DNA of 42,675 nt, taken from NCBI GenBank assembly GCA_905480475.1, contig CAJQQO010000195.1, positions 1-42,675 of the forward strand. Reading direction: 5' to 3'. The notes under the pieces are model-generated. The model did not search any database. It was not told the origin of the DNA and was given only the letters and a program-made list of their open reading frames with translations. The translations under genes and the position numbers were made by a program. This DNA is from an uncultured Pseudomonadales bacterium (GTDB lineage Bacteria; Pseudomonadota; Gammaproteobacteria; Pseudomonadales; UBA7434). Every line of letters starts with the position of its first letter. Within the stretch, counting starts at the first letter, position 1. Of the stretch, positions 1 to 42,675 are shown piece by piece.

Positions 1-1
1 C

Positions 2-304
2 GCGATAAGCTGCTGGTTACGCAAACATTCTGCAGCTTATGCCGCCGAAGGTATTCGCCTGAATGCTGTAGCGCCGGGCTTCACCCAAACTCCATTAACC
101 GATAAAGGCTTGGAAGATCCGGCCTTTGGTAAGGTCATGCAGGACTTTGTTAACACGATTCCAGTCGGTCGGCCCGGCTTACCTAAAGATATTGCTGAAG
201 GCGTATGCTTTTTGTTAGACGGGGAAAAAGCCGGCTTTGTGGTAGGCAGCATATTGTTTATCGACGGTGGCCACGATGCAATGATGCGACCAACAGCGTT
301 CTAG
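2..304 (+). CDS. Short-chain dehydrogenase/reductase, C-terminal fragment (runs off the window start)
   Basis: Open frame from nt 2; translation ..AAYAAEGIRLNAVAPGFTQTPL..GRPGLPKDIAEGVCFLLDGEKAGFVVGSILFIDGGHD matches the SDR C-terminal pattern (N-A-V-x-P-G, G-x-x-x-x-x-D-G-G). Confidence 0.85.
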   Translation, partial: AISCWLRKHSAAYAAEGIRLNAVAPGFTQTPLTDKGLEDPAFGKVMQDFVNTIPVGRPGLPKDIAEGVCFLLDGEKAGFVVGSILFIDGGHDAMMRPTAF

Positions 305-677
305 GCTGGTAAATACTCTTCGGCAATGTGCATAAAATGACCTTAGCAGCGCTTCTAACGGCGCTGCTAAGTCTGGCTTTAAACCAAGGGCTAACGTTAA
401 GACTAAGCCTGCCCCCAGACAATATAATCCCCTATGAATCCAAGGTATTAGCCGCGAACTGATTGGCAGCACGGCGAATCCATGGCAATATCCCCCGCTA
501 TTTTAAGCTGCTATACATCCAATCCTGCGTATCTGCCGTATTTCTCTTATACGCCTATACTATTTGAATAATGTTTTGATCGCGGCTTGGCACTCTTTAT
601 TCGCTCACTAAATAAAGATCTAAGCGTCAATTTTTGGCTATTAAGCCTGCAACAATTTCCCACAGGAGCATATTGCG

Positions 678-1820
678 ATGATCGCAAGAACTGTCTTTGA
701 ACCCGAACATGAATTATTCCGTGAAAGTGTCAGCCGTCTTTTTGAAGCAGAAGCGGTGCCCTATCACGCGCAATGGGAAAAAGACGGCCAAGTCGATCGC
801 GCCATGTGGAACAAGGCTGGCGAGCAAGGTTTACTAGCGCCAATGGTGACCGAAGAGTACGGCGGCTTTGGTGCAGACTTTCGCTATAACACCGTAGTCG
901 CTGAAGAAGTATCGCGAATGGGTTTAACCGGTTTAGGATTTTCACTGCACTCGGATATCGCCGTACCCTATATCATTAATTACGGCACCGAAGCACAAAA
1001 ACAAAAGTATCTACCCGGCTGTGTATCCGGCGATATCATTACCGCCATCGCCATGACCGAACCGGGTGCCGGTTCTGATTTACAAGCCGTTGCAACCACG
1101 GCAGTGCTTGATGGTGATCACTATATTTTAAATGGTTCCAAAACCTTTATTACCAATGGCCAGCTTTCCGACTTGGTAATTGTGGTTTGTAAAACAGATC
1201 CAGACGCTGGCGCTAAAGGCACTAGTTTATTATTAGTTGAAGCCGGCACCGAAGGCTTTAGCAAAGGCAATAATTTAGAAAAGTTAGGTATGAAAGCGCA
1301 AGACACGTCCGAATTATTTTTTAACGATGCCCGCATCCCTAAAGAAAATCTATTAGGTGAAGAAGGCATGGGCTTTATCTACTTAATGGAAGAGCTGCCA
1401 CAAGAACGTTTATCGGTAGCAGTTGGCGCAATTATGAATGCCGAATCGATACTCAGCCAAACCATTGAGTACGTTAAAGAGCGCAAAGCTTTTGGCAAGC
1501 CTATTGCCGCATTTCAAAACACCCAATTTAAGTTGGCAGAAATGCATACCGACTTAACGGTAGCGCGCGTGTTTATTGATAAATGTCTTGAACTGCATCT
1601 TAACAAAGAGCTCGACGGCCCAACCGCTGCGCAAGCTAAACTAATGTCTACCGATTTACAGTGCAGCGTGCTTGATGAGTGCTTACAGCTACACGGCGGT
1701 TATGGATTTATGTGGGAATATCCCGTTGCGCGCGCATTTGCTGATGCACGTGTACAGCGAATTTACGCCGGGACTAATGAAGTGATGAAAGTTATTATTG
1801 GACGTGAAATTTTAAAATAG
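678..1820 (+). CDS. Acyl-CoA dehydrogenase
   Basis: 380 aa; AMTEPGAGSDLQ, LHGGYGFMWEYPVARAFADARVQRIYAGTNEVMK are acyl-CoA dehydrogenase signatures. Confidence 0.95.
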   Translation: MIARTVFEPEHELFRESVSRLFEAEAVPYHAQWEKDGQVDRAMWNKAGEQGLLAPMVTEEYGGFGADFRYNTVVAEEVSRMGLTGLGFSLHSDIAVPYIINYGTEAQKQKYLPGCVSGDIITAIAMTEPGAGSDLQAVATTAVLDGDHYILNGSKTFITNGQLSDLVIVVCKTDPDAGAKGTSLLLVEAGTEGFSKGNNLEKLGMKAQDTSELFFNDARIPKENLLGEEGMGFIYLMEELPQERLSVAVGAIMNAESILSQTIEYVKERKAFGKPIAAFQNTQFKLAEMHTDLTVARVFIDKCLELHLNKELDGPTAAQAKLMSTDLQCSVLDECLQLHGGYGFMWEYPVARAFADARVQRIYAGTNEVMKVIIGREILK

Positions 1821-1848
1821 CGGCTAAAAGTAACGACTAATAGCAATG

Positions 1849-1881
1849 CAAAAAAATGCCGGGCAAGCCCGGCATTTTTTT
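1849..1881 (+). terminator. Rho-independent terminator after the acyl-CoA dehydrogenase gene
   Basis: aaaaaaatgccggg-caag-cccggcattttttt: GC-rich stem, 4-nt loop, T-tract. Confidence 0.85.
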
Positions 1882-1949
1882 GTCTTAAATTTGACTGTGA
1901 TTTAACTCGCCAATAAATATCATTTAAACCCTATTTAACTCGCTTTTAA

Positions 1950-2717
1950 CTACAACGTATGCGGATTTATCATAATCCCACCATCTACATCCAAGGTGGT
2001 GCCGGTAATAAACGACGCTCTATCCGACACTAAATAACAGACTGCATCGGCAACTTCTTCCGGTTCACCTAATCTACGCATTGCATGCACACCGGCAGTA
2101 TTTTTTTCTGCATGGGGGACTTTTTCAAAATACCGTTTTATTCCAGCGGTACGAATGCCACCGGGGTTAACCGCATTGATGCGAATACCATCACGCGCCC
2201 ACTCGGCAGCGGCGGTTCGCGTTAAGGCAATCACACCACCTTTGGCTGCGCTATAAGGTGACTGCATTGCCTCTCCTCTTACGCCCGACAAGGACGAGAT
2301 ATTAACAATTGCACCCCCCCCGTTTTTTAACATTGCAGGGATTTGGTATTTCAAGCAAAGCCAAACGCCTTTTAAAGTGACGCTTTGACACTTATCCCAA
2401 TTGGCTTCTTCCATATCGGGCAGCAAAGCAAAGGTCGCGCCACCCGCAGCGTTATTTGAGACACAATCCAAACGGCCAAAATGTTTTACCGTCGCATCAA
2501 CCATTGCCTCGACATCTTGCGCATTGGAAACATCCGCTTGAATTGCAATCGCTTCACCACCCATCGCCTCAATTAAGGCAACTGTTTCTTCAGCTGGGCC
2601 AAGACGAACATCGGCAACCGCGACTTTAGCGCCATCTTTTGCAAAAGCGAGACAGGTTGCACGGCCGATACCGTCACCACCGCCCGTCACCAAACCAATT
2701 TTATTCTCTAATAACAT
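1950..2717 (-). CDS. SDR family oxidoreductase
   Basis: 255 aa; N-terminal GLVTGGGDGIGRATCLAFA (Rossmann), YSAAKGGV catalytic motif, GTTLDVDGG C-terminus. Confidence 0.93.
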   Translation of the reverse strand: MLLENKIGLVTGGGDGIGRATCLAFAKDGAKVAVADVRLGPAEETVALIEAMGGEAIAIQADVSNAQDVEAMVDATVKHFGRLDCVSNNAAGGATFALLPDMEEANWDKCQSVTLKGVWLCLKYQIPAMLKNGGGAIVNISSLSGVRGEAMQSPYSAAKGGVIALTRTAAAEWARDGIRINAVNPGGIRTAGIKRYFEKVPHAEKNTAGVHAMRRLGEPEEVADAVCYLVSDRASFITGTTLDVDGGIMINPHTL

Positions 2718-2814
2718 ATCAACCTCATGATGATTTTCTTAATCCAACTGATTCTAAACCACGTTTTATCAATGCAGTTAGTAACAATTGAAAAGTCGAA
2801 CCCATAGATCAGCT

Positions 2815-2839
2815 TAATAAAAAATTCCTGCACGGAATT
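2815..2839 (-). terminator. Weak rho-independent terminator downstream of the nitronate monooxygenase-like gene
   Basis: Minus strand AATTCC-gtgca-GGAATTTTTTatt: 6-bp stem followed by a T-run. Confidence 0.4.
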
Positions 2840-2916
2840 GCTCATTACCCTGATAACAGCGCGTACTTTATAGGTTAGTGGTTTAACGACACGTTTTTAA
2901 CTGCCAATCGATTCGA

Positions 2917-3978
2917 TTAAACATCCGCAGCCAATAGGCGAGTTAATTTGCTTGCCGATATCTCTTTGCAGCCCTGCGCGTTTTGACCACTCCACATCGG
3001 CGTAAAATCATTACGCCCCGCTTGCTCAGCTTTTTTCCGTAAGGCAGAAACAGCACTTGCTGCTAGCGGAAACATCGGCGCGTTGTTAGTGACAGGGCCA
3101 ACTTCAGTTATTAAACGATTAACAATCGCGCGAGCAGGACGCCCGGTAAAGACATTAGTAATTACCGTTTGCTCTTGGTCGGTTTCATTCGATACTTTTT
3201 TTAAAGCCTCGCGATGCAAAGACGATGTTTTGGCCTCATCGCACAGTAAATACGCCGTACCGATTTGTGCGGCTATCGCTCCTAAGGATAAAACTGCAGC
3301 AACGGCCTTACTATCGGTAATACCGCCAGCCGCAATTACCGGAATACTCAACGCTTGCACCATCCGCGGTATTAATGCGAAGGTACCCACTTGATAAGGA
3401 ATTTTTTCGCAGGGATCATCCGTTAAAAATATACTTCGATGGCCACCGGCTTCTAAACCTTGTGCAATAACTGCATCGGCGCCATTTGCTTCTAACCACA
3501 AACCCTCTTCTACTGTTGTGGCCGATGCCAATATGGTCGCCCCAAAACTTTTTAGCTCGGCAATAATATCGGCCGCAGGTAGACCAAAATGAAAACTGAC
3601 CACCTTGGGTTTAAATTCTTTTAAGGTAGCTAAAGCTTCAGCATTAAACGACTGTCGAATTGCACCCTCCATAATATTGTTTGGATTAATTTGATATTGT
3701 TCAAAATAAGGCTGTAATGTTTGGCGCCAAATCGATTCGCGATCAGCATCAATTACCGGAGCTGAATGACAAAAGAAATTAACGTTAAAAGGGTTATTGG
3801 TTTTATTGCTTAGCGCTTTAAGCGATTGGTATAAGTCTTCACTGCTTAGCATTGCACAAGGCAGCGAACCTAAACCACCTGCATTGCAAACGGCTAAGGT
3901 TAACTCAACATCTTGCACACCGGCCATAGGCGCTTGAATAATTGGTAGATCAATAGCGAACAAATCTTGTAAGCGCAT
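2917..3978 (-). CDS. Nitronate monooxygenase / enoyl-reductase II-like FMN-dependent TIM-barrel protein
   Basis: 353 aa; PIIQAPMAGV start, ANGADAVIAQGLEAGGH, PVIAAGGITD motifs of the 2-nitropropane dioxygenase family. Confidence 0.9.
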   Translation of the reverse strand: MRLQDLFAIDLPIIQAPMAGVQDVELTLAVCNAGGLGSLPCAMLSSEDLYQSLKALSNKTNNPFNVNFFCHSAPVIDADRESIWRQTLQPYFEQYQINPNNIMEGAIRQSFNAEALATLKEFKPKVVSFHFGLPAADIIAELKSFGATILASATTVEEGLWLEANGADAVIAQGLEAGGHRSIFLTDDPCEKIPYQVGTFALIPRMVQALSIPVIAAGGITDSKAVAAVLSLGAIAAQIGTAYLLCDEAKTSSLHREALKKVSNETDQEQTVITNVFTGRPARAIVNRLITEVGPVTNNAPMFPLAASAVSALRKKAEQAGRNDFTPMWSGQNAQGCKEISASKLTRLLAADV

Positions 3979-4034
3979 TTTCTCTCCCCTAACTATTTCT
4001 CAACATCCGCGCTCTTTAGCGAATTTTTAGCCTC

Positions 4035-4604
4035 TTAATTCCGAGGTGGTTTTTCTAGCTCATCATGGTTAACATAAATAATGGCTTGCTCATCAAAACC
4101 ATATTGCCGAGTTAACACTTTAAAGCGCTGCATAATATCATCGCTCACCGTGGGTGTGCGTGATAGTAGCCATAAGAATTCCCTATTGTAGCTGGTGACA
4201 AAAGCATATTGATAGTTAGATGCGTCCAGCTCAAAAATCACATAGGCACCATAAAATGGCCCAAAAAAAGACACTTTTAAATGAGCGATATCGCTATCGC
4301 CAACAAAGTATGCTTTGCCCTCGGCTGTGCTCCACTGCTTTTTATCCGCCGAATAACCTTTATTTATAACGTTAACACCCCCATCATCGCGCAGTGCATA
4401 CTCGGCGGTAACATGGGATAAGCCTTTTTCAAAGGAATGGTTTAGGCGGGCAACTTCATACCAGCTACCAAGATAACGATCGAGCTGAAAATTATCGACG
4501 GGTTTAATATCGTCAGGCAAGCTAGTGCAGGATAATTGGCTTAGGCAGATTAGAACGATGCCTATCATGCCAGAAAGGTTTCGGTAATTTTTCTGAAGAA
4601 ACAT
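4035..4604 (-). CDS. blc: Outer-membrane lipocalin (Blc-like lipoprotein)
   Basis: 189 aa; lipobox-like LSQLSC, lipocalin signature NFQLDRYLGSWYEVARL, FGPFYGAYVIFELD. Confidence 0.88.
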   Translation of the reverse strand: MFLQKNYRNLSGMIGIVLICLSQLSCTSLPDDIKPVDNFQLDRYLGSWYEVARLNHSFEKGLSHVTAEYALRDDGGVNVINKGYSADKKQWSTAEGKAYFVGDSDIAHLKVSFFGPFYGAYVIFELDASNYQYAFVTSYNREFLWLLSRTPTVSDDIMQRFKVLTRQYGFDEQAIIYVNHDELEKPPRN

Positions 4605-4607
4605 AAC

Positions 4608-5012
4608 TTACTCGCAGTGAATTAATGCTTTAACACCATATTTTTTAATTAGCTGGCCGCAATCAGTGGCGTAAAAAATTAGCGCTATTAATACAAACTG
4701 CATAGGGATACGCGCCCAAGCAATTAGCGGATCAACCTGCTCGCCAAACATTGGAATATTATTGATCGCCATATTGATATTGGCGGTAAGTATTAGCAGA
4801 CAAAATAAGCTTAACCATAAACCTGTGGCTTGGCGGTATTTTGGGAGCAATAGAAAGATCGCAAAGAAAAACTCCATTAAGCCGGTTATCCAAACAATTT
4901 CCAGAGCAAAGGGTAGTGGTGTCATTGCCGCAAGATCTGTGTCGTTGGTGAAGTGCATTACGCCACCGATTATAAAACCGATGCTAATCAGTAGTAGAGT
5001 GATTATTTTCAT
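4608..5012 (-). CDS. DoxX-like small integral membrane protein
   Basis: 134 aa, about four hydrophobic segments; GFIIGGVMHF and FFFAIFLLLPKYRQATG resemble the DoxX superfamily. Confidence 0.65.
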   Translation of the reverse strand: MKIITLLLISIGFIIGGVMHFTNDTDLAAMTPLPFALEIVWITGLMEFFFAIFLLLPKYRQATGLWLSLFCLLILTANINMAINNIPMFGEQVDPLIAWARIPMQFVLIALIFYATDCGQLIKKYGVKALIHCE

Positions 5013-5217
5013 TATTTTTCCTGGTGATTTTGATAGGGGATTAGAACATTAATGGTGGAATCGCGCCATGAATTGCTTGTTAGTTGTAGGCGTTAATTTT
5101 TTCTGGGAGTTGTAGCTGAGGTTGTTTAATTTTTTGAATGTCAAGGTTAAGGTCAAAAGATTGTCGGAGTCGCCCGACATGCGACCCACTGACTATATGC
5201 GGATGCTGAGGTTTTTA

Positions 5218-5270
5218 AAGATCAAAATCAAATCCGTCGGTGGTGGACCGACGGATTTGATTTTGGTCTT
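5218..5270. repeat. Long imperfect palindrome (24-bp arms, 5-nt loop), REP/MITE-like
   Basis: aagatcaaaatcaaatccgtcggt-ggtgg-accgacggatttgattttggtctt; one non-Watson-Crick position (wobble-compatible); no T-tract in either direction. Confidence 0.8.
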
Positions 5271-5287
5271 CAGAAAACTAGAAAAAC

Positions 5288-6109
5288 TTACTCTCCTAAT
5301 AACAAATTAATAAACCCCTCATTTCCCTCATCCGCATCGGTCTGCAAAATCCACTCCTTCATCTCATCATAATTAATCGGTATTAACTTATGACCAAGAT
5401 GATCAATAAGATTCATCGGCAAAGCCAATTCATCAACTAAATCCAACAACGCCATACCGCTAGAGCCCGCCTGCCGCAAACTATAAGGCGTAAACTCCAA
5501 AATTATTTTTATACTCGGCAGACTTTTTTTAATCAATGGTAGCAGCCCACTCATTACAGAAAACTCAGCACCTTGCGTATCAACCTTAAGCACATCAATA
5601 CGATCAACCGGCTGTGAATCACCAGCAGATAAAAAATAATCCGCACCATTTAGTAAACGTATTGCTTGCCGAGTTCTCTGCGGCGTTGACTCGCCAAGCG
5701 ATTGCTGAAAGATCTGATGATCACCGCGATTCTCTTCATTAAGAAATAATTCCGCATCAGAGTCGGCATAACTTAAAGCAGCGGCGACAGCAGTAATATT
5801 AGTTAATTGATTATGTTGAATATTTTTTTCCAGCAAAGAAAAATTATCCCGCTCTGGCTCAAAGGCAAATACCCGACCAGTACTACCAACCAATGGCGAT
5901 GCAACAATACTGTAATAGCCGATATTGGCGCCGACATCGACAAAGGTCGCACCGGCAAATAATGACTGCATCAATAACTGCGTTTCAAAAATTTCCCACA
6001 CACCTTGCTCGGCAATTTGCTTGGAAACATGGGCATCAGTTTTTGAATGCACAAGCATAGCAAGCTTGCTTGGGTGGTTTTCAATCGTTAGCGGGTAAGG
6101 TCCGTTCAT
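5288..6109 (-). CDS. FkbM-family SAM-dependent methyltransferase
   Basis: FVDVGANIGYYSIVAS..VFAFEPERDNFSLLEKNI..DVLKVDTQGAEFSVMSGL are FkbM motifs. The ORF extends to a TTG at 6124; the first ATG is at 6109. Confidence 0.88.
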   Translation of the reverse strand: MNGPYPLTIENHPSKLAMLVHSKTDAHVSKQIAEQGVWEIFETQLLMQSLFAGATFVDVGANIGYYSIVASPLVGSTGRVFAFEPERDNFSLLEKNIQHNQLTNITAVAAALSYADSDAELFLNEENRGDHQIFQQSLGESTPQRTRQAIRLLNGADYFLSAGDSQPVDRIDVLKVDTQGAEFSVMSGLLPLIKKSLPSIKIILEFTPYSLRQAGSSGMALLDLVDELALPMNLIDHLGHKLIPINYDEMKEWILQTDADEGNEGFINLLLGE

Positions 6110-6117
6110 AGGATAAA

Positions 6118-6435
6118 CTAACAATTACCTACGTTATTGGTGTTTTCCATCACTAAACTATAGTGCTCGACTTCAGGAAACGGCTGATAAAAATGATGCA
6201 GCTTGGCCTTCCACTGCTGGTATTCGGGCGAGGCTCTAAAACCTTGGGTATGATCTTCCAATGCTTGCCAGTTAACTAATAAAATATATCGATTATCTTT
6301 TTCAATACACTTTTGCAGTTGATGTGAGATATAACCGTGCAAGCTACTAATAATACTTTGCGCATCGTTAAACGCCAATTCAAAATCGGCGTTTAATTCT
6401 GGCTTGATATCGAGTATCGCAACTTCAAGAATCAT
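6118..6435 (-). CDS. Antibiotic biosynthesis monooxygenase (ABM)-like domain protein
   Basis: 105 aa; VNWQALEDHTQGFRASPEYQQWKAKLHHFYQPFPEVEHY resembles ABM dimeric alpha+beta barrel proteins. Confidence 0.75.
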   Translation of the reverse strand: MILEVAILDIKPELNADFELAFNDAQSIISSLHGYISHQLQKCIEKDNRYILLVNWQALEDHTQGFRASPEYQQWKAKLHHFYQPFPEVEHYSLVMENTNNVGNC

Positions 6436-6483
6436 TAGCTTTTACCCTGCACAAGCTATTGGGCCATACAACATCAGGAATAA

Positions 6484-7116
6484 CTAGCCGCGCATCGATG
6501 GATGAATACTGGCTTCAACACTCGGGCGCTGACGCATGGCTTCCATCCAACGGCTAACATTTTTTAATTCTGGATTCACCGGCTGACCCATACCGGCAAA
6601 GAAATCCAAAAAGCAAAACAGATGAACATCTGCCAAACTAAAACGCTGACCACAAATAAACTCATCACTTAATAAAGCATCCAACCACTTTAAACCATCT
6701 TGCGCTAAGGCTTTTAAATCAGCTGATGATTCAGGAAAGCACGCCATGCGATCTTTAAATAAATCAATCCCTTCACCAAATCGAAAACCGTTAGCCATTG
6801 GCTCGGTAATTTTAATATCAATTCGACGGCACCACATACGGGTCTGGGCTTTTTCTTCTAGGGTTTCACCCATCAGTGAATTTGCAGGAAATTTTTCATC
6901 GAGATAATCACAGATCGGCGTGATCTCACTAAGAATTTCACCGTTGGCCATTTCCAAAGCTGGGCTTTGTCCACCGGGATTTTTTTTAAGATAGGCTTCT
7001 TGGCGGTTTTCGCCCGACATAATATCCACTTCAATCGTTTCAATATCAATGCCTTTTTCGGCGATAAACATAGTAACCACACGAGGATTGGGGCCAACCG
7101 AGTTATAAAGTTTCAT
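6484..7116 (-). CDS. Glutathione S-transferase
   Basis: 210 aa; NPGGQSPALEMANGEILSEITPICDYLDEKFP, FSLADVHLFCFLDF typical GST N- and C-domains. Confidence 0.92.
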   Translation of the reverse strand: MKLYNSVGPNPRVVTMFIAEKGIDIETIEVDIMSGENRQEAYLKKNPGGQSPALEMANGEILSEITPICDYLDEKFPANSLMGETLEEKAQTRMWCRRIDIKITEPMANGFRFGEGIDLFKDRMACFPESSADLKALAQDGLKWLDALLSDEFICGQRFSLADVHLFCFLDFFAGMGQPVNPELKNVSRWMEAMRQRPSVEASIHPSMRG

Positions 7117-7175
7117 TTTATATTCCTGTTAATTAAATTTATTCTTGCTGAACAAGCAGTCAATATCGCGAGCCA

Positions 7176-7203
7176 TAAAAAAGGTCTCGCTGAGAGACCT
7201 TTA
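7176..7203 (-). terminator. Rho-independent terminator downstream of gcvH
   Basis: Minus strand AAAGGTCTC-tcagc-GAGACCTTTTTTat: 9-bp stem plus T-run. Confidence 0.85.
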
Positions 7204-7240
7204 CTACAACACCAAAAAGCTCTGCAATCAATTCTGCAAG

Positions 7241-7633
7241 CTATTCGTCTGCTTCAATAACTTCTGCGTAAGCATCAGAGGTTAAAAGGTTATCTAGCTC
7301 GCTGGTATCGGATGGTTTTAAAATATAAAACCAGCCATCTTCATAAGGCTCGCTATTAACTGTTTCGGGCTCATCATCCAAGCGCTCGTTGACTTGAATC
7401 ACTTCACCGGCAATCGGCGCATAAACATCTGAAGCGGCTTTAACCGACTCAACCACACCGGCCTCATCGCCTGCCGATAGTAATTGACCCACATCAGGTA
7501 GTTCAACATAAACCACATCACCTAACTGTTGCTGGGCGTGATCGGTAATACCAACAACGACAGTACCGTCATCTTCTAAACGCGCCCACTCATGGCTGGA
7601 CGCATACCGTAATTCGGAGGGTAAATCACTCAT
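7241..7633 (-). CDS. gcvH: Glycine cleavage system H protein
   Basis: [68 protein letters not shown] (lipoyl-lysine motif). The ORF extends to 7702, but the family start [10 protein letters not shown] is at 7633. Confidence 0.95.
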
Positions 7634-7758
7634 TAGCTTAATCCTGAAAAATTGTTCACGACGTGTTGTGCTATACCGACCAAAAGATTGCTGGCAGGCC
7701 AAGTACAGCTAGGCATTCTACCTCGGGCAATTCGAAAAACAATGCTTAGCGGCGATTA

Positions 7759-10050
7759 TCACGACGACAATCGCACCACTTTTTCATATACCCATAACTT
7801 CAGCTTGTTCCACCAGTCCGGGCTGGCCTCCATAGCTTTGTGAGCATGCATTTCACTAATAATATATTGATGGACTAGATGCGATTGCTCTATGGATAAA
7901 TCTTCAGCAAAGCTAACCATGCCGCGGTCGGCGTAAATGCCACCAATCACAATGGCATCAAAAATCCGGTGGGTTTCAGCACTCATATAGCGCAGATCCG
8001 GCACCAAGCCGCCACTTTGCACAGCCGGCCCGTGACAGCGACCACAGTGCGTAGCATATAGCTGCTGGCCTTCATCTAGCTCAGCTTCAGTGACGGTTAT
8101 TTCAGCCGGCTCAGGCATAACCGGTCGCGGAATGGTCGGTGGCAAACTTGCCGTGCCGCCAAGTTTAAATGCTAAAACCCTGCCTTTACTTTCAGTGTAT
8201 TCAATATTACCGCCACCCATCATGCCCATAAATCCACCCCAGCCTGACATGACCGCAATATATTGCTCGCCATCTACCGAGTAAGTGACCGGCGGTGCCA
8301 TGGTGCCGATTTGGGTTTGACCCTGCCAAACTTGCTCGCCAGTATCGGCGCGATAGGCTTTTAGCCAACCATCATGCGTACCTTGGAATAATAAATTGCC
8401 CGCCGTGGTTAACATGCTCATGGACCAAGCGCGATTAAAATCCACCCGCCAGCGTTCGGCTTGCTTAATAGGGTCCCAAGCGACAATCGAACCAATATGG
8501 GTTGCTCGCTGCACCGCACGCATTAACAATGGATCGGCGCGCCCCATGGACATCACTACACCAGTATGCAAAGTGCCTTCATTGGCAAACTCATCGTTAG
8601 CTTTAAATTCAAAACCTTGCTCGATTACCGGTATATAAACCAGTTTATGTTCGGGGTGATAAGCCATTGGATGCCAATTGTGCGCACCTACCATCGAAGG
8701 CAGTGTGAATTTGGGTTCATCGCGATAGTCGGCCACATCGGTAAATACTGGCCGACCGGTTTCCAAGTCAATATGGCTGGCCCAATTGACTCGCGCATAG
8801 GGCTCGGCAGAAATTAATTTGCCATTGGTTCTATCGATCACATAAAAGAAACCATTTTTTGGCGCTTGCATAATCACTTGCCGCTGCTCGCCCTCAATAG
8901 GCAGCTCGGCCAAAATCATATGTTGAGTAGCGGTATAATCCCAGCGTTCGCCCGGTGTGGTTTGATAGTGCCAAATATATTCGCCATTGTCGGGGTTTAA
9001 CGCAACAATCGATGACAGATAAAGATTGTCGCCGCCTTCGGGGCTGCGTACATAACTGTTCCATGGCGAGCCATTACCAACACCAATATACAATTGATTG
9101 AGCTCGGCATCGTAAGCCATGGAATCCCAAACCGTACCGCCACCACCCAGCTCCCACCATTCACCATTCCAGGTTTCTGCCGCTACGGCTAACTCTTTAG
9201 ATTCAAAACCGTCTTCCGGATTTCCCGGTACGGTATAAAAGCGCCAAAGCTGTTCGCCGTTTTTTGCATCGTAAGCGGTGACATAACCGCGGACACCAAA
9301 GTCGGCACCACCGTTACCAATAATCACTTTGCCATCTACAATTCTTGGCGCGCCAGTTATTGTGTAGGCCTTATCTAAATCAAAGGTTTGTGTTTGCCAA
9401 ACGGATTGCCCCGTCAGCGCATCGATTGCAACTAATCGACCATCGAGTGTTCCGACATAGACTTTGTCATCCCATACCGCCGCACCACGGTTTACCGTAT
9501 CACAACAGGCATAGTAACCTCGCGATTTATCCACCTGCGGATCAAAAAACCAAAGCTGCTCACCGGTTTTGGCATCCAAGGCAAACACCACACCCCAAGG
9601 GCCGGTGGTATACATACGTCCATCAACAATAATCGGCGAGGCTTCAAGGCCGCGCACCGTGCCGGTTTCAAAGTGCCAAGCCAAACTTAAGTCATCGATA
9701 GACTCAGTATTAATTTGTGTTAGCGGACTAAAGCGTTGCTCATCGTAAGTGCGACCATGCAGCAACCAGTTCTCCGGCTCGGCATTGGCATTAATTGCTC
9801 GCTGGCTATCAATAGGTTTAATGGCCTTGGCATTAGAATTAGCACTGGCATTAACACTAACATTTGAAGCATCGGCGCTTATAGGTTCGGAAACGGAAAA
9901 GCATGAAAGCGATAAAGCAAAGATAAACGCGGAAACCACAACGGGCAAACGTGATTGATTATTTATATTAGCGCTATGGATTTCTGTAAAGCTATTAACG
10001 TTGTTTTTGTTATTCAAGTGCACGGTTTGTTCCTGCAGTGATTTAGCCAA
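7759..10050 (-). CDS. PQQ-dependent alcohol dehydrogenase with C-terminal cytochrome c domain (quinohemoprotein)
   Basis: 763 aa; signal-like hydrophobic segment, PQQ beta-propeller W-motifs, vicinal cysteines YYACCDTVNRG, C-terminal heme motif CGRCH. The start codon may lie downstream of 10050. Confidence 0.93.
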   Translation of the reverse strand: MAKSLQEQTVHLNNKNNVNSFTEIHSANINNQSRLPVVVSAFIFALSLSCFSVSEPISADASNVSVNASANSNAKAIKPIDSQRAINANAEPENWLLHGRTYDEQRFSPLTQINTESIDDLSLAWHFETGTVRGLEASPIIVDGRMYTTGPWGVVFALDAKTGEQLWFFDPQVDKSRGYYACCDTVNRGAAVWDDKVYVGTLDGRLVAIDALTGQSVWQTQTFDLDKAYTITGAPRIVDGKVIIGNGGADFGVRGYVTAYDAKNGEQLWRFYTVPGNPEDGFESKELAVAAETWNGEWWELGGGGTVWDSMAYDAELNQLYIGVGNGSPWNSYVRSPEGGDNLYLSSIVALNPDNGEYIWHYQTTPGERWDYTATQHMILAELPIEGEQRQVIMQAPKNGFFYVIDRTNGKLISAEPYARVNWASHIDLETGRPVFTDVADYRDEPKFTLPSMVGAHNWHPMAYHPEHKLVYIPVIEQGFEFKANDEFANEGTLHTGVVMSMGRADPLLMRAVQRATHIGSIVAWDPIKQAERWRVDFNRAWSMSMLTTAGNLLFQGTHDGWLKAYRADTGEQVWQGQTQIGTMAPPVTYSVDGEQYIAVMSGWGGFMGMMGGGNIEYTESKGRVLAFKLGGTASLPPTIPRPVMPEPAEITVTEAELDEGQQLYATHCGRCHGPAVQSGGLVPDLRYMSAETHRIFDAIVIGGIYADRGMVSFAEDLSIEQSHLVHQYIISEMHAHKAMEASPDWWNKLKLWVYEKVVRLSS

Positions 10051-10073
10051 GCCAACTACTCAAAATCTGTAGC

Positions 10074-10667
10074 TCACTCGGCACGGGTAATTAATTCATC
10101 CAAAGTCAGATCAAAGCTGGGTAAAAAAGTATCCATATAATAATCAACTTCGGGCATTTCCATTGCCTTTAAGCGTTGCTCTACATCTTTAATGGCTTGC
10201 GAAAACTCTGCATTGCCAGCGTTAATTTCGGCTTTGCATTTAATTAAACTGGAAATTAAATCGGCCGCCTTAATTAACTTAAGCGTTTCTTGCGGAATTT
10301 TTTCATGCAATAAGAAACCACAATAATCATCGCGCAATTCTTCTGGCAGCGTTGATAACATCTCACGCTCTGCCGCGTACTCCACTTCTTTATACGCATC
10401 ACGAATTTTTTTATTGTGATATTTAATCGGCGACGGCAAATCACCGGTTAGCACTTCAGAAGAATCATGATACAGAGCAGCGACAGCCGCAGCATTTGCA
10501 TCAGTATCTTTACCGTATAAACGATTGCCAATAATACCTAGCGCGTGGGTAATAACAGACACCTCGTATGAGTGTTCCATTACATTTTCCTGGATGGCGT
10601 TGCGCTTCATGCCCCAACGGTAAATCCAACGCATCTTGCTTAAGTAGGCGAAAAAGTGATTATTCAT
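10074..10667 (-). CDS. yfbR: HD-domain 5'-deoxynucleotidase YfbR-like
   Basis: 197 aa; MRWIYRWGMKRNAIQENVMEHSYEVSVITHAL..ALYHDSSEVLTGDLPSPIKYHN closely resembles YfbR. Confidence 0.92.
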   Translation of the reverse strand: MNNHFFAYLSKMRWIYRWGMKRNAIQENVMEHSYEVSVITHALGIIGNRLYGKDTDANAAAVAALYHDSSEVLTGDLPSPIKYHNKKIRDAYKEVEYAAEREMLSTLPEELRDDYCGFLLHEKIPQETLKLIKAADLISSLIKCKAEINAGNAEFSQAIKDVEQRLKAMEMPEVDYYMDTFLPSFDLTLDELITRAE

Positions 10668-10832
10668 AAACGGCTCGGCTAAGCTACTTACCCTTTAGTC
10701 AGGTTGGCTTGGTTTATCGGTGATTGGCCTGCTATGCGATAGCTAATCGACCGCTTGACGTAAATTGTTATGTTGCTGAACGCTTAGGTTAGGGTTTTGG
10801 ATGTTCACAAGATGAGACAGATCAAAGTCCGC

Positions 10833-12110
10833 TTAGTTAATTCCCATGGCGTGTTTGATAATGCGATTTTTAATCGCGCCTCTTTTATCCAGCGCGCTCA
10901 TTCCAGCGTTTCGCAACCAACGTAATGGTAGTGGTAGTGGCGCAAATAAACGCTTAAAACCTTCTACTGCCGTCATCATCGCAAGATTGTCTGCTTTGCG
11001 CTCTCGCTGGTAACGACTTAACACCTCGATATCGGCAATACTTTGCCCGCGCGCATGGGCAGTAAGAATACATTCAGATAATACCGCAACATCAGCCAAG
11101 CCAAGATTAATTCCCTGCCCGGCAAGTGGGTGAATAGTATGTGCCGCATCGGCAAGCAAAGCAAAACCGGGTTTTACGTAATCGATAGCATGGCGTTGGC
11201 GCAGTGGAAAACTAAAGCGTTTGGAACAAGACTGCACTTTACCTAGCTTATGCTCAAATGCCTGCCCTAAGGCCTGACAGAATTCCGCGTCATCCAAAGC
11301 CATGGCCTGTTCAGTTTGCTCGCCTGTTTGCGACCAGACAATAGAACAAAATTGATCTTGCTGATCGCTTGCTGAGAGCGGCAAAAACGCCAACGGCCCA
11401 TAGGGTGTAAAACGCTGCCAAGCAGTTTTTTGATGTTGATGCTCAACCGCTACCGTGCAAACCAAAGCATCGTGTTGATAATCCCACTCTCGGGTTGTCA
11501 GCCCTGCCATTTTGCGCAGCGGTGAATTCGCCCCATCGGCAGCAACCACTAAAGTGCTATAAATAACTGTCCCGTCAGCTAAGCTTATTTGCTGGCTTTT
11601 CGAATCCGGCGATTTTGTTTTCGGATCGGCCAAAAGCAAATCCGCAACCGGCTGCCCTTGAAAGATTTGAATATTGGCGTTTTCGCGCAAACGATTAACC
11701 AAGGCCGCAACCGTAACCCGGTTTTCAACGATATGGCCTAAAACATTTGACCTGACATCCGCCGCATCAAAAGCAATTTCACCAGTACCTTCAGCATCCC
11801 ATACTTGCATTTGCTCAAAGGGGCTCACTCGTTGTTGCGCAATCGCGGGCCAAGCGCCAATACGCTCTAATAAGTTTTGCGAGGCAATCGTTAAAGCACT
11901 AACACGCGGATCAAAGCCATTGACATCGCCTTCGCAAGGTGGCCACTCTTCGGGTAAGTTTTGCGCCTCGATCAGTGCAATACGCAGAGGCAGTTTTGAT
12001 GACTGACCGGATTGCGAGTCACTAGCGACAGACAAAGCACACGCTAGCGCACTGCCCGCGATACCTGCACCCACTATGGCGACATCATATTGCTCGTTTA
12101 ACCCAGCCAT
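10833..12110 (-). CDS. ubiI: UbiH/UbiF/UbiI (VisC) family FAD-dependent ubiquinone hydroxylase
   Basis: 425 aa; DVAIVGAGIAGSALACAL, FALLADAAHTIHPLAGQGINLGLADV. Subtype assigned by position downstream of ubiH, as in E. coli ubiH-ubiI. Confidence 0.85.
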   Translation of the reverse strand: MAGLNEQYDVAIVGAGIAGSALACALSVASDSQSGQSSKLPLRIALIEAQNLPEEWPPCEGDVNGFDPRVSALTIASQNLLERIGAWPAIAQQRVSPFEQMQVWDAEGTGEIAFDAADVRSNVLGHIVENRVTVAALVNRLRENANIQIFQGQPVADLLLADPKTKSPDSKSQQISLADGTVIYSTLVVAADGANSPLRKMAGLTTREWDYQHDALVCTVAVEHQHQKTAWQRFTPYGPLAFLPLSASDQQDQFCSIVWSQTGEQTEQAMALDDAEFCQALGQAFEHKLGKVQSCSKRFSFPLRQRHAIDYVKPGFALLADAAHTIHPLAGQGINLGLADVAVLSECILTAHARGQSIADIEVLSRYQRERKADNLAMMTAVEGFKRLFAPLPLPLRWLRNAGMSALDKRGAIKNRIIKHAMGIN

Positions 12111-13501
12111 TTTCTACCACCTAATCCCGCTGCTTGATCAGCAAATCGATTTTTAGCCGGGCGCAATAAATCTAATGCCAGCAAACCAATAGTGCGACCT
12201 AGCTGCACCGGCAAAGCTTGCAAACCAAATAATTCAATTAAATTATGACTAAAGCCAATCGTCAGATTTTGATCGGATAGTTGTGTTGCTGCATAGTCAT
12301 CTAATAAATCCATCGAACCAATATCTTGATTATGCTGTCTGGCATTTATAATTCGCTCTACTAGTGCAGCCACATCTCTTAACGCCAAGTTAAAACCTTG
12401 GCCAGCGACCGGATGCAAAGAGTGAGCAGCGTTACCCATAATGACAATATGATTGCGATAAACTTCATCGCTTAAAGTTAGCGCCAGTGGATAAAACTGT
12501 CTTTGACCTACTCGCTCAATCGCACCAAGCCTAAAACCAAAGGCCGCTTGTAACTCGGCGCTAAAATCTTGCTCGCTTAATTCTGCTAATGCTTGTGCGG
12601 ATAATTTATTATCTGAATTTTCAACTGACGCAGCAGCATCTGATTCTGATGCCGGCACTGTCCAAACTAAAGCGCTACGATTTTTAGCATCAGCTAAATC
12701 TGCCAGCGGTAAAAAAGCGACTGCACCATCGGCAGTAAAACGTTCAAAGGCTTGGCCGTGATGAGGTAATTGCGTTTGTATATTGGCAATAACCGCTTGC
12801 TGTTGATATTGCTTAACACTGGCCGAAATACCCAAACTTTTACGCAGGCCGGATTGCGCGCCATCAGCAACAACTAACAAGCATGCCTCGATAGTTTGCG
12901 GCGGCTGTAAGGATTCGCTTTGCGCATCACTCTTAGCTTTAAGCGGACTAACCTCAACCGTAGCGCCACCTTGTACAGGTTTGATATTAGCAACCGAGGC
13001 ACCGGTCACTAATTCAATTGCCGGCAAGTCTGCCATGCAATCAAGTAGCACCGCACCTAACCATTGGTTTTCAATCACATAACCAAATGCTGTTTTATTT
13101 TGTTCTTCGGCATCCAGCAAAGTACTACCAGTATGACCACGATCAGACACATGTATTTGACGAATGGCTTCCGCGTGTTGCAACAAGGAGGGCAATATCC
13201 CCATCGTTTGATAAATTTCTATACTCGCTAAAGAGAGTGCTGTTGAGCGCGCATCAAAGCTGGGATGATATGTCGGTGGCGGCTTTTTCGCGCCGGCCGC
13301 TGGGCGTCTAAGTGGGAAATTATCCACCAGCAATATAGATAGAGGCTGTGATTTTGCCGCGTTCGGCTTTTTATCTGCTATCGTTTTTTTATCTGCAATG
13401 GCTAGCGCACAAGCTAAACTCAAGCCAACCATACCACCACCGGCGATAATAATATCGTATCGGCTTTTGCTTGGTAGAGCGGCCTGCTTATCCAAAATCA
13501 T
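12098..13501 (-). CDS. ubiH: 2-octaprenyl-6-methoxyphenol hydroxylase-like FAD monooxygenase
   Basis: 467 aa; DIIIAGGGMVGLSLACAL, IVIMGNAAHSLHPVAGQGFNLALRDVAALVE; follows pepP; overlaps the next gene by 13 bp. Confidence 0.88.
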   Translation of the reverse strand: MILDKQAALPSKSRYDIIIAGGGMVGLSLACALAIADKKTIADKKPNAAKSQPLSILLVDNFPLRRPAAGAKKPPPTYHPSFDARSTALSLASIEIYQTMGILPSLLQHAEAIRQIHVSDRGHTGSTLLDAEEQNKTAFGYVIENQWLGAVLLDCMADLPAIELVTGASVANIKPVQGGATVEVSPLKAKSDAQSESLQPPQTIEACLLVVADGAQSGLRKSLGISASVKQYQQQAVIANIQTQLPHHGQAFERFTADGAVAFLPLADLADAKNRSALVWTVPASESDAAASVENSDNKLSAQALAELSEQDFSAELQAAFGFRLGAIERVGQRQFYPLALTLSDEVYRNHIVIMGNAAHSLHPVAGQGFNLALRDVAALVERIINARQHNQDIGSMDLLDDYAATQLSDQNLTIGFSHNLIELFGLQALPVQLGRTIGLLALDLLRPAKNRFADQAAGLGGRKWLG

Positions 13502-13545
13502 TGATTCTCTTTAGTTCCAGCTTAACGCATTCCGGCACTTAACCA

Positions 13546-15300
13546 TTACTTCTTTGCGCCGGACTTCTTTTTAAGCGCTTTTTTCTTTTTAAGCACTTTT
13601 TTCTTTTTAATCAGGGCCTTGTTTTTTACTGCGGTTTTTTTCTTGATCGTTAATTTTTTCTTTGCGGACGATAGGGGTTTTTTACCCAGCTTATTTTTGA
13701 CTTTGGCTTTTTTCGCTTTAGCTTTTTTTACTTTCGCAGATTTCTTGCTTGCCTCTTTGGTTTTAATTTTAGCTTTAGCTTTACTTTTCGCCGTGCCTTC
13801 ATTTTTTAACGGTGCAAAAAGATCGTCAGATTCTATAGCCTCTGACTCGCTTGGCGCGGCAGTAGAAATAAAGTCCATTTGCGCAGGGTCAACAGCTTTT
13901 TGATTGCTGGCTGGTTGCATTAACGCATGAATTTCATCAACGGTCTTAACTACATCATGAGTTAAGACTTCATGGCCTTTTGGATTTTGACTAAGCGCAG
14001 TGACCAACACATCATCTTCAATACGAATGCCAATACCACGCCACTTGGCGGCGACATTTTCGTTATCCGGTGCAATATAAATTCCCGGCTCTACCGTCAT
14101 CACCATACCCGGCTCTAACACACGCCATTCGTCATGCACTTTGTAATCACCGACATCGTGCACATCCATACCCAACCAGTGACCGGCGCGGTGCATATAA
14201 AAAGGTTTATAGGCTTCGCTGGCGATCAGCTCTTTTAAGTCGCCACGTAACAAGCCTAAATCTAACAGCCCTTGAGTAATCACCTTAACCGTTGCGTCGT
14301 GCGATTGATTCCAGTGATTGCCCGGTTTAATGGTTTTAATTGCCGCTAACTGCGCATCTAATACTACTTCATATAAAGCTTGCTGCTCTTTGCTAAAGCG
14401 GCCGTTGGCGGGGAAAGTTCGAGTAATATCGGCGGCGTAACAATTTAATTCACAGCCTGCGTCAATTAAAACTAAATCACCGTCGCGAATCATCGCGTTA
14501 TTTTCAACATAATGCAAAATACAGGCGTTTTTACCGGCACCAACAATAGAATTGTACGCAGCGGCTTGCGCGCCATTAACTGCAAACTCATGCAGATACT
14601 CTGCCTCAAGTTCATATTCCATCATACCCGGTTGGCAAGCGGCCATTGCGCGAGTATGTGCTGCGGCAGATATTTCTGCGGCGCTTTGCATAATACGTAT
14701 CTCGGCAGCGCTTTTATATAAACGCATATCATGCAAGAGATGATCAAGATCTAAAAATTCGCCCGGCGGATGCGCACCCGATCGCGCATTGGAGCGCAGC
14801 ACATTAATCCAATCCATTAAACTTTTATCAAACTCGGGACGTTTACCCATCGAGTAGTAAACGCGCTCGCGACCTTCCATCAGGCCCGGCAGAATATCGT
14901 CGATATCACTAATCGGAAATGCATCATCTGCGCCAAAGTTTTCACAAACGCCTTCTGGCCCTTGACGATAACCATCCCAAAGCTCGCGCTCACGATCTCG
15001 CTCGCGGCAAAACACAATACATTGACCATGCTTACGCCCGGGAATCAGTACCAACACAGACTCCGGCTCGTTAAAGCCGGTTAAATAATGAAAGTCACTG
15101 TCTTGTCGAAATTTAAATTCGGCATCACGATTGCGAATAACATTGGTCGCCGAGGGAAGTATCGCAATACTGTCGGTTTCCATTTGAGCCATTAAATCGC
15201 GACGACGACGGGCAAACTCTCGTTTACTAATGGTGGGCGTCAACTTGGATTGCGCTTTAACGGTTTTTTTTGTCGTGCTAGTTGGAGCTGTTTTTTTCAT
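13546..15300 (-). CDS. pepP: Xaa-Pro aminopeptidase (aminopeptidase P) with Lys-rich C-terminal tail
   Basis: 584 aa; FARRRRDLMAQM, FRQDSDFHYLTGFNEPESVLVL, DAGCELNCYAADITRTFPANG, HRAGHWLGMDVHDVGDY, VMTVEPGIYI (metallopeptidase M24B). The tail after about residue 498 is Lys-rich. Confidence 0.95.
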   Translation of the reverse strand: MKKTAPTSTTKKTVKAQSKLTPTISKREFARRRRDLMAQMETDSIAILPSATNVIRNRDAEFKFRQDSDFHYLTGFNEPESVLVLIPGRKHGQCIVFCRERDRERELWDGYRQGPEGVCENFGADDAFPISDIDDILPGLMEGRERVYYSMGKRPEFDKSLMDWINVLRSNARSGAHPPGEFLDLDHLLHDMRLYKSAAEIRIMQSAAEISAAAHTRAMAACQPGMMEYELEAEYLHEFAVNGAQAAAYNSIVGAGKNACILHYVENNAMIRDGDLVLIDAGCELNCYAADITRTFPANGRFSKEQQALYEVVLDAQLAAIKTIKPGNHWNQSHDATVKVITQGLLDLGLLRGDLKELIASEAYKPFYMHRAGHWLGMDVHDVGDYKVHDEWRVLEPGMVMTVEPGIYIAPDNENVAAKWRGIGIRIEDDVLVTALSQNPKGHEVLTHDVVKTVDEIHALMQPASNQKAVDPAQMDFISTAAPSESEAIESDDLFAPLKNEGTAKSKAKAKIKTKEASKKSAKVKKAKAKKAKVKNKLGKKPLSSAKKKLTIKKKTAVKNKALIKKKKVLKKKKALKKKSGAKK

Positions 15301-15423
15301 TGAGTAATTTCATTCTTTGCGCTTATACGCTATTCGGTTCAAATAGATTGATGTTCAACATCGTTACGATGGACAACAAATTAATTTAGTAGCTGATTTA
15401 ATAAACGGTCTTAATGCCCGTTC

Positions 15424-16266
15424 TTAATGCATGGTTTTATTACCGGGCCGAAAAAGTTTGGAGACACTCGCCGGTGATGCTTGATCAGGCGCATCGCTGA
15501 TAGGGCTTTGCTCGAGCATTTCTATCCAACCATATTCGGTAAATACAGTAATCGCCGCTAAACGCAAATATTCAACGATCTCCATATAATCCCGCTCGGC
15601 CGCTTCGGCGTCATTCGCATCGGCTTCGTATTCTTCTCCATCTTCAGTAAGTACGCCGTCTACGTCGAGAGGATCACCCATAAAACCGTCGTCGTCACCG
15701 TCTTCCTCGTAGCCATCATCTAAATCCTCAACAATCGCTTGCGCAATGGCGGATAAATCCTGCAAGGCTTCCTGAACATTTTCTGGCAAGGAAAGCCCAG
15801 ATCGCGAACGGCCTTCGGGTGAATCTGACTCGGGCTGGCTTTTCTGTAAAAACACCTGCGCCTCGGCAAAACCACCCAAAAAACCTTTGCACCAGCTGCT
15901 TAAGCCTTCGGTACGCTGTTCAATGGGTTCGTCGTCATCGGGCAAAAATGGCTGAAAAATCAAATCTTCACTCGCCAGCATTTCTAGCTGCTGTCTGGCC
16001 ATCCCACCCAATGTCGCCTCGGCAAGCTCACTGAAGTGGCCAATCACATGTTGCGAGGCTCCCATCACGGCCAAGCCAAACTGCGCCCATTGCGACGGTG
16101 GCAAGCGCATACAGCCCGATAAGCTGCCGATAAAAGCGCCATGCAACTCAGAGGGAGAAAACTGGCTATCGACGGTTATTAGCCAATCGGCCAGCTCGTC
16201 AAAATTGTCTGGCGGCGGTATGTTCTGATAATTCATAGTGAACCTAAAAGATGGCTTAAAAATCAC
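15424..16266 (-). CDS. ygfB: UPF0149 family protein YgfB-like with expanded acidic linker
   Basis: FSPSELHGAFIGSLSGCMRL N-terminus and RDYMEIVEYLRLAAITVF C-terminus match the YgfB family; located next to pepP as in E. coli. MNYQNIPPPDN at 16236 is an alternative start. Confidence 0.85.
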   Translation of the reverse strand: MIFKPSFRFTMNYQNIPPPDNFDELADWLITVDSQFSPSELHGAFIGSLSGCMRLPPSQWAQFGLAVMGASQHVIGHFSELAEATLGGMARQQLEMLASEDLIFQPFLPDDDEPIEQRTEGLSSWCKGFLGGFAEAQVFLQKSQPESDSPEGRSRSGLSLPENVQEALQDLSAIAQAIVEDLDDGYEEDGDDDGFMGDPLDVDGVLTEDGEEYEADANDAEAAERDYMEIVEYLRLAAITVFTEYGWIEMLEQSPISDAPDQASPASVSKLFRPGNKTMH

Positions 16267-16733
16267 TGCTGGATAAACGCTAGAAAAGACTTAGCCATGG
16301 CAGTCATTAAGGGATTGATTATACGAAGTGTTGCTAACTTTCTGAACTGAAATTATCGATATTGACCAATTGATCAGATATTGGCGATTAATTTTGGCCC
16401 TGCGAGCACTGCGAGCTTCAATAATGGCCAGAGCCTGGGGGATAATGGCTCGCAGATGGAGGAAAATCACTTTTAGCGAGCGACAATGCTTCGCAAATCA
16501 AAGACAAAAGCGCTTATTTTGATCACCGCCAATGCGGCACAAACCGCGAGTTCGCTATCATTTCGTCACCAATACTCCAGTATGTTTTGCTGAAAAACGA
16601 GAGCAGGTCGAAATAAGCCGTCATTACAGTTATTGACCATCTTCGCCACGCGAACTATATTAGCAGCCCTTTGCTTAGCCCCTGATTCAGGTCGGCAAGC
16701 CACACCTATACATCATTGCAAACAGGTTACATG

Positions 16734-16940
16734 ATGAAAGACCAATTAGAGCGCCTTGAAGACAAGCTTGATGAGCTTATCGCACTGTGCTCGGCGCTGG
16801 ACAAAGAAAACCAATCCCTACGCGGTCGTGAAGGAGAATGGGCGAATGAGCGTCGTCAATTGTTAATCAAGAATGAAACCGCGCGCAGTAAAGTGGAATC
16901 CATGATCAGCAGGCTCAAATCGATGGAGACAGGGGAATGA
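16734..16940 (+). CDS. TIGR02449-type small coiled-coil protein (ZapB-like)
   Basis: MKDQLERLEDKLDELIALCSALDKENQSLRGREGEWANERRQLLIKNETARSKVESMISRLKSMETGE; heptad-rich; directly upstream of zapA with ATGA overlap. Confidence 0.82.
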   Translation: MKDQLERLEDKLDELIALCSALDKENQSLRGREGEWANERRQLLIKNETARSKVESMISRLKSMETGE

Positions 16941-17305
16941 AAGAATTATCCAGAGGCGTAGTTCCACCCAAAAACTCCAAACAGGAATCATTATCGGTGA
17001 GTAACGAAATCAGCACCATGAATGTAAAAATTCTCGGCAAGGACTTCCAAGTCTCATGTCCCGCCGATGAGCAAGATGAATTGACCAAAGCTGCCGAGCA
17101 ACTCGATATGCGTATGCGCGAAATTCGCGAATCAGGCAAAGTGATTGGCTTGGAACGCATTGCCATTATGGCCGGTTTAAACATTACCAATGAATTTTTG
17201 CAGGCCAAAGACCAAGTAGAAGGTAAAGAAACATCAAATTTATTAAAAAAAATAAATCGTAAATTAGATAATGCCTTGCAAAGCGCGAAGCAGATGGAAA
17301 TCTAA
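16937..17305 (+). CDS. zapA: Cell division protein ZapA
   Basis: VKILGKDFQVSCPADEQDELTKAAEQLDMRMREIRESGKVIGLERIAIMAGLNITNEFL. A GTG start at 16997 (VSNEISTMNVKILG) would fit usual ZapA length better than the ATG at 16937. Confidence 0.92.
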   Translation: MKELSRGVVPPKNSKQESLSVSNEISTMNVKILGKDFQVSCPADEQDELTKAAEQLDMRMREIRESGKVIGLERIAIMAGLNITNEFLQAKDQVEGKETSNLLKKINRKLDNALQSAKQMEI

Positions 17306-17511
17306 CCGGTTTTACTTAGCTGCGCTCGCCAAGCCGCGCGTAGCCTGACTTCCAAGCCGCACTCCCCCTCAAATAAGCACTTCGATTAATCCACAAATAA
17401 GATTTTTATTGGGCTTTTAGTCACTAGCGAATCTATGCAATAGCTGCGCTTAAATATAAATGCTATATAACTTTCGTTCACGCGCGGCCAAAGCTGGTTT
17501 ATACTTGTTGT

Positions 17512-17688
17512 GAACTCCCTGAGGTATTCGCCAGTCAGCATGTCCTTGAGCCGATAATACCCACCCGGAGGTTTCACGCTTTATCTGTGTGCATGCCCGG
17601 CATGACCGGGAAGCCTGCGATCCTGCTGGAACCACCACCTTGAACCTGTCGGTTCGAGGCCGCACGACAGCGGTACCCTGGGGTGTTC
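17512..17688 (+). ncRNA. ssrS: 6S RNA
   Basis: ccctgaggtattcgccagtcagcatgtccttgagccgataat...gtgcatgcccggcatgaccgggaagcctgcg...accttgaacctgtcggttcgaggccgca..gcggtaccctggggtgttc resembles E. coli 6S RNA (CCTGAGCCGATATT, GAGCATGCTCGGTCCGTCCGAGAAGCC, CACCTTGAACC). Terminal GAAC/GTTC helix and candidate -10 TATACT at 17500-17505. Synteny zapA - ssrS - fau is the conserved one. Confidence 0.92.
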
Positions 17689-17757
17689 TTTATTTTTTGT
17701 ATAGTTCTTTATTTTTGTATAGCTCTCTATTTCCTGTATAGTTTTATGGCCGTATAA
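17686..17757. repeat. Degenerate 18-19 bp tandem repeat immediately 3' of 6S RNA
   Basis: ttctttattttttgtatag / ttctttatttttgtatag / ctctctatttcctgtatag / ttttatggccgtataa (17686-17704, 17705-17722, 17723-17741, 17742-17757). Confidence 0.75.
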
Positions 17758-17910
17758 AGTTCTGACATTAGCCTTGGCTAATTAAAAGTCCTTTTTATTC
17801 AGCAGTTAAATAGACATACAAAATCTCTAATAAGGTCACCGACCTATTTATCTTATCAATGCCCTTACGCTTGTAGGCGACATTAAATATATAAGTAGCA
17901 TCCATTATAA

Positions 17911-18531
17911 GTGACGTTAAATTTATCAATGACCTCCAAGCGTAGCAGCGATACTCCTCAGACTCGACAGCAACTACGACAACACTATCGCGCGCTACGA
18001 CAAGCGCTGCCCAACTTTCGCCAACGTATTAGCGCCAAGCAATTAGCAGCCACGCTAAAACAGAGTGCAGAGTTTAAAAATGCTAAAACCATCGCCAGTT
18101 ATTTACCCGATGATGGCGAAATAGATCCAAGCATCATTCATCAATTAGCTTGGCATTGCGGGAAAAATATTTTTTTACCCGTAATCAATAAAAGCCAGCA
18201 CTCACTTAGCTTTGCCCCTTTTCATCGCAGCACTCCACTTGCAAGCGGTCCGTGGGGTATTCAACAACCTCGCTACGCCAAACAATTAGCACGCGTGCTT
18301 ATTGCCGATTTAATTTTATTACCGTTGGTGGCATTTGATGCTAAGGGTAATCGCTTGGGTCGCGGCGGCGGATATTATGATCGCTATCTTGGCAGTATTA
18401 AGCAGCACCGAAATGATGTGCGAGTTTTGGGTTTGGCGCATGACTTTCAGCAGGCCGAACAATTGTCGGTTGAAAAATGGGATGTACCCGTCGATGGCAT
18501 CGTTACACCAAGAAAAATTATTCGCTGTTAA
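17911..18531 (+). CDS. fau: 5-formyltetrahydrofolate cyclo-ligase
   Basis: 206 aa; RQHYRALRQALP, IASYLPDDGEIDPS, LILLPLVAFDAKGNRLGRGGGYYDRYL. Follows 6S RNA as in E. coli ygfA/fau. A further ATG lies at 17929. Confidence 0.95.
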   Translation: MTLNLSMTSKRSSDTPQTRQQLRQHYRALRQALPNFRQRISAKQLAATLKQSAEFKNAKTIASYLPDDGEIDPSIIHQLAWHCGKNIFLPVINKSQHSLSFAPFHRSTPLASGPWGIQQPRYAKQLARVLIADLILLPLVAFDAKGNRLGRGGGYYDRYLGSIKQHRNDVRVLGLAHDFQQAEQLSVEKWDVPVDGIVTPRKIIRC

Positions 18532-19143
18532 GTCTGTCGCCGTATAAGTGATAAACTACTTTTTAAAATTTGCAACGATAGGTCGAAATATTTTTGAGCG
18601 ATCTTATAATAGCGCTTAATTCGGCAAGGCTGATAACTGCAATCCGATACCGAGCCAATTCTCAACCAAAACTAAGTGATGCGGAACAATGCCAGGGTTG
18701 CCAATAATTGATTCTGGGCGGGATGGTCTGACAGTGGATTATTGCGGGGAAAAGGTCTGATAAATGACGAGAAGCTAATTAAGCCATTGAAACGGTAAAT
18801 GCACTAGAAAAGTGCTGTAATAACCGGCGTCAAGATCGTTAATAAAGTGCCCAATACAAAGACCAAGCAAGTCGCGTAATATGTGTCCATGAGAGATAAA
18901 CCGGCTGAAAAAAGGATTTGTTATTGTTATCTTAGATAAAGACGAAGAATACCGTATATCCTAGCTATCAAAATGTGATGGCGAGCACAAAGCAAGGCAT
19001 CGGAAATGAGAACTGGCACTAACTCACCTCACAGCAGTGCTGGTAGAGGCGGCTTGGCTGACAATTCCCCAACAAGCCTTATAGCGGCGATATTTCCCGC
19101 AATCAACAGTAGATAAATATTAACCAACCAGTCGAGACAAATT

Positions 19144-19824
19144 ATGGCGCTATCTGCCCAAGACCAACTTAAAAGTGATGCGGCTGCCGCAGCGGTTTCA
19201 CTTATTCAAGCTCAGCTAGATCATGACAGCGTGGTCGGTGTCGGCACTGGCTCAACGGTTAATTTCTTTATTGATGCATTGGCAGATAAAAAAGGCCATT
19301 TTAGAGCCGCAGTTTCTAGCTCAGAGGCGAGCACCGAGCGAATGCGCGCGCACGGTATTACCGTGCTTGATCTCAATGATGTCAATGAGATTGATTACTA
19401 TATCGATGGCGCTGACGAATCCAACGAGCACTTACAATTAATTAAAGGGGGAGGTGCAGCGCTTACTCGAGAAAAAATTGTCGCCGCCGTAGCAAGAGAA
19501 TTTATCTGCATTGCCGATGACAGTAAACTGGTCAAAGTATTGGGTGACTTCCCCTTACCGGTTGAAGTGATCCCCATGGCGAGAAGCTATGTAGCCAGAA
19601 AATTAGTCGCACTTGGTGGCGTGCCAGTTTATCGAGAAGGTGTAGTTACGGATAATGGTAATCATATTTTGGATATGCAAAATTTCAAAATCCCTAATCC
19701 AATTGAGACCGAACGCAGTATAAATAATATTACCGGGGTTGTTACCAGCGGATTGTTTGCCATGCGACCGGCTAATGTCTTGTTGCTAGGGACTAAAAAT
19801 GGCGTTAAAACCCAGCGCGCTTAA
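19144..19824 (+). CDS. rpiA: Ribose-5-phosphate isomerase A
   Basis: 226 aa; [61 protein letters not shown]. Confidence 0.97.
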
Positions 19825-20221
19825 TCGCAAATCGGGCAGTAAAATTGAGTGGCGATGATGAATGCAAATACCCAACGCCGCTTTTAAGTATAAAAGGCCA
19901 TATCATCGCCGTTAATAACGGCAATACAGCTTGGACATAAACGCGATTCAATTATTAGAAATAATAGTGAATCGCCTAGTTCGCTTGATAAAAAGATTTT
20001 TCTGTCCGCTTTTATGCCGTCCTTATTGTATAAGCCGGTTTTATTGACAACGAATAAACAAAAAGACATGTTCCACGCTTGACCCTTTGAAGGCAAAGCC
20101 CCAGACTTTTTGCCTCTGTAATTACCCTCCGATAAAGCTTTATAATTCGGGTTAGCGAACAATATCAGCCAATCTCAATAAACATAAAACCAGCCGTTTA
20201 CGCAATCTTTAGGATACCGTT

Positions 20222-21466
20222 ATGAGTGCATGCCCACATATCAATTTAGCCGACCCGGATAATTACGTTGGCGGTGTGCCATTTGAGTGGCTAAAACAGC
20301 TGCGCGCCGAGCAGCCGGTTTTTTGGCAGGAAACCGAAGTGTTTGCCACCGGCGGCTATTGGGCCATAACCAAACATAAAGATGTTGATTTTATCTCTAA
20401 ACATCCGCTGTTATTTTCTTCTGCCGAACGCACGTGCATGCTGCAAGATATTGACGAAGAGCAATTACCCTTGCAGCAAATGATCCTTATCAATATGGAT
20501 CCGCCCAACCATATTCAGCATCGTCGTATTATCCGTAAAGCGTTTGTTCCCAAAGTCGTTGACTCTTATCACGAGCGCTTTAAACAGGTTGCCAAAGATA
20601 TTGTTGATCGTGTCGCCTCTAAAGGTCGCTGCGAATTTGTTCAGGATGTTGCTGCCGAGCTACCGCTTATCGCGATTTGCGAGTTAATGGGCGTCCCTAT
20701 TGAGCACCGACATAAAATCTTTGACTGGACCAACACCATGATTGGCGGTGATGACCCGGATCTGACCACCACCGAAGAAGATGCCCGCAATGCAATGATG
20801 GAACTATTTATGTTCGGCCACCAAATGGCGACCGACTATGAAGCAAATAAAGCAAAAGGTATTGAAGGCGCTTATATTATGAGTGCGCTACTAGACGGTA
20901 TTGATGGTGAAAAATTGTCGCATGAAGAATTTAGTAGCTTCTTTTTGATTCTGCTAATTGCCGGTAATGAAACCACTCGAACCGTTACCGCCCACGGTAT
21001 GCGCTTACTGATGGACAACCCTGATCAATTACAACAGCTGATTGATAACCCAGCGATGATTCCCAATGCCATGGAAGAGATTCTTCGTTATCACACAGCA
21101 GTAGTCGCGTTTAGACGCACGGCAACCGAAGATGTGGATTTACCCAGCGGCCACACGATTAAAAAAGGCGACAACGTTGTGTTGTTTTATCACTCGGCGA
21201 GTCGTGATGAAGAGGTATTTAGCGATCCTGAAACCTTTGATATTACCCGACAAGAACGTGAAGATGTGAAAAACAAACATCGCGCCTTTGGTATTGGCGA
21301 GCATTTTTGCTTAGGTTCGCATTTGGCGCGACTTGAGTTACAAGTGATTTTTGAAGAAATTGTTCCAAGACTAAAAAATCCAAAATTGGATCAGCCGATT
21401 AATTGGTTGCGATCGAACTTTATTAACGGCATTAAGGAAATGCATATTACTTTTGATCCGGAATAG
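20222..21466 (+). CDS. Cytochrome P450 (CYP125/CYP142-like)
   Basis: 414 aa; I-helix AGNETTRT, ExxR EEILR, heme loop FGIGEHFCLGSHLARLEL; NMDPPNHIQHRRI. Confidence 0.93.
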   Translation: MSACPHINLADPDNYVGGVPFEWLKQLRAEQPVFWQETEVFATGGYWAITKHKDVDFISKHPLLFSSAERTCMLQDIDEEQLPLQQMILINMDPPNHIQHRRIIRKAFVPKVVDSYHERFKQVAKDIVDRVASKGRCEFVQDVAAELPLIAICELMGVPIEHRHKIFDWTNTMIGGDDPDLTTTEEDARNAMMELFMFGHQMATDYEANKAKGIEGAYIMSALLDGIDGEKLSHEEFSSFFLILLIAGNETTRTVTAHGMRLLMDNPDQLQQLIDNPAMIPNAMEEILRYHTAVVAFRRTATEDVDLPSGHTIKKGDNVVLFYHSASRDEEVFSDPETFDITRQEREDVKNKHRAFGIGEHFCLGSHLARLELQVIFEEIVPRLKNPKLDQPINWLRSNFINGIKEMHITFDPE

Positions 21467-21486
21467 TATTACAACTAGAACAGTCT

Positions 21487-21522
21487 TATTTGCAAACCTC
21501 GTTTAAGTGGGGTTTGCAAATA
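21487..21522. terminator. Hairpin between convergent P450 and lipoprotein genes, candidate bidirectional terminator
   Basis: tatttgcaaacctc-gtttaagt-ggggtttgcaaata, 14-bp stem (one G-T) in the 21466-21548 convergent gap. Confidence 0.65.
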
Positions 21523-21547
21523 GATAAGTTATTTTATAAGGAATGAC

Positions 21548-23122
21548 TTAAGGAGCAAAACCAGTAACAGTATCCGGAAACACCCCACCCGCCTGCAATG
21601 TCCAGCCATCAAATTCACTAGCTAAACTGCTACTATCGCTGCGGCTTGCGCCAATATTAGTTAAATCAAACGCCGATGGATCAGTAGCACCACCCACACC
21701 ATAGAGCGTTTCCGTACCATCGCTAAGCGGTACATTTATATCAGCACTACTAGTACCATTTACACCATTGGTATCGCCATCAGCAAAAGCATTTAGCAAA
21801 TTAACGCTATTATCAACTAAGTTATTTAAAAGCACTGGGCTTCCACTAATAGAATTTAAATACCAAGCAGAAGTTATTGCTTCAGATGGATTCGCTTCAC
21901 CATGGAAATTAAATGGCGCAAAGTCATAAAAGCGAAAACCATTGCCATTCCCATCGCCACGCGAATCCACATCTGACGGGAGGTTGTCAGCACTATCACC
22001 ACTGCGCAGCAACCAGCGAACAAATACATTACCTGCAATATTTGCTTGCTCATGTCCGCAATGTACTCCATCAATAAAGCTTGCAGTAAGATCCACACCA
22101 GCACTAAAAGTAATAGCGGAAAGATCAGAAGTCGAGTCGACCTCATAACAACCATTGCGGAAATTGGAAATAACTATATTAGCCATACGTGCTTGAGTAG
22201 TGCCATCGGCAAATAGAATACCGAACTCTCTTGCATCAGAAGCCAACGAACTAATGCTTGAGTTATCTCTACCTGCAAGCGTGATATTAACTAACAGTGG
22301 AATTGCCGATGCGTCATTCGCATCACCGACATAAATACCGGCCCGACCACCGCTTGGACTACTGTCACTATATTGACCCACACGATGAATCACCAACATA
22401 TCTTTTACCAAGCCGGTAAAGTTATCGTAGGACAAACCATCACGATTAGCGCCGGTAATTAACAACCATGCTAATTGCGCCTGATTGGCAGCACTATCGG
22501 ATGATTGCAATCGAATCCCATCGCGCGCGGAATCATGCGATTGCAGATACTGGATTTCGGTATCGTCATGCACACCTTCCAGCACAATATTATCGGCATA
22601 GGTATTAGCACCCACTGTGACCTGCCCACCCGCCTCGGTAACAATAACGTACTGCATAGAGATATCACCGTTAGTCGCCAGTGTATCTTCCAGAATGATA
22701 CCGCCCCACTCACCTGAGCCGGAAAAATCGGCATCGTCAGAAGAAAATATTACTGGATCATTAAGGGTGCCGGAAACATCCAGTGATGCACCTGGTGCGA
22801 CATAAAGATAATCAAAACTTGCGCCGTCTTCACTGCCAAAAATCTCTGCGCCAGCCACAATGGTTAACTCTGGACTTGAGGCACCATCCCCCACATGCAA
22901 TGCGCCGTTAAGATACCAATCGGTGCTAGCGGGTAGCGTTGCATCAACCGTTAAGGTGCCGTTAATTAAACATCGACCGCTGGTGCCAAGGCCAGTGGAT
23001 TTTTCTACCGTTAAATCCCCTACGGTAGGACAAGCCGATTCCTCTGCGGCGCGATTAGGATCAGACTCAGCCTCACAACCAAGCAACAACACGCTCGCAA
23101 TCAACAACATAAATAATTTCAT
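21548..23122 (-). CDS. Predicted lipoprotein with beta-helix-like repeats
   Basis: 524 aa; lipobox SVLLLGC; GTLTVDATLP..GALHVGDGASSPELTIVAGAEIFG..SGTLNDPVIFSSDDADFSGSGEWGGIILED suggests a parallel beta-helix surface lipoprotein. Confidence 0.75.
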   Translation of the reverse strand: MKLFMLLIASVLLLGCEAESDPNRAAEESACPTVGDLTVEKSTGLGTSGRCLINGTLTVDATLPASTDWYLNGALHVGDGASSPELTIVAGAEIFGSEDGASFDYLYVAPGASLDVSGTLNDPVIFSSDDADFSGSGEWGGIILEDTLATNGDISMQYVIVTEAGGQVTVGANTYADNIVLEGVHDDTEIQYLQSHDSARDGIRLQSSDSAANQAQLAWLLITGANRDGLSYDNFTGLVKDMLVIHRVGQYSDSSPSGGRAGIYVGDANDASAIPLLVNITLAGRDNSSISSLASDAREFGILFADGTTQARMANIVISNFRNGCYEVDSTSDLSAITFSAGVDLTASFIDGVHCGHEQANIAGNVFVRWLLRSGDSADNLPSDVDSRGDGNGNGFRFYDFAPFNFHGEANPSEAITSAWYLNSISGSPVLLNNLVDNSVNLLNAFADGDTNGVNGTSSADINVPLSDGTETLYGVGGATDPSAFDLTNIGASRSDSSSLASEFDGWTLQAGGVFPDTVTGFAP

Positions 23123-23217
23123 ATCGCTCTCCTTTTCGATTCACACTATTGAATCGCTAGTTAATTTCCCTAATCGGCCTGCTAAATACTGTGGTTTTTT
23201 TATTGGCTACAAACGGA

Positions 23218-23805
23218 CTAAGCTAGATCTCCCAATAAACGCAAAAATTCCTGCCGCGTATTGTAGGACTCCCGAAACTCTCCCAGCATAACTGATGATC
23301 CCATAACCGAGTTTTGTTTTTCAACCCCGCGCATCATCATGCACATATGTTTAGCCTCAACAATAACGCCCACACCCGCCGCGCCTGTTACATCAATAAC
23401 TGCGTCGGCAATCTGTCGGGTTAAACGCTCCTGAATTTGAAATCGCTTGGCATACATATCAACAATGCGAGCAAATTTGGATAAACCCAATACTTTGCCA
23501 TTGGGTATATAACCAATATGGCAAGTACCAACAAACGGCAACATATGATGTTCACACATCGAGTAGAGCTCAATATTTTTAACCACTACCATCTCGTCAG
23601 TGCCAGACTCAAAAACAGCACCATTCACTATTTCTTCTAGCGACTGATTGTATCCCTGAGCAATAGCACGCATGGCTTTTGCCGCACGCTTGGGTGTATC
23701 TTGCAATCCTTCTCGATCAAGATCTTCACCAAGCTCTAGCAATATGCTGCGGTAATTATTTTCTAGCGTTTGATTATCATTAGTCTCTGGCATGTTTTTT
23801 TCCAT
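23218..23805 (-). CDS. folE: GTP cyclohydrolase I
   Basis: [78 protein letters not shown]. Start MEKNMPETN at 23805 or MPETN at 23793. Confidence 0.96.
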
Positions 23806-23837
23806 ACTGAATTTATCAAAGGGTAATACTTATTTTT

Positions 23838-24806
23838 TTAGCTCTCGGATCTTTTACTGCTGCGGCGATCAAAGTAAATATCGGCCGCTTGGCTTACCCG
23901 CTCAAAATACGGTTCGCTTTCACAAGCCAAGTGATGCTTGGCATCTTGAATTCGAAATTGTTTTGCCTGCGGAAATTTATTTTGAATAGCGGCTAAATTA
24001 TATTTCCAATCGACAGTTTTATCGCCCTCACCTTGGACAATTAATATTTCCATATCGCTCCAACTTAAATCTTTAAAGCGCTTATTCCATTGCAACATTG
24101 CAGATATCCAAGCTAGAGGCGTTCGTGTTGGTTGCAGGGGGTCTTGATGCTTTACAAAATGCAAAAAATCTTCATCGTGCGAATTATTGGAAAAGCCGCG
24201 TTTAATACCGCGAACAAAACCTTTCAAGATCCAATGCGCGACACGAATTTTCTGCCAACCGGCAGGCCTAACCAATGGCGCTAGCAATAACACTTTATCA
24301 AACGGACCGGTTTGCTCATCGTATTGCTGACTTAGCAGATAATCCATTACAACCGCGCCACCCGTGCTCTGACCAATCGCATGCCATGGCGCTGGCACTT
24401 TCTGATAAAAGAATTCTAAACATTGGCGCAATACTAAAACGTAATCGCCAAAGCTGTCGATTGACGCACTCTCACCCGAGGACAAACCATGACCGGGCAA
24501 ATCAATAGCAACAACATTACAACCCCGATGTAATAAGTAGTTAATGACTTTACCAAACAGACCAACGTGATCGGTATAACCGTGTACAATAAAACACGTA
24601 CGGCTGGCATTGTGATTAGCAAAATAATGGCAGGCAATACGGAAATTGTTACAAGAGAGATACCCTAAATACTGCTCTACACTAGCGATTTTTTTTTGAA
24701 AGTGGATATCGTAAAAGTCCAGATAGCCCAACTCTTCATCACTGGGAGTAAACGGCACGCTGATATCCAGCGGCCTAAGCTCATTGCGAAGCTGATCGAT
24801 ATTCAT
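23838..24806 (-). CDS. Alpha/beta hydrolase (lysophospholipase/monoacylglycerol lipase-like)
   Basis: 322 aa; CFIVHGYTDHVGLFGKV, VVAIDLPGHGLSSG, AIGQSTGGAVVMDYLL nucleophile elbow, late HHLACESEPYFERV. Confidence 0.9.
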   Translation of the reverse strand: MNIDQLRNELRPLDISVPFTPSDEELGYLDFYDIHFQKKIASVEQYLGYLSCNNFRIACHYFANHNASRTCFIVHGYTDHVGLFGKVINYLLHRGCNVVAIDLPGHGLSSGESASIDSFGDYVLVLRQCLEFFYQKVPAPWHAIGQSTGGAVVMDYLLSQQYDEQTGPFDKVLLLAPLVRPAGWQKIRVAHWILKGFVRGIKRGFSNNSHDEDFLHFVKHQDPLQPTRTPLAWISAMLQWNKRFKDLSWSDMEILIVQGEGDKTVDWKYNLAAIQNKFPQAKQFRIQDAKHHLACESEPYFERVSQAADIYFDRRSSKRSES

Positions 24807-24884
24807 GGGCTATCACTCCGTTTAACTTATGCCAAACTGCCGATTTATTTTGATAAAAACGAATACTTAAGCGCAGACAGATTT

Positions 24885-26072
24885 TTAATTCGAAGAACCA
24901 CGCTGCTCAAGAATTTCAACCGCCGGTAATACTTTACCTTCAACAAATTCTAAAAACGCGCCGCCACCGGTTGAAATATAACTGACTTTATCTGCAACAT
25001 TATATTTATCGATAGCCGCCAGCGTATCACCCCCACCGGCAATCGAAAAGCCAGCGCTAGCTGCAATAGCAGCAGCAACCGCTGCGGTCCCTTCGCCAAA
25101 CTGATCAAATTCAAATACACCAACCGGGCCGTTCCATATAATGGTTTTTGCATCCGCTAAAATAGCCTCAAGCTGCTTGCGACTTTGCGGACCTATATCA
25201 AAAATCATATCGTCTTCAGTTACATCATCAGCAGACTTCACTTCAGCTACGGTGGATGCGGAAAATTCTTTTCCGGTCACTACATCAACCGGCAAGGGAA
25301 TGGCGGTTTTTTTCGCTAATGTACTGGCAGTGCTTAGCAAATCGTGTTCGCACAAAGATTTACCCACCGGCTTACCGGCTGCCGCTAAAAAGGTATTGGC
25401 TATACCGCCGCCGACAATTAGCTGATCAACTTTTTCAGATAGCGTATCCAATACCGATAGCTTGGTTGACACTTTAGAGCCACCAACAATCGCAACCATC
25501 GGTCGCGCCGGATTTGCTAAGGCTTTTTCAAGTGCATCAAGCTCGGCGGCTAATAATGGGCCTGCGCATGCGATGGGAGCAAATTTGGCCACGCCGTGCG
25601 TAGATGCCTGCGCACGATGCGCGGTACCAAAGGCATCCATCACAAATACATCACAAATATCGGCATAGGCTTGCGCCAGTTTATCATCGTTAGATTTTTC
25701 GCCTTGGTTAAAGCGCACGTTTTCTAGCAGGCAGACTTCACCATTGGCCAATTGCTTTAGTGCGGATTGATCGCTTTGCCAATTAGCAAGTAATGGGACA
25801 TCGCGATTTAAAACTTGAGCTAAATGTGCTGCGACAGGCGCCAAACTAAAGGCTGCATTTTGCTCTGCGCTTGCGCCTTCTTCTGGTCGTCCCAAGTGAG
25901 ACATTAAAATGACTTTTGCGCCCGCTTTAAGCGCAGCTTCAATACTGGGTATTGCCGCGCGAATTCGCGCATCAGAAGATACTGCGCCATCTTTAATCGG
26001 TACGTTTAAATCCTCGCGAATCAATACACGCTTGCCGTTTAAATCAATATCCTTCATTAACATTAAAGACAT
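24885..26072 (-). CDS. pgk: Phosphoglycerate kinase
   Basis: 395 aa; [73 protein letters not shown]. Internal in-frame Met codons at 26063 and 26057. Confidence 0.97.
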
Positions 26073-26110
26073 TTATATTTTCTCTCTATTGAAGCCGATA
26101 ATAATTTGTT

Positions 26111-26212
26111 CTCGAAAGTACTTCTTTTTCGACAGCGTTTCTTTTTCTAAAATGCTTATTTTTCTATAGTGCGTCTCTGTCGATAGCATTTACTTTTTCG
26201 ACAGTTAAACCC
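26111..26212. repeat. Degenerate 17-18 bp tandem repeat array between epd and pgk
   Basis: Units tcgaaagtacttcttttt / cgacagcgtttcttttt / ctaaaatgcttattttt / ctatagtgcgtctctgt / cgatagcatttacttttt / cgacagttaaaccc, head-to-tail. Confidence 0.7.
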
Positions 26213-26220
26213 TTGTCTCG

Positions 26221-27240
26221 CTACTTATTTAAATTTGCTTTTAAGTACAAAGCCAAATCCAACATACGATTGGCGAACGCCCATTCATTATCAAACCAGA
26301 TCAGCACATTAACCGTGCGGCCCGCGCTAACCCTTGTTTGATTGGCGTCAATAACACCCGAGCGTATATCGTGATTAAAATCGCATGAAGCTAACAGCTC
26401 TTCGGTATAACCTAACACACCCGGCAACTGTTGTTCAGCCGCTTGACGAAGGCAATCATTAACCGCCTCCTCAGTGGTTTGATCGCGCACATTAATGGTG
26501 ACATTTAATGCCGAGACATTATTAACCGGTACTCGTAAAGCATGGGCGACAAACTTTCCACGCAAACCGGGTAACACGCGCTCAATGCCCTGTGCCAAAG
26601 CTGTATCTACCGGAATAATGGATTGCGATGCGGCGCGATTGCGACGTAAGTCTTGGCTGTGATAAGCATCAATAACCGGCTGATCATGCATCGACGCATG
26701 AATTGTCGTCACCACACCGTTTTCAACACCAAAAGCTTTATCAAGTACGGATAAGACTGGAATCAATGCATTACTGGTACAGGATGCCGCAGACAAAACG
26801 GTGGCCGAAGTATCAACCTGTTGATGATTGACGCCGTAGACTAGCGCAGGAATATCCGCTTCACCGGGATTTGATAACAACACTTGTCGCGCGCCGGATT
26901 GAATATGTTTTTGCGCATCGGCTGCGGAGGTGATTTTACCGGTGCACTCCATCACTAAATCGATATCCAAATCGCGCCATGGCAGTAAACCATGATCAGG
27001 CTGCTGAATTAAATCGATGGCAGTATCGTCAATAAATAATTGCTGTTGTTCCGGCTCGCATCGCACTGGCGCAGGAAAAGTGCCATGCGTGCTGTCGTAA
27101 TGCGTTAAATAAACAATCGCATCATGCGGTGCCAGTTCATTAATAGCCGCTATCGATAGCGCAGCAGTATCGTCACGCTCATACCATGCTCGCAGCACAC
27201 AGCGCCCGACCCGCCCATAACCATTGATTGCTAACCGCAT
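26221..27240 (-). CDS. epd: Erythrose-4-phosphate dehydrogenase (GapA family)
   Basis: 339 aa; MRLAINGYGRVGRCVLRA, SAASCTSNALIPVL, TTIHASMHDQPVIDAYH, LRRNRAASQSIIPVDT, FDNEWAFANRMLD; tkt-epd-pgk context and similarity to E. coli Epd. Confidence 0.9.
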   Translation of the reverse strand: MRLAINGYGRVGRCVLRAWYERDDTAALSIAAINELAPHDAIVYLTHYDSTHGTFPAPVRCEPEQQQLFIDDTAIDLIQQPDHGLLPWRDLDIDLVMECTGKITSAADAQKHIQSGARQVLLSNPGEADIPALVYGVNHQQVDTSATVLSAASCTSNALIPVLSVLDKAFGVENGVVTTIHASMHDQPVIDAYHSQDLRRNRAASQSIIPVDTALAQGIERVLPGLRGKFVAHALRVPVNNVSALNVTINVRDQTTEEAVNDCLRQAAEQQLPGVLGYTEELLASCDFNHDIRSGVIDANQTRVSAGRTVNVLIWFDNEWAFANRMLDLALYLKANLNK

Positions 27241-27280
27241 ACGCTTTGCCGCTTAATAATACCAACCCGGCCCAACAAAT

Positions 27281-29302
27281 TTAGGCGGGTAACTGATCTT
27301 CCAACAAACCTCTTACAGCTTCTGTTACCGCTGCAGTGGTAATACCAAAGTGTTCAAATAATTGCTCGGCAGGTGCAGACTCACCAAAACTAGTCATACC
27401 TACAACCCGGCCATCCAAACCAACATATTTGTACCAAAAATCGACATGCGCTGCTTCAACCGCAACACGATTGACCACTTGTGCCGGTAATACTGATTCG
27501 CGATAAGCTGCATCTTGCTGATCAAAAACATTGGTCGCTGGCATTGAAACCACACGTACATGATAGCCTTCCTCTGCTAATGCCTTGGCAGAATCAACCG
27601 CTAAACTCACTTCTGAACCGGTCGCGATAATAACCGCATCCAACTCATCAGCATTAGCCGAACCTTCAATCAATACATAACCGCCCTTAGCGATATTGGC
27701 AACCTGCGTGGCGTCTCGCTCTTGGTGAGGCAAGCTTTGACGGGTAAAGATTAATGCCGACGGACCGTCGGTACTTTCGATGGCAGCTTTCCATGACACG
27801 GCAGATTCAACCGTATCGCATGGACGCCAAGTACTGAGATTTGGCGTGGTGCGCAAATTAGTTAGCTGCTCCACCGGTTGGTGCGTTGGGCCATCTTCAC
27901 CCAGACCAATAGAATCATGGGTATAAACCAAGATGCTGCGCTGCTTCATAATCGCAGCCATTCGAACCGCGTTGCGCGCGTATTCCATAAATACTAAAAA
28001 GGTTGCGCCGTAAGGAACAAAACCGCCGTGCAATGCCATACCGTTCATCATCGCCGACATGCCAAACTCGCGAACGCCGTAATAGAGATAGTTGCCCGAG
28101 GCATCAGCAGCAGTCACCGCCTTTGAGCCTTTCCAAATCGTGTTGTTGGAACCGGCCAAATCAGCCGAGCCTCCTAGCATCTCAGGTAATAGTGGGCCGT
28201 AAGCATCCAAACAGTTTTGCGACGCTTTGCGGGTCGCAATGCTGGCGCCATCGGCCTGACATTGGGCAATATAGGCGCTGGACTGCGCGGCAAAGTCGGC
28301 GGGTAGATCGCCAGACATACGACGTTGGAATTCAGCGGCTAATTCAGGATGCGCCGATTGATAAGCGGCAAAGCGTTGCGACCATGCATCTTCGGCAGCA
28401 GCGCCACGCTCTTTGGCATCCCAGCTTTGGTAGATATCATCAGGAATTTCAAACGGCGCGTGCGACCAACCTAGCTCAGCGCGAGCGGCGGCAACTTCAT
28501 CGGTACCCAATGCAGCGCCATGAACGCCAGAAGTACCCTGCTTATTAGGCGAGCCAAAACCAATAATGGTTTTACAGCAAATCAGTGTTGGGCGATCGCT
28601 ATCAGCCAGTGCCGCTTCAACCGCTGCTTTAATCGCATCGGCATCGTGGCCGTCTACGTTAGCAAGTACTTGCCAACCGTAAGCCTCAAAGCGGGCCGGG
28701 GTATTATCAGTAAACCAACCTTCAACTTCGCCATCAATCGAGATACCGTTATCATCGTAAAAGGCGACTAATTTGCCTAAGCCCAAGGTGCCAGCCAGCG
28801 AGCAAGCCTCGTGCGAAATACCTTCCATCAAGCAGCCGTCACCTAAAAAGGTGTAGGTATTATGATCAACAACAGAATGATCTTTGCGATTAAATTGCGC
28901 TGCCATCACCTTCTCGGCAAGCGCCATACCAACGGCATTAGTAATACCTTGGCCTAGAGGGCCGGTAGTGGTCTCAACACCCGGCGCATAACCATACTCG
29001 GGATGGCCCGGTGTTTTTGCATGCAATTGACGGAAGTTGCGCAGCTCTTCAATCGGCAATTCATAACCCGATAAATGCAGCAGTGAATAAATCAGCATTG
29101 AGCCGTGGCCATTCGATAAGACAAACCGATCGCGATCATGCCAGTCAGGATTCTGCGGATTGTGCTTTAAAAAGTCATTCCACAGCACTTCGGCAATATC
29201 GGCCATTCCCATTGGCGCGCCGGGGTGTCCGGAATTGGCTTGCTGAACAGCATCCATTGATAAAGCACGGATCGCATTGGCTAGGTCACGGCGTGAGGCC
29301 AT
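27281..29302 (-). CDS. tkt: Transketolase
   Basis: [75 protein letters not shown]. The ORF extends to 29380; the family start is the ATG at 29302. Confidence 0.97.
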
Positions 29303-29693
29303 TAAGATGACTCCTGATATTGGGAAATTGAGCAGGTAAACGACGGATAAATCGGCCAAAAGCCGATTAAACGTGAGCACCCGTAAAAAAAGGGCGCTAT
29401 TGTCGCTTAAGCGGGCGAAATGGGCAATTTGTTTACATGCTATTAATACGTGTAAGCCAGTATTTAGCCGGTATACGGAGCCATAAAAGCTGAAGGAAAC
29501 GGCAAACTATCGGCCGGATCCGCCTCAGCCGACAAAAATTCTCGAATCCGCATCCTAGCTGGGCCAAGCACGTCGAGTCTGAACAGCGTCAATCACAGCT
29601 ATAAAATATCGTTAGATCAACAATTGCCAACTATCGTGAACTGATATTTGATCACATTATGCTAATATCGCCGCCCATAGGCCATGCGATCGC

Positions 29694-29715
29694 ATTGTTC
29701 ATTATGCTGAACAAT
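29694..29715. promoter_or_regulatory. Operator-like palindrome upstream of the aldolase gene
   Basis: ATTGTTCA-ttatgc-TGAACAAT: perfect 8-bp arms, 6-bp spacer, about 100 bp upstream of the start codon. Confidence 0.5.
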
Positions 29716-29814
29716 ATAGCGATAGATAGCGCTGTAGACAGCGAAAATAGCCATATACCATCGACGACTTATACTTACTACTTACTTTACTAAAACCGGG
29801 ATCCTGGATCAGCT

Positions 29815-30720
29815 ATGTCAAACTCTGAACCCCAATTTCAAAAACAACTCGCCAAAGTAATTGGACAAGACGGTTTTATTGCCGCACTCGACCAAAGCGG
29901 CGGCAGCACCCCAAAAGCATTAAAACTCTACGGTGTAGAAGAAGATGCTTACAACAATGATGAACAGATGTTTGCCGTTGTCCACAAGATGCGCAGCCGA
30001 ATCATCACCAGCCCAAGCTTTAACGGTGACCGCGTACTAGGCGCCATTCTGTTTGAAAACACCCTCGGTAGAGAGATTGAAGGCCTCAACTCGGCGTGCT
30101 TTTTATGGCAAAACAAAAACGTTGTGCCGTTTTTAAAAGTCGACAAAGGTCTGGCCGATCTTGCCGACGATGTGCAACTAATGAAACCCATTCCCGAGCT
30201 TGACGCCCTACTCCGCAAGGCCAAGGCGCAAAATGTCTTTGGCACCAAAATGCGCTCGGTGATTAAACTGGCTAATCAAGCCGGTATTGCCGCTGTAGCG
30301 GAACAGCAATTTGCGGTCGGCAAACAGATTATTGCCGCCGGTCTGGTTCCCATTATTGAGCCAGAAGTGGATATCAATAGCCCTCAAAAAGCCGACGCCG
30401 AGCAAATTCTGAAAGAACAATTACTGCTGCAACTCAACCAATTAGCTGACGATCAACAAGTGATGCTAAAACTCACACTACCTGAGCGAGCCAATTTTTA
30501 CCGCGACTGCATCGAGCATCCTCGGGTACTAAAAGTTGTTGCGCTATCAGGCGGTTACGATCGTAATGAAGCCACTCGTCGCACTGCAGAAAACAATGGC
30601 ATGATCGCCAGCTTCTCGCGAGCATTAACGGAAGGGCTGAATGCACAGCAATCCGACGAGGCATTTAATCAATCACTCGACAGCGCTATTGAGGCCATTT
30701 TTCAAGCGTCAAAAACCTAA
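29815..30720 (+). CDS. Class I fructose-bisphosphate aldolase
   Basis: 301 aa; IAALDQSGGSTPKALKLYG, ILFENTLGREIEG, VVPFLKVDKGL, VPIIEPEVDINSPQKADAEQIL, VMLKLTLPE (Schiff-base Lys region). Confidence 0.93.
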   Translation: MSNSEPQFQKQLAKVIGQDGFIAALDQSGGSTPKALKLYGVEEDAYNNDEQMFAVVHKMRSRIITSPSFNGDRVLGAILFENTLGREIEGLNSACFLWQNKNVVPFLKVDKGLADLADDVQLMKPIPELDALLRKAKAQNVFGTKMRSVIKLANQAGIAAVAEQQFAVGKQIIAAGLVPIIEPEVDINSPQKADAEQILKEQLLLQLNQLADDQQVMLKLTLPERANFYRDCIEHPRVLKVVALSGGYDRNEATRRTAENNGMIASFSRALTEGLNAQQSDEAFNQSLDSAIEAIFQASKT

Positions 30721-30936
30721 GCGCAGCAACGGCGTTAGGGCTAGCGAGAAAGGGTGATTTTTATCAGCTTTTTGCCATTTGCGCGCCATAAAGCGCGCAG
30801 ACTCTGGTAGAATCGCCATCCTTTTTTCGGCTGCTGCCAGATGCCGCTGTTCTTATAGGTCGCTATACGCTGTTTTTATATCGACGTTTAACAATAGCAA
30901 TGCCGCCGGTTAATAACGCGCACATAAGAATTGTCT

Positions 30937-33747
30937 ATGGAATTTGTTGTAGGGCAACGCTGGGTTAGTCAAGCCGAGCCACAATTAGGTTTAGGTTTAG
31001 TCGTTGAAACCGACGGCCGACATATCACGTTAAACTTTCCAGCCGCTGAAGAAGATCGTATCTACGCAGCTAACAGCGCTCCGCTGGCGCGAGTAGTTTA
31101 TCAAACCGGCGACACGCTGCACGATATCGAACAAAACGAATTACTGGTTACCGCGGTCGAAGATGTTAACCAGATAAATTATTATTTGGCGACCAATGCC
31201 GATGGCGAAGAACGAATTATTCCCGAATCCAATATCTCGGCGTCTATTCAGTTAAGTTCGCCAACGCAGCGTCTTTATAGCGGTCAATTTGATAAAAACG
31301 CCGCCTTTCAATTGCGCGCCGCCACCTTACACTTTCGCTATCAACTGCAATGCTCACCCGCGCGCGGCTTGTTAGGGCCACGAACTAATCTGCTTAGACA
31401 CCAAATTTATATCGCCCATGAAGTCGCCTCACGTTATGCGCCACGGGTTTTGTTGGCCGACGAAGTAGGTCTGGGTAAAACCATTGAAGCCGGTATGATT
31501 TTGCATCATCAACTGCAAACCGGATTAGCAAGCCGAGCGCTTATTATTGTACCCGAGCCGCTATTGCATCAATGGCTGGTTGAAATGCTGCGAAAGTTCA
31601 ACTTGCATTTTTCGCTATTTGATAAAGAGCGCTACGATGAATTGCGTGAAAGCGATGAAGAAAGTAATCCCTTTGAATCTGAACAATTAATTCTATGCAG
31701 TCTGGACTTGTTCAACAGTGACGAACGTATTGTTCAAGAAGCCTGTGAAGCGGGTTGGGACCTCACCATTGTTGATGAAGCCCATCACTTACAGTGGTCA
31801 GAGCAAGAGACCAGTACTGAATATCAAATCATTGAACAAATCTCGCGTTTTAGTGCCGGTTTATTATTGTTAACCGCCACACCCGAACAACTTGGCATAG
31901 AAAGTCATTTTGCGCGCCTACGATTATTAGACCCGGCGCGATTCCATAGCCTAGCGGCTTTTATCGAAGAGCAAAGTCACTTTGTTGAACTCAATGATGT
32001 AGTCAGTGCGCTGGCCAATAATGAAACTTTATCCGAGCCGCAGCAAAAACAACTGGCAACATATATAGGCGAACTACCTGCCGACGGTAGCTGGGACGAC
32101 GAGGCGCACCACCAAAAACTTATTAACCGACTGTTAGATCGTCACGGCACTGGCCGGGTCCTTTTCCGTAATACCCGCGCAGCCATTCAAGGATTTCCAC
32201 AGCGGGTACCTCATGCTTATCCGCTCGACAAACCCGTCGACTACGCGAATGAAACAGGCTTATACCCAGAGCGAGCATCACAATTAAGCGGCGACGAATG
32301 GCTGGATAACGATCCACGTGTCAGCTGGCTAGAGGCGTTTTTAAAAGAACATCGCAATCATAAAGTATTATTGATTTGCGCCAACCCGAATACCGCAGTG
32401 GATTTAGAAAAGCATCTTCACTTAACCTTGGGTATACGCAGCGCAGCATTTTATGAAGGCTTATCAATTATCGATCGCGATAGAGCGGCTGCCTACTTTG
32501 CCGATGAAGATAGCGGCGCGCAGGTTTTAATTTGTTCGGAGATTGGCAGCGAAGGTAGAAACTTTCAATTTGCTCATCACTTGGTTTTATTTGACTTACC
32601 GACCAACCCGGATTTATTAGAACAGCGCATTGGTCGTCTTGATCGAATAGGTCAAACCGAAGATATTCAAATCCATGTGCCATTTATTAAAGATTCCGCA
32701 CAAGAATATTTATATCGCTGGTATCAAGAAGGCTTAAACGCTTTTGAGCAAAGCTTTTCGGCAGGCTTATCGGTTTCGCAACAATTCGCCCAACAACTTG
32801 CACCATGGCTTGAGGGTGAAAGCGGTGAAGACTTTGAACAATTAATTACTGCCACCGCTGCACATACTTTAAGTGTTAGAGAAGAATTGCAAAACGGCAG
32901 AGATCAATTACTGGAACTCAACTCCTGTAATAAAGTTGTTGCCGATGAAGTTATTCAAACCATTGCAGATGCCGAGCGCTCGGAAGTTTTGCAATCGTAT
33001 ATGATGATGTTATTCGACATCTTCGGTGTTGATTCGGACTTTCACTCCGAACATTGTTTAGTGCTCTACCCAACCGATCAAATGCTTACCGGTCATTTTC
33101 CCGGTTTAAAGGATGAAGGCGTTACTATTTGCTTTGACCGTGCCAAAGCCCAGCAACGCGAAGATATGGAATTTGTGACCTGGGAAAATCCCATGGTTAG
33201 CGAATCGATAGAAACCGTATTAGGTATGGAGCTAGGCAATGCTGCCATCGCCGCCTTAAAACTTAAATCGATTCCCGCTGGCACTTTAATGGTGGAATGC
33301 TTTTTTGCCATTCAATTTAGCGCGCCGAAAAAATTGCAACTCGATCGCTTTTTACCGGCCACACCTATTCGTGTATTGCTTGATAGTACGGGTAAAGATT
33401 TAACGACAACCATTAAGCATGCGCAAATGAACAAGCTTTGCGGTCACCTTAAAAAATCTAACCGTCTTGCGATTATCAAACAGATACGCGGCGAGTTAGA
33501 AAAAATGATTGCCCAAGCGCAAAAGCAAGCGCAAGTAAAAGCCCAGCCAATGATCACCGCAGGTAAAGAGCGGGTGATTGAAACGGTAGGCGAAGAATTC
33601 AATCGACTTACGGAACTCAAAGCGCTTAACGGTACGATTCGCGAAGATGAAATCGAATTTGTTAAAACAAGACAGAGTGAAGCCTTAAAGCATATTGAAA
33701 ATGCGACCGCAGAGTTACAAGCAGTGAGAATCGTTATTAATACTTAA
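30937..33747 (+). CDS. rapA: RNA polymerase-associated ATP-dependent helicase RapA
   Basis: MEFVVGQRWVSQAEPQLGLG start; PRVLLADEVGLGKTIEAGMILHH, TIVDEAHHLQW, LICSEIGSEGRNFQFAHHLVLFDLPTNPDLLEQRIGRLDRIGQ. The ORF track starts at a TTG (30931); the ATG is at 30937. Confidence 0.97.
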   Translation: MEFVVGQRWVSQAEPQLGLGLVVETDGRHITLNFPAAEEDRIYAANSAPLARVVYQTGDTLHDIEQNELLVTAVEDVNQINYYLATNADGEERIIPESNISASIQLSSPTQRLYSGQFDKNAAFQLRAATLHFRYQLQCSPARGLLGPRTNLLRHQIYIAHEVASRYAPRVLLADEVGLGKTIEAGMILHHQLQTGLASRALIIVPEPLLHQWLVEMLRKFNLHFSLFDKERYDELRESDEESNPFESEQLILCSLDLFNSDERIVQEACEAGWDLTIVDEAHHLQWSEQETSTEYQIIEQISRFSAGLLLLTATPEQLGIESHFARLRLLDPARFHSLAAFIEEQSHFVELNDVVSALANNETLSEPQQKQLATYIGELPADGSWDDEAHHQKLINRLLDRHGTGRVLFRNTRAAIQGFPQRVPHAYPLDKPVDYANETGLYPERASQLSGDEWLDNDPRVSWLEAFLKEHRNHKVLLICANPNTAVDLEKHLHLTLGIRSAAFYEGLSIIDRDRAAAYFADEDSGAQVLICSEIGSEGRNFQFAHHLVLFDLPTNPDLLEQRIGRLDRIGQTEDIQIHVPFIKDSAQEYLYRWYQEGLNAFEQSFSAGLSVSQQFAQQLAPWLEGESGEDFEQLITATAAHTLSVREELQNGRDQLLELNSCNKVVADEVIQTIADAERSEVLQSYMMMLFDIFGVDSDFHSEHCLVLYPTDQMLTGHFPGLKDEGVTICFDRAKAQQREDMEFVTWENPMVSESIETVLGMELGNAAIAALKLKSIPAGTLMVECFFAIQFSAPKKLQLDRFLPATPIRVLLDSTGKDLTTTIKHAQMNKLCGHLKKSNRLAIIKQIRGELEKMIAQAQKQAQVKAQPMITAGKERVIETVGEEFNRLTELKALNGTIREDEIEFVKTRQSEALKHIENATAELQAVRIVINT

Positions 33748-34474
33748 GGCCAAGACGCTTAAAGCTTGTCAAACCAATAATGCCGGATATAAACAACCAT
33801 GCCGCAGCCGGTACCGGTACTTGTGAAATGGCGATAGTGCCATCGAGGCCGACCGAGAAGGATCCCACCGCTGAATTCAGAACCGGCTCATCCGTTGTAC
33901 TGTTGAAGGCGTTCTCGTATTGCACATACCACAGCGGCGTAAGCGATGAGCCCACCGATGTAAACGTACTCTGTAGTACCAACTGATCGATGGTGCTAGG
34001 ATATTGCGCGGTAAACACTTCATTAATCAATGCAAATTCCCGCGAGCCACTCGCTTCTAACTGGATATCATCCAGCATATTAAACCAGATTGTTTTCTTC
34101 TCCCCCAACTATTGACCCGTTTCGACAGCATTGGCCAACTGACTGCTTGAGGAGCTACTAACCAAGCCATTATTTTGATACGACGGCACTTCACCCGCCG
34201 CAGGTGGGCCGCCGACTCTGCCTATATCATTAACTCCGGCAATTAGCGCCCACTCCGACCCCGGGTGCGCTGCAAGAAATGCAGCGAGGCCGCTTGATGT
34301 TACTGCGGCGTTGGCACCGTCAACGATATCTTGCCCGTCGAGTAATAAATCAAAAAAATAAAAATCTGCACCAGCTGCATCTTTCACAACCACAACCGCT
34401 GAATCATCATCGAATGCTGCGTGAGAATGAGAAGCTATAAGACACGCTAATACGAGGGACGCTGGCTTTTTCAT
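33737..34474 (-). pseudogene. PEP-CTERM sorting-domain protein interrupted by one in-frame TAG
   Basis: Two contiguous same-frame ORFs: 34474-34109 (signal peptide MKKPASLVLACLIASHSHA...ANAVETGQ*) and 34108-33737 (LGEKKTIWFNMLDDIQ...ISQVPVPAAAWLFISGIIGLTSFKRLGLKY), separated only by TAG at 34109-34111. Confidence 0.75.
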
Positions 34475-34671
34475 ATATCTCTCCTTGAACTATTTTATTT
34501 ATTTTTAGTGACAACTAAACCACGTTGTTAGTTGAAATCACCCTAGCAGGCGACTCGGTATCGATTGCGCTTACCACCACTAGCATAAAAGAATAACTCG
34601 TTGCGAATTCGACAAAGCAATATGACTGGCCTTGCTAAATTTCTTCATACTTTTAATAAGGGTTTTCGCAC

Positions 34672-35073
34672 TTACAAAACACCTCTTGCTTTAGCGGCGA
34701 CCCAAGGTGCTATGAAAGTTACTAACAACACGATAATAAATAAATTGCCGTCCTGTAGATTAAAAACCTGCGCAATTTCCTGCCATGATTTTCCTACAAC
34801 ATAATGGCCAAATGGAAATTCAACCAGCAGGGTAAGCGAAACCCAAAATAAGCCAATAACAAAATATCCTTTCTCGTTTGGCAAATCGAATAAGCTGATC
34901 GACACCCAAGAGACCGCCAAGATGAGAGCTGAAAGGGTTAAGCCACTCAAAGGAAGCGCATATTCTGTTCCAACAACAGCCACCAAAACCATTTCTCGGA
35001 ACAGTCCATTGATTATCGCCACAAAAAATATTGCAAGCCATATTCCAGTCGCTCTAAATGATATCGCGATCAT
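34672..35073 (-). CDS. Small integral membrane protein of unknown function
   Basis: 133 aa with about four hydrophobic segments (MIAISFRATGIWLAIFFVAIINGLFRE...). Confidence 0.65.
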   Translation of the reverse strand: MIAISFRATGIWLAIFFVAIINGLFREMVLVAVVGTEYALPLSGLTLSALILAVSWVSISLFDLPNEKGYFVIGLFWVSLTLLVEFPFGHYVVGKSWQEIAQVFNLQDGNLFIIVLLVTFIAPWVAAKARGVL

Positions 35074-35556
35074 AGCTGTGTGGAGAATTATCCTGATTAA
35101 CTACGCAAAATTAAGCGAAGCTTGGTTCAGATAGTCAATGGGCGGCTTTATCGGCCATACTATTCTTACTCATAACAGGCAATTCAAAAGATCTATTAGC
35201 CTTATCATTTTTATTCAGTAAAAAAATACAGCGTACAAATTAAAAATAATCTTATTAGTAATCAACGCGATAGCGTTTAAGGGGAAGTGAGATCTCAGAC
35301 AAAACTGACAGGAACACAAATCCCTTTCCCTTGATCACATCCCTATCGACTATAAATATCAAAACCTTAAATACTTTGAAGCTAAAGGCGAGAGCAGCAC
35401 TGCTGCTTCCGAACGATGGATACGAACAGCTTCCACATATTTCTTAAATAAGCTGCGGCTATATACCGGGCATTAAGAGCGTTAACTAATACGGCAGGGA
35501 AATCTTGAGGCAGGGGGAAAATTTGTAGGCTTTAAATTTTTAATATGTGGTTATCA

Positions 35557-35596
35557 CCGAGTATACAAAAACCTTTGTGGTCAAAAGTATACTCGG
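35557..35596. repeat. Perfect 10-bp inverted repeat with structured spacer
   Basis: CCGAGTATAC-aaaaacctttgtggtcaaaa-GTATACTCGG, downstream of the peroxiredoxin stop codon. Confidence 0.75.
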
Positions 35597-35627
35597 CAAA
35601 TAAACCGTACTTACTTTGTATAACTAT

Positions 35628-36107
35628 TTATAGCGCTGCTAAAATCGCTTCAGCACTACTGGCTTCAATACCCGGACCCGGCTCAACATTTAATGCCGTG
35701 ATCGTACCGTTATCAACAATCATTGAATAACGCTGCGAACGCGTACCCAGACCAAAACCCGAACCATCGAGCTCAAGACCCAATGCAGACGTTAACTCAC
35801 CATTACCATCGGCAAGCATCAATAGCTCTTCAGCATTTTGGTTATCGCCCCAAGCGCCCATAACAAATGCGTCGTTAACCGACAGACACACAATAGTATC
35901 GACACCCTTGGCTTTAATTTTATCGGCGTTAACGACAAAGCCAGGTAAATGAGTGACCGAGCAACCCGGCGTAAACGCGCCCGGCACTGCAAACATAACC
36001 ACTTTTTTACCGTTAAAAATTGAATCAGTTGTAATATCTTCGGGACCTTTTTCACCCATTACTTTTAGGGTGCATGAAGGAATTTTATCGCCTTGTTGAA
36101 TTGCCAT
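35628..36107 (-). CDS. Peroxiredoxin (Prx5-like)
   Basis: MAIQQGDKIPSCTLKVMGEKGPEDITTD..VVMFAVPGAFTPGCSVTHLPGFV..FGLGTRSQRYSMIVDNGTI. The ORF extends to 36131; MAIQQGDKI starts at 36107. Confidence 0.93.
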   Translation of the reverse strand: MAIQQGDKIPSCTLKVMGEKGPEDITTDSIFNGKKVVMFAVPGAFTPGCSVTHLPGFVVNADKIKAKGVDTIVCLSVNDAFVMGAWGDNQNAEELLMLADGNGELTSALGLELDGSGFGLGTRSQRYSMIVDNGTITALNVEPGPGIEASSAEAILAAL

Positions 36108-36274
36108 GATTTTTATCCTGTGGATTGACATAGGTTGGAGAAGCTTTCTCGGCCAGCAATTCTACCGCAAAGATTTTAGCTTTGCCGCCGTTTTAGCTGC
36201 GGATTGCTCGGTTTTTTAACCAATTATAATAAAAGGTAATTTACATTACGGGCCAGATCATATGAATGGATCAT

Positions 36275-37726
36275 TCATAACAATAAATAACAGACGCTGG
36301 CGATAATAACTGCACCCAGTATATTTAGCACCAGCCCAGTGCATATCATATCCGTGGAGCGAATATGGCCGCTGCCAAATACAATGGCATTCGGCGCAGT
36401 CGCTACCGGCAACATAAAGGCGCAGCTGGCGCTTAAGGTTGCTGGAATCATAAGCAGCATAGGGTCAAGGCCCGCACCAATGGCCGCCGCCGCCAATATT
36501 GGCAACAGCAAAATGGTAGTCGCCATATTGCTGGTCGACTCGGTCATCATGCTGACTGCCAAACACAGCACTAACATCATAAAGAATACCGGCAGTATCG
36601 ACAGCGCCGCAAAGGTATCACCCAATGCGGTACTTAAACCAGAAACGGCAAAAGCCTTGGCAATACAAATGCCTCCGGCAAACAGTAATAAAATGCCCCA
36701 CGGAATCTGCACCGCCTGCTCCCATTGCAGTAAGCGCCCGCCTTTACCATTAGGGATCACAAACAGTGCTATCGCGCCCAGTAGCGCCACCGCAGCATCG
36801 TTAGCTTGCGGTACATTAAGCAATCCGCTCCAGCCACCAAAAGGTTCGCTACGCGTTATCCAAGCCAAGGCGGTGCAGGCAAATACAATTAACACCCGCT
36901 TCTCGGCTGGCTGCCATTGACCCGCAGAAGGCAATTCCAATGGCTTACCCTGACCCTTATTCACCTGACGGGTTAGCCACCAAGCAATAACCGGTATAAA
37001 AACAATAACCACTGGTACGGCAATCTTCATCCACTCGACAAAGCCTATCGTCTTGCCCGTGACCTCGGTATACACCTGCATAAACACCAGATTAGGCGGC
37101 GTACCAATCGGCGTACCCATACCACCAACATTAGCGGCATAGGCAATACCCAGCATCATTGCCAAAGGCAGGCGGGGATTCTCACTTTTTTCTAGAATCG
37201 CAAGAGCAATAGGTAAAAGCATAAGTGTCGTTGCGGTATTGGAGATCCACATACTTAATACGGCGCTCGCCAACATAAAGCCAATCACCACACTGCGATC
37301 GCTTGCTCCTCCGGCAACGCTACGGCAAGCATTGACCATATAAATAGCCAAACGGCGATGCGTACCGGTTGATTCCATTCCGCGCGACAACATAAAGCCG
37401 CCAAGCATAAGAATAATTAGCGGACTGCCATAAGACGCAGCAACCTGCGAGGAATCAAGCACGCCAAATATTGGGAATAGCGATAACGGAATTAACGAAG
37501 TCACCGGAATCGGCACCGGCTCAGTAACCCACCAGAGAATACACCAGAGAGTGATAGCCGCAGTGATAGCGGCGGCTGTTCCCAGCGTATCAGGCAACAG
37601 TAGAAACAATAAGACCGCAGCGAGCGGCCCCATAATTAATTTAATCGTTACAGCTTTATTTTCGTTAGCAGAACCATTAACAGCAAGATCCGAAATACTC
37701 ACTAATTCCCCTAGACTCCCTAACAA
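36275..37726 (-). CDS. DASS/SLC13 family sodium:anion symporter
   Basis: 483 aa; multiple TM segments, SNTATTLMLLPIALAIL and TESTSNMATTILLLPIL SNT motifs, GTPPNLVF. Start uncertain (TTG at 37726; GTG at 37702 is an alternative). Confidence 0.92.
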   Translation of the reverse strand: MLGSLGELVSISDLAVNGSANENKAVTIKLIMGPLAAVLLFLLLPDTLGTAAAITAAITLWCILWWVTEPVPIPVTSLIPLSLFPIFGVLDSSQVAASYGSPLIILMLGGFMLSRGMESTGTHRRLAIYMVNACRSVAGGASDRSVVIGFMLASAVLSMWISNTATTLMLLPIALAILEKSENPRLPLAMMLGIAYAANVGGMGTPIGTPPNLVFMQVYTEVTGKTIGFVEWMKIAVPVVIVFIPVIAWWLTRQVNKGQGKPLELPSAGQWQPAEKRVLIVFACTALAWITRSEPFGGWSGLLNVPQANDAAVALLGAIALFVIPNGKGGRLLQWEQAVQIPWGILLLFAGGICIAKAFAVSGLSTALGDTFAALSILPVFFMMLVLCLAVSMMTESTSNMATTILLLPILAAAAIGAGLDPMLLMIPATLSASCAFMLPVATAPNAIVFGSGHIRSTDMICTGLVLNILGAVIIASVCYLLL

Positions 37727-37750
37727 ATAGTCTATTTAACAGATAGCCAC

Positions 37751-37823
37751 TTCAACCAATCGCCTATTTAATTATTAAGCGCTTAGACAATTATCATTTT
37801 ACGCAATAGGCGTATTGATTGAA
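37751..37823. repeat. 73-bp element bounded by about 18-bp imperfect inverted repeats
   Basis: TTCAACCAATCGCCTATT ... AATAGGCGtATTGATTGAA: one substitution and one insertion; internal TAAGCGCTTA palindrome. Confidence 0.65.
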
Positions 37824-37842
37824 GAAAAGCAGCCAGAAAAAT

Positions 37843-38997
37843 TTATTCTACCCCATAACCCACCGGTGCGAGCAAAATTCTCTCACCGGTAAATGAGCCA
37901 ATATACAATGTCTCGCCGACCCTTAATGCCGCAGTACCCGCGCCATAGAACTTGCCATCAGCACGGAACAATAACTTTTTCGAAAAATCATTGGCGTCGA
38001 TTTCTACAATATCAAATTCAGCAGGACAATTACCGCTACCATCGCTAAGGCATCCGGCCATATCCAAGAAGTTAAAATCGTGGGTGGCCACCAATAATTT
38101 GCCGGGATTCAATGTATCCCAGTTAGTATTATCAGCGCTGCGAATATCGATTTCATGAACAATTTCCTTGCTAGCGAGATCGAGTATACGTAATTTATCC
38201 TCGCCATAAATATTGATAAACACACGATTAATGTTTTTATCGGCAACGACACCATTAGGCATTACACCCTCAGTATTCGCGACTGGCGTTAAACCGCTCT
38301 GCAAATCCCACTGCCATAAAAAACCGGTATCGCGACCCAGAAAATAATCGAGCATACCCAGCATTCCCCCATCGCGGGACATCATCCGTGTAGTCACAAA
38401 ACCATTATCAAGTGCAGCAACATCATTAAAAGAGCTATCGTCCCTCGCCTCAACACAGCCACGCCAAATTAGCTGCCATTCGGCACTATCGTTTTTTAAC
38501 AACTCAAACATCTCGATCGCTTCACGGCCACCATGATTCACCACCAGCAACTGCCAACGACCACCGGGTCGCTGCGATAAATCGATACCATGCGGCGAAA
38601 AATATTCTGGCTCTGTACAACTGGTATCACCCCATATCGCATTATTTCCACGTAAATCATTACTACTTTGCGAAGAATACAATTCGGTTCGGCTATGATC
38701 GGCCAGATGTAAAATAGATAGCTTTCCTTCGTTCTCACCCATATGGCCATACTCGCTAACCAAAATACCCTTGCCGTCGGGTAATAGCGCTAAGTCTTCA
38801 GGAGATTGAAAGCCACAGATTGGCGTTAAGCCATCAAAGGGCGCGCACAGATCCTGATCGCTAGCCATATCATTACCGCCACACGCTGATAGCTGAAGCA
38901 GCAGCGCTGACATTAGCGGCAGTAGTAATCTGGATAGCCGCTTGTTAGCAAACTTGTTAACCAAAAAGCCCAAAGCATCTGTCATTTTTTGCCCCAT
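37843..38997 (-). CDS. Predicted lipoprotein, SMP-30/arylesterase-like beta-propeller
   Basis: 384 aa; lipobox LLLQLSAC; FQSPEDLALLPDGKGILVSEYGH, YFSPHGIDL, LLVVNHGGREAIEMFEL, MPNGVVADKNINRVFINIYGEDKL. Confidence 0.75.
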   Translation of the reverse strand: MGQKMTDALGFLVNKFANKRLSRLLLPLMSALLLQLSACGGNDMASDQDLCAPFDGLTPICGFQSPEDLALLPDGKGILVSEYGHMGENEGKLSILHLADHSRTELYSSQSSNDLRGNNAIWGDTSCTEPEYFSPHGIDLSQRPGGRWQLLVVNHGGREAIEMFELLKNDSAEWQLIWRGCVEARDDSSFNDVAALDNGFVTTRMMSRDGGMLGMLDYFLGRDTGFLWQWDLQSGLTPVANTEGVMPNGVVADKNINRVFINIYGEDKLRILDLASKEIVHEIDIRSADNTNWDTLNPGKLLVATHDFNFLDMAGCLSDGSGNCPAEFDIVEIDANDFSKKLLFRADGKFYGAGTAALRVGETLYIGSFTGERILLAPVGYGVE

Positions 38998-39187
38998 AAT
39001 CTCTAGTTGTTTTTATTGCGATTTTAGATGCTAACGCCACTGAGCTATTAACACACTAGCTGCAAAGAATAGTAACCGGTATTTAACCTAAGCTGACTCA
39101 ATGTATCAATATCTAACAGCAATTTGCGTGGTATGATTTGCATCTATTTTGAACGATGGCTTAATATCGCCTCAAAGCGAAAACGGT

Positions 39188-39259
39188 CTGTTCATTTTGT
39201 AGAGGCAAAAGCTGCCTGTTCATTTGATCAAAGTCTGCATTCAATCAACGTCTGCATTC
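39188..39259. repeat. Direct repeats in the moaA leader region
   Basis: CTGTTCATTT at 39188-39197 and 39216-39225; tandem 17-mers GATCAAAGTCTGCATTC (39226-39242) and AATCAACGTCTGCATTC (39243-39259), 15/17 identical. Confidence 0.75.
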
Positions 39260-39303
39260 CAGCAAAGTAAATAGACTCAGCTCCCGGAATAAGATATCAA
39301 ACC

Positions 39304-40311
39304 ATGACCGCAAGATTAATCGACAATTTTGGTCGCCAGATTACCTACGCAAGACTGTCGGTAACCGATCGCTGTGATTTTCGTTGTGTGTATTGCATGG
39401 CCGAGGAAATGACCTTTCTCCCCAAAAACGACATTCTTTCCTTAGAAGAGTTACTGCAAGTCGGCACCGCTTTAGTCAATGCAGGTATTAGCAAAATTCG
39501 TTTGACTGGCGGCGAACCGCTTATCCGCAATAATGTTATGTGGCTAGTAGAGCAACTCAGCCAGCTTGACGGCTTAGAAGAGCTTACGCTAACAACCAAT
39601 GGCTCGCAGCTGGTTAAGTATGCCGATCAGTTAAGACGCTTTGGCGTTAAGCGGGTCAATATCAGTATTGACTCATTGCAAGCCGATAAATTTAAAGACA
39701 TTACACGTACCGGAAAATTACAAGCGGTACTCGATGGTATTGACGCAGCAATAGATGCCGGCTTTGAGCAAATCAAATTAAACAGCGTGATCTTAAAAAA
39801 TCGCAACGACGACGAAATTCTTGCATTGGTTAAATATGCCAGTGATAAAAATATTGATATTGCGTTTATTGAAGAAATGCCGCTAGGTGATATTGTTGAA
39901 CATGACCGGCTGTTGGCTTTTTGCTCCAGCGATGAAATCCGACAAATCATTGATAAGGAATTTGGTTTACAAGCCAGCGATAAAAAAACCAACGGCCCAT
40001 CAAAATACTTTACTCTTAACAGTAATGCCAATAAAAACAGCAAAACCCATGTTGGTTTTATATCCCCTCATAGCAATAACTTTTGCAGCGAGTGCAATCG
40101 CATACGCGTGACTGTAGAAGGTCGTCTATTACTGTGCTTGGGCAATGAGCATTCAATTGATTTAAGAGCGCTTATTCGTGATCAAAATGCAGATATTACC
40201 CAGCTAACTGAAGCCATAGATAAAAGTATGGCTATCAAACCCGAGCGACACTACTTTGATTTATCCGAGCAACCACAAATTGTTCGCTTTATGAATATGA
40301 CTGGCGGTTAA
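39304..40311 (+). CDS. moaA: GTP 3',8-cyclase MoaA (radical SAM, molybdenum cofactor biosynthesis)
   Basis: 335 aa; DNFGRQITYARLSVTDRCDFRCVYCMAEE, IRLTGGEPLIR, ISPHSNNFCSECNRIRVTVEGRLLLCLG, C-terminal GG. Confidence 0.95.
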   Translation: MTARLIDNFGRQITYARLSVTDRCDFRCVYCMAEEMTFLPKNDILSLEELLQVGTALVNAGISKIRLTGGEPLIRNNVMWLVEQLSQLDGLEELTLTTNGSQLVKYADQLRRFGVKRVNISIDSLQADKFKDITRTGKLQAVLDGIDAAIDAGFEQIKLNSVILKNRNDDEILALVKYASDKNIDIAFIEEMPLGDIVEHDRLLAFCSSDEIRQIIDKEFGLQASDKKTNGPSKYFTLNSNANKNSKTHVGFISPHSNNFCSECNRIRVTVEGRLLLCLGNEHSIDLRALIRDQNADITQLTEAIDKSMAIKPERHYFDLSEQPQIVRFMNMTGG

Positions 40312-40357
40312 AATAATACCCACTAGCGAAGATAAAAATTTATTGCATAACTTAACT

Positions 40358-40855
40358 ATGCCCGAAGCAGAAAGCATACAAAACATTATTCACACGCTGT
40401 CGCTAGAGCCGCATATCGAAGGTGGTTATTTTCGGCGCACTTATGCTGCAGAGCCAGAGAACGGCAAATTTTTTGCCTCATCGATTTATTATTTATTAAC
40501 TGCGCAATCGCCAGTAGGTCATTTGCATCGCAACCGTAGCGATATTATTCACTACTTTCACTCGGGCCAAAGCTTTCGCTATACCTTAATCGATACGCAA
40601 GGGTATTTATCGACGGTAACACTCGGCAACAATATCGATCAGGGTGAAACACCGCAGCTATTAGTCAAAGGCGGATACTGGAAAGCCAGTGAGCTGTTAA
40701 TCGATCAAACAGATCCCGAGCAATACGGATTAATATCGGAAGCAGTTGTGCCCGGCTTTAATTATCAGGATATGCAAATTGCCACTAGCCATGATTTATT
40801 AACGCTCTGGCCGCAACACCAAAATACACTACAACATTTAATTAAAAAGGCTTAG
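40358..40855 (+). CDS. Cupin_5 (DUF985) family protein
   Basis: LEPHIEGGYFRRTYAAE, SSIYYLLTAQSPVGHLHRNRSDIIHYFHSGQSFRYTLID, WKASELL, EAVVPGFNYQDM are DUF985 hallmarks. The track starts at a TTG (40343); the ATG is at 40358. Confidence 0.9.
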   Translation: MPEAESIQNIIHTLSLEPHIEGGYFRRTYAAEPENGKFFASSIYYLLTAQSPVGHLHRNRSDIIHYFHSGQSFRYTLIDTQGYLSTVTLGNNIDQGETPQLLVKGGYWKASELLIDQTDPEQYGLISEAVVPGFNYQDMQIATSHDLLTLWPQHQNTLQHLIKKA

Positions 40856-40879
40856 CTAAAAAGCAAAAAGGATAAAGTT

Positions 40880-41926
40880 ATGACATCAACAACCCGCCAT
40901 CCGGAACTTAGCTGCTACTTATTACCCGGACACACTGCAACGCCAGCTGACGCAATTGAAGAAGCCAAACAGGCAGAAGCCTTAGGCTTAGGCAAGGTTT
41001 GGCTATCAGAGCGCTTTGATGTAAAAGATGCTGGGGTAATTTGCTCGGCAGCACTAACAGTAACCAAGTCAATTAAAGTAGCCACGGCAGCTACCAATAT
41101 TCATACCCGACATCCGATGGTATTAGCTACCATGTGTAGCTCATTGCATTATTTATCTGGCGGCCGTTTTGAGCTTGGACTCGCGCGCGGCGTAAACATC
41201 CGCAACGATTTAATGGGTTTAAAAAAGGTAAGCAACCAACAGCTGGTTGAAGGTATCGATATATTACGTAAGCTTTGGGCTGGCGAAAAAATTATGGGCC
41301 ATAACGGCACCATGGGTAACTTACCCTATTTAAGTATGGGTGATTGGTTAGATGCAAAAATCCCCATTCACTTTGTTGGCTTTGGTGCAAAAAGTTTACG
41401 CTTTGCTGGCGAGCATTTCGATGGCGCGCATCTGCATACCTTTATTAGTGACCAAGGTTTGCGTAGAGCTAAATCGCTAATACAAGAAGGCGAAGCCAAA
41501 GCGGGCCGCGAAGCTAACAGCGTAAAAGTCTGGTCGATTATTGCCACCTCGCTCAACCCCAGCCGTGAAGATTTTTTGCGGAAGATGGTGGCGCGTATGG
41601 CGACCTATATGCAAGCGCCGGGTTATGCCGAGATGCTGATTGATTTAAATGGTTGGGATATGGAAGTGCTTGAAACGTTTCGCGCCAACCCGATAGTCAG
41701 CTCAATGCCCGGTGGTATTGATAGTGTTGCAACGCTGGAGCAGTTAGAAGAAATAAGCCCACTGATTCCAGACGAATGGTTACCCGCAGCGACCGGTAGC
41801 GCAGAAGAATGTGCCAAGGCATGGCAAAACCAATTAGACAATGGCGCTGATGGTATTGTTATTCACGGCTCCACGCCTGAAGAGTTTGCGCCGATTGTTA
41901 AGGCTTATGAGAAAATGAAGGGGTAG
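40880..41926 (+). CDS. Luciferase-like monooxygenase (LLM) family oxidoreductase
   Basis: 348 aa; EEAKQAEALGLGKVWLSERFDVKDAGVICSAALTVTKSIKVATAATNIHTRHPMVLATMCSSLHYLSGGRFELGLARG typical LLM fold. Confidence 0.93.
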   Translation: MTSTTRHPELSCYLLPGHTATPADAIEEAKQAEALGLGKVWLSERFDVKDAGVICSAALTVTKSIKVATAATNIHTRHPMVLATMCSSLHYLSGGRFELGLARGVNIRNDLMGLKKVSNQQLVEGIDILRKLWAGEKIMGHNGTMGNLPYLSMGDWLDAKIPIHFVGFGAKSLRFAGEHFDGAHLHTFISDQGLRRAKSLIQEGEAKAGREANSVKVWSIIATSLNPSREDFLRKMVARMATYMQAPGYAEMLIDLNGWDMEVLETFRANPIVSSMPGGIDSVATLEQLEEISPLIPDEWLPAATGSAEECAKAWQNQLDNGADGIVIHGSTPEEFAPIVKAYEKMKG

Positions 41927-41978
41927 CGGCAACGCTATAGAACGAAGTACGTGTTTTTTGGCGGTCTTGTTCAACTTC

Positions 41979-42512
41979 TTACGCATTCGGGATATTAACC
42001 AACAGGTCTGTGACGCCTATATTTACGCCTGCCTGATTGAGCAGCGTAGATATTTGGCCACGATGGTGCGTTTGATGGTTGAATAAATGCTGAACCAAAT
42101 GCCCAAGATTCTTTGTAAACAACTCACCTTTAGTATTGCTGTATGACAACGACGAGGAAACTGCTTCATCCCCTAGCTCAATAACAAAGTCTTTGATTGC
42201 GCTATCCATTTTCGTTCTAGCACCTAACTGAAACTCAAAATCATCATATAAAATAATGTCGAGAGACTTTGGAATTTCCAGACTACGCACATAATCAAGT
42301 GATTTAAATTGTGATGGGTGATTAGAAAATCGTTTGAGCCAGATCGTATCACCAACAAGAATATGATTTAACGTCCCGATGATCGAACCGAAGAAAGCGC
42401 CGCGATTCTCGGCCAACGCCAAAGGACTTAATTGAGATGCAGCCCTATATAAACTTACATTCATCCACTGATTGTAATCTGCCATAAGTTCAAAATTTGA
42501 TTTCAGCGACAT
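41979..42512 (-). CDS. DinB-family protein
   Basis: 177 aa; MADYNQWMNVSLYRAASQL, IIGTLNHILVGDTIWLKRF, LVQHLFNHQTHHRGQISTLLNQAGV: the three conserved His regions of DinB/YfiT-like proteins. Confidence 0.92.
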   Translation of the reverse strand: MSLKSNFELMADYNQWMNVSLYRAASQLSPLALAENRGAFFGSIIGTLNHILVGDTIWLKRFSNHPSQFKSLDYVRSLEIPKSLDIILYDDFEFQLGARTKMDSAIKDFVIELGDEAVSSSLSYSNTKGELFTKNLGHLVQHLFNHQTHHRGQISTLLNQAGVNIGVTDLLVNIPNA

Positions 42513-42675
42513 AACTTCTCCTCTATATTACGCCAAGCTATCAGATCAAAAAGCTGTAGTTAGCAACTATATTCTATGATTATAACGACCGTCTTGTTAA
42601 GCGAATGTTACCCAGCCCATTGAATGGCTATACTTTATTAACATACCGGTACACATGATTACGATCACAAACCTT

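Follow-up and report, generated by a model that had tools for sequence, protein, structure and literature searches.

A gene for an exported PEP-CTERM surface protein in the window, 42,675 nucleotides of contig CAJQQO010000195.1 of an uncultured Pseudomonadales bacterium, is split by an in-frame TAG at positions 34109-34111. The gene is most likely a young pseudogene or null allele broken by this single codon. The probable cause is a nonsense mutation that recently hit a dispensable VPLPA/PEP-CTERM paralog specific to this lineage. We infer that the stop is real in cells and that the product is non-functional or merely a shed 121-aa fragment. The original prediction gave the position of the stop and the content of the gene correctly, as the reading of the ORFs confirmed. 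A nonsense mutation was among the options it listed and is the one favoured here, although the genome alone does not separate it from a base error.

Anatomy of the interrupted gene

The coordinates predicted for the gene were right, but they have to be read on the minus strand; on the plus strand, the same interval is riddled with stops. An ATG at 34474 on the minus strand, preceded by AAGGAG, opens a frame of 121 codons (Table 1). The N-terminus of this upstream half, MKKPASLVLACLIASHSHA, is by eye an evident signal peptide (KK, a hydrophobic core and SHA/AF). The halves proved to be contiguous and in the same frame, parted only by the TAG and then TTG, as had been described. The downstream frame continues TTG GGG GAG and is free of stops until a TAA at 33739-33737 (minus strand). 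Near its end lies the sorting signal, VPVPAAAWLFISGIIGLTSFKR, which is of the VPLPA type (VPVPAAAWLF...KR). The translation holds both elements that had been described, a signal peptide in the upstream half and a sorting signal closing the downstream half.

Table 1. Features of the interrupted gene and its locus (positions in the window)
Feature	Position	Strand	Basis
Upstream half, 121 aa, N-terminal signal peptide, ends at TAG	34109..34474	-	ORF, paralog alignment
In-frame TAG, context CAA TAG TTG GGG	34109..34111	-	Sequence
Downstream half, 123 open codons, then TAA	33737..34108	-	ORF reading
VPLPA/PEP-CTERM sorting signal, residues 219-240	33755..33820	-	TIGR03370 match; like signals genus-wide
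Ribosome-binding site AAGGAG of the upstream half	34475..34495	-	Sequence
Lineage-specific insert at the junction of rapA and the peroxiredoxin gene	33748..35627		Congener comparison
Hydrophobic 133-aa ORF on the insert, without family match	34672..35073	-	ORF, family search

When the same bases were shuffled, the downstream frame remained stop-free in only 0.14% of the shuffles, and the in-frame codon usage of the downstream half outscores that of the other five frames. Given its length and composition, this open frame is unlikely to have arisen by chance. An open, coding-like downstream frame is also what active readthrough would lead one to expect. Promoter and terminator scans around the gene yielded no more than they did on shuffled sequence, and a Pfam search with the gene returned zero matches.

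The downstream half has no signal peptide of its own. Nearly all PEP-CTERM proteins bear one (PMC1569441), so the downstream half could hardly function alone. That the locus encodes two separate proteins, with the downstream ORF restarting at the TTG right behind the stop or at the ATG 10 codons further (34078), is scarcely credible: both start codons are at hand, but in a sequence scan none of the in-frame starts of the downstream half was preceded by a Shine-Dalgarno motif, and an intact paralog in the same genome unites both parts in one frame.

Intact paralog and sorting machinery

The paralog is an uninterrupted 244-aa protein encoded on contig C334 (G000:C334:1278-2009, P0002). Its layout and length are the same as those of the window gene; it differs in being open throughout, with a TAG solely at its true end. 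The two are 38-41% identical lengthwise, with 60 of 115 aligned residues identical in the upstream half (52%), only 20 of 92 over residues 123-216, and 15 of 26 in the sorting signal. Just past the TAG, residues 123-152 resemble the paralog beyond what shuffles produce (global z 4.7, 0/3000 shuffles; local P 0.006), so the homology does span the stop. Over residues 153-214, similarity to the paralog was undetectable against shuffles, and this region is either fast-evolving or of different origin. The homology argument is therefore limited to about 30 residues directly behind the stop and to the sorting signal, which is generic. The intact paralog and the similarity detectable over the TAG support the claim that this is a single PEP-CTERM gene, interrupted once, and the TAG truncates in the window gene an architecture of which an intact homolog exists. 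A PDB sequence search with the paralog came back empty, and a structure prediction from the two-sequence alignment reached a mean pLDDT of 38 and was left unused.

We found no ortholog of the window gene in 146 relatives or in 369 genomes of the class. A wider profile search without the sorting signal recovered only the gene and its paralog among the 369 class genomes. Most matches in relatives span the generic sorting signal alone, and the sole other homolog extending beyond it in these sets is a piece, in G002, of an ortholog of the paralog. This 98-aa homolog had the look of the C-terminal half of a split gene, but was rejected as one, since it is only truncated where its contig ends. A match between the downstream half and an ORF in L040 was taken as chance; by its sequence, that ORF is an RmlD-type sugar reductase.

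At the C-terminus of the translated gene, a VPLPA-type motif, a hydrophobic helix and a cluster of basic residues are plain to see in the sequence. The NCBIfam VPLPA-CTERM model TIGR03370 matches it with an E value of 3e-5 and 22.9-23.8 bits, under the cut-off of 25.35 by 1.5 bits at the higher score, and the paralog passes with 32.4 bits. A search of the genome for an exosortase, which the original prediction had suggested, found XrtD on contig C5 (TIGR04152, scoring 594 bits where the cut-off is 400). XrtD is the cognate exosortase for the VPLPA-type signal of the gene. The gene shares with the VPLPA-CTERM/PEP-CTERM substrates (TIGR03370, PF07589; Haft et al. 2006, PMC1569441) a signal peptide, the VPxPAAxWLF motif, a hydrophobic helix, a basic tail and the partner exosortase; unlike them, it is broken by one stop, and its signal scores slightly below the TIGR03370 cut-off. 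With the TAG between them, the signal peptide and the sorting signal do not stand on one polypeptide, and would be joined on one, as in an exosortase substrate, only if the TAG is read through or erroneous. A second, divergent exosortase is encoded on contig C325 (L048 1405-2928; 105.2 bits against the general cut-off of 105.55), next to a TPR-protein gene.

The top-scoring NCBIfam protein family was the flocculation-associated PepA (NF033554), and a role in flocculation is known for a PepA (PMC9850573). The family matches the C-terminal part of the gene weakly and the paralog from end to end, with 27.8-32 bits (27.8 for the gene) against an equivalog cut-off of 80. Falling so far short of 80, the gene was ruled out as a PepA member.

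Decoding of the TAG

TAG is an ordinary stop in the host genome. Of the 34 window genes, 10 terminate in it, and so do 58 of 205 long coding frames in the 351 kb of the genome that were sampled; the paralog, too, naturally ends in TAG. The release factor gene prfA (RF1) is intact, with 361 aa. Coding-like frames joined across a single stop showed no bias towards TAG in the 351-kb sample (2 TAG, 4 TAA and 1 TGA), and a second TAG-joined case, at 40853, consists of two adjacent annotated-looking genes. The amber suppressor tRNA that the original prediction proposed looking for did not appear: no CTA anticodon occurred among the 26 tRNAs detected, in a partial survey that scored 150 of 201 candidates in an 88% complete genome and from which several isotypes are missing. 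A genome search for the pyrrolysine system found no PylB above the cut-off. Unusual structure was not seen in the RNA 3' of the TAG (z -0.83). The base following the TAG is T; in E. coli, amber codons followed by T are poorly suppressed.

These observations bear on another option of the original prediction, that programmed or suppressed amber readthrough produces both a short form that is secreted and a long one that an exosortase sorts. None of the tests made supported it, and we regard it as very unlikely, with TAG acting as a normal stop in the sampled genome, RF1 intact, and neither a suppressor tRNA among those detected, a pyrrolysine system, a stimulatory RNA structure nor a favourable following base in evidence. 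The 123 open codons leading to an intact sorting signal and the presence of the matching exosortase XrtD would suit readthrough. Belinky et al. 2021 (PMC7918605) have also argued that bacterial genes contain in-frame stops fairly often, some of them conserved. The cases in that study resemble the window gene in that a single stop interrupts a frame which otherwise codes, but they were picked for a stop shared among orthologs, whereas for this gene no ortholog was found in the 146 relatives and 369 class genomes. The test results leave room for low-level background readthrough, which may occur. It is highly improbable that such low-level amber readthrough yields two forms, one of 121 aa that is shed and one of 245 aa that the exosortase anchors, and so determines how much of the surface protein is free relative to anchored.

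The main rival to a nonsense mutation is that the TAG stems from a wrong base in the assembly or consensus, or from an allele of a minority strain; the real gene would then be intact. A single base is at stake, the rest of the gene looks intact, and the genome is a draft of 376 contigs, 88% complete. However, a consensus built from short reads rarely contains substitution errors, and the other 16 matches that the protein has in this genome, most of them further PEP-CTERM genes, are all free of internal stops. We consider such an error or allele rather unlikely.

If the TAG is a nonsense mutation, RF1 would end translation there and leave at most a 121-aa exported fragment. Without the C-terminal anchor, XrtD could not sort this fragment. 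The downstream half would probably stay unmade, because it lacks both a good start site and a signal peptide of its own.

Locus and age of the break

The gene sits on an insert of about 1.9 kb, which begins directly after the rapA stop and also holds the 133-aa ORF. Of 11 congeneric genomes, 10 lack the insert, with rapA directly adjoining the peroxiredoxin gene at its end, and because these ten carry nothing at the site, the gene appears dispensable in the genus. A short AT-rich inverted repeat parts the two genes in two of the ten. The eleventh congener, G003, has a 717-aa ORF of the TonB-dependent-receptor type at this junction. Neither end of the insert is marked by repeats. The PEP-CTERM frame runs towards rapA and overlaps it by 11 bp (33737-33747), the last residues and stop of the former being encoded opposite the last codons of the latter.

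A random substitution in the downstream half would give a stop in about 3.8% of cases. One stop and zero frameshifts imply either recent loss, or error, or continued constraint. The loss of function, if real, would be recent, because neutral divergence of about 5% suffices for even odds of a second stop.

For annotation, the gene is best described as a frame-interrupted PEP-CTERM paralog, a probable pseudogene, neither two proteins nor a case of recoding. Its significance beyond annotation is small, and the case is an ordinary one. Across species, the junction of rapA and the peroxiredoxin gene accepts varied cargo, and single PEP-CTERM paralogs can be lost.
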